DNA of 64,000 bases from Amycolatopsis acidiphila. GTDB lineage: Bacteria; Actinomycetota; Actinomycetes; Mycobacteriales; Pseudonocardiaceae. The translations under genes and the position numbers were made by a program. This document shows positions 1-64,000 of this stretch, piece after piece (positions within the stretch are counted from its first letter, which is position 1; each line of letters starts with the position of its first letter). The stretch covers positions 7,192,001-7,256,000 of the forward strand of contig NZ_CP090063.1 in NCBI RefSeq assembly GCF_021391495.1, given 5' to 3'. Below the pieces are notes generated by a model. It searched no databases. It was not told where the DNA came from and saw nothing but the letters and a program-made list of their open reading frames with translations.

Positions 1-2591
1 CGGAAGTCCTGGGCCTTGCCGCCGCCCGCCGTCGCGTACTGCGCCGATACAGGGTCACTCAGGAACGAGCCGCGGGCGCCGCCGAGCTTGTTGTAGTAGT
101 CGGTGATCGGGTCGGTGTTCCCTTGCAGGGTCACGGTCTTGGCGGTCTCGAGGTCGTCACCGGTGATCTCGTACACCGCCGTCGCCGGGTAGGCGTCGGA
201 CGGGGTGAAGGTCACCTTCTGCTGCATCTCCTCGCCCGGCGGGATCGGCTGCCCCTCGGCCAGCGGGTCGTCGCTGTGGAACACGCCCGCAGGCGCCTTC
301 GCCTTGGTGATCGTCAGCGGCACCGTGCCGGTGTTGGCCACGGTGAACGAGAGCGTCACCGACTGCCCGACCGGGACCGTGTGGAAGTCCACCACCGTCG
401 GGTCGAGCGTCAGCTGCGGCTTGCCCGTCAGCGCGGTGCCCGTCATCGGCACGGTCACCGAGCCCTGGTCGCTCGACAGCGTGAGCGCGCCGCTTTCGGG
501 CTTCCCGGTGTCCGTGCCCGTCGTCGGCGTGTAGGTGACCGGGACCGTCGTCGACGCACCCGCCGCCAGCACGGTGCCCGCCGTGGGCAGCTGGTCCGCG
601 CTGAACGGTCCGCCCGGCGCGGTCACCGCGGTGATCGTCTCCGCGGTGGTGCCCGTGTTGATGATGTTGACGCCGAGCTCCTTCGCCGCACCCGTGCGCA
701 CCTGCCCGAAGTCGAGCGAGGTGGGTGTCGCGCCGAGGCCCGGCTGCGTGCCCTGCCCGTGCAGGTCCATCGCGGTGGTGCCGACGTTGGTGCTGAAGGT
801 CAGGCTGCCGGTCGACGCGCCCCAGGCGGACGGCGTGTAGCTGATCGGCACGGTCAGTGTCTGCCCCTTGACCAGGCTCACCGGCGTGGTGAGCGAGGTG
901 ACGAAGGGAGCGTCCGCGGTGGCGCCGGTGACCGTGAGATCACGGTTCGCCGTGACGGTGACGGTCGCGTTCTCCGTGGTGCCGACCGCGGTCGAGCCGA
1001 AGTCGTACGGCTTGGTCGCCAGCACGGCGGTGGTCGGCCTGCCGAAGCCGAGGATCTTGCCGTCCCGGGTGCCGACGTAGACCCGGCCGTTGTCGGTGGC
1101 GGGCACCGAGAACTTGACCGCCGTGCCGATCGGGGCGGAGTAGCGCAGCTTCAGCACGCCGTTGACCGGCACCGGGTCGTACGCGCGCAGCTGGGCGTTC
1201 GCCCCGGTCGGGCCCGTGCTGTAGACGACCCACACCAGCGCCGAGCCCGAGGTCGTGCCGGTGGAGGTGACCACCGGCGAACCCGAGGTGTAGCCGAAGT
1301 TGTCGGTGGTCGTGCCGACCGAGGTCAGCGACGGCCCGGCGGCGGAGTACTTCAGCGCACGCAGCGGTCCGGTGTTGCCGACGACGTAGACGTAACCGCC
1401 GTCGCCGCCCCAGAAGCCGGGCCGGCCCCAGACGCCCTGGAACGGGCCGGTCATGCCGACGACGGCGTCCCCGCCGCCCGCCCCCTGCCCGGAGCCGCCG
1501 AGGTGGTCGGCGTCGAGCAGGTAGACCCGGCCGTCCTTGCCGACCTGGACGACCAGGCGCGGGTGCGCGGTGGTGCCGAAGTTCGACGGCAGCGCCATCG
1601 GGCCGCCCGAGCCGAGGTCGGCGTCGTCCTGGTTGAGCTTCGTGTTGTCGTGCGGGCTGAAGAAGCTCTGCGGGGTGAGGGACCCGTCGCTGTTGACGGC
1701 CAGCCGCACGACCGACTCGCCGAGGGTGGCCGGCGGGTCCTCGCCGGGGCCGGGCGCGGGCGCGATGCCGTTGCCGGTAGCGACGATGATGCGACCGGGC
1801 CCGTCGGAGAGCAGCCCGGCGCCGGACTCCCAGATCCCGCCCTCGTCCGAGGCCGAGGCCTCGGTGGCCCAGATCGTGGTCTGGGCACCGGTCGAGGCAT
1901 TGACGCCGACGATGTAGCCGACGTACGGCGTGTAGTCGCAGTGGCTGGCGAACCCGGCGTAGACGACCCCGTCGAGCAGCAGCAGCCCAGGCCGCTGCAT
2001 CGCGGTCATCGGGTTGAACGGCACGCTCGGGTTGTTCGTCGGCGCGCCCTTGATCGTGGTCGGGAAGCCCGCGCGCTCGGCGCCGGTCTTCGCGTCCAGC
2101 GCGTGCAGGTACCAGTGCGGATGCTGGGCGTCGGGCCCGTCGTTGACCTTCGCGGTGAGGTAGACGGTGCCGGTCGACGGGTCGTAGACGGGCGTGGCCG
2201 TGACGCCGATGTTCGGGACGAGGTCACCACAGCTGACGGTGGACGCCGGCCAGGCCGGGCCGAAGTCGACGCTCCACTTCTGGGCGCCGGTCACCGCGTC
2301 GAGGCCGTAGACCTCGTTGTTCTCGGTGGCGGCGACCACGACGCCGTTCGCCACGACGGGCTGGGCGTAGACCTGGCCGTTGACGTTCGCGGAGAACAGC
2401 TGGCCGAAGTCGGCCGCGCTCACCTGCGACGGCACCAGGCCGGCTTCGTCGTCGTCCCAGCCGGTGCGCAGCGTGTTGTGCGCCGAGGTCGAGTCGTCGG
2501 CGAGCGCGGTCGGAGCGACTCCCCAGCCGACGAGAATTGCAATTACGGAAAGTAGCAAAATCCGGGCAGCATAACGAGACCGGATGAACAA
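1..2591 (-). CDS. Exported beta-propeller / Ig-like / LGFP-repeat protein, 3' end outside window
   Basis: The reading frame runs leftward off the window, giving 863 visible codons. I chose the TTG at 2591 because a GGAGG ribosome site lies 6 bases upstream and the first ~30 residues form a Sec signal peptide (positive start, hydrophobic core, TALA before the mature end). Residues ~35-500 are rich in PQQ-propeller-type blades (GLDAVTGAQKW, VYLTAKV). About three choice-of-anchor-D-like Ig modules follow at ~530-825, with repeated DFG and FTVANTG-type strands. From ~829 an LGFP repeat starts (YNKLGGARGSFLSDP) and is cut by the window edge. LGFP repeats are thought to bind the cell envelope, so this is probably a secreted, wall-associated protein. 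Its substrate is unknown. Confidence 0.85.
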   Translation of the reverse strand, partial: MFIRSRYAARILLLSVIAILVGWGVAPTALADDSTSAHNTLRTGWDDDEAGLVPSQVSAADFGQLFSANVNGQVYAQPVVANGVVVAATENNEVYGLDAVTGAQKWSVDFGPAWPASTVSCGDLVPNIGVTATPVYDPSTGTVYLTAKVNDGPDAQHPHWYLHALDAKTGAERAGFPTTIKGAPTNNPSVPFNPMTAMQRPGLLLLDGVVYAGFASHCDYTPYVGYIVGVNASTGAQTTIWATEASASDEGGIWESGAGLLSDGPGRIIVATGNGIAPAPGPGEDPPATLGESVVRLAVNSDGSLTPQSFFSPHDNTKLNQDDADLGSGGPMALPSNFGTTAHPRLVVQVGKDGRVYLLDADHLGGSGQGAGGGDAVVGMTGPFQGVWGRPGFWGGDGGYVYVVGNTGPLRALKYSAAGPSLTSVGTTTDNFGYTSGSPVVTSTGTTSGSALVWVVYSTGPTGANAQLRAYDPVPVNGVLKLRYSAPIGTAVKFSVPATDNGRVYVGTRDGKILGFGRPTTAVLATKPYDFGSTAVGTTENATVTVTANRDLTVTGATADAPFVTSLTTPVSLVKGQTLTVPISYTPSAWGASTGSLTFSTNVGTTAMDLHGQGTQPGLGATPTSLDFGQVRTGAAKELGVNIINTGTTAETITAVTAPGGPFSADQLPTAGTVLAAGASTTVPVTYTPTTGTDTGKPESGALTLSSDQGSVTVPMTGTALTGKPQLTLDPTVVDFHTVPVGQSVTLSFTVANTGTVPLTITKAKAPAGVFHSDDPLAEGQPIPPGEEMQQKVTFTPSDAYPATAVYEITGDDLETAKTVTLQGNTDPITDYYNKLGGARGSFLSDPVSAQYATAGGGKAQDF

Positions 2592-2727
2592 CGCGTGCCT
2601 CCATTGCGCCATTGGGACGCAACAGTCGCGTCACCCCGCGACAGACATTTCGTAATTTCCCCCGATCGTGTTACTTCTCAAGATCACGGACGAGTTACGA
2701 TCACCGGGAAATGGTTAACCTGGAGCC

Positions 2728-3015
2728 ATGACCACTGCGCACGAAAGTGCTGTCGAGTTCTACTGGCGGCCCGGCTGCGGGTTCTGCATGATGCTGCGCG
2801 CCCACCTCGAGCGGGCCGGCCTGCCCCTGCACGAGGTCAACATCTGGGAGGACGACGACGGCAGGGCCCGCGTCCGCACGGCCGCGAACGGCAACGAGAC
2901 GGTGCCGACCGTGTTCGTCGGGCCGGTCGCGATGGTCAACCCCGACATCGACGAGGTGCTCGCCGCTGTCCGCGAGCACGCACCCCAGCTTCTCGCGACC
3001 CGTACCAACCAGTAG
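2728..3015 (+). CDS. Mycoredoxin / glutaredoxin-like protein
   Basis: A 95-residue thioredoxin-fold protein with the redox motif CGFC near residues 17-20 and the cis-proline motif TVPT at about residue 70, both typical of glutaredoxins. Actinobacteria use mycothiol, and Mrx1-type mycoredoxins (CGYC) reduce mycothiol mixed disulfides; the CGFC variant fits a paralogue of that group. It is cytoplasmic, with no signal peptide. The start at 2728 follows TGGAGCC. A TetR gene begins 14 bases after the stop and its operator overlaps this gene's last codons. The exact substrate is not evident. Confidence 0.85.
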   Translation: MTTAHESAVEFYWRPGCGFCMMLRAHLERAGLPLHEVNIWEDDDGRARVRTAANGNETVPTVFVGPVAMVNPDIDEVLAAVREHAPQLLATRTNQ

Positions 3016-3022
3016 GTACAAT
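3002..3022 (+). promoter_or_regulatory. Operator palindrome and -10 box of the TetR gene at 3030
   Basis: GTACC at 3002-3006 and GGTAC at 3015-3019 form an inverted repeat with an 8-base spacer. TACAAT at 3017-3022 is a good -10 hexamer placed 7 bases before the GTG at 3030, which has no ribosome site. This suggests a leaderless transcript whose promoter is covered by the palindrome, so autorepression is likely. It overlaps the end of the mycoredoxin gene. Confidence 0.55.
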
Positions 3023-3029
3023 CGGCACC

Positions 3030-3593
3030 GTGGACACGGTGGAACGGCTGATCACCAGCACGCAGGAGCTGCTCTGGGATCGCGGCTACGTCGGGACCAG
3101 CCCGAAGGCCATCCAGCAGCACGCCCAAGCGGGCCAGGGCAGCATGTACCACCACTTCGCGGGCAAGTCCGAGCTCGCGCTGGCGGCGATCTCGCGCAGC
3201 GCGGCCGAACTGCGGGAAGAGGCCGAGTCCGCGCTGTCCGGCGCGGGCACCGCGGTCGAGCGGATCTCGGCCTACCTGGACAGGGAGCGCGAGATCCTGC
3301 GTGGCTGCCGCGTCGGGCGGCTCGCACAGGATCCGGACGTCGTCGCCAGCGAGGAGCTGCGCCGGCCGGTCGGCGAGACGTTCGACTGGCTGCGGGACCG
3401 GCTCGCTCAGGTGCTCGCCGAGGGCAAGGCGAACGGCGAACTGGCCGAGGACCTCGACCCGGTGGACGTGGCCGCAGCCGTGGCCGCGGTCGTCCAGGGC
3501 GGTTACGTCCTGGCCCGCGCGGCCGGTTCCGAGGAGCCCTTCACCCACGCCGTCGCGGGCGTGCGCGACCTACTGCTCGGTAAACAACTCTGA
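3030..3593 (+). CDS. TetR family transcriptional regulator
   Basis: A 187-residue regulator. Residues ~5-50 form the TetR helix-turn-helix, with GYVGTSPKAI and GSMYHHFAGKSEL in the recognition-helix region. The C-terminal half carries the CRVGRLAQDPDV segment seen in one TetR subfamily. The GTG at 3030 is preferred because the HTH then begins at the usual distance and a -10 box sits just upstream. An upstream extension of the frame would run through the mycoredoxin gene. It likely controls itself and possibly that neighbour; the ligand is unknown. Confidence 0.85.
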   Translation: MDTVERLITSTQELLWDRGYVGTSPKAIQQHAQAGQGSMYHHFAGKSELALAAISRSAAELREEAESALSGAGTAVERISAYLDREREILRGCRVGRLAQDPDVVASEELRRPVGETFDWLRDRLAQVLAEGKANGELAEDLDPVDVAAAVAAVVQGGYVLARAAGSEEPFTHAVAGVRDLLLGKQL

Positions 3594-3788
3594 ACCAGGA
3601 GTGCAGGCCCGCCGTACCGGTCGCGCCGAAAACCGTCGCGGATTGTCGCGAAAACCGGCGCCCAGCGGTGTTCATCGACACGGCCAGTGATTTTCCGAAC
3701 TTTTCCCCACCCCGGCCCTTACCGGACGGCCGGCCTGCGCTAGAAAGACTCCGGCGCAGTCTTTCCCTTCGTTCGAAAGGTAGGTCCG

Positions 3789-4355
3789 GTGAACGACGAA
3801 GTGTCGGTGGCCGAGCTCCTCGAGCGCGAGGGCTGGGGCGACGTGGACCGGAAGCCGAACGGCCGCATGCGGGTGGTCGCCGTGATGCTCGCGGTGGTGC
3901 TGGGCTGCGGGCTCGCCGCGATCCTGGTCCACTTCGGATCGCAGAACTCCGAGGCGGACTCGCCCTCGTTGTTCAACCTGCCGCACGGCCCCACGGGCGG
4001 CCTCGCGGGCGGCGGCGTTCCCGCCGCGCCAACCGGTTCCGAGGTCACCGGCCTCAACACCACGGTCATCGTCACCAACGAGACCGAGATTCTGGGCACC
4101 GGAATCGACGGGATCCCCTGGCACAAGCACAAGCGGGAGACCGAAACGCAGACTGTCACAGTCACCGGCTCCGCGGATCCCGGGCAGGGCGACGACCCGA
4201 GCACGGGCGGCAGGCCGCCGGTGACCACAACCCCCACCGCCACCCCCGGCGGGCCGGCAGGCGGAAACGGCGGCCGGCCGTCGAGTGACCCTGGCAAGCC
4301 GCCGACGAAGACGACGACACCGCCCCCGTGCGTTCTGGGCATCCTTTTCTGCTGA
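3789..4355 (+). CDS. Small single-pass membrane protein with Pro/Thr/Gly-rich tail
   Basis: A 188-residue protein. About 28 cytoplasmic residues (acidic, ELLEREGWG) are followed by one membrane helix at ~29-48, then a low-complexity outer region rich in Gly, Thr and Pro. The last eight residues contain two cysteines (C-VLGILF-C), which could form a disulfide or a lipid or metal site. The GTG start follows GGTAGG. There is no recognisable catalytic domain. It is a stand-alone gene followed by a good terminator. The layout is typical of small envelope proteins of mycolate-type actinobacteria; the function is unknown. Confidence 0.75.
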   Translation: MNDEVSVAELLEREGWGDVDRKPNGRMRVVAVMLAVVLGCGLAAILVHFGSQNSEADSPSLFNLPHGPTGGLAGGGVPAAPTGSEVTGLNTTVIVTNETEILGTGIDGIPWHKHKRETETQTVTVTGSADPGQGDDPSTGGRPPVTTTPTATPGGPAGGNGGRPSSDPGKPPTKTTTPPPCVLGILFC

Positions 4356-4359
4356 TTTC

Positions 4360-4410
4360 GAACAACACGGCGAATTCGGTGTGACCGCTGCGGTCACACC
4401 GTTGTTCTTC
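4360..4410 (+). terminator. Rho-independent-type terminator after the small membrane protein gene
   Basis: An 11-bp perfect stem (4377-4387 with 4391-4401, CGGTGTGACCG) closes on a 3-base loop and is followed by TTGTTCTTCC. An outer 7-bp pairing (GAACAAC 4360-4366 with GTTGTTC 4401-4407) can extend it. Confidence 0.7.
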
Positions 4411-4486
4411 CATTGATCATTCCGTTCCGGCGCATTTCGTCCTAGCTTCGAAGGTGAAGCGAGAAACGAAATGCGAGGAGGCAGGA

Positions 4487-5626
4487 ATGAGTGGCCCCTT
4501 GGCCGGAATCCGGGTCATCGATCTGTCGACCGTGGTGATGGGCCCGTACGCCGCACAGATCCTGGGGGACCTGGGCGCCGACGTCATCAAGATCGAGTCA
4601 CCGGGTGACACCGCGCGGGTCGGGACCTACCAGCGCACCCCGGGCATGACCGCCCTGGCGCTGGCGGTCAACCGCAACAAGCGCAGCGTCGCCCTCAACC
4701 TCAAGGACGAGGAGCAGCGCGCGCAGGCACTGCGGCTGATCGACGGCGCGGACGCGCTGATCACGAACATGCGCCCCGGCGCGCTCGCGCGCCTCGGGCT
4801 GACCTACGAGCACGTCGCCGAGCGCAACCCCAAGCTGGTCTACGCGCACGCCCAGGGCTTCCGCGGCGACTCGCCGCTGGCCGGCAACGCCGCGTACGAC
4901 GAGACGATCCAGGCCTCTTCGGGCCTGGTCGACCTGACCAACCGCGCCGTGGGCAAGCCCGTGTACCTTCCGACCATCATCGGCGACAAGGTCTCCGCCC
5001 TGACCATCGCGTACTCGGTGCTCGCGGCGCTGCTGCACCAGCAGAAGACCGGCGAGGGCCAGTACGTCGAGATCCCGATGACCGACACGATGATCGCGTT
5101 CAACCTGGTCGAGCACCTGGCCGGGCGCACCTTCGAGCCGCCGACGGGAGCAACCGGGTTCGCCCTGTCGATGAGCGAGGGGCACCAGGCGGTGCCGACC
5201 AAGGACGGCCTGGCCTGCGTGATCCCGTACAACCCGCAGAACTTCCGCGACTTCTTCACCGCCGCGGGGCGCCCTGACCTGGCCGACGACCCGCGGGTGA
5301 ACGGCGACGCCATCGACCGGGCCGACACCGGCGCACTCAACGCGCTGATCGCGGAGTGCGCGCCCGAGTTGACCACCGAGGAGTGGGCCGAGGTCTGCGC
5401 CAAGCACAGCATTCCGTTCGCACCGGTGCTCGAACTGGATCACGCGGAAGAGGACCCCTACGTCGCGGCTGGAGGGCTGATCCAGCGGGTAGCACACCCG
5501 AGTGAAGGGCCGATCAAGACGGTCGGCATCCCGGTGCGGTTCTCCGCGACCCCGGCCGCCATCCGGCGGCTGCCGTCGCTGCCCGGCCAGGACACCGAAG
5601 AAGTGCTGAAGGAGCTGGACGCATGA
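4487..5626 (+). CDS. Class III (CaiB/BaiF) CoA-transferase
   Basis: A 379-residue family III CoA-transferase, the type that moves CoA between carboxylates through an aspartyl-CoA thioester. The N-terminus has GIRVIDLSTVVMGPYAAQ and DLGADVIKIE, characteristic of the family. The probable catalytic Asp is in IIGDKV near residue 167. The ATG at 4487 has a strong GAGGAGG site; an in-frame ATG or GTG upstream at ~4454 lacks one. Its stop overlaps the next start (ATGA), beginning a four-gene coupled operon that runs to 8386. The acyl substrate cannot be read from the sequence; the neighbours suggest a 3-oxo- or 3-hydroxyacyl-CoA route. Confidence 0.88.
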   Translation: MSGPLAGIRVIDLSTVVMGPYAAQILGDLGADVIKIESPGDTARVGTYQRTPGMTALALAVNRNKRSVALNLKDEEQRAQALRLIDGADALITNMRPGALARLGLTYEHVAERNPKLVYAHAQGFRGDSPLAGNAAYDETIQASSGLVDLTNRAVGKPVYLPTIIGDKVSALTIAYSVLAALLHQQKTGEGQYVEIPMTDTMIAFNLVEHLAGRTFEPPTGATGFALSMSEGHQAVPTKDGLACVIPYNPQNFRDFFTAAGRPDLADDPRVNGDAIDRADTGALNALIAECAPELTTEEWAEVCAKHSIPFAPVLELDHAEEDPYVAAGGLIQRVAHPSEGPIKTVGIPVRFSATPAAIRRLPSLPGQDTEEVLKELDA

Positions 5627-6366
5627 AGGCCGAAGACGTCCGACGCCGGCTGTCCACGCCGCTGACCGGCCCGGCGTTCCCGCCGATGAGCCCGCGGTTC
5701 ACCGATCGCGAGTACCTCAACATCGTCTACCGGACCGATCCCGAGGCGCTGCGGGCCGTCGTGCCGGAGCCGCTGGAGATCGGCGAGCCGCTGGTGCGCT
5801 TCGAGGTGATGCGGATGGGCGACGTCACCGGCTACGGCCCGTACACCGAGGCCGGGCAGGCGATCCCGGTGAGCTTCGAGGGCGAGCGGGGCGAGTACCT
5901 GCACGCGATGTACCTCGACAACTTCGCCGCGACCGCCTCCGGCCGGGAGGTCAGCGCGTACCCGAAGACCACCGGCTCGCCGCGGCTCTACGTCGACCAC
6001 GGCGCGCTCGTCGGCACCCTGGACTACGGCAGCCTCCGCGTCGCGACCGCGACCATGGGCTACCAGCACCGCGCGCTCGACCTCGACGAGGCCCGCGCGC
6101 AGATCACCGTGCCCACGTTCATGCTCAAGATCGTCCCCGGCTACACCGGCAGGCCACGGGTGTCCGAGCTGGTCCGCACCGAGATCACCGACGTCACCGT
6201 GAAGCAGGCCTGGACCGGGCCGGCGCGGCTGCAGCTGTTCGAGCACGTGCTCGCCCCGCTCGCCGACCTGCCGGTGCGTCAGATCGTGTCGGCCAGCCAC
6301 ATCCTGACCGACCTCACCCTCGCGCCGGTGCGCCCGGTGCACGACTACCTGAAGGAAACGTCATGA
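5623..6366 (+). CDS. Acetoacetate decarboxylase family protein
   Basis: A 247-residue protein of the acetoacetate decarboxylase fold. The Schiff-base lysine is visible in AYPKTTG at residue 115, the same number as in Clostridium Adc. Two features expected near the active site, the PEPLEIGEPLVRFEV stretch and an acidic residue before the lysine (REVSAYPK), are also present. It should decarboxylate a 3-oxo acid, or act as a related aldolase or hydratase-type member. It starts inside the stop of the CoA-transferase (ATGA) and ends inside the next start, so the proteins are probably made in fixed ratio. Free 3-oxo acid released from CoA by the upstream enzyme would be a natural substrate (inference). 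Confidence 0.88.
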   Translation: MKAEDVRRRLSTPLTGPAFPPMSPRFTDREYLNIVYRTDPEALRAVVPEPLEIGEPLVRFEVMRMGDVTGYGPYTEAGQAIPVSFEGERGEYLHAMYLDNFAATASGREVSAYPKTTGSPRLYVDHGALVGTLDYGSLRVATATMGYQHRALDLDEARAQITVPTFMLKIVPGYTGRPRVSELVRTEITDVTVKQAWTGPARLQLFEHVLAPLADLPVRQIVSASHILTDLTLAPVRPVHDYLKETS

Positions 6367-7217
6367 AGATCGCCGTCATCGGGGCCGGCACGATCGGCCT
6401 GTCGTGGACGAAGCTGTTCGCCGACCACGGCCACGACGTGCGCGTGAGCGACCCGCGTGCCGACCTCGCCGATGTGCTGCGCGAGTTCGACCCGGCGCGG
6501 GTGCGTGCGGCGGCCGACCTGGCCGACGCGGTGCGCGACGCGGACGTGGTGCAGGAGAACGGGCCCGAGAACCTGGAGTTCAAGAAGGACCTGTTCGCCA
6601 CCCTCGTCGAGCAGGCACCGCGGCACGCCCTGTTGCTCAGCTCCTCGAGCGCGATCCCCGCCGGCGCGTTCGCGCCGGCGGACGGTGAGCGCGTGCTGAT
6701 CGGGCACCCGTTCAACCCGCCGCACGTGCTCCCGCTGGTCGAGGTCGTGCCCAGTGAGCGCACGTCCGAGGACTCCGTCCGCCGTGCGGTCGAGTTCTAC
6801 CGCTCGCTGGGCCGGACTCCGGTGGTGGAGCACAAGGAGGTGCCCGGCTTCGTCGGCAACCGCCTCCAGGCCGCGTTGCAGCGTGAGGCGGTTTCCCTGG
6901 TACAGCAAGGAGTCGTGAGCCCGGCCGAGCTGGACGCAGTGGTCGTCAACTCGCTCGGCCCGCGGTGGGCGACTGTCGGCCCGTTCCTGGGCGCGCACCT
7001 GGGCGGCGGCCCCGGCGGCTACCGCCACCTCACCAGTCACATCGGGTCGTCGATGAGCAACCTGTCGGTTGGCAAGCCCGACACCAGCCCGGAAGCGACC
7101 GAACGCGTCGTCGAGGCCGTCGAGCAGGCGTACGGCGACAAGTCGTACGAGGAGCTCGCCGAAGCCCGCGACCGCACCCAGCTCGCCATCCTTTCCGTGA
7201 CAGGAGAAGAGAAATGA
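6363..7217 (+). CDS. 3-hydroxyacyl-CoA dehydrogenase family NAD-dependent oxidoreductase
   Basis: A 284-residue protein with an N-terminal Rossmann motif (IGAGTIGLSW) and the family segments SSSSAIPAG, GHPFNPPHVLPLVEVV and GFVGNRLQ. The His in GHPFNPP is the catalytic one in this family. The length matches single-domain hydroxybutyryl-CoA, L-carnitine and lambda-crystallin-type dehydrogenases rather than the large fused FadB. A carnitine dehydrogenase or L-gulonate-type role cannot be excluded. It overlaps the genes on both sides by four bases (ATGA). Confidence 0.85.
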   Translation: MKIAVIGAGTIGLSWTKLFADHGHDVRVSDPRADLADVLREFDPARVRAAADLADAVRDADVVQENGPENLEFKKDLFATLVEQAPRHALLLSSSSAIPAGAFAPADGERVLIGHPFNPPHVLPLVEVVPSERTSEDSVRRAVEFYRSLGRTPVVEHKEVPGFVGNRLQAALQREAVSLVQQGVVSPAELDAVVVNSLGPRWATVGPFLGAHLGGGPGGYRHLTSHIGSSMSNLSVGKPDTSPEATERVVEAVEQAYGDKSYEELAEARDRTQLAILSVTGEEK

Positions 7218-8386
7218 CCACTGCCGACTTCTACGGCTACGAGGACCTGCTCGCCGAGGAAGAGCGCAAGATCCTCTACAGGGCACGGGACTTCCTGCAG
7301 GCCGAGGTGCAGCCGCTCGTCAACGAGTACTGGGCCAAGGGCGAGTTCCCGCGGGAGCTGATCCGGAAGTTCCAGGAGCTGAACCTGGCGGGCGTGGCCT
7401 ACGAGGGCTACGGCGACCCGCTGCCGCGCGGGAGCCACCTGCTGACCGGCATGCTCGCGATGGAGTACAGCCGCACCGATCCGTCCGTGGCCACGTTCTT
7501 CGGTGTCCACAACGGACTCGCGATGTACAGCGTGTACGCCGGCGGCGACCAGGAGCAGCGCGACCGCTGGCTGCCGGCGATGGCCGCCATGGACAAGATC
7601 GGCGCGTTCGCGATGACCGAGCCGCTCGGCGGTTCCGACGTCGCGGGCGGCATGCGCACCACCGCGAAGCGCGAAGGCGACACCTGGGTGCTCAACGGCG
7701 CGAAGCGCTGGATCGGCAATGCCACGTTCGCGGACCTGGTGATCGTGTGGGCGCGCGACGTGGACGACAACAAGGTCAAGGGCTTCGTCGTCGAGAAGGG
7801 CACGCCCGGGTTCTCCCCGGTCAAGATCGAGCACAAGGTCGCGTTCCGGATCGTGGAGAACGCCGAGATCACGCTCACCGGCGTGCGGGTGCCCGAGGCC
7901 AACCGGCTGCAGAACATCAACGGCTTCCGGGACGTCGCCGAGATCCTCCGCGCCACTCGCGGCGGCGTGGCCTGGCAGGCGCTCGGCGTGATGACCGGCG
8001 CCTACGAGCTCGCGCTCGCCTATGCCAAGGAGCGCAAGCAGTTCGGCCGTCCGATCGCGAGGTTCCAGCTCGTGCAGGACCTGCTGGTGAAGAGCCTCGG
8101 TAACATCACCGCGTCATGGGGCATGCTGGTGCAGCTGGCCAGGCTGCAGGACTCGGGCATCTTCCGGGACGAGCAGTCGTCGCTGGCGAAGGCGTTCGTC
8201 ACCTCGCGGATGCGCGAGGTCGTGGCCTGGTGCCGCGAGATCTTCGGCGGCAACGGGATCGTGCTCGACTACGACATCGCCCGCTTCTTCGCGGACGCGG
8301 AGGCCATCTACTCCTTCGAGGGCACCCGAGAGATGAACACGCTGATCGTCGGTAAGTCAATAACCGGCGAAAGTGCCTTCGTTTAG
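7214..8386 (+). CDS. Acyl-CoA dehydrogenase (glutaryl-CoA-dehydrogenase-like)
   Basis: A 390-residue FAD enzyme. The FAD/substrate segment AFAMTEPLGGSDVAGG and the C-terminal EGTREMN with catalytic Glu near residue 370 are present. ERKQFGRPIARFQLVQ and EIFGGNGI are also standard. The ATG at 7214 overlaps the previous stop. It is the last gene of the CoA-transferase operon and would introduce or use a 2,3-double bond in the acyl-CoA intermediate. YSFEGTREMN and GGNGI resemble glutaryl-CoA and short branched-chain dehydrogenases more than long-chain ones. No terminator with a T-run follows. Confidence 0.9.
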   Translation: MTTADFYGYEDLLAEEERKILYRARDFLQAEVQPLVNEYWAKGEFPRELIRKFQELNLAGVAYEGYGDPLPRGSHLLTGMLAMEYSRTDPSVATFFGVHNGLAMYSVYAGGDQEQRDRWLPAMAAMDKIGAFAMTEPLGGSDVAGGMRTTAKREGDTWVLNGAKRWIGNATFADLVIVWARDVDDNKVKGFVVEKGTPGFSPVKIEHKVAFRIVENAEITLTGVRVPEANRLQNINGFRDVAEILRATRGGVAWQALGVMTGAYELALAYAKERKQFGRPIARFQLVQDLLVKSLGNITASWGMLVQLARLQDSGIFRDEQSSLAKAFVTSRMREVVAWCREIFGGNGIVLDYDIARFFADAEAIYSFEGTREMNTLIVGKSITGESAFV

Positions 8387-8419
8387 GAGAAATCACAACT
8401 AGATAACTGATTGCAACGA

Positions 8420-8466
8420 AATCCCCCTTCTAGGCGAAAAGGGAACATACGCCTAAAAGGGGGATT
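8420..8466 (+). promoter_or_regulatory. Long hairpin covering the ribosome site of the LGFP/sugar dehydrogenase gene
   Basis: Two 17-base arms, 8420-8436 and 8450-8466, pair with a single mismatch around a 13-base loop. The right arm contains the AAGGGGG Shine-Dalgarno (8457-8463) of the ATG at 8468. The loop carries AAAAGGG (8437-8443), which can pair instead with CCCTT of the left arm (8425-8429) and would release the ribosome site. No U-tract follows, so this looks like translational or operator control, not termination. Confidence 0.6.
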
Positions 8467-8467
8467 C

Positions 8468-11293
8468 ATGATCAGACAGTGGTCAAGGCGAGGGATGGCC
8501 GCCCTGGTCGTCACCCTGTTGGCGACAGTCGGCCTGGTGGCCACGCCGCAGGCGACGGCCGCACCCGCGGTGCCGTCCGGGTTCGTCATCCGCGAGCAGG
8601 CGACCGGCCAGGCGGCCTACGACCTGACCGACTTCGGCTACCTGCCCGGCGACGGCGGCATCATCACCACCGGCAAGGGCGGCAAGGTCACCTGGATCTC
8701 CCCCGCCGGCGCGGTCCGCACCCTCACCACGCTCGCCGTCAACAACGAGGGCGACCTCGGCCTGGTCGGCCTCGCCGTCGCCCCCGACTACGCGAGCACG
8801 CACCACGTCTACGTCGTGCGGTCGGTGCGCACGAGCACCGGCACGAACTTCCGGCTCGCCCGCTGGACGGTCACCGGCTCCCCCGAACCCACCGGCCTCG
8901 GCAGCGAGCAGGTCCTGCTCGAACTGCCGATGACCTTCAACGTGCACGGGATGACCGGGGTGGTCGCCGGGGACGACGGGACGCTCTGGGTCTCCATCGG
9001 CGACAGCTCCGAGTTCCGCCACGGGTTCTACGACCCACGCGCGCTGCGGGCCCTGGACGTCGACCAGCTCTACGGCAAGATCCTGCACCTCACCGCGGAC
9101 GGCGCCGGGGTGGCGGGCAACCCCTACTACCAGGCGGCGAACCCGAACTCCGCGCGCAGCAAGGTGTTCGCGAGCGGGTTCCGCAGCCCGTTCCGACTCG
9201 CGCTCGACCCGAGCAGCGGTCTGCCGGTCGTCGGCGACGTCGGCTGGGAGACCTGGGAAGAGCTCGACATCGTCCAGCCGGGCCGCAACTACGCCTGGCC
9301 CTGCTGGGAGGGCAACCACCAGACCGGGTACGCCACCCAGTTCCCCGCCGAATGCGGGCCGGTGTCGAACCAGGCCCCGATCTGGGAGTACCACCACGGC
9401 GGCGCGGTCGACCAGGGCAACAGCGTCACCGGCGGGTTCGTCTACACCGGCAAGAGCTATCCCGCGTCGTACCAGGGCACCTACTTCTTCGGCGACTACC
9501 AGGGCGAGAAGCTCTGGACGCTGCGGTACGACAGCACCGGCAAGCTGACCCAGGCGCCGCAGAACCCGCCATGGGCCACCGGGATCGGCGGGCCCGTCGA
9601 GTTCGCGGCCGCGCCGAACGGCGACGTGGTGTTCGCGGACCTGATCTCGGGGAACCTGAAGCGGGTCAGCTACCAGCAGGGCAACATCGCGCCGATCGCG
9701 CAGGCGACCAGCACGACGAACGCCGAGACCCGGACCGTCGCCTTCGACGGCTCGGACTCGCTGGACTACGACGGCGACCTGCTCACCTACAGCTGGGACT
9801 TCGGCGACGGGACGACCGGGAGCGGCAAGACCGTCTCCCACACCTACGCCGCCGGCGCGAGCCGGTTCACCGCGACGCTCACCGTGCGGGACCCGCTCGG
9901 CGCGACCGGCACCACGCAGCTGACGGTGGCGCCGTCCAACCACTCCCCGCAGCTGACCCTGACGCCGCCGCCGAGCGACACGTACGCCGTCGGCGAGCAG
10001 ATCAGCCTGGCGGCGACGGCGACCGACGCCGAGGACGGCGCATTGGCGGTCGAGTGGACCAGCCGTGAGCTGCACTGCCCGGACGACACGACCTGCCACT
10101 CGCATCCCGGCGTCGGCGCGACCGGGTCGACGTTCACCGTGCCGTTCCCCGACCACCCCGACACCCAGCTGCTGATCACCGCGACGGTGGCCGACAGCGC
10201 GGGCGTCACGGCGAGCCAGACCTACACCGCCTCACCGCGGCAGCACCGGCTCACCCTCAGCTCGGCCGTGCCGGCGGCGCTGCAGATCCCGTCCGAGAAC
10301 AACGCGAACACCGCGATGGTGACCGAAGGCGTGACGCTCGACGTGCAGGCCGCGGCAACGGCGAGCGACGGCGCTTCGACGTTCACGGCCTGGGCCGACG
10401 GGCCCACGGAGCGGATCCGCACCCTGAAGATGCCCGCGACGGACCTGACCCTGTCGGCGGTCTACGCGACGCCGATCGAGCAGCGGTACAACTCCGACGC
10501 CGCACTGCGGCAGAGCCTCGGCGCGCCGACCGCGCCCGAGGTGTCCGACGGCGGCCTGCGCTACCGCGTGTACGAGAAGGGCCGCCTGTACTGGTCGCAG
10601 CAGACCGGGGTGCACGAGGTGCACGGCCAGATCCTGGCGAAGTACCTCGCGCTCGGCGGGCACGCGAAGTTCGGCGCGCCGACCACCGACGAGACGACCA
10701 CGCCGGACGGCACCGGCAAGTACAACCACTTCGTCGGCACACCCGGCACGGGCACGGCCTCGGTGTACTTCACCGGAGCCACCGGCGCCCACGGCATCTG
10801 GGGCCTGATCCGGGACAAGTGGACCGAGCTGCGCCGGGAGCAGGGCCCGCTGGGCTACCCCACGACCGACGAGCAGACGACGCCGGACGGTGTCGGCCGG
10901 TACAACCACTTCAGCAAGGCCGCCTCGATCTACTGGACCCCGGCGACCGGTGCGCACGGTGTCTGGGGCGCCATCCGGGGGACCTGGCAGGCGACGGGCT
11001 GGGAGGCGGGTCCCGCGGGCTATCCGACGACCGACGAGCTGACCACGCCGGACGGCGTGGGCCGGTACAACCACTTCAGCAAGGCCGCCTCGATCTATTG
11101 GTCGCCCGGCACGGGCGCACACGAGGTCTACGGCGCGATCCGGGCGCGGTGGTCGGCGCTGGGCTGGGAGCGGTCGTACCTCGGCTATCCGCGCTCGGGC
11201 GAGTTCGGCTTCGACGGCGGGCGGCGCAACGACTTCCAGTTCGGTTACATCCAGTGGTACCCGAACGGGACGGTGATCGACCACCGCTGGTGA
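8468..11293 (+). CDS. Secreted glucose/sorbosone dehydrogenase-like protein with PKD and LGFP repeats
   Basis: A 941-residue exported protein. A twin-Arg-like or Sec signal peptide occupies residues 1-33 (RRGMAALVVTLLATVG, cut near TAA|APA). Residues ~40-408 resemble the soluble PQQ-type glucose/sorbosone dehydrogenase propeller (VVGDVGWETWEELDIV, NYAWPCWEGNH). A PKD domain spans ~411-491 (YSWDFGDGTTG). An Ig-like linker is followed by four or five LGFP units from ~674 to the end (YPTTDE, YNHF, SIYW, GAHGVWG). The ATG at 8468 is chosen for its AAGGGGG site; an in-frame TTG at 8411 would add 19 residues before the signal. LGFP tails suggest cell-wall retention. It converges on the RpiR gene with one base between them. 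The sugar substrate is unknown. Confidence 0.87.
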   Translation: MIRQWSRRGMAALVVTLLATVGLVATPQATAAPAVPSGFVIREQATGQAAYDLTDFGYLPGDGGIITTGKGGKVTWISPAGAVRTLTTLAVNNEGDLGLVGLAVAPDYASTHHVYVVRSVRTSTGTNFRLARWTVTGSPEPTGLGSEQVLLELPMTFNVHGMTGVVAGDDGTLWVSIGDSSEFRHGFYDPRALRALDVDQLYGKILHLTADGAGVAGNPYYQAANPNSARSKVFASGFRSPFRLALDPSSGLPVVGDVGWETWEELDIVQPGRNYAWPCWEGNHQTGYATQFPAECGPVSNQAPIWEYHHGGAVDQGNSVTGGFVYTGKSYPASYQGTYFFGDYQGEKLWTLRYDSTGKLTQAPQNPPWATGIGGPVEFAAAPNGDVVFADLISGNLKRVSYQQGNIAPIAQATSTTNAETRTVAFDGSDSLDYDGDLLTYSWDFGDGTTGSGKTVSHTYAAGASRFTATLTVRDPLGATGTTQLTVAPSNHSPQLTLTPPPSDTYAVGEQISLAATATDAEDGALAVEWTSRELHCPDDTTCHSHPGVGATGSTFTVPFPDHPDTQLLITATVADSAGVTASQTYTASPRQHRLTLSSAVPAALQIPSENNANTAMVTEGVTLDVQAAATASDGASTFTAWADGPTERIRTLKMPATDLTLSAVYATPIEQRYNSDAALRQSLGAPTAPEVSDGGLRYRVYEKGRLYWSQQTGVHEVHGQILAKYLALGGHAKFGAPTTDETTTPDGTGKYNHFVGTPGTGTASVYFTGATGAHGIWGLIRDKWTELRREQGPLGYPTTDEQTTPDGVGRYNHFSKAASIYWTPATGAHGVWGAIRGTWQATGWEAGPAGYPTTDELTTPDGVGRYNHFSKAASIYWSPGTGAHEVYGAIRARWSALGWERSYLGYPRSGEFGFDGGRRNDFQFGYIQWYPNGTVIDHRW
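10880..11101 (+). repeat. Near-identical 57-bp direct repeats within LGFP units
   Basis: 10880-10936 and 11045-11101 match at 54 of 57 bases and lie 165 bases apart, exactly one 55-codon LGFP unit. The similarity exceeds what protein conservation alone would need, indicating a recent tandem duplication or gene conversion. Confidence 0.85.
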
Positions 11294-11294
11294 G

Positions 11295-12113
11295 CTAGCC
11301 GTAGTAGAAGCCGAAGGAGTGCGGGAGGTCGTCCGCCGGGCCGTGGTTCCCACGCCGGAGGGCGACCTCCCGTGCGAGCACCTGGGCCAGTGCGGCGAGC
11401 GCGGTGAGGGAATGGAAGTTGCCCACTCCGGCGGTCTCGGCGAAGAGCACGGCGTGCGCGTACTCGGCGAGCGGCGAAGCCGGATTGTCCGTCAGGGCGA
11501 CGACTCGCACGCCGTGCTCGCAGGCGTACTCGGCGGCGCGGACCGTGTCGGCGGCGTAGCGCCGGACGGACACGGCCACCAGCACGCCGGACAGCTCGCG
11601 CACCTCGTCGACGAGCGAATCGCCGAGCTGCCGTGCGTGCAGTTGCCTGCTCAGCAGTTCGGCGATCGGCCTGCTGTCACGGAGTCCGAGCACGTGCACC
11701 TCGTCGGCCTCCGCGAGCAGCGCGACGGCGTGCAGCCAGGACGTGCGGTCGAGCCGGTTGAACGTGCGCGTCAGATTGGTCTGCTCCTGTTCGAGCGTCG
11801 CCGACAGCATCCCGCCCGGCGGCTCGTGGCCGTTGTCGTCGGCACGGCGGGCGGCTTGCGCCTGCTCGGCGAGCCAGACCCGGCACAGCTCCATGATCGC
11901 CGGATAGCCGGGCAGGCCGAGGGAGTTCGCGAACCGCGCGACCGAGGACTCGTGCACCTCGGCGAGCCGGGCCGCTTCGGAGATGCCACGGTACGCCGTG
12001 CCCTCGGGGTCGGCCAGCACCAGGTGCGCGATCCGCAGCTGCCCCGAAGCCAGTTTCGGCAACCGGCTGCGGAGCAACTCGGTCAGCTCCTGGTAACTGC
12101 CCGGCGGGGTCAC
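11295..12113 (-). CDS. MurR/RpiR family transcriptional regulator
   Basis: A 272-residue regulator with an N-terminal HTH (ARLAEVHESSVARFANSLG, residues ~45-65) and a SIS sugar-phosphate domain (VHVLGLRDSRPIAELLSRQL and VVALTDNPASPLAEYA). The GTG at 12113 overlaps the stop of the upstream dehydrogenase (GTGA), so the two are translationally coupled. RpiR proteins usually sense phosphosugars and control neighbouring sugar genes. Candidates here are the alcohol dehydrogenase and perhaps the convergent secreted sugar-dehydrogenase gene. Confidence 0.88.
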   Translation of the reverse strand: MTPPGSYQELTELLRSRLPKLASGQLRIAHLVLADPEGTAYRGISEAARLAEVHESSVARFANSLGLPGYPAIMELCRVWLAEQAQAARRADDNGHEPPGGMLSATLEQEQTNLTRTFNRLDRTSWLHAVALLAEADEVHVLGLRDSRPIAELLSRQLHARQLGDSLVDEVRELSGVLVAVSVRRYAADTVRAAEYACEHGVRVVALTDNPASPLAEYAHAVLFAETAGVGNFHSLTALAALAQVLAREVALRRGNHGPADDLPHSFGFYYG

Positions 12114-13153
12114 GGTCTCGGCAGATCCACGACGGTGACACCCGCCCGGACGGGGACGGGTTCGTCCATTTCGGCCAGTGCGGCCGGTGCGTCGTCGAGG
12201 CCGATCCGCCGTCCGACCAGCTGGCCGAGGTCCATTCCGGAGCGTGCCACGAAGTCGAGCATCGCCGGGTACTCGTGGGCCTGCAGGCCGTGGCTGCCGA
12301 GGATGCGCAGCTCGTCGGCGATGACCCGGTGCATCGGGATCGGCGGGGTGCCCTGGCCGGGCGGCATCAGTCCGACCTGCACGTGGCGACCGTGTTTGCG
12401 CAGGCCGGCCACGGACGAGGCACAGGTCACGGGCAGGCCGACGCAGTCGAGGGACAGGTGTGCGCCGCCCTCGGTGAGCTCGCGGACCTCGTCCACGGGG
12501 TTGCGGCTGTGCACGGTGGCCTCGGCGCCGAGGCGTTTCGCCATGGTGAGCGCGTCGGGCGAGAGATCCACGGCGACGACCCTCGCCCCGGCCGCGACCG
12601 CGAGGAGGACGGCGGACAGCCCCGCGCCGCCGCAGCCGTACACCGTGACCCACTCACCGGCCTGGAGAGCGCCCTGCCTGAGCACGGCGCGGTATGCCGT
12701 GCCGAACCGGCAGCCGAGCGCGGCTGCGGTCACCGGCTCGAGGTCGGCGGGCAGCGGCACGAGGTTGACGTCGGCGTGATCGAGGGCCACGAACTCGGCG
12801 AAGGACCCCCAGCCGGTGAAGCCTGGTTGGAACTGGTGGTCACAGATCTGCTGGTTGCCGCTCGCACACCGGGGGCAGGTCCCGCAGGCACAGACGAACG
12901 GCACGGTGACCCGCTCGCCGACGCGGTGGTTGCGCACCCGCTCGCCGACTGCGACGACCGTCCCGGCGAGCTCGTGCCCGGGGATGTGCGGCAGCTTCAC
13001 GTCGGAGTCGTGCCCGCGCCAGGCGTGCCAGTCGCTGCGGCACACCCCGGTGGCCTCGACGGCGACGACGACCCCGTCCGGCGTGGGCGCGGGGTCGTCG
13101 ACCGCCTGGACCTCGGGCAGCTCCCCGAACTTCTCGAACAACACGGCACGCAC
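12110..13153 (-). CDS. Zinc-dependent alcohol/polyol dehydrogenase
   Basis: A 347-residue medium-chain dehydrogenase. GVCRSDWHAW with Cys and GHELAGTV give the catalytic-zinc ligands. CACGTCPRCASGNQQIC holds the four structural-zinc cysteines. The Rossmann motif is YGCGGAGLSAV. The substrate is probably a secondary alcohol or polyol, since it is coupled to an RpiR regulator; the enzyme's specificity cannot be read from sequence. The start at 13153 faces the gene-free repeat region. Confidence 0.88.
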   Translation of the reverse strand: MRAVLFEKFGELPEVQAVDDPAPTPDGVVVAVEATGVCRSDWHAWRGHDSDVKLPHIPGHELAGTVVAVGERVRNHRVGERVTVPFVCACGTCPRCASGNQQICDHQFQPGFTGWGSFAEFVALDHADVNLVPLPADLEPVTAAALGCRFGTAYRAVLRQGALQAGEWVTVYGCGGAGLSAVLLAVAAGARVVAVDLSPDALTMAKRLGAEATVHSRNPVDEVRELTEGGAHLSLDCVGLPVTCASSVAGLRKHGRHVQVGLMPPGQGTPPIPMHRVIADELRILGSHGLQAHEYPAMLDFVARSGMDLGQLVGRRIGLDDAPAALAEMDEPVPVRAGVTVVDLPRP

Positions 13154-13263
13154 CCGACCACGATACGTGCAATCGGGTGGCGGGAAGTGTGTCTTCGACC
13201 GCGCAGCGGGCGGGGGCGGGCGGGGTGCGGCGGGAGCCCAAGCTCCCGGGTGCCAACCCCCGG

Positions 13264-13414
13264 AGTTGGGTGGTCATCCCGTCGCCTGAACTCGCGGCAT
13301 CACTTTGAGCCAGGCCCGCAACCGTCCTGCTTTCGGGCAGCCGCCAACGCAAGCTTGCGGGCCTGGGTCAAAGTGATACGCACAGACCGCAGGCGACGGC
13401 ATGACCACCCAACT
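13264..13414. repeat. Long imperfect inverted repeat
   Basis: Left arm 13264-13321 (58 bp) and right arm 13355-13414 (60 bp) are inverted copies around a 33-base loop. The outer 25 bp match with one mismatch and the inner 23 bp (ATCACTTTGA-CCAGGCCCG core) with one mismatch. Only the ~10-12 bp between them has diverged. In RNA this would form a cruciform-size hairpin. It could be a non-autonomous mobile remnant or a structured RNA; no T-run follows. Confidence 0.85.
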
Positions 13415-13523
13415 CGACCACGTCGAGAAGGTGAGATGAGCGGGCTTTTCCTGGCTCATCTTTGAGCCTGCCCGTCCGGCGAGGACTCTCTTGATCTTTA
13501 GAGCCGCGCTGCGCGCAGGTGGC

Positions 13524-13589
13524 TGGGGTACGCCCGTCCCACCCCGATCGCGGAATGTTCAGCGGGCATTCCTGCTGCCGTTGCCGGGT
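13524..13589 (+). repeat. Dispersed intergenic repeat, copy A
   Basis: The 31 bases at 13524-13554 are identical to the reverse complement of 24957-24987. A second block, GCTGCCGTTGCCGGGT (13574-13589), is shared with the copies at 24.9 kb and 41.5 kb. All three copies lie between genes. Confidence 0.85.
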
Positions 13590-13605
13590 CCTCCCAACCA
13601 AACCC

Positions 13606-14403
13606 CTACCGCAGCAAAGCCACCACCCTGGCGAACTGCGCCAGGTAACCCGAGTTCACCGTCACGTACGAGATCCCCAGCTCCGCCCGCCACCGCAGCA
13701 ACGTCTCCGCGCCCTGCTCCGGCGTGCCCGGCAGTACCGTCACCGCACCGCTCGCGGCCAGTTCCGGCAGGCCCACCCCGATGAACCGCTCCAACCACGG
13801 TGCGGGCTCGTCGCCGACGGCGAGGAGGTTCACGGCCAGCTCCACTTCGTCCAGCCTGTCACACACCGCACGGAAACCATCCACAATGGACTTCGCCGCC
13901 GCCTCGGTGGTGCGCGGCATCCACGCCATCGTCGCGATGTCCGCCTCGCGGGCGGCCAGCGCCGTCATTTTCGGGCCGCCCGGGGCGAGTAGCAACGGCG
14001 GCCGGTCGTCCTGCTTCTTCAGGAACTCTATGGTCTCGACCAGATGCGAGTACCGATGGTCGAACGTGCCACCCAGCGCCGCGACACGGGCCGCCGCGTC
14101 GGGACGGCCGGTGCCCAGCCCCAGTTCGAACCGTCCACCGGTGAACTGGTGCAGCGATCGCGACTGCCAGTCCAGCAACCGCCGGTCGCGGAACTTGTCC
14201 ACCGCGACGAAGGTTCCCACGTGCAGCGTGCTGGTGACGGCCGCCGCCGCGGAGAGGATCGTGAACGGGTCCAGGTCGACCTGGGGATCGGGTGAGACGA
14301 GGGTGTCGTAACCGGCGTCCTCGGTGCGGCGGGCGAGGTCGGTCCACGTGGCGAGGTCGGTGCCGCTACCGACCACGCCGAACCGGAACGGGCGAGCAGT
14401 CAT
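13606..14403 (-). CDS. LLM class (luciferase-like) flavin- or F420-dependent oxidoreductase
   Basis: A 265-residue member of the bacterial luciferase-like TIM-barrel family. The N-terminus RPFRFGVVGSGTDLATW and the later segments HVGTFVAVDKFRD, FELGLGTGRPD and PPLLLAPGGPKM are characteristic. The shorter F420-dependent subgroup, common in actinobacteria, fits its length best. The ATG at 14403 is preferred to one 33 bases upstream because the beta-1 strand then starts at residue ~5. It stands alone between a repeat region and the metal regulator; the substrate is unknown. Confidence 0.85.
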   Translation of the reverse strand: MTARPFRFGVVGSGTDLATWTDLARRTEDAGYDTLVSPDPQVDLDPFTILSAAAAVTSTLHVGTFVAVDKFRDRRLLDWQSRSLHQFTGGRFELGLGTGRPDAAARVAALGGTFDHRYSHLVETIEFLKKQDDRPPLLLAPGGPKMTALAAREADIATMAWMPRTTEAAAKSIVDGFRAVCDRLDEVELAVNLLAVGDEPAPWLERFIGVGLPELAASGAVTVLPGTPEQGAETLLRWRAELGISYVTVNSGYLAQFARVVALLR

Positions 14404-14469
14404 GACCTGATCGTGGCCCCTCGGCCACACCGGCACATCCGTCCGTGAGCGTACTTCGCCGTACGCGCC

Positions 14470-15156
14470 TCAATGTACGGCGACGCTCAGCGCCTGCGCG
14501 ATCTCCTTGCCCAGCGCATGCGTGGTGGCGTCCCGGGCAGGCCCCACCTTCACCACGAGCGACCCGCCGAACGGCTGCCGCTCGACCACCTCGATCCGCT
14601 CGCCGATGCCGATCGCGTGGTCGGCCAGGTACCGCAGCATGTTGGGGTCGGTGTCCCACACCCGCACGATCTGCCCCACCGCGCCCGGCTCCAGCTCGTC
14701 CAGCAGCCGCGTCGGCAGCTCCTCGACGCTCCCGTCGGCCGCCGGGATCGGGTCGCCGTGCGGGTCGCGCACCGGATGCCCGAGCTTCGCGGAGATGCGC
14801 TCGACCAGCCGGTCGGAGACGGCGTGCTCGAGCGCGTCGGCCTCGCCGTGCACCTCGTCCCAGGTGTAGCCCAGCTCCTGCACCAGGTAGGTCTCGATGA
14901 GCCGGTGGCGTCGCAGCACGCCCCGCGCGAGCAGCCGTCCGGCGGGGGTCAGTTCGATGCCTCGGTACGGCACGTGCTCGACCAGCCCCTGCTGCGAGAG
15001 CTTGGTGACCATGCCCGACGCCGAGGACGGACTGACCTCCAGCCGCGCGGCCAGCGTCGTGTTCGTGACCGCCTCACCGCGCTCCACCAGGCCGTAGATC
15101 ACCCGGATGTAGTCCTCGGTGGAGGACGACGACGAGCGGCTGGGACTGTCCGGCAT
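14470..15156 (-). CDS. DtxR/MntR family metal-dependent regulator (Mn-type site)
   Basis: A 228-residue repressor with a winged HTH (residues ~30-60), a dimer/metal-binding domain and a C-terminal SH3-like domain (~155-228), as in DtxR/IdeR. The metal residues can be aligned. Where DtxR has Met10 it has Asp15 (STEDYIR), and where DtxR has Cys102 it has Asp107 (EADALEH). His84, Glu88, His103, Glu110 and His111 are kept. Acidic replacements at these two positions are the signature of manganese-sensing MntR proteins. It is therefore more likely a Mn(II) regulator than the iron regulator of the heme oxygenase at 62.8 kb. Confidence 0.85.
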   Translation of the reverse strand: MPDSPSRSSSSSTEDYIRVIYGLVERGEAVTNTTLAARLEVSPSSASGMVTKLSQQGLVEHVPYRGIELTPAGRLLARGVLRRHRLIETYLVQELGYTWDEVHGEADALEHAVSDRLVERISAKLGHPVRDPHGDPIPAADGSVEELPTRLLDELEPGAVGQIVRVWDTDPNMLRYLADHAIGIGERIEVVERQPFGGSLVVKVGPARDATTHALGKEIAQALSVAVH

Positions 15157-15189
15157 ACGGTCAACTTTACGTCCTGCACCTGGATCGAG

Positions 15190-15639
15190 TCAGCCTCGCC
15201 CGGGCGACCAGCGGTACCGGATCCAGCCCGGCACCGGCTCGGCCCCGAGCTGCGCGTAGAACGCCGCCGCCTTGTCGTTGCCCTCCTGCATGTCCCACTC
15301 GACCCGGCCGGTGGTGCGCGCCCGCAGCGCGGCCAGCAGTTCCCCGCCGAGGCCGTGCCGCCGGTGCTCGGGCCGGATGTAGAGGTCGTCGAGCCAGATG
15401 CCCGGCTGTCCTTCCCAGGTCGAGAAGTTCCACGAGCAGAACGCCAGGCCCGCGACGGCGCCGGGCTCGCCGGGCGGCGAGGCGACGAGCACCCACGCCT
15501 TCGGCTCCGGGCCGAACAAGTGCTTGGTCATCTCGACGCGGTCGAGGACGAGCGAGTCGTTGCCCTCGAAGCGGGCGTGCTCCTCGATCAGCGCGCAGAT
15601 CTCCTCGATGTCGGCGACTTCGGCGTCACGGACGGGCAT
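15190..15639 (-). CDS. GNAT family N-acetyltransferase
   Basis: A 149-residue acetyltransferase with the acetyl-CoA loop RRHGLGGELL after DLYIRPEH, and the C-terminal AAAFYAQLGAEP helix. The DDLY and FEGNDSL segments resemble SSAT-like polyamine and amino-acid acetyltransferases, but the acceptor is not certain. It overlaps the end of the amidohydrolase gene by 14 bases, so the two are likely co-transcribed. Confidence 0.85.
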   Translation of the reverse strand: MPVRDAEVADIEEICALIEEHARFEGNDSLVLDRVEMTKHLFGPEPKAWVLVASPPGEPGAVAGLAFCSWNFSTWEGQPGIWLDDLYIRPEHRRHGLGGELLAALRARTTGRVEWDMQEGNDKAAAFYAQLGAEPVPGWIRYRWSPGRG

Positions 15640-17227
15640 CGGTCATTCCCCTCTCGTAGGCGAGCGTGCCGCCGACGGCGGTCGCCAGCACGCTCGCGTC
15701 CTCCGGACTCTCGGTCGGGTCCGCCGACAGCACCACGAAGTCGGCGAGCTTCCCGGTCTCCAGGGTGCCCAGCTCCCGCTCGCGAAACGCGGCGTAGGCC
15801 GACCCGTACGTGTAAGCCCGCAGCGCTTCGACGGGCGTGATCCGCTCGCCGGCGCCCAGGAGCCGGCCCGACGACGTGCGCCGGTGCACCATGTCCGCCA
15901 GTCCCAGCAGCGGCGCCCCGCGCACGACCGGCCGGTCCGAGCTGCCGGGGAGCACACAGCCCGCGTCGAGGAAGGTGCGCAGCCGGTAGCACCAGTCCTC
16001 CCGCGCCGGCCCGAGCGCGGCGGCCATGCCGTCGCCGATCTCGTTGACGAACCGGCCCTGCGGCACCGGCACCAGCTCCAGCGCGACGATGCGCGCGAGG
16101 TCGGCCGGCGACACGACGGCACAGTGTTCGATGCGATGCCGGTGGTCGGCGCGCGGGTTGGCCCGCAGCGCCGCCTCGTACGCGTCGAGGATCGTCGAGA
16201 TCGCCCGGTCGCCGATCGCGTGGGTGGCGACCTGCCAGCCCGCCGCGTGCGCCTTGAAGACCGTTTCGGCGAGCTCGTCCTCGGGCTGCTGGAAGTAACC
16301 GCGGTTGCCCGGCTCGTTCGAAAAGTCCTCGTGCATCGCGGCGGTCCGCCCGATCAGTGAACCGTCGGCGAACAGCTTCATCGGCCCGATCCGCAGCCAC
16401 TCGTCACCCATCCCGGTGCGCATGCCCAGGTCGAGGCCGAACCCCGCGCCGTCGGGCAGCTCGTGCAGCACCGCCGAGGACACCATCACCGTGCTGCGCA
16501 CCCGGAGCACTCCGCGGTCACGCGCCAGCTGGTAGGCGAGCACCTCCGCGGGCGTCTCACCGACCAGCCCGCCGCCGACGCCGGCCTCCTGCGCACTCGT
16601 GATGCCCTCGGACAGGTAGCGCTCACCGGCCCGGTCGATCGCGCGGACCACGGTTTCGAGGGGTGTCGGGTAGATCAGCGGCCGCAGCAGCAGCTGCGCC
16701 TGCTCCCGCAGCAGCCCGGTCGGCGAGCCCTCCGGGTCGAGCACCACGTCCCCGCCGGCCGGCACGTTCGCCACGTCCAGCCGGTCGAGGACGTTCGAGC
16801 TGACCACCACCATGTGCCCGGAGGTGTGCTTGAGCCGGACGAGGTGCCCCGGCGCCGCCCGGTCCAGGCCGTGGCGGGTCGGATGGCCGCCGATCAGCCG
16901 GTTCTGGTCGTAGCCGCTGCCGACGATCCAGCCGCCCGGCCGCACCTGCGCGGCACGCTCGGCGACGGCCGCATACACCTCGTCGACGTGCTTGCACTCG
17001 CCGAGCGCCACCTCGTCCAGGCTCATCCCGAACCACGCCATGTGGTTGTGCGCGTCGTGGAAGCCGGGCACGACGACCGCGCCACCGAGGTCGACCCGGG
17101 TGGCCGTGGACAGCGACTCGGCGTCCTCGCCCAGCGCGACGATCCGCCCGTGCAGCACGGCGACCGCCGACGTCCACGACTCGCCGGTGAACACCCGCGC
17201 GTTCTCGTACACCGCATCGACTCGCAC
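15626..17227 (-). CDS. YtcJ-like metal-dependent amidohydrolase
   Basis: A 533-residue amidohydrolase. GFHDAHNHM gives the metal-binding HxH, THAIGD and EHCAVVSP carry the later metal histidines, and PGSSDRPV holds the catalytic Asp. The C-terminus has LGTLETGKLADFVVLSADP, closing the beta-sandwich domain. The length and layout match the YtcJ/NfdA group, which hydrolyse N-substituted formamides or amides. The GTG start at 17227 is 10 bases from a palindrome shared with the divergent enoyl-CoA hydratase gene, suggesting common control. Confidence 0.88.
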   Translation of the reverse strand: MRVDAVYENARVFTGESWTSAVAVLHGRIVALGEDAESLSTATRVDLGGAVVVPGFHDAHNHMAWFGMSLDEVALGECKHVDEVYAAVAERAAQVRPGGWIVGSGYDQNRLIGGHPTRHGLDRAAPGHLVRLKHTSGHMVVVSSNVLDRLDVANVPAGGDVVLDPEGSPTGLLREQAQLLLRPLIYPTPLETVVRAIDRAGERYLSEGITSAQEAGVGGGLVGETPAEVLAYQLARDRGVLRVRSTVMVSSAVLHELPDGAGFGLDLGMRTGMGDEWLRIGPMKLFADGSLIGRTAAMHEDFSNEPGNRGYFQQPEDELAETVFKAHAAGWQVATHAIGDRAISTILDAYEAALRANPRADHRHRIEHCAVVSPADLARIVALELVPVPQGRFVNEIGDGMAAALGPAREDWCYRLRTFLDAGCVLPGSSDRPVVRGAPLLGLADMVHRRTSSGRLLGAGERITPVEALRAYTYGSAYAAFRERELGTLETGKLADFVVLSADPTESPEDASVLATAVGGTLAYERGMTDARP

Positions 17228-17236
17228 CCCGCCACC

Positions 17237-17254
17237 CTATCGATCGATTGATAG
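17237..17254. promoter_or_regulatory. 18-bp palindromic operator between divergent genes
   Basis: CTATCGATCGATTGATAG is symmetric at 16 of 18 bases and lies about 10 bases from both divergent start codons (17227 minus, 17265 plus). This size and symmetry are usual for a TetR operator; the TetR gene at 19510 ends the rightward operon and is the obvious candidate. Confidence 0.65.
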
Positions 17255-17264
17255 GCTCGCAGGC

Positions 17265-17996
17265 ATGACCTCGGTGGAAGTCAGGATCGACGACGGCGTC
17301 GCCCAGGTGCGGCTGAACCGGCCGGACCGGCTGAACGCGGTCGCGCCCGTGCTGGTGGACGACCTGCTCACCGCGCTGGACACGGTCGCGGGCTCGGACG
17401 CGGGCGCGGTCGTGCTCTCCGGCCGGGGACGGGCGTTCTGCGCGGGCCACGACCTCAAGGAACCCACCCCCGAGGGCGACTCGCGAGCCCGGCTGGAGCG
17501 GCTTCAGGACGTGACCCGGCGGCTGCGCGCGCTGCGGCAGCCGGTGGTCGCCGCGGTGCACGGGTACGCGATCGGCGCGGGCGCGGAGTTCGCCCTGGGC
17601 TGCGACCTGATCCTGGCCGCCGAGGACGCGGTGTTCGCCTTCCCGGAAACCGGCCTCGGGCTCAGCGTCACCGGCGCGGCCTCGCGACTGCTGCCGCAAC
17701 TGGTGGGGCCGCTCAAGGCGAGGGAGCTGCTCCTGCTCGGCGAGCGGATCGACGCGGCGACCGCGCTGCGGCTCGGCCTGGTCAACGACGTCGTGCCCGA
17801 TGTCCACGCCGCCGCGACAATCTGGGCGAAGCGCATCGCCGAACGCCCGCACGGCGCGGTCGCGCTGGCCAAACGCGCGCTCGACGCGAGCACCGACATC
17901 GAGGCCGCGCTGGAGCTGGAGGTCAGCCACGCGCTGATCACCGAGCACACGCCGGAGGTCGCGCGGTCGGCCGAGGCCTTCCGGAGCCGGGGATGA
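17265..17996 (+). CDS. Enoyl-CoA hydratase/isomerase
   Basis: A 243-residue crotonase. The oxyanion-hole strand is GRGRAFCAGHDLKE. Both catalytic glutamates of true hydratases are at their places (GAGAEFALGCD and FAFPETGLGL). It hydrates 2-enoyl-CoA in a beta-oxidation-type pathway. The start at 17265 is just downstream of the palindrome, with only a weak ribosome site. The stop overlaps the acyl-CoA ligase start (ATGA). Confidence 0.88.
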   Translation: MTSVEVRIDDGVAQVRLNRPDRLNAVAPVLVDDLLTALDTVAGSDAGAVVLSGRGRAFCAGHDLKEPTPEGDSRARLERLQDVTRRLRALRQPVVAAVHGYAIGAGAEFALGCDLILAAEDAVFAFPETGLGLSVTGAASRLLPQLVGPLKARELLLLGERIDAATALRLGLVNDVVPDVHAAATIWAKRIAERPHGAVALAKRALDASTDIEAALELEVSHALITEHTPEVARSAEAFRSRG

Positions 17997-19519
17997 TCCC
18001 GCTCGACCAGGTCGACGACCTCGCCACGCTCGTGCGCCGGGCCGCGGACCTGTGGCCCGACCGCGATGCGTGGATCTTCGACGAGACCGGAGAGCGGTTC
18101 ACGTTCGCCGAGGTCGACCGGCGCAGCACGAAATTCGCGCTCGCGCTGCTCGAACTGGGCCTGGAACCCGGCGAGCGGGTCGCGGTGATGCTGCGCAACC
18201 AGCCGGAGTTCCCGTTGCTGTGGCTCGCGCTGGCCAAGCTCGGCGCGGTGCTGGTGCCGGTCAACACCAACTACCGCGAGTTCGACGGCGCGCACGTGCT
18301 GCGGCATTCGGGCGCGCGTTTCGCCGTCGCGGCCCCGGAGTTCACCGAGCTGCTCGACCGGATCGCGCCGGACACCAAGCTCGAACGCGTGCTCGCCCCC
18401 GGCGACCTGCACGCGGAGTCCACCGGGGCGGCGCGGTTCGAGGTGACCGGCGAGCGGCCTGCCAACCTCCAGTACACCTCGGGCACCACCGGCGCCCCGA
18501 AGGGCTGCGTGCTGCCGCAGCGGTACTGGCTGACCCTCGCCCGCGGTCTGGTCGCCGACTTCCCCGCGGTGTCGGACGAGGACAGGATCCTGACCGCGCA
18601 ACCGTTCCACTACATCGATCCACAATGGAACGTCGCGCTCGGCCTGGCCTCCGGCGCAACGCTGGTGGTACTCGACCGGTTCCACCCGTCCACGTTCTGG
18701 GCCAAGGTCCGCGAGCACCGGATCACCTGGTTCTACTGCCTCGGGCTGATGCCCACGCTGCTGCTGCGCCAGCCGGAGTCCCCGGCTGAGCGCGAGCACC
18801 GCGTCCGTGCGATCAGCGCGTCGGCGATCCCGCGTGACCTGCACGCCCAGCTCGAAGCCCGGTGGGGAGTGCCGTGGTTCGAGGCGTTCGGGATGACCGA
18901 GACAGGCGGCGACATCCGGATGTCCGAGGCGGACCACGACGAGCTGGTCGGCACCGGCTGCATCGGCAGGCCGACCCGCGACCGCGAAGCGATGATCGTC
19001 GACGAAGCGGGCCGGCCGGTGCCACGCGGCGAGACCGGGGAGCTGGTGCTCCGGGGAATCGGCCTGATGCACGGCTACCACGACGATCCGGAGGCGACCG
19101 CGCGCGCGTTCCGGGCGGGCTGGTTCCACACCGGCGACCTGGCCACAATGGACGCTCACGGCCGGATCTTCTACGTGGGCCGCACGAAGGACATGATCCG
19201 TCGCAGCGGCGAGAACATCTCCGCCGACGAGGTGGAACGGGCGCTGCTGCTGCATCCGGCGGTGCGGCTGGCGGCCGTGCTCGCGGTGCCCGACGAGCTA
19301 CGCGGCGAAGAAGTCAAGGCCTTCGTCGTGCTGGCGCAGGAAACGGCGCCGGAAGACCTGGTGGAGTTCTGCTCGGGGAAGCTCGCGTACTTCAAGGTCC
19401 CGCGGTACTGGTCGATCGCCGAGTCGCTGCCGCTCACTCCGTCGGAGCGGGTCGCGAAGGGTGAGCTGCGCTCCGCCGACCTGCCGACCTACGACCGGAT
19501 GAGGCACGGGTGGCTCTGA
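17993..19519 (+). CDS. Acyl-CoA synthetase (AMP-binding)
   Basis: A 508-residue adenylate-forming ligase. The P-loop-like motif is YTSGTTGAPKGC and the later motifs are AFGMTETGGDIR, GWFHTGDLATMD and GRTKDMIRRSGENIS. The usual C-terminal lysine motif (SERVAKGELR) is present, so it should catalyse both adenylation and thioesterification. The neighbour is an enoyl-CoA hydratase, so it likely activates a carboxylic acid for degradation. A crotonobetaine/carnitine-CoA ligase-like role is possible. It overlaps the TetR gene by 10 bases. Confidence 0.9.
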   Translation: MIPLDQVDDLATLVRRAADLWPDRDAWIFDETGERFTFAEVDRRSTKFALALLELGLEPGERVAVMLRNQPEFPLLWLALAKLGAVLVPVNTNYREFDGAHVLRHSGARFAVAAPEFTELLDRIAPDTKLERVLAPGDLHAESTGAARFEVTGERPANLQYTSGTTGAPKGCVLPQRYWLTLARGLVADFPAVSDEDRILTAQPFHYIDPQWNVALGLASGATLVVLDRFHPSTFWAKVREHRITWFYCLGLMPTLLLRQPESPAEREHRVRAISASAIPRDLHAQLEARWGVPWFEAFGMTETGGDIRMSEADHDELVGTGCIGRPTRDREAMIVDEAGRPVPRGETGELVLRGIGLMHGYHDDPEATARAFRAGWFHTGDLATMDAHGRIFYVGRTKDMIRRSGENISADEVERALLLHPAVRLAAVLAVPDELRGEEVKAFVVLAQETAPEDLVEFCSGKLAYFKVPRYWSIAESLPLTPSERVAKGELRSADLPTYDRMRHGWL

Positions 19520-20151
19520 CGACCGAGCAGCGGGTCCGCCGCGCGGCCGTGAAGCTGTTCGCCGACAAGGGATTTCACGGCACCGGCATTCGGGATCTGG
19601 CCCAGGAGGCCGGAATCTCGTCCGCGAGCCTGTACCACTACATGGGCACCAAGGAGGAACTGCTCTCCGGGATCATGCGGGAGTGCCTCGACCGCCTGCT
19701 GCTGGGCGCCCGCCGGGCGACCGGCGGCGTCGCCGATCCGCGGCAGCGACTGGTCTCGCTGGTCGCCCTGCACGTGCTCGCGCACGCCCTTCAGCCGGCG
19801 GAAACCCGGGTGGTCGACAACGAGGTGCATGCGCTTTCCGCAGCCACCCGGCGACAGATCGTCGCGTTACGCGACGAATACGAGCAACTGTGGTCGGCGG
19901 CGATCGACGACGGTATCCGGCGTGGTGGCTTCACCACGCCGGAACCGGCCGTGACCAGGCTCGCACTGCTGGAAATGTGCAGCGGGGTCGCGCGGTGGTA
20001 CTCCCCGCGCGGCCCAGTGGAATTGGACCGGCTCGCGGGCCATTACACCGGTCTGGCCCTGCGGATGCTGGGCAGCGCGGACCACGAATGCCCGGCCGGG
20101 CTCGACACTGCCCGGAAGGTGCTGTCCGACGTGTGGGGAAAGACCCTCTAG
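19510..20151 (+). CDS. TetR family regulator of the acyl-CoA operon
   Basis: A 213-residue TetR protein with the HTH at residues ~5-50 (GFHGTGIRDLAQEAGIS, SLYHYMGTKEELL). The N-terminal part resembles KstR-type regulators of lipid catabolism. Its GTG start lies inside the ligase gene, so it is co-translated with the pathway it probably represses. The operator is most likely the palindrome at 17237-17254, and an acyl-CoA the likely ligand (inference). Confidence 0.88.
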   Translation: MALTTEQRVRRAAVKLFADKGFHGTGIRDLAQEAGISSASLYHYMGTKEELLSGIMRECLDRLLLGARRATGGVADPRQRLVSLVALHVLAHALQPAETRVVDNEVHALSAATRRQIVALRDEYEQLWSAAIDDGIRRGGFTTPEPAVTRLALLEMCSGVARWYSPRGPVELDRLAGHYTGLALRMLGSADHECPAGLDTARKVLSDVWGKTL

Positions 20152-20208
20152 CTGGGGATTCTCGGGCTATACCTTGCCCGGACGGCTGATCTGAGGGACC
20201 CTCGAACC

Positions 20209-20532
20209 GTGAGTGAGCAAACGATCCATCTGGAACTGAACGAGTCAGGCCTCGCTCCGGGGCTGCCGGTTCCTACCAACCCTCGCGATCAGGTTCAGGA
20301 CGTGCCTTATCGTCCGGTCGAATTCCGTGACGACGACCTACCCACCGCACTGGAGCGGTGTGCGACCTGGCTGCGAACCGCACAGGAGTGGCTGGGCGAG
20401 CCACTTGACGTGGTGGCCATTCACCTCGACTACGACGACCGCGAAGGCGCGCCCTACTACGACGTCAAGCTGTTGTGCAACGAGGAGGACCTCGCCGGGG
20501 CACCGCTGGCCCTGCGCGCCCAGTCCAAGTAG
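20209..20532 (+). CDS. Conserved-looking hypothetical protein
   Basis: A 107-residue acidic protein of unknown family. It has a disordered, Pro-rich start, then ERCATWLRTAQEWLG and VVAIHLDYDDREGAPYYDVKLLCNEEDL, which predicts an alpha/beta fold. There is no signal peptide or membrane helix. The GTG start gives a good codon bias throughout, and a strong terminator follows, so it is a real single-gene unit. I do not recognise its function. Confidence 0.75.
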   Translation: MSEQTIHLELNESGLAPGLPVPTNPRDQVQDVPYRPVEFRDDDLPTALERCATWLRTAQEWLGEPLDVVAIHLDYDDREGAPYYDVKLLCNEEDLAGAPLALRAQSK

Positions 20533-20552
20533 CCGACCACCGAGGCCGGGAG

Positions 20553-20583
20553 GGGGCGCTCTCCCCTGGGAGCGCCCCTTTCC
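20553..20583 (+). terminator. Rho-independent-type terminator
   Basis: A 9-bp GC stem GGGGCGCTC (20553-20561) pairs with GAGCGCCCC (20570-20578) across an 8-base loop and is followed by TTTCCC. It ends the gene at 20209-20532. Confidence 0.8.
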
Positions 20584-20669
20584 CGGCTGATCACGGCCTC
20601 GTAAGCTGAGCCCGTTTTCCCGAGTTAGTTTCACGAGCGCGGCGTGCCGCCGGAACCAGGGGGCACGCG

Positions 20670-22880
20670 ATGCGCGCTGTGACACCCGCCGCGTGGAGCG
20701 CTGTCCTCCTCGCCTGGCTCGGGGTCCACCTCGCCACCGGCACCCCCCTCGCGGAACTGGCCCAGTGGGCGCTCGCCGTCGGGCTCGGGGTCCTGCTGCC
20801 CGGCTTCGCCCTCGTCCGGGCCGCCCGCGCCACCGCCGCCCCGCTGCTCGAGGACCTCGCCTGGGGCACGGTCGCCGGCTGCCTCGTCGCGATGCTCGGC
20901 TGGGCGCTCGACGTCGTCCTGCCGTGGGCCCCGCCACCGTGGCTCGTCGGCCCGGTCTTCGCGCTGGTGCTGCTGGCCTTCCCACGCACCCGGCGACGCG
21001 TCCTCGCGCGGCCCGCGCCCGGGTGGGGCGTCGCGGCGAACCTGTGGCTCACCGGCGCGCTGGCCGTGGCCGTCGCCTGGATGACCACCGACTACCTGCG
21101 GTTCACCCCGCTCGACCCGGGGCCGGGCGGGCGCACCTATTACTACGACACGACCTTCCAGGTCGCCGTGATGGGCGAGCTGCGGCACACGCTGTGGCCG
21201 GGTTACCCGCTCGTGCACGGCGATCCGTACTCCTACCACTGGTTCCTGCACGCGATCACCGCCCACCTGACCACCGGCACGGGCGTCGACCCGTTCGACT
21301 CGATGCTGCGGCTCGTCCCGACCACGCTGTTCCCGGCCGTCGTACTGCTCGCGGCCGTGGTCGCGCGCCGGGTCGCCGACAGCGTGCGCGCGGGAGTGGT
21401 CTGCGCCGGACTGCTGACGGTCACCGGGGCCACCGTCGCCACGGTCTGGTCCACCGACGGCCAGGCGCCGCTGATGATCCAGTCGTACTGGGTCTCGTCG
21501 CTGACGTCGGCGTTCGGCTGGCTGCCGACGGTCGCCGTGGCCGGTTGCGTGGTCGCGATCCTGCGCCGCTCCACGGCCGACCGCGCGGTCCCGGTCGCGT
21601 TGTTCGTCCCGCTGGTTCTCCTTGCCACCGGGGCGAAATCCGCGGACCTCGCGGTGCTGCTCGGCGGTACCGTGCTCGCGTTCTTCGCGCTGCTGTTCCG
21701 TCGCAAGTGGATGGTCGTGCCGCGGGCGATCGCGGTGAACGTGTTCCTCGGCGGGGTGCTGCTGATCGCCCGGTTCACGATGTACGGCGGCGGGGACTAC
21801 GGGCTGCAGGTCTCCCCGCTCGGCCCGATCCGGCAGACCGCGGGGCAGACGTTCCCGGACGCGGTCCGGCCCAGTGGCGGCGACCTGTACCTGGCGCTGC
21901 CGCACGTCCCGCTCGCGCCGCTGTTCGCCGCGGCGGTGCTGTACCTGGTGCCGCTGCTGCCCCGGCTCGCCGGGTTCGTGCCGCTGCTGCGGCGACGCCC
22001 GCTCGACCCGGCGATGTGGGTGTTCCTCGGCACGACGATCGCCGGGTTCGGCGCGATGCTCGTGTTCCGCCAGCCCGGCAACTCGAACATCTACTTCCTG
22101 GTCGCCGCCTATCCGGTGGGGCTCATCGGGTCGGCCTGGGGCGTCGCACAGCTGCGCTGGACGCGGACCGCCGTCGCAGGCGGAGCGGGCATCGGCCTCG
22201 TGCTGACGCTGGCGATCGCCTGGGTCGCGGGGGCCCGCCCGGCGAAGTCGATCACGGGCTGGCTGCTGCCGCTCGCCGCGCTCGCCGCCGCGCTGCTCCT
22301 GCTCGCGCTCGGCCGGCGCCGCTCGACGGGGGTCGTGCTGACGTTCGCGCTGCTGGGCACCGGACTGCTGTCCACGGGCCTGTACCTCACGCAGACCTCG
22401 ACCCGGCCCAGCTACAACCTGGGCGTCACCTACGCCGACGCCACCTCCCTGCCCGTGACGCGCGACGAGCTCGCGGCCGGGCGCTGGCTCGACGCGCACG
22501 CGGGCCCGACGGACGTGCTGGCCGTGAACCGGGTTTGCACCCAGCAGTCACCGGGCGAGTGCACGGCGAAGCTGTTCGACATGGGAGCGTTCGCCCAGCG
22601 CAACGTCGACGTCGAGGGCTGGGCGTACTCGCAGCGGAACCTGGACGCGGCCTGGCACAGCACCGTCTGGTACGCCGATCAGCCGTTCTGGGACCAGCGG
22701 CGGCTCGACGAGGAGCTGTCCGCCTTCCGCACGCCGACGCCCGCCGCGCTGGCAGCCCTGTCGGCGCGCGGGGTCCGCTGGCTGGTGGCGGACACCCGCG
22801 CGCCGGTCGACGTCGGCGCGCTCGACGCACTGGCGCCGCGCGCGCTGACCTTGCCGACGGTGCTCGTCTGGCGGCTCTGA
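20670..22880 (+). CDS. Large polytopic membrane protein, GT-C-like
   Basis: A 736-residue protein with about 12-14 predicted membrane helices across residues ~8-590 and a soluble C-terminal domain (~595-736, DELAAGRWLDAHAGPTDVLAVN). A periplasmic loop after helix 4 contains YYYDTTFQ and DPYSYHWFLHA, of the kind seen in GT-C glycosyltransferases and mannosyltransferases that use polyprenyl-phosphate sugars. No experimentally known family is certain. It may act in cell-envelope glycan assembly. It converges on the acyl-CoA dehydrogenase with 8 bases between the stops. Confidence 0.8.
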   Translation: MRAVTPAAWSAVLLAWLGVHLATGTPLAELAQWALAVGLGVLLPGFALVRAARATAAPLLEDLAWGTVAGCLVAMLGWALDVVLPWAPPPWLVGPVFALVLLAFPRTRRRVLARPAPGWGVAANLWLTGALAVAVAWMTTDYLRFTPLDPGPGGRTYYYDTTFQVAVMGELRHTLWPGYPLVHGDPYSYHWFLHAITAHLTTGTGVDPFDSMLRLVPTTLFPAVVLLAAVVARRVADSVRAGVVCAGLLTVTGATVATVWSTDGQAPLMIQSYWVSSLTSAFGWLPTVAVAGCVVAILRRSTADRAVPVALFVPLVLLATGAKSADLAVLLGGTVLAFFALLFRRKWMVVPRAIAVNVFLGGVLLIARFTMYGGGDYGLQVSPLGPIRQTAGQTFPDAVRPSGGDLYLALPHVPLAPLFAAAVLYLVPLLPRLAGFVPLLRRRPLDPAMWVFLGTTIAGFGAMLVFRQPGNSNIYFLVAAYPVGLIGSAWGVAQLRWTRTAVAGGAGIGLVLTLAIAWVAGARPAKSITGWLLPLAALAAALLLLALGRRRSTGVVLTFALLGTGLLSTGLYLTQTSTRPSYNLGVTYADATSLPVTRDELAAGRWLDAHAGPTDVLAVNRVCTQQSPGECTAKLFDMGAFAQRNVDVEGWAYSQRNLDAAWHSTVWYADQPFWDQRRLDEELSAFRTPTPAALAALSARGVRWLVADTRAPVDVGALDALAPRALTLPTVLVWRL

Positions 22881-22888
22881 CCGGTTGG

Positions 22889-24058
22889 TCAGCCGAGGAC
22901 GCCGGTGACCTTCACGTGGCCCTTGAGCAGGTTGCGCGCGATGGTCCGGCGCTGGATCTCGTCGGTGCCCTCGTAGATGCGCAGCAGCCGCAGCTCGCGG
23001 TACCAGCGCTCGACGGGCAGCTCACGGGTGTAGCCCATGCCGCCGTGGATCTGCAGCACCCGGTCGACGATCTCGTTGGCCTTCTGGCCGCCGTAGAGCT
23101 TGGCGATCGACTGCGCGTGCCGCGAGTCCATCCCCTGGTCGACCTGCCAGGCGGCGTGCAGCACGAGCCAGCGCAGCGCCTCGATCTCGACCCCGGAGTC
23201 GGCGATCATCCACTGGATGGCCTGGCGCTCCGCGATCGGCGCGCCGAAGGTCTGGCGGGTGTTGGCGTGCTCGATGGCCATCGTCAGCAGCCGCTCGCAC
23301 GAGCCGATCGCGTGCGCGGGCAGGATGTAGCGGCCGCGGCCGATCCACTGCATGGCCAGGTTGAAGCCCTTGCCGACCTCACCGAGGATCTGGCTCTCGG
23401 GCACCCGGACGTCCTGGAAGATCAGCGAGGCCGGGCCCCACTCGCCCATGGTGTCGATGTACTCGGACTTCCAGCCCATCTCGCGGTCGACGAGGAAGCA
23501 GGTGACGCCGCCGTTCGCGCCCTTCTCCGGGTCGGTGACCGCGAAGACCATCACGAAGTCGGCCTCGTTCCCGCCGGTGATGAAGGTCTTCTCGCCGTTG
23601 ATGATCCAGTCGGCGCCGTCCTTGCGGGCCGAGGTGCGGATCGCCTTGGCGTCGGAGCCCGCGCCGGGCTCGGTGATCGCGAAGCACGACTTGCGCTCGC
23701 CCGCGATGGTCGGCAGCAGGTAGCGCTGCTTCTGCTCCTCGTTGGCGTAGAACAGGATGTTGTCCGCGGCGCCGCCGAAGCGGAACGGCACGAACGTGCG
23801 GCCGAGCTCGGCCTCGAGCAGTGCGGTCATCACGGCGGACAGGCCCATGCCGCCGTACTCCTCGGGGGTCTGGATGCCCCAGAACCCGGACTCCTTCGCT
23901 TTGAGCTGCAGTTCCTTCAGCTCGTCCGCGGTGACGCCGGGCCGGCCGGCGCGCTCGCGGCGGAGCACCTCCTGCTCCATCGGCGTCAGCTCTCGCTGCA
24001 CGAAGGTGCGCACCCAGTCACGCACCTCGCGCTCTTCCGTGCTCAGGGTGAAGTCCAT
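22889..24058 (-). CDS. Acyl-CoA dehydrogenase
   Basis: A 389-residue FAD-dependent dehydrogenase. FAITEPGAGSDAKAIRT is the FAD-binding strand, IHGGMGYTRELPVERWYR a family signature, and YEGTDEIQRR carries the catalytic Glu. WITNG-type INGEKTFITGG is also present. The type is close to actinobacterial FadE enzymes acting on medium to branched acyl-CoA. The ATG at 24058 has GGAGGAAGG upstream, preceded by a TetR-type palindrome at 24081. Confidence 0.9.
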   Translation of the reverse strand: MDFTLSTEEREVRDWVRTFVQRELTPMEQEVLRRERAGRPGVTADELKELQLKAKESGFWGIQTPEEYGGMGLSAVMTALLEAELGRTFVPFRFGGAADNILFYANEEQKQRYLLPTIAGERKSCFAITEPGAGSDAKAIRTSARKDGADWIINGEKTFITGGNEADFVMVFAVTDPEKGANGGVTCFLVDREMGWKSEYIDTMGEWGPASLIFQDVRVPESQILGEVGKGFNLAMQWIGRGRYILPAHAIGSCERLLTMAIEHANTRQTFGAPIAERQAIQWMIADSGVEIEALRWLVLHAAWQVDQGMDSRHAQSIAKLYGGQKANEIVDRVLQIHGGMGYTRELPVERWYRELRLLRIYEGTDEIQRRTIARNLLKGHVKVTGVLG

Positions 24059-24080
24059 CGTGTGCCTTCCTCCGACTTAC

Positions 24081-24094
24081 TAAGCGCTTGCTTA
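24081..24094 (-). promoter_or_regulatory. TetR-type operator upstream of the acyl-CoA dehydrogenase
   Basis: TAAGC-N4-GCTTA is a perfect 5+5 inverted repeat, 23 bases before the ATG at 24058 and within reach of its promoter. A flanking CTTAC at 24076 may extend it. No adjacent TetR gene exists, so the regulator must be elsewhere. Confidence 0.5.
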
Positions 24095-24143
24095 CCCCAG
24101 GCTATCGCACTGACTCGTCAGTAGGAACCGGTAGCTTGGACAC

Positions 24144-24812
24144 GTGATCGAGTGTCTGGTCTGGTGGGCCCGGCCACTGCCCGGTGAGGCGCGGTACCTG
24201 GCCCTGCTGGACGAGCCCGAGCGTGGCCGGTTCGAGTCGTACCGGCGCGAGATCGATCGCCGCAGGTTCCTGACGGGGCGGGTGCTGGCGAAGAGCGTCC
24301 TGGGGGCCCAGCTCGGTCGCACACCGGAGGCGGTTCGCTTCGACGCCACCTGTGACGACTGCGGAAAGCCCCACGGCAAGCCGAAACTGGCCGGGGTGGA
24401 ATTCTCGATCTCGCATTCGGGCGAGCGCGTCGGGCTGGCTGTGACTTCGGCGCCCGTCGGCCTGGACGTGGAGACGGAGACGCGCCGGGCGGAGGACAAC
24501 CTGATCGCGTACACCCTGAACGAGACCGAACAGGCGGCGCTGCGCGGCCTGGACCCGGACGCGCGGACTCGGGCCTTCTATGAATACTGGACGCGCAAGG
24601 AAGCCCTCATGAAGGCGACCGGCCGTGGCCTGAAGATCCCCCTGCAGTCCCTCACCCTGGACGGTGCGCGGCTGGCCCACTCGGCCGACCCGGCCCTGAA
24701 CCCGGCGACGACCCACCTGGCGGACCTCGACCCGGGCGAGGGCTACCGAGGCGCGGTGGCCGTCCTGACGGCGGCGGAGGTTGTGGTGAAGGAAGGGACC
24801 TGGGAGGGGTAG
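24144..24812 (+). CDS. 4'-phosphopantetheinyl transferase (Sfp type)
   Basis: A 222-residue PPTase that loads the phosphopantetheine arm onto carrier proteins. VGLDVETETRR supplies the Mg-binding Asp and Glu, and YWTRKEALMKATGRGL the WxxKEA helix. FSISHSGERVGLAV precedes them. The Sfp/EntD type can serve polyketide or nonribosomal peptide synthases, but none lies in the window. GTG is the start at 24144. A divergent dehydrogenase gene lies 85 bases away. Confidence 0.92.
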   Translation: MIECLVWWARPLPGEARYLALLDEPERGRFESYRREIDRRRFLTGRVLAKSVLGAQLGRTPEAVRFDATCDDCGKPHGKPKLAGVEFSISHSGERVGLAVTSAPVGLDVETETRRAEDNLIAYTLNETEQAALRGLDPDARTRAFYEYWTRKEALMKATGRGLKIPLQSLTLDGARLAHSADPALNPATTHLADLDPGEGYRGAVAVLTAAEVVVKEGTWEG

Positions 24813-24855
24813 GTCAAGGTGTCGCCCACCCACTCACGCCGACCCACTCGCCCAC

Positions 24856-24987
24856 GGTGACCCGGCAACGGCCAGCCACCCCTCAAGGCGAACCCGGCAA
24901 CGGCAGCCAAGGATGCCCGCGCCCAGCCCGCTCCCCAACCCAGATCCCCGCGCCACTCCGCGATCGGGGTGGGACGGGCGTACCCCA
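24856..24987 (-). repeat. Dispersed intergenic repeat, copy B
   Basis: 24957-24987 equals the reverse complement of 13524-13554 (31 of 31). 24886-24908 equals the reverse complement of the 23 bases at 41482-41504. A second degenerate copy of the latter (CCCGGCAACGG) is at 24860-24870, so this copy has a repeated end. It fills the gap between the PPTase and isochorismate synthase stops. Confidence 0.85.
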
Positions 24988-25009
24988 ACCGCCCGCGCTT
25001 CGCCAGCCT

Positions 25010-26134
25010 CTACAGCTCCATCCCCATCGCCCTCAGCAGGGTCTGGAACTTCGCCGACGTCTCGTCCAGTTCGGCCTTCGGGTCCGACGCCGGGACGATG
25101 CCGCCGCCGGCGTACAGCCGCAGCGACCGCTCCGCCACCTCGGCACACCGGATCGACACCGCCCACTCGCCGTCGCCCTCGGTGTCCATCCAGCCGACCG
25201 CCCCCGCGTAGTACCCGCGGTCGAACGGCTCCAGCTCGCTCACCAGCTGCCGCGCCGCCTCGGTCGGGCTGCCGCAGATCGCGGGCGTCGGGTGCAGGGC
25301 CGCGGCCAGGTGCAGCGCCGTCACGTCCCGGTCGACGAGCTCGCCGGTGACGACCGTGCCCAGGTGCCACATCGTCGGCGTCGACACCAGGGACGGCTCG
25401 CGCGGGACGTCGAGGCTGCGGCAGAACGGGCGCAGCGTCTCGACGATCGCCTCGGTCAGCACCGCGTGCTCGATGTGGTCCTTGCGCGAGCCGGCCAGCG
25501 CGTCGGCGTTCTCCCGGTCGGTCACCGGATCGCCGGAACGCGGCGCCGAGCCCGCGTGCGGATGTGAGATGACCTGCCCGCCGACCCGGGACAGCAGCAG
25601 CTCGGGCGTCGCGCCGAGTAGCGTGCGGCCGCTGGGCAGCCCGGCCGCGTAGGTGTACGCGCCGGCCTTGTCCTTGGCCAGGTTGTGCAGGATGGCCTGC
25701 GCGGACACCTCGAAGTCGAACTCGAGGTCCAGCGCACGGGCCAGAACGACCTTCCGCAGGCCGCCGTCACGAAGGATCTTGATGGCACGCCCCACGGCTT
25801 CGACGTGCCGGACGGGCTCGGGTACGGCCCGCACAGCGCTCGCCGCGCCGATGGTCTTACGGCTCGCGGGCCGCGCGGGACCCGCGACGCGCACTGTCTC
25901 CGGAAGCACGATGTGCCCGGGCGTGCCCGCCGTGTCGAACGGCAGCACCCCGACCGCCAGTGACGTGGGCGAACCGGCCAGCGCGGCCGGGACGACCTCG
26001 CTCAGCGCCGCCACATCGGTGTCGGTGAAGGTCCGCAGGGACCCGGATCCCAGGATCGTGCGCCGGGAAGTGCCGAAGTAGAAGTCTCCGGGCGTGTAGT
26101 CCTCGAGCAGCTCGCCTGTGTCCACGTCTCCCAT
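25010..26134 (-). CDS. Isochorismate synthase
   Basis: A 374-residue chorismate-binding enzyme. The isochorismate synthase signatures are visible in order: RKVVLARALDLEF, GATPELLL, KDHIEHAVLTEAI, MWHLGTVVTGEL, LHPTPAICGSP, GYYAGAVGWMD and GDGEWAVSIRC. It converts chorismate to isochorismate for menaquinone, a catechol siderophore or salicylate. There is no other men or siderophore gene in the window. The ATG at 26134 gives the usual length; the upstream frame continues only as non-coding sequence. Confidence 0.9.
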   Translation of the reverse strand: MGDVDTGELLEDYTPGDFYFGTSRRTILGSGSLRTFTDTDVAALSEVVPAALAGSPTSLAVGVLPFDTAGTPGHIVLPETVRVAGPARPASRKTIGAASAVRAVPEPVRHVEAVGRAIKILRDGGLRKVVLARALDLEFDFEVSAQAILHNLAKDKAGAYTYAAGLPSGRTLLGATPELLLSRVGGQVISHPHAGSAPRSGDPVTDRENADALAGSRKDHIEHAVLTEAIVETLRPFCRSLDVPREPSLVSTPTMWHLGTVVTGELVDRDVTALHLAAALHPTPAICGSPTEAARQLVSELEPFDRGYYAGAVGWMDTEGDGEWAVSIRCAEVAERSLRLYAGGGIVPASDPKAELDETSAKFQTLLRAMGMEL

Positions 26135-26140
26135 TGTGGG

Positions 26141-26191
26141 CGCACTTCGGTGGGCACGTGGCGCGAAGTGCGTGGCGTCACGTGCCCACCG
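26141..26191 (-). promoter_or_regulatory. Two interlocked stems between mihF and isochorismate synthase
   Basis: CGCACTTCG (26141-26149) pairs with 26164-26172, and a perfect 13-bp arm (26148-26160) pairs with 26179-26191. The arms alternate, so the RNA can form a pseudoknot or switch between two hairpins. The region lies between the mihF stop at 26200 and the isochorismate synthase start at 26134. Confidence 0.5.
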
Positions 26192-26199
26192 GCGCGGGC

Positions 26200-26511
26200 T
26201 TACTTGAGCGCGTCGATCAGCGCTTCGCGCTGGCGCTCGCCGAGCCCGGCCGCGCGCCGGTCGGGGTCGATGCCGGCCTGCTCGAGCAGGGCGGCCACCT
26301 TGACGGCACCCAGGCCGGGGACGGCCTTGAGCAGCTGCGTCACCTTCGTCTTGCCGATGGTCTTGTCCTCCTTGGCCTTCAGGAGCACCTTGTCGATGCT
26401 CTGCTGGCCGGACTTGATCGACGCGAGCAGCTCGGAACGTGCCTTGCGAGCCTCGGCGGCCTTGGCCAGAGCTTCCGCACGCTGCTCCGGAGTCAACGTA
26501 GGCAGAGCCAA
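26200..26511 (-). CDS. mihF: Actinobacterial integration host factor
   Basis: A 103-residue nucleoid-associated protein. The sequence ALPTLTPEQRAEALAKAAE at the N-terminus and the helix-two-turn-helix GKTKVTQLLKAVPGLGAVKV and GLGERQREAL match the sIHF/mIHF family (usually ~105 aa). It binds DNA without strict specificity and bends it. The TTG at 26511 is chosen because it gives the conserved M-A-L-P start and has GAGGAAGGA upstream. Confidence 0.92.
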   Translation of the reverse strand: MALPTLTPEQRAEALAKAAEARKARSELLASIKSGQQSIDKVLLKAKEDKTIGKTKVTQLLKAVPGLGAVKVAALLEQAGIDPDRRAAGLGERQREALIDALK

Positions 26512-26773
26512 CGTACTTGTCCTTCCTCTTTCGGATGTCCGCTCTCGCGGCGACGGCCGGGCACCCAGCTGGTGCTTGCACGAGCAAGCGCTGGCCAGGC
26601 CGTCTGGTCCACGCGCCCAGTAAACGCCACCTGGGCCGATGCCGCGAAATCGACACGCGCGCACTCGCCCGGTCGGGGAGGGGGCGGGACCTTGTGGCGA
26701 GCAGCACTACCTACGACTTAAAGTCACACCAACTGACGTTCACCGTTGAACCAAGCCGCCCGGGAGTAGCCCC

Positions 26774-28402
26774 ATGCTCAGCACGATGCAGGACGGACAC
26801 CTCAACATCGGCACCCTGCTGCGACACGGCAGCACGGTCCACGCGAACAGCGAAGTCATCACCTGGACCGGGGGCGGTTCTCGCCGCGAATCCTTCGCCG
26901 ACCTGGGTAAACACGCCGCGAAGCTGGCCGGGGCGCTGCGGGGTCTGGGTATCACGGGCGACCAGCGCGTCGGCACCTTCATGTGGAACAACGCCGAGCA
27001 CATGGCGGCCTACTGCGCGATCCCGGCGATGGGCGCGGTGCTGCACACGCTCAACATCCGGCTCTTCCCCGAGCAGCTCGTCTTCGTCGCCAACCACGCC
27101 GAGGACCAGGTCATCCTGGTCGACGGCACGCTGGTGCCGCTGCTGGCGAAGCAGCTGCCGCAGATGAAGACGGTCCGCCACGTGGTGGTCGCGAACGGCG
27201 ACGCCTCGACGTTGCAAGCCCCCGAGGGCGTCGAGGTCCACGCCTACGACGAGCTGCTCGCCGGCCAGCCGGACACCTTCGACTGGCCCGAGGTGGACGA
27301 GCGCGCCGCGGCCGCGATGTGTTACACCTCCGGCACGACGGGTGACCCGAAGGGCGTCGCGTATTCGCACCGCTCGATCTGGCTGCACTCCATGCAGGTC
27401 TGCATGACCGACAGCATGAAGCTCGCCGAGAGCGACACAGCGCTCTCGATCGTGCCGATGTTCCACGCCATGGCCTGGGGACTGCCGTACGCGTCGCTGA
27501 TGATCGGCGCTTCGCTGGTGCTGCCGGACAGGTTCCTGCAGCCCGCCCCGATCGCGGAGCTGCTCGCCGCGGAGAAGCCGACCTTCGCCGGCGCCGTGCC
27601 GACGATCTGGCAGGGCCTGCTGCAGCACCTGGACGCGAACCCGCAGGACATCTCGCACCTGCGTGAGGTGGTCGTCGGCGGTTCGGCCGCGCCGCCGTCG
27701 CTCATGCACGCCTTCGAGGAGCGCTACGGCGTGTCGATCCTGCACGCGTGGGGCATGACCGAGACCTCGCCGCTGGGCAGCGTCGCGCGGCCGCCGAAGT
27801 CGGCGGCGGGCGAGCAGGCCTGGGCCTACCGGTACACGCAGGGCCGGTTCCCGGCCGGGGTGGCCGCGCGGCTCATCGGCGACTCCGGTGAGGAGCTGCC
27901 GTGGGACAACGAGGCCGTGGGCGAGCTCGAGGTGCAGGGGCCGTGGATCGCGGCGTCCTACTACGGCGGCGACTCGGTGGACCCGGACAAGTTCCACGAC
28001 GGCTGGCTGCGCACCGGCGACGTCGGCAAGGTCAGCCCGGACGGGTACCTCACGCTGACCGACCGCTCGAAGGACGTGATCAAGTCCGGCGGCGAGTGGA
28101 TCTCCTCGGTGGACCTGGAGAACTCCGTGATGGGCCACCCGGCCGTCGCCGAGGCCGCGGTGATCGGCGTGCCCGACGAGAAGTGGGACGAGCGGCCGCT
28201 GGTCGCCGTCGTGGTGCGGCAGGGCGAGCAGGTGACGGCGGACGAGCTGCGGGAGTTCCTCGCGGACAAGGTCGCGAAGTGGCAGCTGCCGGAGCACTGG
28301 ACCTTCGTCGAGGAGGTCCCGAAGACGAGCGTGGGCAAGTTCGACAAGAAGCGCCTGCGGGCGATGAACTCCGAGGGCGAACTGGACGTGACCCATTTCT
28401 GA
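26774..28402 (+). CDS. Long-chain fatty acid-CoA ligase
   Basis: A 542-residue adenylate-forming enzyme. The motifs are YTSGTTGDPKGVAYSHRS, AWGMTETSPLGSVARPP, DGWLRTGDVGKV, DRSKDVIKSGGEWISS and the C-terminal catalytic lysine segment KTSVGKFDKKRL. The length and the GGEWIS variant fit a medium/long-chain FadD. The start at 26774 follows GGGAGTAG. The thioesterase-type gene directly after it may be co-transcribed. Confidence 0.92.
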   Translation: MLSTMQDGHLNIGTLLRHGSTVHANSEVITWTGGGSRRESFADLGKHAAKLAGALRGLGITGDQRVGTFMWNNAEHMAAYCAIPAMGAVLHTLNIRLFPEQLVFVANHAEDQVILVDGTLVPLLAKQLPQMKTVRHVVVANGDASTLQAPEGVEVHAYDELLAGQPDTFDWPEVDERAAAAMCYTSGTTGDPKGVAYSHRSIWLHSMQVCMTDSMKLAESDTALSIVPMFHAMAWGLPYASLMIGASLVLPDRFLQPAPIAELLAAEKPTFAGAVPTIWQGLLQHLDANPQDISHLREVVVGGSAAPPSLMHAFEERYGVSILHAWGMTETSPLGSVARPPKSAAGEQAWAYRYTQGRFPAGVAARLIGDSGEELPWDNEAVGELEVQGPWIAASYYGGDSVDPDKFHDGWLRTGDVGKVSPDGYLTLTDRSKDVIKSGGEWISSVDLENSVMGHPAVAEAAVIGVPDEKWDERPLVAVVVRQGEQVTADELREFLADKVAKWQLPEHWTFVEEVPKTSVGKFDKKRLRAMNSEGELDVTHF

Positions 28403-28448
28403 GCTGAGCGAGCTCGACGAGGCCGGCACCGCGCTGTTCCACCAGACC

Positions 28449-28814
28449 ATGCCGTTCACCAAGCGCCTCGGCGTGCAGGTGCTCGAGCACGGTCGCGACG
28501 TCGTGACCTCCCGCCTGGCGTGGGACGAGTCCCTCTGCACGGTGGGCGGGGTGATGCACGGCGGCGTGCTGATGTCGCTGGCGGACGCGACGGCGGCCGT
28601 GTGCGCGTTTCTCAACCTTCCGGACGGCGCGAAGGGCACGACGACGATCGAGTCGAAGACGAACTTCCTGCGCGCCGTGCGGCAGGGGTACGCGACGGCG
28701 ACGTCGCGGCCCCTGCACGCGGGGCGCACGGTCATCGTCGTCGAAACGGAGGTCCGGGACGACGCGGGCAAGCTCGCCGCGAAGGTGACGCAGACCCAGG
28801 CAGTCCTTTCGTAG
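28449..28814 (+). CDS. PaaI-type hotdog-fold thioesterase
   Basis: A 121-residue protein counted from the first ATG. CTVGGVMHGGVLMSLADA is the hotdog helix with the general-acid/base motif, and KTNFLRAVRQG the later strand. It hydrolyses small or aromatic acyl-CoA thioesters. The in-frame codons upstream (from ATT at 28395 or CTG at 28404) read SELDEAGTALFHQ, the expected first helix of this family, so translation may begin at a non-standard codon overlapping the ligase stop. It is co-directional and nearly overlapping with the acyl-CoA ligase. Confidence 0.82.
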   Translation: MPFTKRLGVQVLEHGRDVVTSRLAWDESLCTVGGVMHGGVLMSLADATAAVCAFLNLPDGAKGTTTIESKTNFLRAVRQGYATATSRPLHAGRTVIVVETEVRDDAGKLAAKVTQTQAVLS

Positions 28815-28857
28815 GTAGTCGCTTGGCGGACAGTGCGTCCGGCGGGAAAATCACTTG

Positions 28858-30057
28858 ATGACCCGTATGCGTGTCGGCAACTTGCTCGTCGTGCCGGCGG
28901 TCGCGATCATGGCGTCGATGATGATCGCGCTACCAGCCGACGCGCACCCTGGCCGCGCCGACGACGAAGCCATCAGCTACCACGAGTGGCACGACCCGGC
29001 GGCCCGGCCGACGGGGCGTACCGACTTCGGCGGCAAGACCTACGAGTACGCGCAGTGGACGACGTCACCGGTGTTCCGGCAGGGCTTCGGCGCGACCGAG
29101 CTGATCGCGTCGTGGAACGCGCGGACGCCCGAGCACACCTGGCTGCAGGTCGAGACCCAGGGCGAGACGGACAAGGGCGCCGAGACGGCGTGGTACGTGA
29201 TGGGGCGCTGGGCCGGGAGTGACACGGTCTTCCAGCGCACCAGCGTCGACGGCCAGGACGACGCGAACGCGGCGGTCAGTGTCGACACGCTGGTCATGAA
29301 GCCGGGCGTGACACTGCGCTCGTACCGGTTGCGGCTGAGCCTGTACCGCGAGGCCGGGACGTCCGCGATGCCCGCGGTGAGCACGATCGGCGCGATGACG
29401 TCGAACGTGCCCGACCGGTTCAGCGTGCCGGCCTCGCCGCCCGGCAAGGCTTCCGGGGTCGAGCTGCCGGTGCCGGCGTACGCCCAGAACCTCCACAAAG
29501 GACAGTTCCCGGAGTACGGCGGGGGCGGCGAGAACTGGTGCAGTCCCACGGCGACGGAGATGGTCGTCGAGTACTGGGGGCGGCGGCCGAGCGAGTCGCA
29601 GCTGTCGTGGGTTCCCGGGGACTACGTCGATCGCACGGTGGACTACGCGGCGCGCAACACCTACGACTACTCCTACGAGGGCACCGGCAACTGGCCGTTC
29701 AACACGGCGTACGCGGCGGAGTTCGGGCTGCGCGGGCACATCACCCGGCTGCACTCGCTGGCGGAGCTGGAGGACTACGTCGCGCGGGGCATCCCGGTGA
29801 TCACGTCGCAGTCGTTCCTGGCGAGCGAGCTGGACAACGCGGGGTACGGGACGGCGGGGCACATCATGGTCGTCATCGGGTTCACCAAGGACGGCGACGT
29901 GATCGTGAACGACCCGGCGGCGAACAGCAACGCCAACGTCCGGACGGTGTACAAGCGCGACCAGTTCGAGAACGTCTGGCTGCGCACGAAGCGCTACGAC
30001 GCGGACGGCTCGGTGGCCAGCGGCACAGGCGGGATCGCGTACATCATCACGCCGTAG
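28858..30057 (+). CDS. Secreted C39-like cysteine peptidase
   Basis: A 399-residue exported protein. The signal peptide is residues 1-~30, ending at ADAH. A beta-rich N-terminal domain (~35-200) precedes a C39-type papain-fold domain. Its catalytic Cys is in NWCSPTATEM (~residue 228), the His in AGHIMVVIG and the Asp in VNDPAANS. The family cleaves peptides or leader sequences, or acts on peptidoglycan-type substrates. It appears as a single gene, converging on a TetR gene. Confidence 0.87.
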   Translation: MTRMRVGNLLVVPAVAIMASMMIALPADAHPGRADDEAISYHEWHDPAARPTGRTDFGGKTYEYAQWTTSPVFRQGFGATELIASWNARTPEHTWLQVETQGETDKGAETAWYVMGRWAGSDTVFQRTSVDGQDDANAAVSVDTLVMKPGVTLRSYRLRLSLYREAGTSAMPAVSTIGAMTSNVPDRFSVPASPPGKASGVELPVPAYAQNLHKGQFPEYGGGGENWCSPTATEMVVEYWGRRPSESQLSWVPGDYVDRTVDYAARNTYDYSYEGTGNWPFNTAYAAEFGLRGHITRLHSLAELEDYVARGIPVITSQSFLASELDNAGYGTAGHIMVVIGFTKDGDVIVNDPAANSNANVRTVYKRDQFENVWLRTKRYDADGSVASGTGGIAYIITP

Positions 30058-30079
30058 GCGAGGTGGGCCGCGCACCCGC

Positions 30080-30661
30080 TCAGCGCGCCACCAACCCGCG
30101 CAGCACCAGGTCCAGCTTCACGGCCAGCAGCTTCGCCAGGTCGAACGGGCGCTCGGCGGGGATGAGCCACCGGCTGAGCGTGTCGGAGTAGATCGCGGCC
30201 AGCACCTCGGCCACCAGCTCCGGCTCGGCGCCCGGATCGAACTCGCCCCGCGCCTGGCCCCGGCGGATCGCCGTCAGCACCGCCTGCGGCACCGGCTTCT
30301 CCTGCACCAGCACCTCGTCGTGCCGCAGACTCGCCCGCAGCATGCCCGTCAGCTCGCGCTCCTGCTCGTTCATCGCCGCCAGCGCGGCGAAGTACCGGCG
30401 CAACTGCTCGGCGGCCGGCTCGGTGCCATCGACCTCCGGCAGCCGCAGCAGCTGGTCGCGCCGGTCCTGCCCCCACGCACGCATGAAGTCACGCTTGTGC
30501 GGGTAGTGGTTGAGCACGGTCTGCCGTGCCACATCGGCCTTCGCGGCGATCTGGTCGATGGTCGTCGCGTCGTAGCCGTACTTCCCGAACAGCTCCAGCG
30601 CTGCCGCGAGCAACCGCGCGCGCATCCGCTCCCGCTGTGCCGCACGCCGTCCTTGCGTCAT
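30080..30661 (-). CDS. TetR family regulator
   Basis: A 193-residue TetR protein with the HTH at ~10-55 (YGYDATTIDQIAAKADVARQTVLNHYPHK). It is divergent from the SDR gene, with the double operator at 30693-30715 between them, so it very likely represses that gene and itself. The ATG at 30661 gives the standard HTH spacing. A quinone or short-chain alcohol could be the ligand, but nothing in the sequence decides this. Confidence 0.88.
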   Translation of the reverse strand: MTQGRRAAQRERMRARLLAAALELFGKYGYDATTIDQIAAKADVARQTVLNHYPHKRDFMRAWGQDRRDQLLRLPEVDGTEPAAEQLRRYFAALAAMNEQERELTGMLRASLRHDEVLVQEKPVPQAVLTAIRRGQARGEFDPGAEPELVAEVLAAIYSDTLSRWLIPAERPFDLAKLLAVKLDLVLRGLVAR

Positions 30662-30692
30662 GCGCCCACCTTCGGTAAATGTTGGTCTCGAA

Positions 30693-30715
30693 CCTAAGTT
30701 TAGGCTAGAGCCTAA
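30693..30715. promoter_or_regulatory. Double TetR operator with a shared half-site
   Basis: CCTAA-GT-TTAGG (30693-30704) and the perfect palindrome TTAGGCT-AG-AGCCTAA (30700-30715) share the middle half-site. The right end overlaps the AAGGAG ribosome site (30714-30719) of the SDR gene, so bound regulator would block both transcription and translation. Confidence 0.75.
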
Positions 30716-30725
30716 GGAGCAACCC

Positions 30726-31490
30726 ATGCAGGTGGACATTCGGGACAAGGTCATCGTCGTGACCGGCGCCGGTCGCGGGCTGGGACGCTCGCTCGCGCTG
30801 GGCCTGGCCGCGGAGGGCGCCCGAGTCGCCGTCGTCGCCCGGGACGAGCAGAAGGCCGTGAGCACGGTCGAGGAGATAGTCGCCCAGGTGCCCGGCGCCC
30901 CCAAGCCGCTCGCCGTGGTCGCCGACGTGAGCGACGAGGCGCAGGTCCAGGCGGCGGCCGAGGCGGTCGACACGCACTGGGGCCGGGTCGACGGACTGAT
31001 CAACAACGCCGGCTGGATGCCGCCGGCGAACAGCATGTCCGTGCTCGGCTTCGAGCTGGCCGAGCTCCGCCGCGTCATCGACAGCAACCTGGTCAGCTGC
31101 TTCCTGACCACCAAGCACTTCGCCCCGGTCATGATCCGCGGCGGTGGCGGCCGGATCGTCTACGTGAGCAGCATCGCCGCGGAACACGGCGGCGCCGGCC
31201 GCAGCGGCTACGGCGCCACCAAGGCCGCGGTCAACAACTACAGCAACGTCGTCCACAAGGAGCTCGCGAACCAGGGCATCCGCACGATCGCCCTCGCCCC
31301 CGGCCTGACCGACACGCCCGGCATGCGCGAGGCCGCCGGCGAGGAGCACATCGCCCGCGTGTCGGCCCTGTACCCGGACGGGCGGGTCGGGCAGCCGGAG
31401 GACATCGTGCCCTTCGCCGCATTCCTGTGCAGCGACGCGGCGAACCACCTGTCCGGCACGGTGCTGACCATCCGGCCGTTCACCGGCTGA
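30726..31490 (+). CDS. SDR family oxidoreductase
   Basis: A 254-residue classical short-chain dehydrogenase. TGAGRGLGRS binds the nicotinamide cofactor, NNAG is present, and the Ser-Tyr-Lys triad is in VSSIAAEHG and YGATKAA. The C-terminus ends in SGTVLTIRPFTG. The substrate may be a 3-oxoacyl thioester, steroid or alcohol. The ATG at 30726 has AAGGAG just upstream, overlapping the operator. Confidence 0.9.
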   Translation: MQVDIRDKVIVVTGAGRGLGRSLALGLAAEGARVAVVARDEQKAVSTVEEIVAQVPGAPKPLAVVADVSDEAQVQAAAEAVDTHWGRVDGLINNAGWMPPANSMSVLGFELAELRRVIDSNLVSCFLTTKHFAPVMIRGGGGRIVYVSSIAAEHGGAGRSGYGATKAAVNNYSNVVHKELANQGIRTIALAPGLTDTPGMREAAGEEHIARVSALYPDGRVGQPEDIVPFAAFLCSDAANHLSGTVLTIRPFTG

Positions 31491-31657
31491 GTGTGCGCAA
31501 GGCCGCTTTCACCCGGTGAAGCCGAGATATGCCACTGTCGCGATATCCGCATGTTTCATGGCAAGCTCGTCGGGGCGGTTCCAGGGCGGCCAGGCAACCG
31601 GCACCCGCACCGCTACGCAGGCCGAGTTCGAATGTTTCATCAGGAAGGTGGTCGCAG

Positions 31658-32758
31658 ATGCCGCACGAGGTGCAGGGAGTCGTGTCCCGCGCGAAGGGCG
31701 AACCGGTCTCGCTGGAGACGGTGCTCGTGCCGGACCCGGGTCCCGGCGAGGCGGTCGTGTCGGTCAAGGCCTGCGGGGTGTGCCACACGGACATGCACTA
31801 CCGCGACGGCGGCATCAACGACGACTACCCGTTCCTGCTCGGGCACGAGGCGGCGGGCTACGTCGAGCAGGTCGGCGAGGGCGTCACCGACCTCGCGCCC
31901 GGCGACTACGTGATCCTGAACTGGCGCGCGGTCTGCGGCGTCTGCCGTGCCTGCAAGCGCGGGAAGCCGTGGTACTGCTTCAACACGCACAACGCCGCAC
32001 AGCCGATGACGCTCACCGACGGCACGAAGCTCAGCCCGGCCCTGGGGATCGGCGCCTTCCTCGACAAGACGCTCGTGCACGCCGGACAGTGCACGAAGGT
32101 CAACCCCGAGGCCGAGCCCGCGGTCGCGGGCCTGCTCGGCTGTGGCGTGATGGCAGGCATCGGCGCGGCGATCAACACCGGCGCGGTCACCCGCGGGGAC
32201 ACCGTCGCCGTGATCGGCTGCGGCGGCGTCGGCGACGCGGCCATCGCGGGTGCCCGGCTGGCCGGGGCGCGGAAGATCATCGCGATCGACATGGACGACC
32301 GGAAGCTGGACTGGGCCAAGGACTTCGGCGCCACGCACACGTTCAACTCGCGCGGCAAGAGCGAGGACGAAGTGGTCGAGGCCATCCAGGACCTCACCGA
32401 GTCCTTCGGCGCGGACGTCGTGATCGACGCCGTGGGCAGGCCGGAGACCTGGAAGACCGCGTTCTACGGCCGGGACCTCGCCGGCACCGTGGTGCTCGTC
32501 GGCGTGCCCACCCCGGACATGCGGCTGAACGACATGCCGCTCATCGACTTCTTCTCGCGCGGTGGCTCGCTGAAGTCGTCGTGGTACGGCGACTGCCTGC
32601 CCTCCCGGGACTTCCCGGCGCTGGTGGACCTCTACCTGCAGGGCCGGTTGCCGCTGGAGAAGTTCGTGACCGAGCGGATCTCGGTCGACGGCGTGGAGCA
32701 CGCGTTCGAGCGGATGCACAAGGGCGAGGTGCTGCGCAGCGTGGTGGAGTTCTCCTGA
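31658..32758 (+). CDS. mscR: S-(hydroxymethyl)mycothiol dehydrogenase
   Basis: A 366-residue zinc alcohol dehydrogenase of the class used for formaldehyde oxidation with mycothiol. [13 protein letters not shown] and GHEAAG supply the catalytic zinc. [15 protein letters not shown] supplies the structural zinc. [13 protein letters not shown] binds NAD. The sequence closely resembles actinobacterial MscR, first described as NAD/factor-dependent formaldehyde dehydrogenase from Amycolatopsis methanolica. The ATG at 31658 is favoured by AGGAAGG. It overlaps the next gene. Confidence 0.9.
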
Positions 32759-33354
32759 TCTTCCGCGACCTCGACTATCCGGCCGACCCCTATCCCGGGG
32801 CTCGGCCGGATTGTTCGTTCGTGCACCGCGACGGATGCGGCTACGCGCTCCCCGCGGAGCTGGACCACACCGGTTTCACCCCGGTACTGGCCTACGGTTC
32901 CAACGCCTGTCCGTCGAAAATCACCTGGCTGCGCGAAAACCTCGGGCTGACCGGCGACGTGACCGTGCTGCAGGTGCGGTGCACCGGCCTGGCCGCGGTG
33001 TGGGCCGCGGGCTTTCGCGCGCGCGACGGGCAGCGCTCGGCGACACTCGCCGCGTACCCGGGAATCGTGGAGACACACGCCGTCTGGCTCGCGACGCCGG
33101 AACAGCTCGCCGTGCTGGACGTGTGTGAGGGGCGCGGCGAGCGATACGACCTCGCGCGGTTGAAGACCGGGGTGTCGCTGCCCGACGGCACGGAACTGCC
33201 CGAGGTTTTCGCCTACGTCGGCGCGAGTCCGGCCCGGATGCCGCTCCTCGTCGACGGTGCCCCGGTGCGCACGGCAGATGTCGCGCAAGGGAAAGCCCGG
33301 TCGTTGAACGGTGTTCCAGCGCCCTCACATGGGCTAGACATCGTGATCGTCTAA
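32755..33354 (+). CDS. Gamma-glutamylcyclotransferase-like protein with likely CTG start
   Basis: A 199-residue protein. [13 protein letters not shown] corresponds to the YGSN substrate loop of gamma-glutamylcyclotransferase-like proteins, and [13 protein letters not shown] carries an acidic residue expected of the family. The frame before [14 protein letters not shown] contains no ATG or GTG. The only start giving this conserved-looking opening is the CTG at 32755, overlapping the MscR stop. The alternative GTG at 32821 would drop that opening. Coupling to MscR suggests a thiol-related role, such as turnover of a gamma-glutamyl or mycothiol product (inference). Confidence 0.75.
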
Positions 33355-33393
33355 TATCGCCCGCCTGAAAACCTGAAGAGGGCACGGTGACAC

Positions 33394-34089
33394 ATGGACG
33401 ACGACGGTCACACTGCGTTCAGACCCTACCACCCGCCATCTTCGGGATCGACGCCCGAGCCTGCACGTTCATCTGCACGAGCATCGAGTCTTGCTAATGC
33501 ACGTGCGCGTCAGACCACGGCGCGGGTTTCCGACGACCTCCTCCTCGACGCGGCGCAGCAGTGCGTGCTCGCGGTCGGGTTGCGGCGGGCCACCCTCGCG
33601 GAGATCGCACGCACGGCGAAGGTCAGCCGGATGACGTTGTACCGCCGCTTCCCGGACGTGCGCAGCGTGCTTTCCGCATTGATGACAAGGGAATTCGGCG
33701 CGTTGCTGCATCGCGCGAGCGTCGAGGGGGCGAATGCGCCGCTCGCCCGCCAGCGCCTGGTGCGCAGCGCGGTCGCCGCGGTGCGCCTGCTCAACGGCGA
33801 CGACCTGATGCGCACGGTCATCGACGTCGACGCCGAACTTCTGCTGCCCTACCTCGTCGACCGGCTCGGTGGCACCCAACGGGTCGGGGAACAGGTCGTG
33901 CGGACGCATCTGGAGGCCGGCCGGGCCGACGGTTCGATCCGCGAGGCCGACCTGCCGGCCCAGGCCCGCGCGGTCATGCTCGTGGTCCAGTCCTTTGTGC
34001 TGTCCCTGCGCGCGGCCACCCGGGACCTCGACCCGAAGGTGCTGCTGAACGAGATGGCGCACCACCTGGACGCCGCGCTGCGCCCCTGA
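33394..34089 (+). CDS. TetR family regulator with extended N-terminus
   Basis: A 231-residue protein. The first ~40 residues are low-complexity (Ser/Ala/Pro/Arg) and the HTH lies at ~45-90 (GLRRATLAEIARTAKVSRMTLYRRFPDV). The MTLYRRF recognition helix is usual. The N-terminal extension may be real or the start may lie farther in, but no ATG or GTG occurs closer to the HTH. It is not obviously paired with a neighbour; the nearest candidates are MscR to the left and the XRE/ABC operon to the right. Confidence 0.8.
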   Translation: MDDDGHTAFRPYHPPSSGSTPEPARSSARASSLANARARQTTARVSDDLLLDAAQQCVLAVGLRRATLAEIARTAKVSRMTLYRRFPDVRSVLSALMTREFGALLHRASVEGANAPLARQRLVRSAVAAVRLLNGDDLMRTVIDVDAELLLPYLVDRLGGTQRVGEQVVRTHLEAGRADGSIREADLPAQARAVMLVVQSFVLSLRAATRDLDPKVLLNEMAHHLDAALRP

Positions 34090-34133
34090 CACCCCGCCCT
34101 TCTGCCGGCAGGCTTGCCAAGTCGTTGGGTTTT

Positions 34134-34150
34134 TGCAACAGTACGTTGTA
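34134..34150 (+). promoter_or_regulatory. Operator overlapping the XRE start codon
   Basis: TGCAAC-AGTAC-GTTGTA is a 6+6 inverted repeat with one mismatch and a 5-base spacer. Its last base is the A of the ATG at 34150. No ribosome site precedes that ATG. A dimeric XRE protein binding here would repress its own operon. Confidence 0.55.
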
Positions 34151-34419
34151 TGAGTCCAGTGAGACGTGGCAAGGAGCTGCCGATCTACAACCGGCTCCAG
34201 GTGCTGCGTGCCGAGCGCGGCATGAGCCGCGCGGCGCTGGCCGAGGCGGTCGAGGTGAACCCGCAGACGATCGGCGCGCTCGAACGCGGCGATCACTACC
34301 CCAGTCTCGACCTCGCACTGCGGATCTGCGCGGTGTTCGGGCTACCGGTCGAGGCCGTGTTCAACCGGGAGCCGTTCGCGCCACTGTCCACTCAGGTCTA
34401 TGGCAAGGGGGAGGCATGA
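34150..34419 (+). CDS. XRE family helix-turn-helix regulator
   Basis: An 89-residue small regulator. The Cro/C1 fold is NRLQVLRAERGMSRAALAEAVEV followed by PQTIGALERGDHYPS, with helix 2-3 at about residues 27-50. Proteins of this size (YozG-like) often regulate adjacent transport operons. It lies at the head of a coupled operon, its stop overlapping the next start (ATGA). Confidence 0.9.
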   Translation: MSPVRRGKELPIYNRLQVLRAERGMSRAALAEAVEVNPQTIGALERGDHYPSLDLALRICAVFGLPVEAVFNREPFAPLSTQVYGKGEA

Positions 34420-34940
34420 GGAACCTGCTGGAGAAACACCGGAAACGTTTTCTCGACCACCTGGAGGAACGGGAACGCAGGCGCGCCGGGAAGCTGCAGT
34501 CCTGGCGCACGCGGCGGCATCGCCGGCGGCTGACCGTCGCGCTGGCCGTCGCGAACCTCCTGATGGTCGTCGGCGCGCTGTTCCTGCGGCAGGGCGTTCT
34601 CGACTGGTTCTTCGTGCTGTGGTTCGGCGGGTACCTGATCTGGATGGTGCCGTTCGCCCTGCTGCGGATCCTGACCGGGAAGATGTCCAGCTCCTTCTCC
34701 GCACTGCTCGACGAACGCGAACGCGAGTGGCGCCATCGCGTCAGCTACGTCGGATACCAGGTCCTCATCGTGCTGATGGTCCTCGCGATGTGCTACCTGC
34801 TCGCGATCGCGCGGCAGCCACACGCGGCCGAGCGTGGCGCGGTCATGCTGTCCGCACTGCTCATGGTCGGTTCGTCGGTGCCCGCCCTGGTACTCGGCTG
34901 GGCACTGCCCGACGACCTTCCGGAGGAAAACCTTGCCTGA
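34416..34940 (+). CDS. Four-helix membrane protein in ABC operon
   Basis: A 174-residue protein with a strongly basic, possibly coiled cytoplasmic start (residues 1-40, HLEERERRRAGK) and four predicted membrane helices (~40-60, ~64-84, ~110-130, ~140-162). A second charged loop (DEREREWRHR) lies between helices 2 and 3. I do not recognise a family. Its position between an XRE regulator and an ABC transporter suggests an accessory membrane or sensing subunit. It is coupled on both sides (ATGA upstream, 8-base overlap with the ATPase start). Confidence 0.8.
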   Translation: MRNLLEKHRKRFLDHLEERERRRAGKLQSWRTRRHRRRLTVALAVANLLMVVGALFLRQGVLDWFFVLWFGGYLIWMVPFALLRILTGKMSSSFSALLDEREREWRHRVSYVGYQVLIVLMVLAMCYLLAIARQPHAAERGAVMLSALLMVGSSVPALVLGWALPDDLPEENLA

Positions 34941-35835
34941 CTTGGAGATCGACCGAGTGTCCAAACACTACGGCGACGTCGTGGCGCTGGACGAGGTCTC
35001 CTTCGACGTGCGGGCCGGGGAGCTGTTCGGGTTCGTCGGCAGCAACGGCGCCGGGAAGACCACAACCATGCGCATCGCGCTCGGGGTGCTCGCCGCGGAC
35101 GCCGGCGAAGTGCGCTTCGACGGCGCACCCGTCACGCACGAGACCCGCACCAGGATCGGCTACATGCCCGAGGAACGCGGGCTGTACCCGAAGATGAAGG
35201 TCCTGCCCCAGCTCGTCTACCTCGCCGAACTGCACGGCCTGAGCACCAACGAAGCCCATCGCAGCGCGGAGAACTGGATCGCCAGGCTCGGGCTCGCCGG
35301 GCGGCGGCTCGACGAGGTGCAGAAGCTCAGTCTGGGCAACCAGCAACGCGTCCAGCTCGCGGCCGCGCTGGTGCACGACCCGGCCGTGCTGGTGCTCGAC
35401 GAGCCGTTCTCCGGCCTCGACCCGATCGCGGTCGACGTGATGAGCGAGGTACTGCGGGAGAAGGCGGCGGCCGGCGTGCCGGTCGTGTTCTCCAGCCACC
35501 AGCTCGATCTCGTCGAGCGGCTCTGCGACCGGGTCGGGATCATCCGAAGTGGACGGATGGTCGCCTGCGGCAGCGTCGACGAGCTGACCGCCGACGCGAG
35601 CTCCCAGCTGGTCGTACGAGTTCCCGAGGCGCACCCGGGCTGGGCCAAGCAGCTCGCGGGCGTGCGTGTGGTCGGCGAGGAGCCCGGCAGCACCGTTCTC
35701 GAACTCGACCCGGCGGTGGACGACCAGGTCGTGCTGGAAGCGGCGCTCGCGACCGGTCCGGTGCGCGAGTTCCGGCGCCGCCGTCCGACGTTGGCCGAGC
35801 TGTTCCGCAACGTCGTCACCGGGGGAGAACGATGA
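34933..35835 (+). CDS. ABC transporter ATP-binding protein (NatA-like)
   Basis: A 300-residue ATPase. Walker A is GSNGAGKTTT, the signature LSLGNQQR, Walker B VLVLDEPFSGLDP, and the switch His SSHQLDLVE. The ~80-residue C-terminal extension is typical of ABC-2 type exporters such as NatA. The TTG at 34933 has GGAGG upstream and overlaps the previous stop. It should energise the permease encoded next. Confidence 0.9.
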   Translation: MPDLEIDRVSKHYGDVVALDEVSFDVRAGELFGFVGSNGAGKTTTMRIALGVLAADAGEVRFDGAPVTHETRTRIGYMPEERGLYPKMKVLPQLVYLAELHGLSTNEAHRSAENWIARLGLAGRRLDEVQKLSLGNQQRVQLAAALVHDPAVLVLDEPFSGLDPIAVDVMSEVLREKAAAGVPVVFSSHQLDLVERLCDRVGIIRSGRMVACGSVDELTADASSQLVVRVPEAHPGWAKQLAGVRVVGEEPGSTVLELDPAVDDQVVLEAALATGPVREFRRRRPTLAELFRNVVTGGER

Positions 35836-37019
35836 CCGTACCGCCCACGAAGGCGATCGCACTGGTCGCCAAGCGCGAGCTGAACACCCGGCTGCGCACC
35901 CGCTCGTTCCTCGTCGGCACGATCGTCATCCTGGTGGTGCTGGCAGGCTACCTGCTGTTGCAGGCCAACCTCTTCAGCAACGCGAGCAAGGCGAAGGTGG
36001 GCCTGACGGGTCAGACCATCGGTATCGCCCAACAGCTGCAGACCGCGGGCGGCCAGATCGGCAAGGAGATCCGGACCAGCGTCGTCGCGAACCCCGAGCA
36101 GGGCAGGGCCGAGGTCGAGAGCGGGGACCTGGACATCCTGCTCTCCGGCAACGCCGCCGATCTCCAGGTGCTCGTCAAGTCCGACCTCGACCCGCAGCTG
36201 CGCACGCTGTTCAACGGGATCTCGCATCAGCAGGTGCTCAACGCCAAGCTGCTGGAGGGGGACCTGGACCCGGCGCAGGTGATGCGCGAGGTGAACTCGG
36301 CGCAGGTCGACCTCACGCAGCTCGAGCCGCCGGATCCCGGCCGCGGGCAGCGGCTCGCGATCGGCCTGATCACCGTGTTCCTGTTGTTCTTCGGCATCCA
36401 GACCTACGGCGCGTTCGTCGCGCAGGGTGTGATCGAGGAGAAGTCGAGCCGTGTGGTGGAGCTGCTGCTGTCGACCGTGCGGCCGTGGCAGCTCATGGTC
36501 GGCAAGGTGCTCGGCCTCGGCCTCGTCGGGTTGGTGCAGATCGTCGTCCTGGCCGTCGGCGGGCTCGCGATGGCCTCGGCGACGGGCGCGCTCACCCTGT
36601 CCGGCCTGGCGACCGGGACCGTGCTGTGGGGCGTGGTCTGGTACCTGCTGGGCTTCTTCCTCTACGCGACGGTGTACGCGGCGGCAGGCTCGCTGGTCTC
36701 CCGGCAGGAGGACGCCGCGTCGGTGATCACACCGGTGACGATGGTGTTCACCATCGGGTTCGTCGTCGGGTTCAACGTGCTGGCGCAGAACCCGGACAGC
36801 GGCACCGCGCGCGTGCTGTCGCTGGTCCCGCTGTTCTCGCCGATCCTGATGCCCGCCCGGATGGCGATCGGGAGCGCGGCGGGCTGGGAGGTCGTGCTGT
36901 CCCTGGTGCTCACGCTGGTGCTCGGCTCGCTGCTGACCTGGGTGGGCAGCAGGATCTACCGCAACGCCGTGCTGCACACCGGCAGCCGTCTCAAGCTGAC
37001 GGCCGCGCTGCGCGGCTGA
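35832..37019 (+). CDS. ABC-2 type transporter permease (NatB-like)
   Basis: A 395-residue membrane protein. One N-terminal membrane helix (~25-45), a large extracytoplasmic region (~55-175), then five or six helices (~180-385). The order matches NatB and similar ABC-2 permeases. EEKSSRVVELLLSTVRPWQLMVGKVLG is the coupling-helix region. The cargo is unknown: sodium, an antibiotic, or an envelope compound are all possible. It overlaps the ATPase gene by four bases and is followed by a bidirectional hairpin. Confidence 0.9.
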   Translation: MTVPPTKAIALVAKRELNTRLRTRSFLVGTIVILVVLAGYLLLQANLFSNASKAKVGLTGQTIGIAQQLQTAGGQIGKEIRTSVVANPEQGRAEVESGDLDILLSGNAADLQVLVKSDLDPQLRTLFNGISHQQVLNAKLLEGDLDPAQVMREVNSAQVDLTQLEPPDPGRGQRLAIGLITVFLLFFGIQTYGAFVAQGVIEEKSSRVVELLLSTVRPWQLMVGKVLGLGLVGLVQIVVLAVGGLAMASATGALTLSGLATGTVLWGVVWYLLGFFLYATVYAAAGSLVSRQEDAASVITPVTMVFTIGFVVGFNVLAQNPDSGTARVLSLVPLFSPILMPARMAIGSAAGWEVVLSLVLTLVLGSLLTWVGSRIYRNAVLHTGSRLKLTAALRG

Positions 37020-37083
37020 CCTCCACTGTGGACGTCTTCGCCGGGCAATGCCCGCCGCTCGCGCGCGAAGATCACGCAGGGTG

Positions 37084-37126
37084 CACGAAAACCGCCCTCC
37101 CGCAGGGAAATCGCGGGAGGGCGGTT
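37084..37126. terminator. Bidirectional terminator between permease and gltA
   Basis: A perfect 14-bp stem (37090-37103 with 37113-37126) encloses a 9-base loop. Reading leftward it is followed by TTTTCG, so it clearly serves the minus-strand gltA. It can also slow the rightward permease transcript. Confidence 0.8.
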
Positions 37127-37138
37127 ACGGAAACGAAC

Positions 37139-38449
<1,311 letters not shown>

Positions 38450-38646
38450 GCAAGTCCCTCTCACGGTCACACGGGTCGGCGGCGCCTGCAGGTCGCACAG
38501 GCAGCCATTTGTTCGTGCGCGACCGGTCTATTTCGGGTCTCGCCGCACACCGCCCCGCTGGGGTATGAATTCACCCCTTACGCTAGTCGAACGACTGGGC
38601 ATCGCGCAGCCATTGTGTTACCCAGAGCAAACCGGTGGGATCAGAT

Positions 38647-39576
38647 TCACACCATTTCCTCAGCTTCCGGCGGCTCGGCCCCACTGCGCGAGACGGTGAT
38701 CGCCGCCGCCTTGGCCGCGTAGCCCAGCGCCGCCCGCCAGTCGTCCGCGCCGAGCTGCGTGACCGCGCGCACATCGCGCTCGTGCAGCCAGGCCAGCAGC
38801 GCGCCCTGAACGGTGTCGCCGGCGCCGATCGTGTCGACCAATTGTGCCGGGGCAGAAGGGACGAAAACGTCTTCGGAAGCGGTGTGCACCGCAATTCCGT
38901 CGGCACCCCGGGTGAGCACGACCGCGTCCACGCCCGCGTCGAGCCAGCCCTTCGCGGCCGTCGCCGGGTCGGCGCCACCGGCGAGCCACGCGGCGTCGTC
39001 GTCGGAGAGCTTGAGCAGCCGCACGTCGGGCAGCCAGGACTGGAACCGGGCGCGGTAGGCCTCGGGGTCGGCGATGAGGTCGGCGCGGATGTTCGGGTCG
39101 AGCGCGGTCAGCACCCCACGGCCGGCCTCGCGGCGCAGCATCGTCTCGTAGGTCGTCGCGCCGGGCTCCAGGACCATGCCGAGAGTGCCAAGGCACAGGG
39201 TGGTCACGGCTTCGGGCAGCGGGCCGGGGTCGGCGACGAGCCGGTCCGAGGTGCCCTCGGTGTAGAAGGTGTAGCTGGCCGCACCACGCTCGTCGAGCGC
39301 GACGACGGCCAGGGTCGTCGGCTCGACACCGGTTTGCACCATCGATATATCGACATCCGAGGCGGTTAGCCGGGCACGGAGCGCCTGGCCGAAGCGGTCG
39401 GACGAAACGCGCGAAAGGAACGCCGTCGGCGCGCCGAGCCGGGCCGCCGCGAGCGCCACGTTGTACGGCCCGCCACCGAGTCTCGGCACCAGCGAGGTCA
39501 GCCCGTTGTCCACTTTGGAGTCACCCGGCACCAGGTCGACCAGCGCCTCACCACCTACCACGATCACGGTCGGCAT
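38647..39576 (-). CDS. PfkB family sugar kinase
   Basis: A 309-residue carbohydrate kinase. GGEALVDLVP opens the chain, GGGPYNVALAAARLG is signature 1 and DTIGAGDTVQGALL signature 2 with the catalytic Asp in GAGD. Fructokinase, ribokinase and 2-keto-3-deoxygluconate kinase are all possible. It appears as a single gene, with 44 bases to the TetR stop. Confidence 0.88.
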   Translation of the reverse strand: MPTVIVVGGEALVDLVPGDSKVDNGLTSLVPRLGGGPYNVALAAARLGAPTAFLSRVSSDRFGQALRARLTASDVDISMVQTGVEPTTLAVVALDERGAASYTFYTEGTSDRLVADPGPLPEAVTTLCLGTLGMVLEPGATTYETMLRREAGRGVLTALDPNIRADLIADPEAYRARFQSWLPDVRLLKLSDDDAAWLAGGADPATAAKGWLDAGVDAVVLTRGADGIAVHTASEDVFVPSAPAQLVDTIGAGDTVQGALLAWLHERDVRAVTQLGADDWRAALGYAAKAAAITVSRSGAEPPEAEEMV

Positions 39577-39620
39577 GCTATCCCGGCCCGCCGCGAGCGC
39601 GGAGTAATTGTCCGGTCTTG

Positions 39621-40226
39621 TCAGTCACGCGAAGCGAGACCGCCGAGCAGGAGTTCCGACAGGGCCGTGAACGCCTCGGCGTCGGAGACACCCGTCCGCG
39701 CACCGACGATGCCCGTCTGGATCCCTTCGATCAGTACGGCGGCCATCTCCGCGATGAGCGTCGCGTGCACGTTCCGGAACACCCCGTCCTCGACGCCGCG
39801 TGCGATGAACGAGCGGATCCGCCCCGCGGCGGCGCGGCTGTTCAGCTCGTACGCCGCTCGCGCGGGGGCGAAGTCGTTGATGTCCCGCATGAAGGCCGGG
39901 GACGCGCGGTTCAGGTACTCGGCGATGCCGGCGAGATAGCTGCCGATGATCTCGCGGACGTCGTCGAGGCCGGCGACGCGCTTCTCCATCACGTCGGCCG
40001 CGCCCCGGAAGAAGTGCGCGACGACCCGGACCGCGAGCTGCTCCTTGCTCGGTGCCAGCGCGTACAGCGTCGACTTCGAACAGTGCATCTTCGCCGCCAG
40101 GTCGTCCAGGGTGAAGTGGACGAACCCCTCGGCCAGGAACAGCGCCTCGAGCTCGGCGAGCAGCGCGCGCTGCCGGGCGGTCAGCTGCCTGCTGCCCGGC
40201 GGACGCAGGGGGACGCGATCTGCCAT
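39621..40226 (-). CDS. TetR family regulator
   Basis: A 201-residue TetR protein; HTH residues ~30-60 contain EGFVHFTLDDLAAKMHCSKSTLYALAPSKEQLA. It is divergent from the acyl-CoA dehydrogenase at 40297 with 70 bases between the starts, so it probably represses that gene. The ATG at 40226 is preferred; the open frame upstream of it is antisense to the dehydrogenase gene. Confidence 0.88.
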   Translation of the reverse strand: MADRVPLRPPGSRQLTARQRALLAELEALFLAEGFVHFTLDDLAAKMHCSKSTLYALAPSKEQLAVRVVAHFFRGAADVMEKRVAGLDDVREIIGSYLAGIAEYLNRASPAFMRDINDFAPARAAYELNSRAAAGRIRSFIARGVEDGVFRNVHATLIAEMAAVLIEGIQTGIVGARTGVSDAEAFTALSELLLGGLASRD

Positions 40227-40296
40227 CGGAACACCGTATGTGCTGTACTGTGGCCGATTACAGAGTACTGATCTGAGTACCTTCCCGGAGGCCGAG
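40227..40296. promoter_or_regulatory. Divergent promoter region with repeated GTACT/AGTAC half-sites
   Basis: GTACT (40245), AGTAC (40265) and AGTAC (40276) half-sites occur in 37 bases, with an imperfect inverted pair around CTGTGGCCGATTACAG. The arrangement suggests two adjacent TetR sites. The dehydrogenase gene has a CGGAGG ribosome site at 40286. Confidence 0.5.
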
Positions 40297-41436
40297 ATGC
40301 CCGTCGAACGCCTGCTGCCGAACCGAGAGTCCGAGGACCTGCTCGCACTGGCGGCCGAGCTCGCGCGCGAGGAGCTCAAGCCGCACGCCGCGCAGTACGA
40401 GGAGGCCGAGCGCTTCCCCCGCGAGCAGTTCCGCACGCTGGGCAAGTCCGGTCTGCTCGGGCTGCCGTACGCGGAGCGCTGGGGCGGCGGCGACGTGCAG
40501 TACGAGGTGTACCTGCAGGTGCTCGAGGAGATCGCGGCCGCGTGGATGTCGATCGGCGTCGGGCTGTCGGTGCACACCATGTCCTGCTTCGCGCTCGCCC
40601 ACCACGGCACGGATGAGCAGCGTGACCGGTGGCTCCCGGCGATGCTGGAGGGCGAACTGCTGGGTGCGTACGCGCTGTCGGAGTCGCACGCCGGGTCCGA
40701 CGCCGCGGCGCTGTCCACCCGCGCGCGGCTCGACGGGGACCAGTACGTCCTCAACGGCACGAAGGCGTGGATCACCCACGGCGGGGAGGCCGACTTCTAC
40801 ACGACGATGGTGCGCACGGGTGCGGAGTCCATCTCGTGCCTGCTGGTCGACGGCGCGACGCCCGGGCTCACCGCGGGTCCGCCGGAGCGCAAGATGGGCC
40901 TCACCGGGTCGACCACGGCGCAGCTGATCTTCGCGGACACCCGGGTGGACGCGGACAGGCTGATCGGCGCCGAGGGCGCGGGCCTGCGCGTCGCATTGTC
41001 CTCTTTGGACTCCGGTCGGCTCGGGATCGCCGCGTGCGCGGTGGGTCTTGCGCAGGCGGCGCTCGACGAGGCGGTCGAGTACGCCAAGGGGCGCACCCAG
41101 TTCGGCAAGCCGATCATCGAGTTCCAGGGCCTGGAGTTCCTGCTGGCCGACATGGCGGCCGCGGTGGACTCGGCGCGCGCGACGTACCTGGACGCCGCCC
41201 GCCGCCGCGACCGCGGCATGTCCTTCCGGCGGCAGGCATCGATCGCGAAGCTCGTCGCCACGGACGCGGCGATGAAGGTGACCACCGACGCGGTCCAGGT
41301 CCTCGGGGGCGCCGGTTACACCCGCGACTTCCCGGTCGAACGCTACATGCGCGAGGCGAAGGTGCCCCAGATCTTCGAGGGCACGAACCAGATCCAGCGG
41401 ATGGTCATCGCGCGGCAGTTGAAGGGCGGGGGTTGA
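40297..41436 (+). CDS. Acyl-CoA dehydrogenase
   Basis: A 379-residue enzyme. AYALSESHAGSDAAAL and YVLNGTKAWITHGG form the FAD/substrate strands, YAKGRTQFGKPIIEFQ follows, and GGAGYTRDFPVERYMRE plus FEGTNQIQRMVI carry the catalytic Glu and C-terminal helix. It is of the short/branched chain type (isovaleryl-CoA-like), though the acyl chain is not determined. It is regulated divergently with the TetR at 39621. Confidence 0.9.
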   Translation: MPVERLLPNRESEDLLALAAELAREELKPHAAQYEEAERFPREQFRTLGKSGLLGLPYAERWGGGDVQYEVYLQVLEEIAAAWMSIGVGLSVHTMSCFALAHHGTDEQRDRWLPAMLEGELLGAYALSESHAGSDAAALSTRARLDGDQYVLNGTKAWITHGGEADFYTTMVRTGAESISCLLVDGATPGLTAGPPERKMGLTGSTTAQLIFADTRVDADRLIGAEGAGLRVALSSLDSGRLGIAACAVGLAQAALDEAVEYAKGRTQFGKPIIEFQGLEFLLADMAAAVDSARATYLDAARRRDRGMSFRRQASIAKLVATDAAMKVTTDAVQVLGGAGYTRDFPVERYMREAKVPQIFEGTNQIQRMVIARQLKGGG

Positions 41437-41481
41437 CCTCGCGCGGGGCGCGAGGTGGGCCGGCCGGGCGCGGCCATGCCC

Positions 41482-41504
41482 GGCTGCCGTTGCCGGGTTC
41501 GCCT
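41482..41504 (+). repeat. Dispersed intergenic repeat, copy C
   Basis: These 23 bases (starting GGCTGCCGTTGCCGGG) equal the reverse complement of 24886-24908, and share 16 bases with 13574-13589. GC-rich sequence around it (41460-41540) also resembles copy B, including a GCGCGGCCATGCCC stretch. Confidence 0.8.
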
Positions 41505-41543
41505 GGGGTGGGGTGGGCGGCCGCACTGCCGCCACCGTGCGGG

Positions 41544-42755
41544 CTACTCCTGGTAGCGGCGCTCCGCCACGACGCCCTCGCCACGGGCCTCGTCGAAGGT
41601 GTACACCTCGCGGCCCCGGACGAAGACACGCAGCGCCCTGTTCATCACGTCCAGCGGGTCACCGGACCAGATCACCACGTCCGCGTCCAGGCCCGGCTTC
41701 AGTGCACCCACCTGGTCCTGCAGGCCGAGCATGCGCGCCGGGTTCACGGTCAGCGCACGCAGGGCCACGTCCGGTTCCAGACCGTCCTTCACGGCCAGCG
41801 CCGCCTGGTAGACCAGGAAGTTGATCGGCACCACGGGGTGGTCGGTGGTGATCGCCAGCTGCACGCCGGCCCTGGCGAGGATGCCCGCCGAGCGCAGCGT
41901 CCGGTTGCGCAGCTCCACCTTGGACCGGGTGGTGAACAGCGGCCCGAGGATCACCGGCACGCCCTTCTCCGCCAGCACGTCCGCGATCAGGTGTCCCTCG
42001 GTGCCGTGGTTGACCACGAGCTTGTAGCCGAACTCCTCGGCCAGCCGGATCGCGGTGACGATGTCGTCCGCGCGGTGGGTGTGCTGGTCCCAGTAAAGCT
42101 CCCCGTCGAGCACCTCGGCGAGGGTCTCCATGGTCAGGTCCGTGTCGAACGGCTTGCCCTCGTCCCGCGCGTGATCGCGCTGGGCGGCGTAGTTGCAGGC
42201 CTTCGTGAACGCCTCGCGGATGATCGCCGCGACACCGAGGCGCGTCGACGGGGTCTGCTTCTTGTCGCCGTACACGCGCTTCGGGTTCTCGCCCAGCGCG
42301 CTCTTCACGCTGACCCGCTCGGCGAACACCATGTCCAGCACGGTGCGGCCCCAGGTTTTCACCCCGATGGTCCGACCGCCGATCGGGTTGCCCGAACCGG
42401 GCTTGACCACGACGCTGGTCACCCCGCCGGACAACGCGTCGTCGAAACCGACGTCGTACGGGTCGATGCCGTCGAGCGCGCGGAACCGGGCGCCGTTCGG
42501 GTCGGTCATCTCGTTGGTGTCGTTGCCCGACCAGCCCTCGCCCTCCTCGTGCACGCCGAGGTGGGCGTGCGCGTCGAGAAACCCGGGCAGGACCCACGAG
42601 CCCGACGCGTCGATCAGCTCGGCGTCCTCGGGGATGTCGACGTCGGCGTCCGTGCCGACTGCGATGATCTTGCCGTCCTCGACGAGGACCGTGCCCCCGT
42701 CGATCGGCTCACCATCGATCGGAACCACATAACCGCCCACAATCGCGCTCACCAT
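41544..42755 (-). CDS. Imidazolonepropionase-like amidohydrolase
   Basis: A 403-residue metal-dependent hydrolase. GFLDAHAHLGVHEEGEG carries the metal HxH, YWDQHTHRADD and VVNHGTEGH later histidines, and TTDHPVVP the catalytic Asp. GLKPGLDADVVIWSGDPLDV-type ending (VGALKPGLDADVV) closes the composite domain. The substrate is not evident; imidazolonepropionase-like proteins include many dipeptide and lactone hydrolases. The ATG at 42755 is a clean start. Confidence 0.87.
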   Translation of the reverse strand: MVSAIVGGYVVPIDGEPIDGGTVLVEDGKIIAVGTDADVDIPEDAELIDASGSWVLPGFLDAHAHLGVHEEGEGWSGNDTNEMTDPNGARFRALDGIDPYDVGFDDALSGGVTSVVVKPGSGNPIGGRTIGVKTWGRTVLDMVFAERVSVKSALGENPKRVYGDKKQTPSTRLGVAAIIREAFTKACNYAAQRDHARDEGKPFDTDLTMETLAEVLDGELYWDQHTHRADDIVTAIRLAEEFGYKLVVNHGTEGHLIADVLAEKGVPVILGPLFTTRSKVELRNRTLRSAGILARAGVQLAITTDHPVVPINFLVYQAALAVKDGLEPDVALRALTVNPARMLGLQDQVGALKPGLDADVVIWSGDPLDVMNRALRVFVRGREVYTFDEARGEGVVAERRYQE

Positions 42756-42766
42756 GGTTCGACACG

Positions 42767-43258
42767 CTAACGAACAACGCCCGCCGCCGCGCTTCGAGGG
42801 CGGGCCTTTTCGAAATTCACGATTTCGTACGAGCCTTCCGGCGTGCGGCGCGTCTCGCGGTAGCCCAGCGACGCGTACAACGCCAGCGGCCCGCTCGAGT
42901 GCTCGCCGGTGAACAGCCGCAGCGTGACGACCTCCGGCGGCAGCAGCTCCTCGAGCGCCCGCATCATCGACCGGCCGAGCCCGCGCCGTTGCTGGTCGGG
43001 CGCCACGACGAGCCGTCCGACCTCGCCCACGCCGGCCCGCACGAGCACCCGGACGCTCGCGACCAGCCGACCGGAAAGCCTTATGCCCCAGGCGAAGCAG
43101 GCCGGATCGCGCAGCACCGCCAACAGCTGGCCGAGTGTCTCCACCAGCGGCGGCAGGTTCAGGTCGCCGTGGGCCCGCGCCTCGGTCACGTAGGCCGCGC
43201 GCTGGAGCGTGAGCAGCTCACCCGCGTCGGCCTCGCCGAGCCGCAGCGGCTCAGACAT
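42767..43258 (-). CDS. GNAT family N-acetyltransferase
   Basis: A 163-residue acetyltransferase. RLVVAPDQQRRGLGRSMM holds the acetyl-CoA loop, and LYASLGYRETRR the C-terminal hallmark. The ATG at 43258 overlaps the aldose epimerase gene by 8 bases; a GTG at 43270 is also possible. It lies downstream in the same transcript as aldose 1-epimerase. The acceptor is unknown. Confidence 0.85.
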   Translation of the reverse strand: MSEPLRLGEADAGELLTLQRAAYVTEARAHGDLNLPPLVETLGQLLAVLRDPACFAWGIRLSGRLVASVRVLVRAGVGEVGRLVVAPDQQRRGLGRSMMRALEELLPPEVVTLRLFTGEHSSGPLALYASLGYRETRRTPEGSYEIVNFEKARPRSAAAGVVR

Positions 43259-44159
43259 CGACACGGACACCCCAGCTGCCGGTCCACGAAGTGCCCGGCT
43301 CCAGCTCGATGAGGTCGGTGCCCGAGTTCAGTGCGTCGGCCGGGCAGGTCATCGGCTCGATCGCGATCGCGCGGCCACGCCCGACCAGATCCTGCGGGGT
43401 GAACACCTGCACCCATTTGAAGTCGGGGTCGGTCCACACGTCGAGGCGAGATGCGCCGTGGGACAGCACGTGGTGGTGCCGACCGTCCTCACCCGCGCTC
43501 AGCCCGCCGAACGCCGTGTCGAGGTCCACCCGGCCGACGAGCGTGCCGTTGCGGAAGTCGTACTCGGTGCCCTCGACGTCCTGCTCCGGGCCGTAGGGCA
43601 GCTGCTCGTCGGCTTCGTACGGGCGGACGCGCGTGGCGGACAGCGTCAGGGTCAGCTCGTCGGTGGGCACGTCGCCGAGGCGGAAGTACGGGTGGGTGCC
43701 GACGCCGACGCCGATCGCGGACTCCCCCTCGTTGCGGATCTCGTGCGTCACGGTCAGCTCGCGCGGGGCGAGCGCGTAGGTGATCCGGGCGTGCAGCGGC
43801 ACGGGCCAGCCGGGCTGCGCCTCGACCTCGATCTCGAAGGTGATCGAGGACTCGGCGTGCTCGACGAGCGTCCACTCACGGTGCCGGGTCAGGCCGTGGA
43901 TGGCGTTGCCCCGCGCCTCCTCGGTGACCTCCAGCTCCTGCTTCTCCCCCTGGTAGGTCCACTGTGCGCCCTTGGTCCGGTTCGGCCACGGCAGCAGCAC
44001 CTGGCCCGCACCCTTCGGCGGCTTGGCGTCGGCGTCGAAGGTCTCGAGGTAGGGCACGCCGTTGCTCTCGAAGGCGCGCAGTCCGGCGCCGATCTCGGTG
44101 ACCACCGCACGGGCGGAACCGCGGACGATCTCGAACTGCTGTCCAGTGGGATTGGCCAT
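43251..44159 (-). CDS. Aldose 1-epimerase
   Basis: A 302-residue galactose mutarotase-fold protein. NAIHGLTRHREW carries one active-site His, VGVGTHPYFRL the catalytic His and SHPY-like motif, and AIAIEPMTCPADALN the catalytic Glu. It interconverts alpha and beta aldoses. The ATG at 44159 gives the expected beta-start (FEIVRGSARAVV). It is divergent from the TetR gene at 44226, with an LmrA-type operator between them. Confidence 0.9.
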   Translation of the reverse strand: MANPTGQQFEIVRGSARAVVTEIGAGLRAFESNGVPYLETFDADAKPPKGAGQVLLPWPNRTKGAQWTYQGEKQELEVTEEARGNAIHGLTRHREWTLVEHAESSITFEIEVEAQPGWPVPLHARITYALAPRELTVTHEIRNEGESAIGVGVGTHPYFRLGDVPTDELTLTLSATRVRPYEADEQLPYGPEQDVEGTEYDFRNGTLVGRVDLDTAFGGLSAGEDGRHHHVLSHGASRLDVWTDPDFKWVQVFTPQDLVGRGRAIAIEPMTCPADALNSGTDLIELEPGTSWTGSWGVRVDV

Positions 44160-44191
44160 GCCGAGGAGGTTACTGCGCAGCGAACTGACTA

Positions 44192-44199
44192 GACCGGTC
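44192..44199. promoter_or_regulatory. LmrA/YxaF-type TetR operator core
   Basis: CTAGACCGGTCGTCATAG (44189-44206) centres on the palindrome GACCGGTC and resembles the TAGACC-RGTC-type site recognised by the LmrA/YxaF group of TetR regulators. The TetR at 44226 belongs by sequence to this group. The site lies between it and the divergent aldose epimerase gene. Confidence 0.6.
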
Positions 44200-44225
44200 G
44201 TCATAGTTTGCCTACGGTGGCCCCC

Positions 44226-44801
44226 ATGGTCCACCGAACCGACACCCGGCAGCGGATGCTCGACTCCGCCGCCGACCTCTTCCACACCCAGGGCTACCAC
44301 GCGACCGGGCTCAACCAGCTGGTCAGCGCGGTGGGCGCGCCCAAGGGCTCGCTGTACTTCCACTTCCCCGGCGGCAAGGAGCAGCTCGCGGCCGAGGCGG
44401 TGGAGATCTCGGGCGAACGCCTCGCCGGGCTGTTGCGGCAACTGCTCGACGCCGCACCGGGCCCGGGAGCCGCGATCGCCGCCGTGCTCGACGCGCTCGC
44501 GCAGAACCTGACGGAGTCGGACTTCCAGCGCGGCTGTCCGATCGCGACGGTCGCGATGGACGCGGGCACGGAAAGCGCGCGCATCAGGGAGGCCTGCGCG
44601 GGCAGTTACTCGTCCTGGCAGGAGGTCATCTCGGACTACCTCGTCCGGCAGGGCTTCGAGAGCGAGCACGCGTCGATGCTGAGCGAGGTCGCGCTGAGTT
44701 CGATCGAAGGCGCGCTGTTGCTCGCGAAGCTCCGGCGCGACCTCTCGCCGATGAGAACCGTCCGGGACCACCTGCGGCTCACCTTCACGAAGGAGACCTG
44801 A
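44226..44801 (+). CDS. LmrA/YxaF-like TetR family regulator
   Basis: A 191-residue regulator. HTH: YHATGLNQLVSAVGAPKGS with the SLYFHFPGGKEQL recognition helix, and RGCPIATVAMD, a diagnostic segment of the LmrA/YxaF group. These sense small drugs or flavonoids in Bacillus. The stop overlaps the start of the metallo-beta-lactamase-fold gene (TGATG), so the two were coupled. The ATG at 44226 is chosen over one at 44208. Confidence 0.88.
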   Translation: MVHRTDTRQRMLDSAADLFHTQGYHATGLNQLVSAVGAPKGSLYFHFPGGKEQLAAEAVEISGERLAGLLRQLLDAAPGPGAAIAAVLDALAQNLTESDFQRGCPIATVAMDAGTESARIREACAGSYSSWQEVISDYLVRQGFESEHASMLSEVALSSIEGALLLAKLRRDLSPMRTVRDHLRLTFTKET

Positions 44802-45225
44802 TGCGGGTACACCACTTCAACGCCGGCAGCATGCGCCCGCGCACGGTCCACAGTGGATGTCCTATGAGGACAAGGATGAGCCGTGGTTCGGGTTCGAGGC
44901 GGTGCGGGAGCTGAAGGGCCTGCCGCCGGAGATCCTGCTGGTGCCGCTGGGCGGGCACACCCGCGGCCATGCGGGAGTGGCCGCCGCCACCGACGACGGC
45001 TGGCTGCTCAGCGCGGGGGACGCCTATTTCTTCCACAGCGAGCTGGACCCGGTGCGGCCGCACTGCCCGCCGGTGCTGGGCGCGTTCGAGCGCCGCATGC
45101 AGACGCTGCCGGGACCACGCCGCGAGAACCAGCAGCGCCTTCGGGAACTACGCCGTGAGCACCCGGAGATCACGGTGTTTTCGGCTCACCACGCGGTTGA
45201 GCTGCACCGGGTTCTGGCGGGATGA
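44801..45225 (+). pseudogene. Metallo-beta-lactamase-fold hydrolase with internal deletion and frame change
   Basis: From the ATG at 44801 the reading frame gives MRVHHFNAGSMRPR, the N-terminus of a family of MBL-fold hydrolases. After ~15-18 codons the frame is lost. In another frame from 44854 the C-terminal part reads on to 45225 (DEPWFGFEAVRELKGLPPEILL, GHTRGHAGVAAATDDGWLL, FFHSELDPVRPHC). About 130-150 codons between, which should carry HxHxDH, are absent. This is a deletion with frame mismatch, so the gene is almost surely inactive. The AGGAG ribosome site and TetR coupling remain. Confidence 0.85.
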
Positions 45226-45625
45226 CCTGCCACTGGCCCGCGTTCGGGTCGACGCCCGGCGTGTACGGCACGACCTCGGGCTCCGGGTCGATCGGCAGCC
45301 CCGCCGAGCGCATCATCTCCAGCGCCGCCGCGTCGCCCAGCGCGTCACCGAGCACGTTGACGCCCTCGGCGAGCGCGGCCTGCTGGGCACGGTGGGACAG
45401 CTCCACGATCTGGGCACTCAGCTCCTGCGCGCTCAGCTGGAGCGCGGACTCGTCGAGCTTCAGCTCCTTCAGCGCGCCGTGCACATCCACCGTCACCCGG
45501 AGGTTGTCGGGGCCGTTGTAGGCCCAGCCGCGCAGCTCCGCCAGCCGCGCGGGCAGCTGCTCGGTCAGGCGCAGGCGCTCCTCGGCGTCGGCGAGCAGGC
45601 GTTCCGCCGTGCGTCTGTCGTTCAT
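45170..45625 (-). CDS. YbaB/EbfC-like protein of the type VII operon
   Basis: A 151-residue protein with an N-terminal helical YbaB-like core (RTAERLLADAEERLRLTEQLPARL, NLRVTVDVHGALKELKLDES) and a Pro-rich C-terminal tail (~115-151). Members of this family occur beside WXG-type genes in actinobacteria. Its last 56 bases overlap the convergent MBL pseudogene, in opposite direction, which is unusual. It is the last gene of the operon that starts at 47332. Confidence 0.8.
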   Translation of the reverse strand: MNDRRTAERLLADAEERLRLTEQLPARLAELRGWAYNGPDNLRVTVDVHGALKELKLDESALQLSAQELSAQIVELSHRAQQAALAEGVNVLGDALGDAAALEMMRSAGLPIDPEPEVVPYTPGVDPNAGQWQVIPPEPGAAQPRGEPKTP

Positions 45626-45936
45626 CCCCGGGTCCAGTCGCGGTCGAAGTCGTCGTCCGACGCCAGCTCCGGGTCATAGCCCAGCCCGAGCTGCTCCCCG
45701 ACGCGCGCGGCGTCCCGCCCGAGCACCTGTGCGTACAGGTGCTGCGCCCGCTGGTTCGCCTTCGCCGTCGCGCGCGCCGCGACGGACACCACGGTGTCGG
45801 CCAGGTACGCCGCGCCGTAGCGCATCGCCTGCGGGCTCAGCTGCACCGACCGCAACCGCCCGCCGACGCCGACCTCGACGGTCGCCCCGTCCGCGCTCGC
45901 CTTGCCGACGATCGTCGCGAAGTCCGGCTCACTCAT
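45622..45936 (-). CDS. Second small YbaB/EbfC-like protein
   Basis: A 104-residue protein beginning MSEPDFATIVGKAS; GATVEVGVGGRLRSVQLSP is the YbaB-like sheet and AQHLYAQVLGRDAARV a helical tail. It overlaps the NlpC/P60 gene upstream and the 151-residue paralogue downstream (ATGA at each junction), so the pair probably forms a heteromer. Its role is unknown. Confidence 0.8.
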   Translation of the reverse strand: MSEPDFATIVGKASADGATVEVGVGGRLRSVQLSPQAMRYGAAYLADTVVSVAARATAKANQRAQHLYAQVLGRDAARVGEQLGLGYDPELASDDDFDRDWTRG

Positions 45937-47000
45937 GCCGAGGGCCTGAACACGCCCAGCAGCGGCTCGCCCGCGTTGCTCGTGCGCAGCGGCACGACGT
46001 GGCAGACGTCGCCGGTGTGCGGCTCCTCGACCATCTGCCCGTTGCCGATGTACATCGCGACGTGCCCGCTCCAGATGACCAGGTCGCCGGGCTGGATGTC
46101 CTTGATGTCGACCTTCTGCCCGATCGTCTGCGTCGCGGCGGTGCGCGGCAGCTTGATGCCCGCCTGGCTGTACGCCCACTGCGTCAGCCCGCTGCAGTCC
46201 ATGCCCTTGTTCGGGTCCGTGCCGCCCCACACGTACGGCAGCCCGAGCCGCGACAGCGCCGCCCGCACGGCGATCGCGGCGCGCTCGCTCGGCGCGTTCA
46301 CCGTCTGGCCGCCGGGCAGCTTGATCTGCGAGCCGCTGCCGTACTGGTCCGACGGCGGGAAAGTCATGGCGTGCCCGCTGGACGGGACGTCACCGCCACC
46401 GCCGCTGTATCCGCCACCTCCGCCGCCACCGCCGGAGTCGGTGGCGCGCGTGCCGAGCGGACCCGCGGGCGGCGCCGACGCCGGGGTGGTGGCGTTCATG
46501 CCGTTCATCAGGTCCTGCAGCCGGTCCTTGGCCGCGTTGACGATGTCCGCGGCCTCCTTCGCGTACTTCGCCGACATGCCGGCGATGACCGCGCGGGCCT
46601 GCAGCTCGGCGCCCGGGTCGGTGCTGCTCGCGGCCGCGTTGGCGAGGGTGCGGGCGTCGGCGTCGAACTCCGTCAGCAGCGCCTGGCACTGCTGCTGGGC
46701 GTTCTTGACCAAGCTGGTCGCGTCACCGATGGTCTGCGCCGTCTTCGACGCCCAGGTGGACGCGTCGTCGAGGGCCTGGGTGTGCTCCTTGGCCTTGACG
46801 CCGAACAGGTCGCCGCGGTCGCCGACCCAGTTGCCCTGCAGGCTGCTCGCCTCGGTCTGGTGCCGGGTGCCGTACTCGCCGAGCTTGGTCGACAGCGAGC
46901 TCAGGTCCGACTGCGCCTTGGCCGCGGCGCCGGTGTCCCCCTCCAGCTTGTCCGCGGCCTCCTTGATGGGCGCCTCGTAGGGCGCCAGGTCGATCGCCAC
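45933..47000 (-). CDS. WXG-like / NlpC-P60 peptidoglycan hydrolase fusion
   Basis: A 355-residue protein. Residues ~1-150 are helical, with the WXG-like hairpin (SSLQGNWVGDRGDLFGVKAKEH). A Gly-rich, Pro-rich linker (~175-210, SGGGGGGGGYSGGGG) follows. The C40/NlpC-P60 domain (~235-355) contains the catalytic Cys in GMDCSGLTQWAY, His in WSGHVAMYIGNG, and the polar residue region EEPHTGDV. There is no signal peptide; the WXG fold suggests export by a type VII system. It would cut peptidoglycan stem peptides outside the cell. Confidence 0.88.
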   Translation of the reverse strand: MAIDLAPYEAPIKEAADKLEGDTGAAAKAQSDLSSLSTKLGEYGTRHQTEASSLQGNWVGDRGDLFGVKAKEHTQALDDASTWASKTAQTIGDATSLVKNAQQQCQALLTEFDADARTLANAAASSTDPGAELQARAVIAGMSAKYAKEAADIVNAAKDRLQDLMNGMNATTPASAPPAGPLGTRATDSGGGGGGGGYSGGGGDVPSSGHAMTFPPSDQYGSGSQIKLPGGQTVNAPSERAAIAVRAALSRLGLPYVWGGTDPNKGMDCSGLTQWAYSQAGIKLPRTAATQTIGQKVDIKDIQPGDLVIWSGHVAMYIGNGQMVEEPHTGDVCHVVPLRTSNAGEPLLGVFRPSA

Positions 47001-47011
47001 GTGCGCGCCCC

Positions 47012-47332
47012 TCAGCCCAGGATCCGGCGCAGGTGGTCGCCGAACAGCTGCTCGTCGGCCTCGTAGTCGCCCTTCGCGGTGTGCACCGACTGGCCGAGGT
47101 CGTGCACGCTGCCCGCGACGGAGTGCACGTGGGTGTGCATGCGGTCGAGGTGGTCGGTCAGCGAGGCGTGCAGGCCGCTTTCGTGCCCGAGGTCGCCGAA
47201 CAGGTTGGCGGGCAGCGACAGGTTGCCGGCCAGGTGCGTCTTCGCGGTGCCCACGATCTCGTCCGAGAGCGTGCCGGCGCGCGAGTGGTATCGGGCCAGG
47301 TCGGCGGTGTCGACGGAGATCCCATCAGCCAT
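47012..47332 (-). CDS. Type VII secretion target protein (EspC-like)
   Basis: A 106-residue helical protein, MADGISVDTADLARYHSRAG then LARYHSRAGTLSDEIVG and LGQSVHTAKGDYEADEQLFGDHLRR. The EspC/type VII target family has this size and a YxxxD/E-type C-terminal segment: YEADEQLF here. It lies first in the operon with the NlpC/P60 protein and is probably its co-secreted partner. The ATG at 47332 is favoured by the family's short start. Confidence 0.8.
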   Translation of the reverse strand: MADGISVDTADLARYHSRAGTLSDEIVGTAKTHLAGNLSLPANLFGDLGHESGLHASLTDHLDRMHTHVHSVAGSVHDLGQSVHTAKGDYEADEQLFGDHLRRILG

Positions 47333-47378
47333 GCCGCCATGGTGCCCCATCGGGCAGCCCCGCGTGGGTGAAACGCGG

Positions 47379-48659
47379 CTATTTGACCACCGCGGCCGCG
47401 CGGTACCGCCAGAAGGCGGGCAGCATCGCGACGGCGATGACGATCAGCACGATCACGAGCACCCCACCGCCGGCGGAGGCGGCCGCGGTGCCGACCGCGG
47501 CGCCGCTCCAGCCGTGCGTGACGTCCGCGATGCGCGGCCCGCCCGCGACGACGACCGTGAAGGCGCCCTGCATCCGGCCGCGCATCTCGTCGGTCGCGGC
47601 GGCCTGCAGGATGGACTGCCGGTAGATCGCGCTGACCATGTCGGCCGCGCCACCGATGATCAGGAACGTGACGGCGAGCCACAGCGCGTGCGCCAGCCCG
47701 AACCCGACGATCGCCGCGCCCCACGCGCAGATCGCGACCACGACCGCGACACCCTGACGGCGGATCCGGCCGAGCCAGCCGGAGAACAGGCCGATGACGA
47801 CCGAGCCGATCGGGATGGCGGCGAACAGCCAGCCCAGCGCGAGGCCGCCGCCCGGCGGGTCGCCGAAGGTCCGCTCGGCCATCTCGGGGAACAGGGCACG
47901 CGGCATGCCCGCGACCATCGCGATGATGTCGACGACGAAGCTCGCCAGCAGGACCTTCTGGGTGCCCATGTAGCGGAAGCCGTCGATCACGTCGCGCAGG
48001 CCGGCGCGGCGGGCCAGGCCGGACAGCGGCGGGAGCGCGGGCAGGCGCCAGACCGTGTAGAGGGTGAGCAGCAGGGCGATCGTGTCGATCAGGTAGAGGG
48101 TCGGCAGGCCGAGGACCGGCATCAGGGCGCCGGCCGCCATCGGGCCGAAGATCGTGCCGAACATGTTCATGGTGCCGCTGAGCGCCGTCGCGGCGGGGAG
48201 CAGCTCGGGAGCGACCAGGCGGGCGACGATCGCGCTGCGGGTGGGCATGTTGATCGCGAAGAACGCCTGGTTGAGGGCGAGGAGCACGAGCACGAGCCAG
48301 ACCGAGCCGATGTTCAGCCAGGCCTGCAGCCACAGCAGCGCGGAGACGACGGCGATGCCGGCGTTGCCGAGGAGGAGCAGCTTGCGGCGGTCGACGGTGT
48401 CGGCGATCGCGCCGCCCCACAGGCCGAACACGAGCAGCGGCACGAGCGCGACGGCGCCGGTGAGGCCCACCCAGGCCGACGACCCGGTGAGGTCGAACAC
48501 CTGCTTCGGCACCGCGACGGTGGTGAGCTGGCTGCCGATGGCGGTGACCGCTGTCCCGACCCAGAGACGGCGAAAAGCAGGCACCTTCAGCGGCTGGATG
48601 TCGATGACGACCGAACCGAACCGCTTGCGCTTCCTGCTGGCGCCCGCCTCGACACTCAC
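47379..48659 (-). CDS. MFS transporter
   Basis: A 426-residue permease with 12 predicted helices. GSQLTTVAVPKQVFDLTG and LWGGAIADTVDRRKLLLLGN carry the motif A-like loop between helices 2 and 3, and RMQGAFTVVVAGGPRIAD the second half. The pattern matches the MFS_3 exporters for siderophores or drugs. The GTG at 48659 lies inside a palindrome (48657-48700). The substrate is unknown. Confidence 0.87.
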   Translation of the reverse strand: MSVEAGASRKRKRFGSVVIDIQPLKVPAFRRLWVGTAVTAIGSQLTTVAVPKQVFDLTGSSAWVGLTGAVALVPLLVFGLWGGAIADTVDRRKLLLLGNAGIAVVSALLWLQAWLNIGSVWLVLVLLALNQAFFAINMPTRSAIVARLVAPELLPAATALSGTMNMFGTIFGPMAAGALMPVLGLPTLYLIDTIALLLTLYTVWRLPALPPLSGLARRAGLRDVIDGFRYMGTQKVLLASFVVDIIAMVAGMPRALFPEMAERTFGDPPGGGLALGWLFAAIPIGSVVIGLFSGWLGRIRRQGVAVVVAICAWGAAIVGFGLAHALWLAVTFLIIGGAADMVSAIYRQSILQAAATDEMRGRMQGAFTVVVAGGPRIADVTHGWSGAAVGTAAASAGGGVLVIVLIVIAVAMLPAFWRYRAAAVVK

Positions 48660-48700
48660 AACGAACCAGCTTAGCGGAGCTAAGTAGTTGGTCCGTTGTG
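48657..48700. promoter_or_regulatory. 44-bp imperfect palindrome at the MFS gene start
   Basis: CTTAGC-GGA-GCTAAG (48670-48684) is the core. The outer arms CACAACG (48657-48663) and CGTTGTG (48694-48700) pair as well, with ACCA/TGGT between. It includes the GTG start (48657-48659) and would cover the promoter and ribosome site of the exporter; the regulator is not adjacent. Confidence 0.65.
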
Positions 48701-48929
48701 ATTTCCGCTGAGCGAGATGGCGCTGGATGGGTGGTTTGGGCAGGGGCGGCGAGGGTGGCGGTGGCGGCGCGGTTTCGGGGAACCCGGGTGCGGGGGTCAG
48801 ACGGCGGGTACCGCGAGCGATTGCGCAGCCACCCCCACTGGCCCGGTCCGACAGGCAGCACGCACCGCGACCGGCACCGGCCGCCCGCTCGTCACACCAA
48901 ACAGGCCGGGGCTACCGCAGCACCCGCGA

Positions 48930-49601
48930 CTACGGCGCCACCCGCACGATCTGCCACCCGTCGTGGGTGTGGACGTAGCGGAGGCGGTCGTGGAGGCGGT
49001 TCTGCTGCCCCTGCCAGAACTCGACCGTGTCCGGCTTGATGCGCCAGCCGCCCCAGTGCGGCGGGAAGGGCACCTTCTCGACATCGGCGAAGCGGCGCTC
49101 GATCGACGCCAGCGCGTTGTCCAGCTCCCGCCGGCTGCGCACCACCTGGGACTGCGGCGACGCCCACGCGCCCAGCTGCGAACCCCGCGGCCGCGAAGCC
49201 CAGTACTCCGCCGTCTCCTTGACATCGACCTTCTCGACCTCGCCGCGCACGGTCACCTGCCGGTGCAGCGAGTACCACGGGAAGGTCACCGACGCGTACC
49301 GCGTGACCGTCAGGTCGTGGCTCTTCGCCGAGGTGTAGTTCGTGTAGAACACCACGCCACGATCGTCGAGCCCCTTGCACAGCACGGTCCTCGACGAGGG
49401 CCGGCCCTCGGCGTCGGCGGTGGCGAGCACCATCGCGTTCGGTTCCGGGACCCCCGCCCCGATGGCCTGGTTCAGCCACCCCTGCAGCTGTTCGGTCCAG
49501 GTGCCCGCCAGATCGGACTCCTCCAGGGACTCCCCTTCGTAGGCCACCCGCATTCCGGGCAGTCGTACCGCTACGTCGTCGATGTTGCCGACCTCCGGCA
49601 T
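48930..49601 (-). CDS. pdxH: Pyridoxamine 5'-phosphate oxidase
   Basis: A 223-residue FMN enzyme that oxidises pyridoxine/pyridoxamine phosphate to PLP. PNAMVLATADAEGRPSSRTVLCKG is the FMN-binding start. RPRGSQLGAWASPQS and the C-terminal EFWQGQQNRLHDRLRY signature are specific to PdxH. ATG at 49601 with a GCGGAGGTTG site. It stands alone, with SerC at 57 kb the nearest PLP user. Confidence 0.93.
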   Translation of the reverse strand: MPEVGNIDDVAVRLPGMRVAYEGESLEESDLAGTWTEQLQGWLNQAIGAGVPEPNAMVLATADAEGRPSSRTVLCKGLDDRGVVFYTNYTSAKSHDLTVTRYASVTFPWYSLHRQVTVRGEVEKVDVKETAEYWASRPRGSQLGAWASPQSQVVRSRRELDNALASIERRFADVEKVPFPPHWGGWRIKPDTVEFWQGQQNRLHDRLRYVHTHDGWQIVRVAP

Positions 49602-49701
49602 GTGTCAACCTCCGCGCCCGCGCACGCATCAGTAATACAAGTGGATGAAGGTTGACGTTAGGGCCTGCGACGCCTGCGCGAAACCCGCCGAACGGTGACG
49701 C

Positions 49702-50427
49702 CTAACACGACATCTTCGGAAAACAACGCCTGGCTCGATCAAGACCCGCCTGCGCCGTCACCACATCGGGTGCCAACGCCGTGACCAGGGCGCCACCGTG
49801 TGCGAGCGGCGTGACCGACCACCAGTCGCCACCCGCGGGCTCCGGCGGATCCTCCCCGCCGACGAGCAGCTCCGTCGCGAGCACCCGCCGCCCGGCGAGG
49901 TGGGCGATGCTGCGGTCGAGCACCCCGACGTCCAGCGTCTGGTGCAGCAGTGGCACCCCGGCCCGCACGACGCGCTGGGTACTGCGCAGCACACCGGTCC
50001 GCTCACCCACGCGGCCGAGCACCAGGACCTCCCGCGTGTGGAACCGGGCGTCGTCATCCAGCGTCGCGAACAGCTCCGCGGCGTGCCGGGCGCGGGAGGT
50101 GACCACGGTCGGCTCCGGCAGGTACTCCAGCATCCCGCCGCGCTCGACCTCCACATGGACCGTCGAGCGGCTACCGCCCTCCCGATGCCCGGGCAGTGCC
50201 AGCGTCGCCGCGACCCCCGACAGCCGCAGCCGCGCACCGGCGCCGACCCGCACGGTCAGCGTCAGCTCGTCGCCGCCGAGCGGGGAGGTCGCCGAGCTGA
50301 CGAGGTGCACGACAGCGGCACCGTTCGTGCGCTTCGGGAACAGCGTCAGCGGCGCCATCGACCTCAGCTCACGCAGCACGGTGCGGCCGTCGCGGTACTC
50401 GGCCACCAGCCGGGCGTCGGCTCTCAT
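49702..50427 (-). CDS. ureD: Urease accessory protein UreD
   Basis: A 241-residue UreD/Ure[37 protein letters not shown] and [19 protein letters not shown] fit the family. It is the last gene of the urease operon, its start overlapping the ureG stop by 4 bases. UreD forms the nickel-delivery complex with UreF and UreG on the apo-urease. Confidence 0.9.
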
Positions 50428-51113
50428 ACCAGCTGCTTGCGGACCCAGTCGGCGACGTCCGGCGCGTTGGGAGTGTCCACAAGCGACTGGGTGATGACCG
50501 GCAGCTCGCCCCGCATCCGGTGCGCGTCCGAGGTCATCACCGCCATGTCCGCGCCGACGAACTGCGCGAGGTCGATCTTGTTGATCACCAGCAGATCCGC
50601 CGTCGTGACGCCGGGACCACCCTTGCGGGGGACCTTGTCACCACCGGCGACGTCCACCACGAACACCTGGCTGTCGGCGAGACCGCGGCTGAACACGGCT
50701 GTCAGGTTGTCCCCGCCGCTTTCGATGATCACCAGTTCCAGCCCGGGGAACCGCTCCTCGAGCCGCTCGACGGCGTCGAGGTTCGCGGTGATGTCGTCAC
50801 GGATCGCGGTGTGCGGGCACGCGCCGGTCTGCACCGCCTCGATGCGCTCGACGTCGAGCACGCCCGCCCGGCGCAGGAAGTCCGCGTCCTCGGTCGTGTA
50901 GATGTCGTTGGTCACCACGGCCAGGTCGATCTCGTCGCCCAGCGCCCGGCACAAGGCCGCGACCAGTGCGGTCTTACCGCTGCCGACGGGACCGCCGATG
51001 CCGATGCGGAACGCGCGGCCGTGCTTCGCCGCCGCCGCGTACTGGTCGGGTTCGGCGGCCGTGGGGTCGAAGTTCACGGGATGGACGTGCCCGTGACCGT
51101 GCTCAGCTGGCAA
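50424..51113 (-). CDS. ureG: Urease accessory GTPase UreG
   Basis: A 229-residue GTPase. [14 protein letters not shown] is the P-loop, [12 protein letters not shown] and [13 protein letters not shown] carry the metal-binding CPH motif, and [12 protein letters not shown] and VINKIDLA the nucleotide site. The N-terminus is His-rich ([11 protein letters not shown]), which may bind Ni and partly replace the missing UreE. TTG at 51113 starts inside ureF. Confidence 0.93.
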
Positions 51114-51782
51114 AGAGACGCACCTCTTCCTTGTGGTGCCGAAGATGTGCTTCGGCGAGCAGGTCCAGTGCCGGGGCGTTGGGTGCCGGCAGCCGCGCCG
51201 GGTCGGCGCCCGCGGTGGCGGCGGCCTCGTCGGCGACGGCCTCGAGCCCTGGCGCCAATCGTGCCACCATCGCGTTCACGGTGAGCGGGTCGAAGCCGAG
51301 CAACCGCACCGCCGCGCTCGCCGGGCCGCTGACCGCGAGGTAGGCGAGCGCCAGTGCGGCGTCGCGCGGCGAGCTGCCGCCCGCTCCGGCGAGGGCGCCG
51401 GTGACGATCGGGTGGTGCGGACGCGGGGTCACGGCCAGCAGCTCGCCGATGGCGGGCCACGCGATCCGCCCGGCCCGGGCCGTCCCGCGGCCCTGCGCTC
51501 GTGACGCCTCCCGCTGCGCCGGCGACGGGGTGCGTGCGTCGAGCTCGGCGTCCAGCCGCAGCCAGTGTCCACTGTGGACATCTCGGCGGATGGCATGTGC
51601 CGCCGCCGCGGCGAAAGCGGCGGCCAGCAGGCCCGCCGTCCACAGCCGTCCGTGCAGGAACTCGGGCAGGTCCCGCTCGGCGGTCACCAGCCTGCGCGCG
51701 ACGACCTCCTCCAGCCCGCCCGAGTGGACGTGCCCCCCGCCGGGGAAGCGGGAGTCGGCGAGCAGCAGCGCGGTGACGTCCA

Positions 51783-51783
<1 letters not shown>
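51103..51783 (-). CDS. ureF: Urease accessory protein UreF
   Basis: A 226-residue helical Ure[24 protein letters not shown] is the conserved N-terminal helix, and [25 protein letters not shown] the C-terminal one. Its stop is downstream of the ureG start (11-base overlap), and its start overlaps the ureC stop (TGATG). Overall the operon is compact. Confidence 0.9.
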
Positions 51784-53497
<1,714 letters not shown>

Positions 53498-53501
<4 letters not shown>

Positions 53502-53785
53502 CGCTGCAGCCCCGGGACGACCTTGGCGCCCGCCAGCGGCACGAGGTCCACCTCGCGGTCCACCCCCGGTTCGAAGCGCACCGACGTGCCGGCCGGGATG
53601 TCGAGGCGATGCCCCTGCGCGGCGCCGCGGTCGAAGTCGAGGGCGCTGTTGGTCTGCGCGAAGTGGAAGTGCGAGCCGACCTGCACCGGCCGGTCGCCGG
53701 TGTTGACCACCCGGAGCGTGGTCCGCGGCCTGCCTGGGTTGAGCTCGACCGGCTCGGCGGCCGGGAGGATCTCTCCAGGGTGCAC
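53498..53785 (-). CDS. ureB: Urease subunit beta
   Basis: A 95-residue subunit. [19 protein letters not shown] and [24 protein letters not shown] are diagnostic, and the C-terminus [18 protein letters not shown] is standard. GTG is the start; ureA stops 9 bases upstream. It is slightly short (many are 100-110 residues). Confidence 0.95.
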
Positions 53786-53794
53786 GGGAACCTC

Positions 53795-54097
53795 CTAGAC
53801 GATGGGGTCGTGCACGGTCACGAGCTTCGTGCCGTCCGGAAAAGTGGCCTCGACCTGCACGGAGTCCACCATCTCCGGAATGCCGGGCAGCACCTGCCCG
53901 CGGTCGAGGACGTTGCGCCCGCCCGCGACGAGGTCGGTGACGCTCAGCCCGTCCCGCGCGCCCTCGAGCACGTAGTCGGTGATGAGCGCGACCGCCTCGG
54001 GGTAGTTGAGCTTCACCCCGCGCTCCAGCCGGCGCCGCGCCACGTCGGCGGCGACGTGGATCAGCAGTTTGTCCCGTTCCTGCGGGCTCAGATGCAT
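53795..54097 (-). CDS. ureA: Urease subunit gamma
   Basis: A 100-residue subunit. [20 protein letters not shown] and [22 protein letters not shown] are the family hallmarks, followed by [34 protein letters not shown] residues ([14 protein letters not shown]). It opens the ureABCFGD operon. Its promoter lies in the 249-base gap before the divergent citrate synthase. Confidence 0.95.
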
Positions 54098-54346
54098 CCA
54101 CCAGGTCTATCACCGCCGGCCCGTACACGCGCCCGCGAGAAACACAGGATTTACACGAGATCGGCCAACTCGACTGAATCGTTCTCGTAATCGTGACCGA
54201 AACCACCGCTTCTTTCGATTGCGACCCGGCTGGCGGGGGTGCATGGTTTGGGCACCGTGCGACGAGGCGCGTCCCCGCGTGTCGATCGCGCGAGAAACGT
54301 GACTCAAGGCAACTGTCGGGGAACGCACATCGAAAGGTCTCCCACC

Positions 54347-55495
54347 GTGACTACCTCAGCGCCTGTTGCGAGCAACCAGCCTGCGGCCGAGCCGGATGAC
54401 GGGTTCAAACCCGGCTTGGAGGGCGTTGTCGCCTTCCGGACCGAGATCGCCGAACCCGACCGCGACGGCGGCGCGCTGCGCTACCGCGGCGTGGACATCG
54501 AGGACCTGGCGGGCAAGGTCAGCTTCGGCGACGTGTGGGGCCTGCTGGTCGACGCCAGGTTCGGCAACGGCCTGCCGCCCGCCGAGCCGTTCCCGCTGCC
54601 CGTGCACAGCGGCGACGTGCGGGTGGATGTACAGGCCGCGCTCGCCATGGTGGCGCCGATCTGGGGTTACCGGCCGCTGCTGGACATCAGCGACGAGGAA
54701 GCCCGCGACAACCTCGCCCGTGCCTCGGTGATGGCGTTGTCCTACGTCGCGCAGTCGGCGCGGGGCGTCGGCGTCCCCGCGGTGCCGCAGTCCAGGGTGG
54801 ACGAAGCGAAGACCATCACCGAACGGTTCATGATCCGCTGGCGCGGTGAACCGGACCCGGCGCACGTGAAGGCCCTGGACGCGTACTGGGTGTCCGCCGC
54901 CGAGCACGGCCTGAACGCCTCCACCTTCACCGCGCGCGTGATCGCGTCCACGGGCGCGGACGTCGCCGCCGCCATGTCGGGTGCGATCGGCGCGATGTCC
55001 GGGCCGCTGCACGGTGGCGCGCCGGCGCGGGTGCTGCCGATGATCGAGGAGGTCGAGCGCACGGGTGACGCCCGCAAGATGGTCAAGGGCATCCTCGACC
55101 GCAAGGAACGGCTGATGGGCTTCGGTCACCGCGTGTACCGCGCGGAGGACCCCCGCGCCCGCGTGCTGCGCCGGACCTGCAAGGAGCTGGGCGCCGAGCG
55201 GTACGAGATCGCCGAAGCGCTGGAGCAGGCCGCGCTGGCGGAGCTGCGCGAGCGGCGTCCCGACCGTCCGATCGAGACGAACGTCGAGTTCTGGGCCGCG
55301 GTGATCCTGGACTTCGCGAAGGTGCCGCCGCACATGATGCCCGCCATGTTCACCTCGGCGCGCACCGCCGGCTGGGCCGCGCACATCCTGGAGCAGAAGC
55401 GCACCGGCAGGCTGGTCCGCCCGTCCGCGACCTACGTCGGGCCGGGCCCGCGCCAGCCGCGCGAGGTCGAAGGCTGGGACGCGATCGGCAAGTAG
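54347..55495 (+). CDS. citA: Citrate synthase 2
   Basis: A 382-residue citrate synthase. [14 protein letters not shown] begins the fold; [20 protein letters not shown] and [17 protein letters not shown] carry the active-site histidines, and [18 protein letters not shown] the third. It is smaller than GltA and matches the CitA/type I group found near serC in Mycobacterium. The GTG at 54347 gives TTSAPV; upstream in-frame sequence lacks a site. Its presence with gltA suggests carbon-source-dependent roles. Confidence 0.92.
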
Positions 55496-55630
55496 CCGCT
55501 GTCCGCCGGACGGTGGACACGAGGTTCAGCGGACGCCTCGCGCGCGGAGCCGGCCGGGGCGGACCGCGGCGGTGCCCACCGCGATGGCCCGCGGGCTGCT
55601 GCCCTGATCAGTGCCGGGCAGAATGTCGTC

Positions 55631-58115
<2,485 letters not shown>

Positions 58116-58133
58116 AACTGGGCTGACGACGGA

Positions 58134-58172
58134 GATGATGGTGGCCGGCATCGCCGGCCACCATCATCTTTT
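58134..58172 (+). terminator. Strong rho-independent terminator after serC
   Basis: A perfect 16-bp stem (58134-58149 with 58153-58168) with a 3-base loop is followed by TTTT (58169-58172). The A/T pair at 58133/58169 extends it. Confidence 0.92.
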
Positions 58173-58404
58173 GTCGGCAACGGCACGAGGAACACCGAAA
58201 ACCTGCGGTCCCAGCGCCGGGCGATCCTGCCCGAGAATCCCCTGTTCGTGACCGCCGGGGCCAGGCGTGTCCCGGCGACAGCGGGCGGTTTCATGCGTGA
58301 AGATCAACAACTGGGTACCGGGATGTCGGCGCGCCTGCACCGTCAAGGCGACGCGCCGTTCTACCGTTAACACCCACAAAGGTGAAGTCTGGAGGAGGCG
58401 GCTG

Positions 58405-59214
58405 ATGCGAGCGCTGAGGGTTGTCGGGATACACGAGGACGGTAAGTCCATCGTGTGCGAAGACCCGGCGCGCCGCGAACGTTTCCTCCTGCCTGCCGAT
58501 GAAAGACTGCGGGCGGCCGCGAGGGGCGACATCACCCGGCTCGGTCAGATCGAAATCGAGTTGGAGAGTCAGATGCGACCACGCGAGATCCAGGCCCGGA
58601 TCCGGGCCGGCGAATCCGTGCAGCAGGTGGCGGCCTCCGCGGGTGTGCCGGAACAGCGGGTCGAGCGGTTCGCGTACCCGGTGCTGCTCGAACGATCACG
58701 GATCGCGGAACTGGCCCAGGGCGCGCACCCGGTCCGCGAGGACGGCCCCGACGTGCGGACGCTCGGTGAGGTCGTGGCGTACGCGTTCGGCGTACGCGGG
58801 CAGGACTACGGGCACGCCGAGTGGGACGCGTGGAAGGACGACGGCAAGTGGGTCGTCGCGCTGCGCTGGCAGACCGGCCGCTCGGACATGAGCGCGCACT
58901 GGTCGTTCGCGCCGGGCGCACACGGCGGCACCGTCAACGCGCTCGACGACCACGCCGAGGAGCTGCTCGATCCGCACCGCGCGCCGCGCACGCTGCGGGC
59001 CGTCGAGCCCGATCCGCTGCCGGTCGCCGAGCCAGAGCAGCCGATGCTCACCGCGGAAGAGCCCGAAGCCGCCGCGCCCGAGCCGCCTGCCGAGCCCGAG
59101 CCGGAGCCGGAACCCAAGTCCGCGGTGCCGGCGAAGCCGAAGTCGAAGAAGAACCACCCGGCGGTCCCGGCGTGGGAGGACGTCCTCCTGGGCGTCCGCT
59201 CCCAGCGCGGCTAG
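58405..59214 (+). CDS. sepH: Septation protein SepH
   Basis: A 269-residue protein. The N-terminal SepH domain (DUF3071, residues ~1-175) reads MRALRVVGIHEDGKSIVCE, RERFLLPADERLRAAARGD, and MRPREIQARIRAGESVQQVA, the last being an HTH-like segment. An acidic, Pro/Glu-rich C-terminal tail follows (~190-245). In Streptomyces and Mycobacterium SepH binds FtsZ and promotes its assembly. ATG with GGAGGAGG. It ends overlapping the next stop (convergent). Confidence 0.93.
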   Translation: MRALRVVGIHEDGKSIVCEDPARRERFLLPADERLRAAARGDITRLGQIEIELESQMRPREIQARIRAGESVQQVAASAGVPEQRVERFAYPVLLERSRIAELAQGAHPVREDGPDVRTLGEVVAYAFGVRGQDYGHAEWDAWKDDGKWVVALRWQTGRSDMSAHWSFAPGAHGGTVNALDDHAEELLDPHRAPRTLRAVEPDPLPVAEPEQPMLTAEEPEAAAPEPPAEPEPEPEPKSAVPAKPKSKKNHPAVPAWEDVLLGVRSQRG

Positions 59215-59564
59215 GCGTCCAGCTCTGCGACGAGCTTCTTGGGGGCGACTACGCGGTAGGCGTCGGTGACGATCGCGCGGATCTCGGCCCAGTCCACCGG
59301 CACGTCCAGCCACACGCCGAGCCAGCCGCGGCGACCGACGTACGGGGGCCGGAAGAAGCGCTCCGGCTCCTCGGCGACCAGCTCCTCCTGCGCACCGGGC
59401 GGCGCGGCGCACCAGAACGCGAGCCGGTCGTCGTGGTGGTGGTCGGCGAACATCACGAACGTCTTCTTGTCCCGCACGAACCAGGCCGGCTCGCCGTGGC
59501 TCGGGCGCTCCGTCGTCTCCGGCAGCGCCAGGCACAGCTTCCGCAGCTCTTCGAGCGGCTTCAT
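59211..59564 (-). CDS. MmcQ/YjbR family protein
   Basis: A 117-residue protein. LALPETTERPSHGEPAWFVR and KKTFVMFADHHHDDRLAFW match the MmcQ/YjbR fold (double-wing DNA-binding-like), and GWLGVWLDVPVDWAEIRAIV its C-terminal part. Its function is not established. Its stop overlaps the sepH stop (4 bases). Confidence 0.88.
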   Translation of the reverse strand: MKPLEELRKLCLALPETTERPSHGEPAWFVRDKKTFVMFADHHHDDRLAFWCAAPPGAQEELVAEEPERFFRPPYVGRRGWLGVWLDVPVDWAEIRAIVTDAYRVVAPKKLVAELDA

Positions 59565-59579
59565 GGCCGGACCATCCCC

Positions 59580-60200
59580 TCAGAATGCCACCGTGAGCAC
59601 CCCGAACCAGGCCAGCACGCAGCCGGCGGCCGCGCCGAGGGCGATCCAGCGCACGATCGGCAGGCGCCGTGCCAGCCACAGCGACGGCGCCAGGCCTGCG
59701 GTGACCACGGCGGACGCCAGCAGCACGACCCAGCCCGCGGTCTCGGCGGCCAGCGCCACGGCGAGCGCGAGCATCGCCGTGATCACCACGGCCGCGACGA
59801 ACCCTGCGACCACGAGGCCGGTCCCCCACGGCGTGGGCTCGTCGCCGACCTCCGCCGCGCCGAACAACCGGCGAGTGAGGCTCTGTTCCGCCTGCTCCGG
59901 CGGCAGCGGCTGCACCACTACGACCTCGTCGGTCACCGGGTCGACGTAGTGCACCGGCGTGCCCATCACCGTGGCCACGCGGGCGGCGAGCTGCTGCCCG
60001 CGTCGCGAGACGACCGGCGCCGCCTCCCCCGGCCCCGCGCGCTCGGCCGCGCGGCGGACCGCGGCGGCGACGCGCGCCCACTCGTGCAAGGCGTCGGCCA
60101 GTTCGACGCCGAGCGCCAGGCTGTGCGGATCGATCTCGCGCGTGTAGGCCTCGCCGTGCCCCTTCAGCACGGCTCGCTCCCCGCGGATCCGCAACTCCAC
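59580..60200 (-). CDS. DUF2537-like three-helix membrane protein
   Basis: A 206-residue protein. The N-terminal cytoplasmic part (~1-120: VELRIRGERAVLKGHGEA, AVRRAAERAGPGEAAPVV) is followed by three membrane helices (~125-150, ~153-175, ~180-203). The place next to sepH matches the Rv0882-type protein of Mycobacterium. GTG at 60200 gives VELRIRGE; its function is unknown. Confidence 0.8.
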   Translation of the reverse strand: MELRIRGERAVLKGHGEAYTREIDPHSLALGVELADALHEWARVAAAVRRAAERAGPGEAAPVVSRRGQQLAARVATVMGTPVHYVDPVTDEVVVVQPLPPEQAEQSLTRRLFGAAEVGDEPTPWGTGLVVAGFVAAVVITAMLALAVALAAETAGWVVLLASAVVTAGLAPSLWLARRLPIVRWIALGAAAGCVLAWFGVLTVAF

Positions 60201-60240
60201 GCGTATGCCTCCCCGTCCAGCGCCTGCGAACGCGAGTAAC

Positions 60241-61044
60241 TTACCGCCCGGCGAGCTCGTAGAAGGCGACCGCTGCCGCAGTGGCGACGTTGAGCGAGTC
60301 GACGCCTTCGGCCATCGGGACACGCACCGCGACATCCGCCGCCCCGAGCGCTTCCTCGGTGAGCCCCGGACCCTCCGAACCGAGCAGCAACGCGATCTTC
60401 CCACCGTCGGCGGCCAGTTCGCGCAACGGCACCGAATCGGCCCGCGGGGTCAGCGCCGCGACCCGGAAACCCTTCTCCTTCAGCGATGTCAGCCCGGCCG
60501 GCCACGGTTCGAGCGGGGCGAACGGGACGCGCAGGACGTTGCCCATGGAAACCCGCACACTGCGCCGGTAGAGCGGATCCGAACAACCCGGCCCGAGCAG
60601 GACGCCGCCGAGGCCGAACGCGGCCGCGTTGCGGAACAGCGCGCCCAGGTTTTCGTGGTCGCCGACACCTTCCGGTACCGCGAGTACCCGTGCCCGCGCG
60701 ACAATCTCCCCTGCGGACGACCGCGGCGCCCGATCGGCCACCGCGAGCACACCGCGGTTGAGGTGGAAGCCGACGATCTCGGCCATCAGCTCGGCGGACG
60801 TGACGTAGGCGGGCACGTCCACCCCGGCCAGCTCCGGCTCCAGTTCTTCAATCCGGCGCGCCACGCCTAAAAGCGCCCGAACGGGGTAATCGGACGCGAG
60901 CAGGCGACGGACGACGACCGTGCCCTCGGCGATCACGAAACCGCGCCCGCCGGGGCGGTCCGGCCTCCGGTCGGCTGTGGACAGGTGACGAAAGTCGTCG
61001 ACACGGGGGTCGTCGACCTTCTGGACGGAGATACGTTGCGCCAC
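60241..61044 (-). CDS. TrmH family RNA methyltransferase
   Basis: A 267-residue SPOUT-class methyltransferase with an N-terminal L30e-like domain (~1-95). NLGALFRNAAAFGLGGVLLG, LLGSEGPGLTEEAL and VPMAEGVDSLNVATAAAVAF are the three conserved motifs. It methylates rRNA or tRNA using S-adenosylmethionine. It is divergent from the GCS2 ligase gene, with 206 bases between the starts. Confidence 0.92.
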   Translation of the reverse strand: MAQRISVQKVDDPRVDDFRHLSTADRRPDRPGGRGFVIAEGTVVVRRLLASDYPVRALLGVARRIEELEPELAGVDVPAYVTSAELMAEIVGFHLNRGVLAVADRAPRSSAGEIVARARVLAVPEGVGDHENLGALFRNAAAFGLGGVLLGPGCSDPLYRRSVRVSMGNVLRVPFAPLEPWPAGLTSLKEKGFRVAALTPRADSVPLRELAADGGKIALLLGSEGPGLTEEALGAADVAVRVPMAEGVDSLNVATAAAVAFYELAGR

Positions 61045-61250
61045 GGAGACGAGTCTGGCCTCGGGGTGGTTGCTCCGAACGAGGCGGGTATCGCTACGGC
61101 GAACGGGTCAGCTTCGGTTCCCCTCCGGATAGCCGACCGGACAGCACCAGTTTGGCCGATAGCCCTTGAAGCGATGCTGTGTAACTGTTGTCCGCCGGGC
61201 AAGAGCGCCCAGACTCCGCGACGGACCCGGACGAACGAAGCAGGGAAGGC

Positions 61251-62750
61251 ATGGGCCAGGATCTTTCGGCTGACGGCTTCAACCCACGCGACCGGGCCAA
61301 GTACCGCCGCAAGGTCCAGCGATGTCTCGACACACTGGGCCGAATGCTCGGCGACGGCGGATTCTCTTTCCCCCGAAGACATATCGGGCTGGAAGTCGAG
61401 CTGAACCTGGTCGACGGGACGATGGGTCCCGCGATGACGAACCAGGAAGTGCTGGACGCACTGGACAATCCGTCCTTCACCACCGAACTCTCGCAGCACA
61501 ATATAGAACTGAACGTACCGCCCAGGCCACTGGCCGGGAACTCCGCGATCGAACTGGAACGCGATCTTCGCGGCTACTTGACCGACGCCGACGACAAGTC
61601 GGCCTGCTCCGGCGCGCGGCTGGCGATGATCGGCATCCTGCCGACGTTGACGCACGATCACTTCGACCAGAAGTGGATCACCAACAGCACCCGCTACACC
61701 ATGCTCAATGACCAGATCTTCGCCGCCCGCGGCGAGCACGTCACGTTGTCGCTGGACGGCGCGGCGATGCGGGGGCACAAGGCGGAACGGCTGCGGACGC
61801 ACTCCGAGTCGATCCTCCCCGAGGCCGCCTGCACGTCGCTGCAGCTGCACCTGCAGGTCGCGCCCGAGGAGTTCGCCGCGCACTGGAACGCCGCGCAGTG
61901 CCTGGCCGGCGTCCAGGTCGCGGTCGGCGCGAACTCGCCGTTCCTGCTGGGCAAGGCGCTGTGGCACGAGACGCGGATCCCGCTGTTCCTGCAGGCCACG
62001 GACACCCGTCCGGAGGAGCTGAAGAACCAGGGCGTGCGGCCACGCGTGTGGTTCGGCGAACGCTGGATCACCTCGATCTTCGACCTGTTCGAGGAGAACG
62101 TCCGCTACTTCCCCGGTCTGCTCCCGGAGACCGACGACGAGGACCCGGTCGACGCGCTGGACTCCGGCCAGGCGCCGAAGCTGGCGGAACTGCGGCTGCA
62201 CAACGGAACCGTGTGGCGGTGGAACAGGCCGGTGTACGACGTCGTGGACGGCAAGCCGCACCTGCGCGTGGAGAACCGGGTGCTGCCCGCCGGGCCGACC
62301 GTGGTCGACATGATGGCCAACGCGGCGTTCTTCTACGGCGCACAACGCGCGCTCGCCGAGGCCGAGCGTCCTATTTGGACACAGATGTCCTTCCAGGCCG
62401 CCGAGGAGAACCTGTACGCCGGAGCACGCAACGGGTTCGACGCGCAGCTGTACTGGCCGGGCATCGGCTGGATCCCGCCGGACGAGCTGACCCTGCGGGT
62501 CCTGCTGCCGCTGGCCTACGACGGGCTGCGCACGGCTGACGTCAGCGAAGCCTCGATCGAGCGATACCTGGGCATCATCGAGCAGCGGTGCCTCACCAAG
62601 CGCAACGGCGCCTGGTGGCAGCGGGAGACGGTGGCCCTCGCGGAACAGCACGGCTCGGACCGCGAGACGGCGCTGTCGACGATGCTGGAGCGCTACCTGT
62701 CACTCTCCGCAACCGAGGAGCCGGTGCACACCTGGTCGGTGGAACTGTGA
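61251..62750 (+). CDS. Glutamate-cysteine ligase family 2 (GCS2)-type ligase
   Basis: A 499-residue ATP-dependent carboxylate-amine ligase. RHIGLEVELNLVDGTMGPA has the Mg-binding glutamates, TELSQHNIELNVPPRPL and SLQLHLQVAPEEF the substrate site, and ENRVLPAGPTVVDMMANAAFF the C-terminal signature. Actinobacteria of this type make mycothiol and ergothioneine; the family includes EgtA, but sequence and length do not decide the product. The ATG at 61251 has CAGGGAAGG upstream. It may be in an operon with the heme oxygenase 45 bases on, though an iron box lies between. Confidence 0.88.
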   Translation: MGQDLSADGFNPRDRAKYRRKVQRCLDTLGRMLGDGGFSFPRRHIGLEVELNLVDGTMGPAMTNQEVLDALDNPSFTTELSQHNIELNVPPRPLAGNSAIELERDLRGYLTDADDKSACSGARLAMIGILPTLTHDHFDQKWITNSTRYTMLNDQIFAARGEHVTLSLDGAAMRGHKAERLRTHSESILPEAACTSLQLHLQVAPEEFAAHWNAAQCLAGVQVAVGANSPFLLGKALWHETRIPLFLQATDTRPEELKNQGVRPRVWFGERWITSIFDLFEENVRYFPGLLPETDDEDPVDALDSGQAPKLAELRLHNGTVWRWNRPVYDVVDGKPHLRVENRVLPAGPTVVDMMANAAFFYGAQRALAEAERPIWTQMSFQAAEENLYAGARNGFDAQLYWPGIGWIPPDELTLRVLLPLAYDGLRTADVSEASIERYLGIIEQRCLTKRNGAWWQRETVALAEQHGSDRETALSTMLERYLSLSATEEPVHTWSVEL

Positions 62751-62752
62751 AT

Positions 62753-62771
62753 TTAGGGTAGCCTTACCAGT
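62753..62771 (+). promoter_or_regulatory. Probable IdeR/DtxR iron box upstream of heme oxygenase
   Basis: TTAGGGTAGCCTTACCAGT agrees with the IdeR/DtxR consensus TTAGGTTAGGCTAACCTAA at 13 of 19 bases, keeping the left half almost intact. It begins 42 bases before the ATG at 62795, so iron-loaded IdeR would repress heme oxygenase. Confidence 0.75.
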
Positions 62772-62794
62772 CGCGCTCGCTTACGCTCGAGGTC

Positions 62795-63451
62795 ATGGCA
62801 GCTACTCTGACCGTGGAACAGACCCCGTTCTCGACGATGCTGCGCGAGTCCACCAGGGACGTGCACGAGCGTGCCCACCGGTCCGCTTTCATGGACGCCC
62901 TGTTCGACGGCAGGCTCCCGCTGCGGGCGTACGCGCGCCTGGCGGCCCAGTACCACTTCATCTACCAGGCGATCGAGGAAGCGTCCGACGCGCTGGCCTG
63001 CCATCCGGTCGGCGGTGCCTTTGTGTTCGACGAGCTGCGGCGCGGGCCGGCGCTGGCCGCGGACCTGGCGTTCCTGGTCGGCGAGGACTGGGCCGAACGG
63101 GTGACACCGGTGCCGGCCACCGAGGACTACGTCCGTCGCATCCGGACGGTCGCCGCCGACTGGCCCGGCGGCTACGTCGCCCACCACTACACCCGCTACC
63201 TGGGTGACCTCGCCGGCGGGCAGGCCGTGCGCGGGCTGCTCAAGCGCACCTACGGCGTCGAAGGCCCTGGCGCGCTGTTCTACCACTTCGACCTCGGCAA
63301 CGTGCCCGCGTTCCGCAAGCGCTACCGGGCGCTGCTCGACGAAGCGCCGTGGGACGAGGCCGAGCGCCGGCGCATCGTCACCGAGACGCTGGTCGCGTTC
63401 GAGCTCAACGTGGCCCTGCTCGCCGACCTCGCCGACGAAGTACCGGGGTGA
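62795..63451 (+). CDS. hmuO: Biliverdin-producing heme oxygenase
   Basis: A 218-residue heme oxygenase. The proximal heme ligand is probably His24 (STRDVHERAH); the distal helix has YLGDLAGGQAVRGLL. It opens heme to release iron, CO and biliverdin. An iron box directly upstream fits iron starvation control, as for HmuO of Corynebacterium. ATG at 62795. Confidence 0.92.
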   Translation: MAATLTVEQTPFSTMLRESTRDVHERAHRSAFMDALFDGRLPLRAYARLAAQYHFIYQAIEEASDALACHPVGGAFVFDELRRGPALAADLAFLVGEDWAERVTPVPATEDYVRRIRTVAADWPGGYVAHHYTRYLGDLAGGQAVRGLLKRTYGVEGPGALFYHFDLGNVPAFRKRYRALLDEAPWDEAERRRIVTETLVAFELNVALLADLADEVPG

Positions 63452-63611
63452 TCACGCGCACACCTGGTTGACCTCCAGCAAGCTGGAGATCGCAGGCTGG
63501 TGACGGGCGCCTTCCCGGGGTGTGGATCACCAACTCCCCGGTTAGCCACCCGATACGGTTGCTACTAGGTTGGTGGCGCAGGGATTTTGCGTCAGATAAG
63601 AAGGAGGGCTG

Positions 63612-64000
63612 ATGGCCCGGTACGAGCTTCCCGATCTGGACTACGACTACGGCGCGCTTGCTCCGCACATCTCGGCTCAGATCAACGAGCTGCACCACAG
63701 CAAGCACCACGCCACCTACGTCAAGGGCGCGAACGACACCCTGGACAAGCTGGCCGAGGCGCGCGACAAGGGCGACTTCTCCTCGATCGTCGGGCTGGAG
63801 ACCACGCTGGCCTTCAACCTGGCCGGTCACGCGAACCACGTCGTGTGGTGGAAGATCCTCTCGCCCGAAGGCGGCGACAAGCCGACCGGCGAGCTCGCGC
63901 AGGCGATCGACGACGCGTTCGGCTCCTGGGACAAGTTCCAGGCGCAGTTCACCGCCGTCGCCACGACCATCCAGGGCAACGGCTGGGCCGCGCTCTCCTG
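63612..64000 (+). CDS. sodA: Superoxide dismutase (Fe/Mn), 3' end outside window
   Basis: 129 visible codons, starting [20 protein letters not shown] at the ATG with AAGGAGG upstream. [18 protein letters not shown] contains the first metal His, and [19 protein letters not shown] the second His. GNGWAALSW runs to the window edge. The remaining ligands (DxWEHAYY region) lie outside. It converts superoxide to peroxide; the metal cannot be fixed from this part. Confidence 0.95.

Follow-up and report, generated by a model that had tools for sequence, protein, structure and literature searches.

Directly upstream of the gene studied here, a predicted ECF-type promoter is buried in the inverted repeat that, when transcribed in full, would fold over the gene's own Shine-Dalgarno (SD) sequence, and we consider it likely that translation is gated by this arrangement, such that only RNA begun at this promoter would present an open SD. 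Our confidence is higher in the architecture, a promoter inside an SD-hiding hairpin, than in the mechanism, for which we infer the start site, the sigma factor, the RNA arriving from upstream, and the effect on translation. The features of the DNA that underlie the proposal are the hairpin, a promoter motif conserved together with its spacing, pairing that is kept while the arms change, and the tie between this pairing and loci that have an SD leader.

The gene occupies 8468..11293 on the + strand of the window, which is the whole 64,000-nt stretch of DNA that was analyzed. An earlier interpretation made from the letters alone (the sequence-only reading) had called it a secreted LGFP/dehydrogenase gene, and Pfam agreed on the domains, with a glucose/sorbosone dehydrogenase domain (PF07995), a PKD domain (PF18911/PF00801), and four stretches of LGFP repeats (PF08310); the N-terminus, judged by eye, indicates that the product is probably secreted. 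The hairpin described in the same reading at 8420..8466, with 17-base arms and one mismatch, was recovered by folding: positions 8420-8429 and 8431-8436 pair with 8450-8455 and 8457-8466, giving 10 + 6 bp on either side of the mismatch, and the left arm (8420..8436, + strand) and right arm (8450..8466, + strand) enclose a 13-nt loop (8437-8449). The minimum free energy of 8410-8490 is −30.9 kcal/mol (z −5.48), and none of 200 dinucleotide shuffles was equally stable. The SD, AAGGGGG (8457..8463, + strand), lies entirely within the right arm, 4 nt 5′ of the ATG at 8468, and is thus buried as had been claimed; in the folding model, a long transcript carrying both arms should be translationally off. 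The arm pattern, ATCCCCCTT-N10-40-AAGGGGGAT, which is readable on both strands because it is self-complementary, occurs a single time in the 8.18-Mb genome. A DNA search with the 81-nt leader returned one 14-base match (E 6.98) besides its own site, and plasmid records gave no match. A translated upstream extension of the coding sequence, beginning at an in-frame TTG at 8411, was considered and rejected: although the reading frame stays open 5′ of the gene across the genus, inspection revealed no common start codon there.

To describe the promoter, 105 regions upstream of orthologs and close paralogs were used (45, plus 60 chosen from a listing with matches in at least 132 of 390 family genomes). 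The pattern [GT]nAA[CT]-N16-[GTC]CGA, which was first spotted by eye in some of these regions and then searched for, is present in 89 of the 105 regions, compared with 0 to 8 for the other spacings between 12 and 20 and with 1.9/105 expected when the mononucleotides are shuffled; of 1155 control windows taken farther upstream, 36 have it. A slightly wider pattern takes in 94 of the 105 regions, from 13 genera; among these, the −35 reads GCAAC in 46, GAAAC in 21, GCAAT in 14, and other forms in 13, and the −10 reads GCGAT in 28, GCGAA in 22, GCGAC in 20, and other forms in 24. At the gene under study, which has GCAACG and CGAA, the −35 element GCAAC lies at 8413..8417 and the −10 element GCGAA at 8434..8438, both on the + strand, and judged by its sequence, this GCAAC-N16-GCGAA arrangement is the layout of an ECF sigma factor promoter. 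Since the two elements are conserved around a 16-nt spacer, the left arm of the hairpin sits mostly within that spacer (8418-8433) and reaches into the −10; the right arm is wholly inside the predicted short 5′ leader. The closest described counterparts that we compared are the SigD promoters of C. glutamicum, given in the excerpts consulted as −35 GTAAC(A/G) and −10 GAT, with hypothetical secreted proteins among the reported targets (PMC6338062); the excerpt of PMC4821874 contains no SigD consensus. As far as the former source describes the SigD regulon, its promoters share with those examined here the ECF type, an AAC in the −35, and a GA in the −10 (PMC6338062), but here the elements are mostly GCAAC, GAAAC, or GCAAT and CGAN, and a GTAAC −35 occurs in 6 of the 94 loci.

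Just 5′ of the −35, a conserved block, ATCACA-N5-ATAACT (8392..8408, + strand), has invariant AT.AC and TAAC columns in the 16-genome alignment and is possibly an activator site. Counterparts occupy the same position in L145-L159, and many g16 and g15 loci have another form, which in g16 reads, by eye, GGTCACA...ATAA...TTCACTC. The block is reminiscent of tandem response-regulator sites; for MtrA, the consulted part of one source reports a GTCACAgcg motif (PMC2945938).

The distance between the −10 and the start codon suggests where transcription may begin. In 20 loci from six genera (g15, g21, g25, g34, g41, and g44; e.g., L166, L173, and L181), the start codon follows the CGA by 9-10 nt, near the expected RNA start, so the mRNAs of these loci are probably leaderless. 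Applied to the gene under study, the same distance puts the start at ~8447-8448, and the purine-rich position CGA+7 corresponds to 8444 (among the 70 leadered loci, purines are found at CGA+7 in 52 and at CGA+10 in 61); both estimates fall in the loop and delimit a predicted transcription start zone of 8444..8448 on the + strand. The gene's own mRNA is accordingly predicted to start in the hairpin loop, in which case it would lack the left arm and its SD would be free. Opening the SD is predicted to cost 14.6 kcal/mol when the left arm is part of the RNA, 0.3 kcal/mol when the RNA begins at the predicted start, and 0.4-0.6 kcal/mol for any start between 8440 and 8451. In these predictions, the block arises when the 5′ end of the RNA is before ~8424, and shifting that end from 8415 to 8430 lowers the cost from 15.5 to 0.1 kcal/mol. 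The difference recurs among relatives, with median opening costs for long versus short RNA of 18.0 versus 4.9 kcal/mol in 16 loci of the genus (g1) and 11.3 versus 4.3 kcal/mol in 47 g16 loci; of the 64 loci in g1, g16, and g19, 61 have an SD that is predicted to be harder to open in the long RNA, 52 of them by at least 3 kcal/mol, and the gain is below 3 kcal/mol in 12.

The sequence-only reading had taken the hairpin for a two-state translational switch and had named a transcript start downstream of 8436 as one observation that would refute it. For the mRNA of the gene itself, the conserved promoter predicts just such a start, so the two states are more likely two transcripts than two folds of one RNA, and the two-state idea is kept in this altered form. 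In its classical form, a switchable leader would be a single RNA starting 5′ of 8420 whose hairpin is opened by a protein, a small RNA, a ligand, or heat. Such a leader would be off by default, as the fold here is predicted to be, it would suit a hairpin found in all of the genus orthologs (16/16), and the conserved upstream block might belong to another promoter. We nevertheless find it unlikely, on several grounds. The loop sequence AAAAGGG (8437-8443), which had been proposed to compete for the left arm and so to free the SD, overlaps the A of the promoter −10, a loop AAAGGG is kept in only 2 of the 16 genus orthologs, and when the SD is constrained to stay unpaired, the best fold reaches −16.8 kcal/mol versus −30.9 kcal/mol (37 °C). 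The suggestion of an RNA thermometer found no support either, given that freeing the SD is predicted to cost 18.8 kcal/mol at 20 °C, 15.9 kcal/mol at 37 °C, and still 12.9 kcal/mol at 55 °C, a temperature at which the hairpin stays unmelted in prediction, and Rfam 15 gave 0 matches at the gathering score in the 64,000-nt window. In addition, the ECF motif with its 16-nt spacing would place the start in the loop and is also found at the 20 loci that have no excess spacer pairing, by which the promoter motif is not part of the hairpin, and the arms differ among clusters, with nothing in common, by eye, beyond the promoter elements and a G-rich SD.

In support of promoter-gated translation, the reading that we prefer, the predicted pairing is kept across several clusters despite changed arm sequence. 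In g16, at least three further arm families were found, e.g., TGGCCCCCC with GGGGGGCCA, CCCCGTTTCCGGCG with CCGGAAGTGGGG, and CCCCGTCGA with TCGACTGGGG. For a swap test, the 70 SD-leader loci were clustered and one representative was taken for each of 13 clusters: the clusters' own spacer-leader duplexes average −20.0 kcal/mol versus −14.8 kcal/mol (sd 1.0) when partners are permuted, and 0 of 20,000 permutations were as good, with foreign partners pairing equally well on at least one side in 5 of the 13 clusters (g26, L163, L237, L239, and L240). Pairing also follows the leader class: of the 70 SD-leader loci, 54 have a spacer that pairs at z < −2 with the 30 nt after it, and of the 20 loci whose start codon lies 9-10 nt from the CGA, none does; the classes cover the regions with the motif, setting aside 11 of the 105, the contrast sets aside 4 motif loci with other leader lengths, and for five loci the start codon was reassigned manually on inspection. 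In five g26 loci, the hairpin is absent (median z 0.5) although the motif and an SD leader are both present.

These comparisons bear on the reading that the motif is spurious and that the pairing arises when C-rich spacers meet G-rich SDs in GC-rich genomes. Permuted left and right partners do still pair at about −15 kcal/mol, the motif was first noticed by eye within part of the set in which it was counted, and the bare pattern is hardly enriched genome-wide, yet own pairing is about 5 permutation sds better than permuted pairing, the spacing of 16 stands at 89/105 versus at most 8 for any other, and the leader classes split 54/70 versus 0/20, so that we regard a chance origin as very improbable. 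The genome-wide scan covered GCAAC −35 forms with ATG starts in the gene's own genome and in one g16 genome (G323), and the GTAAC form in the own genome only. Against reversed controls, the GCAAC pattern occurred 29 versus 19 times in the own genome and 26 versus 29 times in G323, and the rarer GTAAC form 12 versus 1 times in the own genome. Three of the 41 own-genome matches have z < −2, namely the studied locus L274 (−7.1) and L257 and L282 (−2.27), and none of the other 40 shows comparable pairing (best z −2.27 versus −7.1). In G323, three of the 26 matches have z < −2 (L300, −5.9; L290, −3.2; and L295, −3.2), and L300 and L290 are the two copies of the gene family studied here. These results point to a device of this gene family more than to one used by a whole regulon. 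The gene is often present in g16 as tandem or separate paralogs (e.g., L165/L171, L200/L219, and L221/L229) with inverted repeats in their promoters that differ in sequence. One own-genome locus, L253 (G000:C1:663252-663295), has GCAAC-N16-GCGA followed, ahead of an ATG, by an SD-like AAGGGGGA and falls outside the five best spacer-leader pairings; it is possibly a further target of the same sigma factor.

Within the genus, an ortholog was found in 16 of 19 genomes, and a hairpin over the SD stands directly upstream in all 16, the weakest being those of L148 and L155, of which L155 is lowest with an opening cost of 5.2 kcal/mol. When the helix is laid over the alignment, 90.8% of its cells are paired (22/240 unpaired) versus 37.5-62.1% when it is slid; G-U pairs account for 14 of the 240 cells, and two-sided changes for 2 pairs and 6 cells. 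Conservation of pairing in relatives, the absence of which the sequence-only reading had named as refuting, is seen in the well-kept helix of the genus, but covariation there is not significant: none of five measures beats shuffles (59 to 498 of 500 do at least as well), in a count that covered the genus, the helices of the other clusters having been aligned. Genus covariation by itself does not decide the question. Its lack of significance is compatible with a DNA operator, i.e., an inverted repeat around the start that is bound by a dimeric repressor and whose folding as RNA is incidental, as are the fairly constant arms within the genus and the position of the repeat over the −10 and the predicted start, where operators usually lie. 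An operator is nonetheless quite improbable in our judgment, since in other clusters it is the self-complementarity that is kept and not the sequence, the right arm coincides with the SD, the G-U pairs counted in the genus would leave mismatches in a DNA repeat, and the pairing is missing in the 20 loci that have no SD leader.

If translation is gated by the promoter, there should be RNA from upstream to be silenced. Four abutting, co-directional genes (4454..8386, + strand; ORFs and Pfam) precede the leader, assigned by Pfam to CoA-transferase III, acetoacetate decarboxylase, 3-hydroxyacyl-CoA dehydrogenase, and acyl-CoA dehydrogenase, and the last of them ends 81 nt before the start codon. 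A scan of 8000-8700 found neither an intrinsic terminator or attenuator (stem plus U tract) on the + strand nor any sigma-70-type promoter-like site, all terminator-like sites there being on the − strand. With co-directional acyl-CoA genes 81 nt upstream and no + strand terminator-like site between, read-through into the gene is plausible. On the − strand at 8422-8445, the antisense of the left arm and loop itself fits a terminator-like pattern. Nine of the 16 genus loci have the tail of an acyl-CoA dehydrogenase gene 80-86 nt upstream and the remaining 7 yielded no such tail, so the leader appears to travel with the downstream gene; in L151, L155, and L157, what look by eye like degraded traces of the 3′ end of acyl-CoA dehydrogenase lie upstream of the leader. 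In line with read-through, median hairpin strength is 21.2 kcal/mol in the 9 loci with this gene upstream versus 13.2 kcal/mol in the 7 without it (p 0.002), and the difference holds after dereplication (6 versus 7 loci, p 0.007), in a comparison that is post hoc and small and whose statistics ignore kinship. Across genera, the direction of the upstream gene was mixed and did not clearly predict the hairpin, on crude gene calls that missed several of the genus acyl-CoA dehydrogenases.

We propose the following course of events. RNA entering from upstream, whether by read-through from the acyl-CoA operon or from any other upstream promoter, would carry both arms and fold, hiding the SD. RNA polymerase with an ECF-type (SigD-like) sigma factor would recognize GCAAC-N16-GCGAA, and with the −10 at the top of the hairpin, its RNA would begin in the loop, lack the left arm, and leave the SD open, such that the dehydrogenase/LGFP protein would be made only upon firing of the ECF promoter. 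Leaderless relatives would need no hairpin, because a leaderless translation start depends on the AUG being the 5′ end of the mRNA. We are about evenly divided over the broader proposal that gating of translation by the promoter is a general logic among bacterial chromosomal genes and that, in this one probably secreted protein family of the Pseudonocardiaceae, two interchangeable designs, a leaderless start and an SD-complementary spacer that silences read-through RNA, tie translation to the cognate ECF promoter, the spacer having been rebuilt from new sequence in several clusters.

Promoter spacers are commonly regarded as free to change, and here the spacer appears to have a second job, pairing with the gene's own SD, which would stop stray transcription from yielding protein; a read-through signal over such genes in RNA-seq need not equal expression. 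If confirmed, the arrangement would bring a device of phages and transposons into ordinary chromosomal regulation, would provide a rule by which any genome can be scanned (promoter elements enclosed by an inverted repeat that hides the SD), and would offer a reason why leaderless starts may pay, as they would be promoter-specific without a hairpin. No chromosomal ECF example of the promoter-in-hairpin design was found among the open-access papers searched.

Among known systems, SD-hiding RNA thermometers and riboswitches likewise bury the SD in the 3′ strand of a hairpin stem, but here there is no Rfam match, no conserved alternative fold, and a very high predicted stability, and the on-state would be a separate transcript. 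Related in logic are the transposase genes of IS10 and IS50, in which read-in transcripts fold over the ribosome-binding site (RBS) and the element's own transcript does not; the protection from impinging transcription would be shared, whereas IS10 and IS50 are mobile elements whose repeat is the end of the element and the present case is a chromosomal gene. The closest parallels are T4 gene e (lysozyme) and I-TevI, for which the excerpts consulted describe longer early transcripts that fold over the RBS and late promoters adjoining the RBS, whose transcripts lack the 5′ portion of that structure and are translated; the RBSs of soc and other T4 genes are hidden too (PMC3014915, PMC2988022). 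Going by those excerpts, longer transcripts with a hidden RBS are common to both, here by prediction; in T4, the late promoter lies in the 5′ arm of the hairpin, a placement that the sequence suggests here. The T4 cases rest on experiments and concern phage genes read with a late sigma factor of the phage, whereas the present case is predicted for a gene on a bacterial chromosome, has an ECF-type promoter, and recurs in several actinobacterial sequence clusters. By this analogy, the gene seems designed along the lines of T4 gene e and I-TevI.
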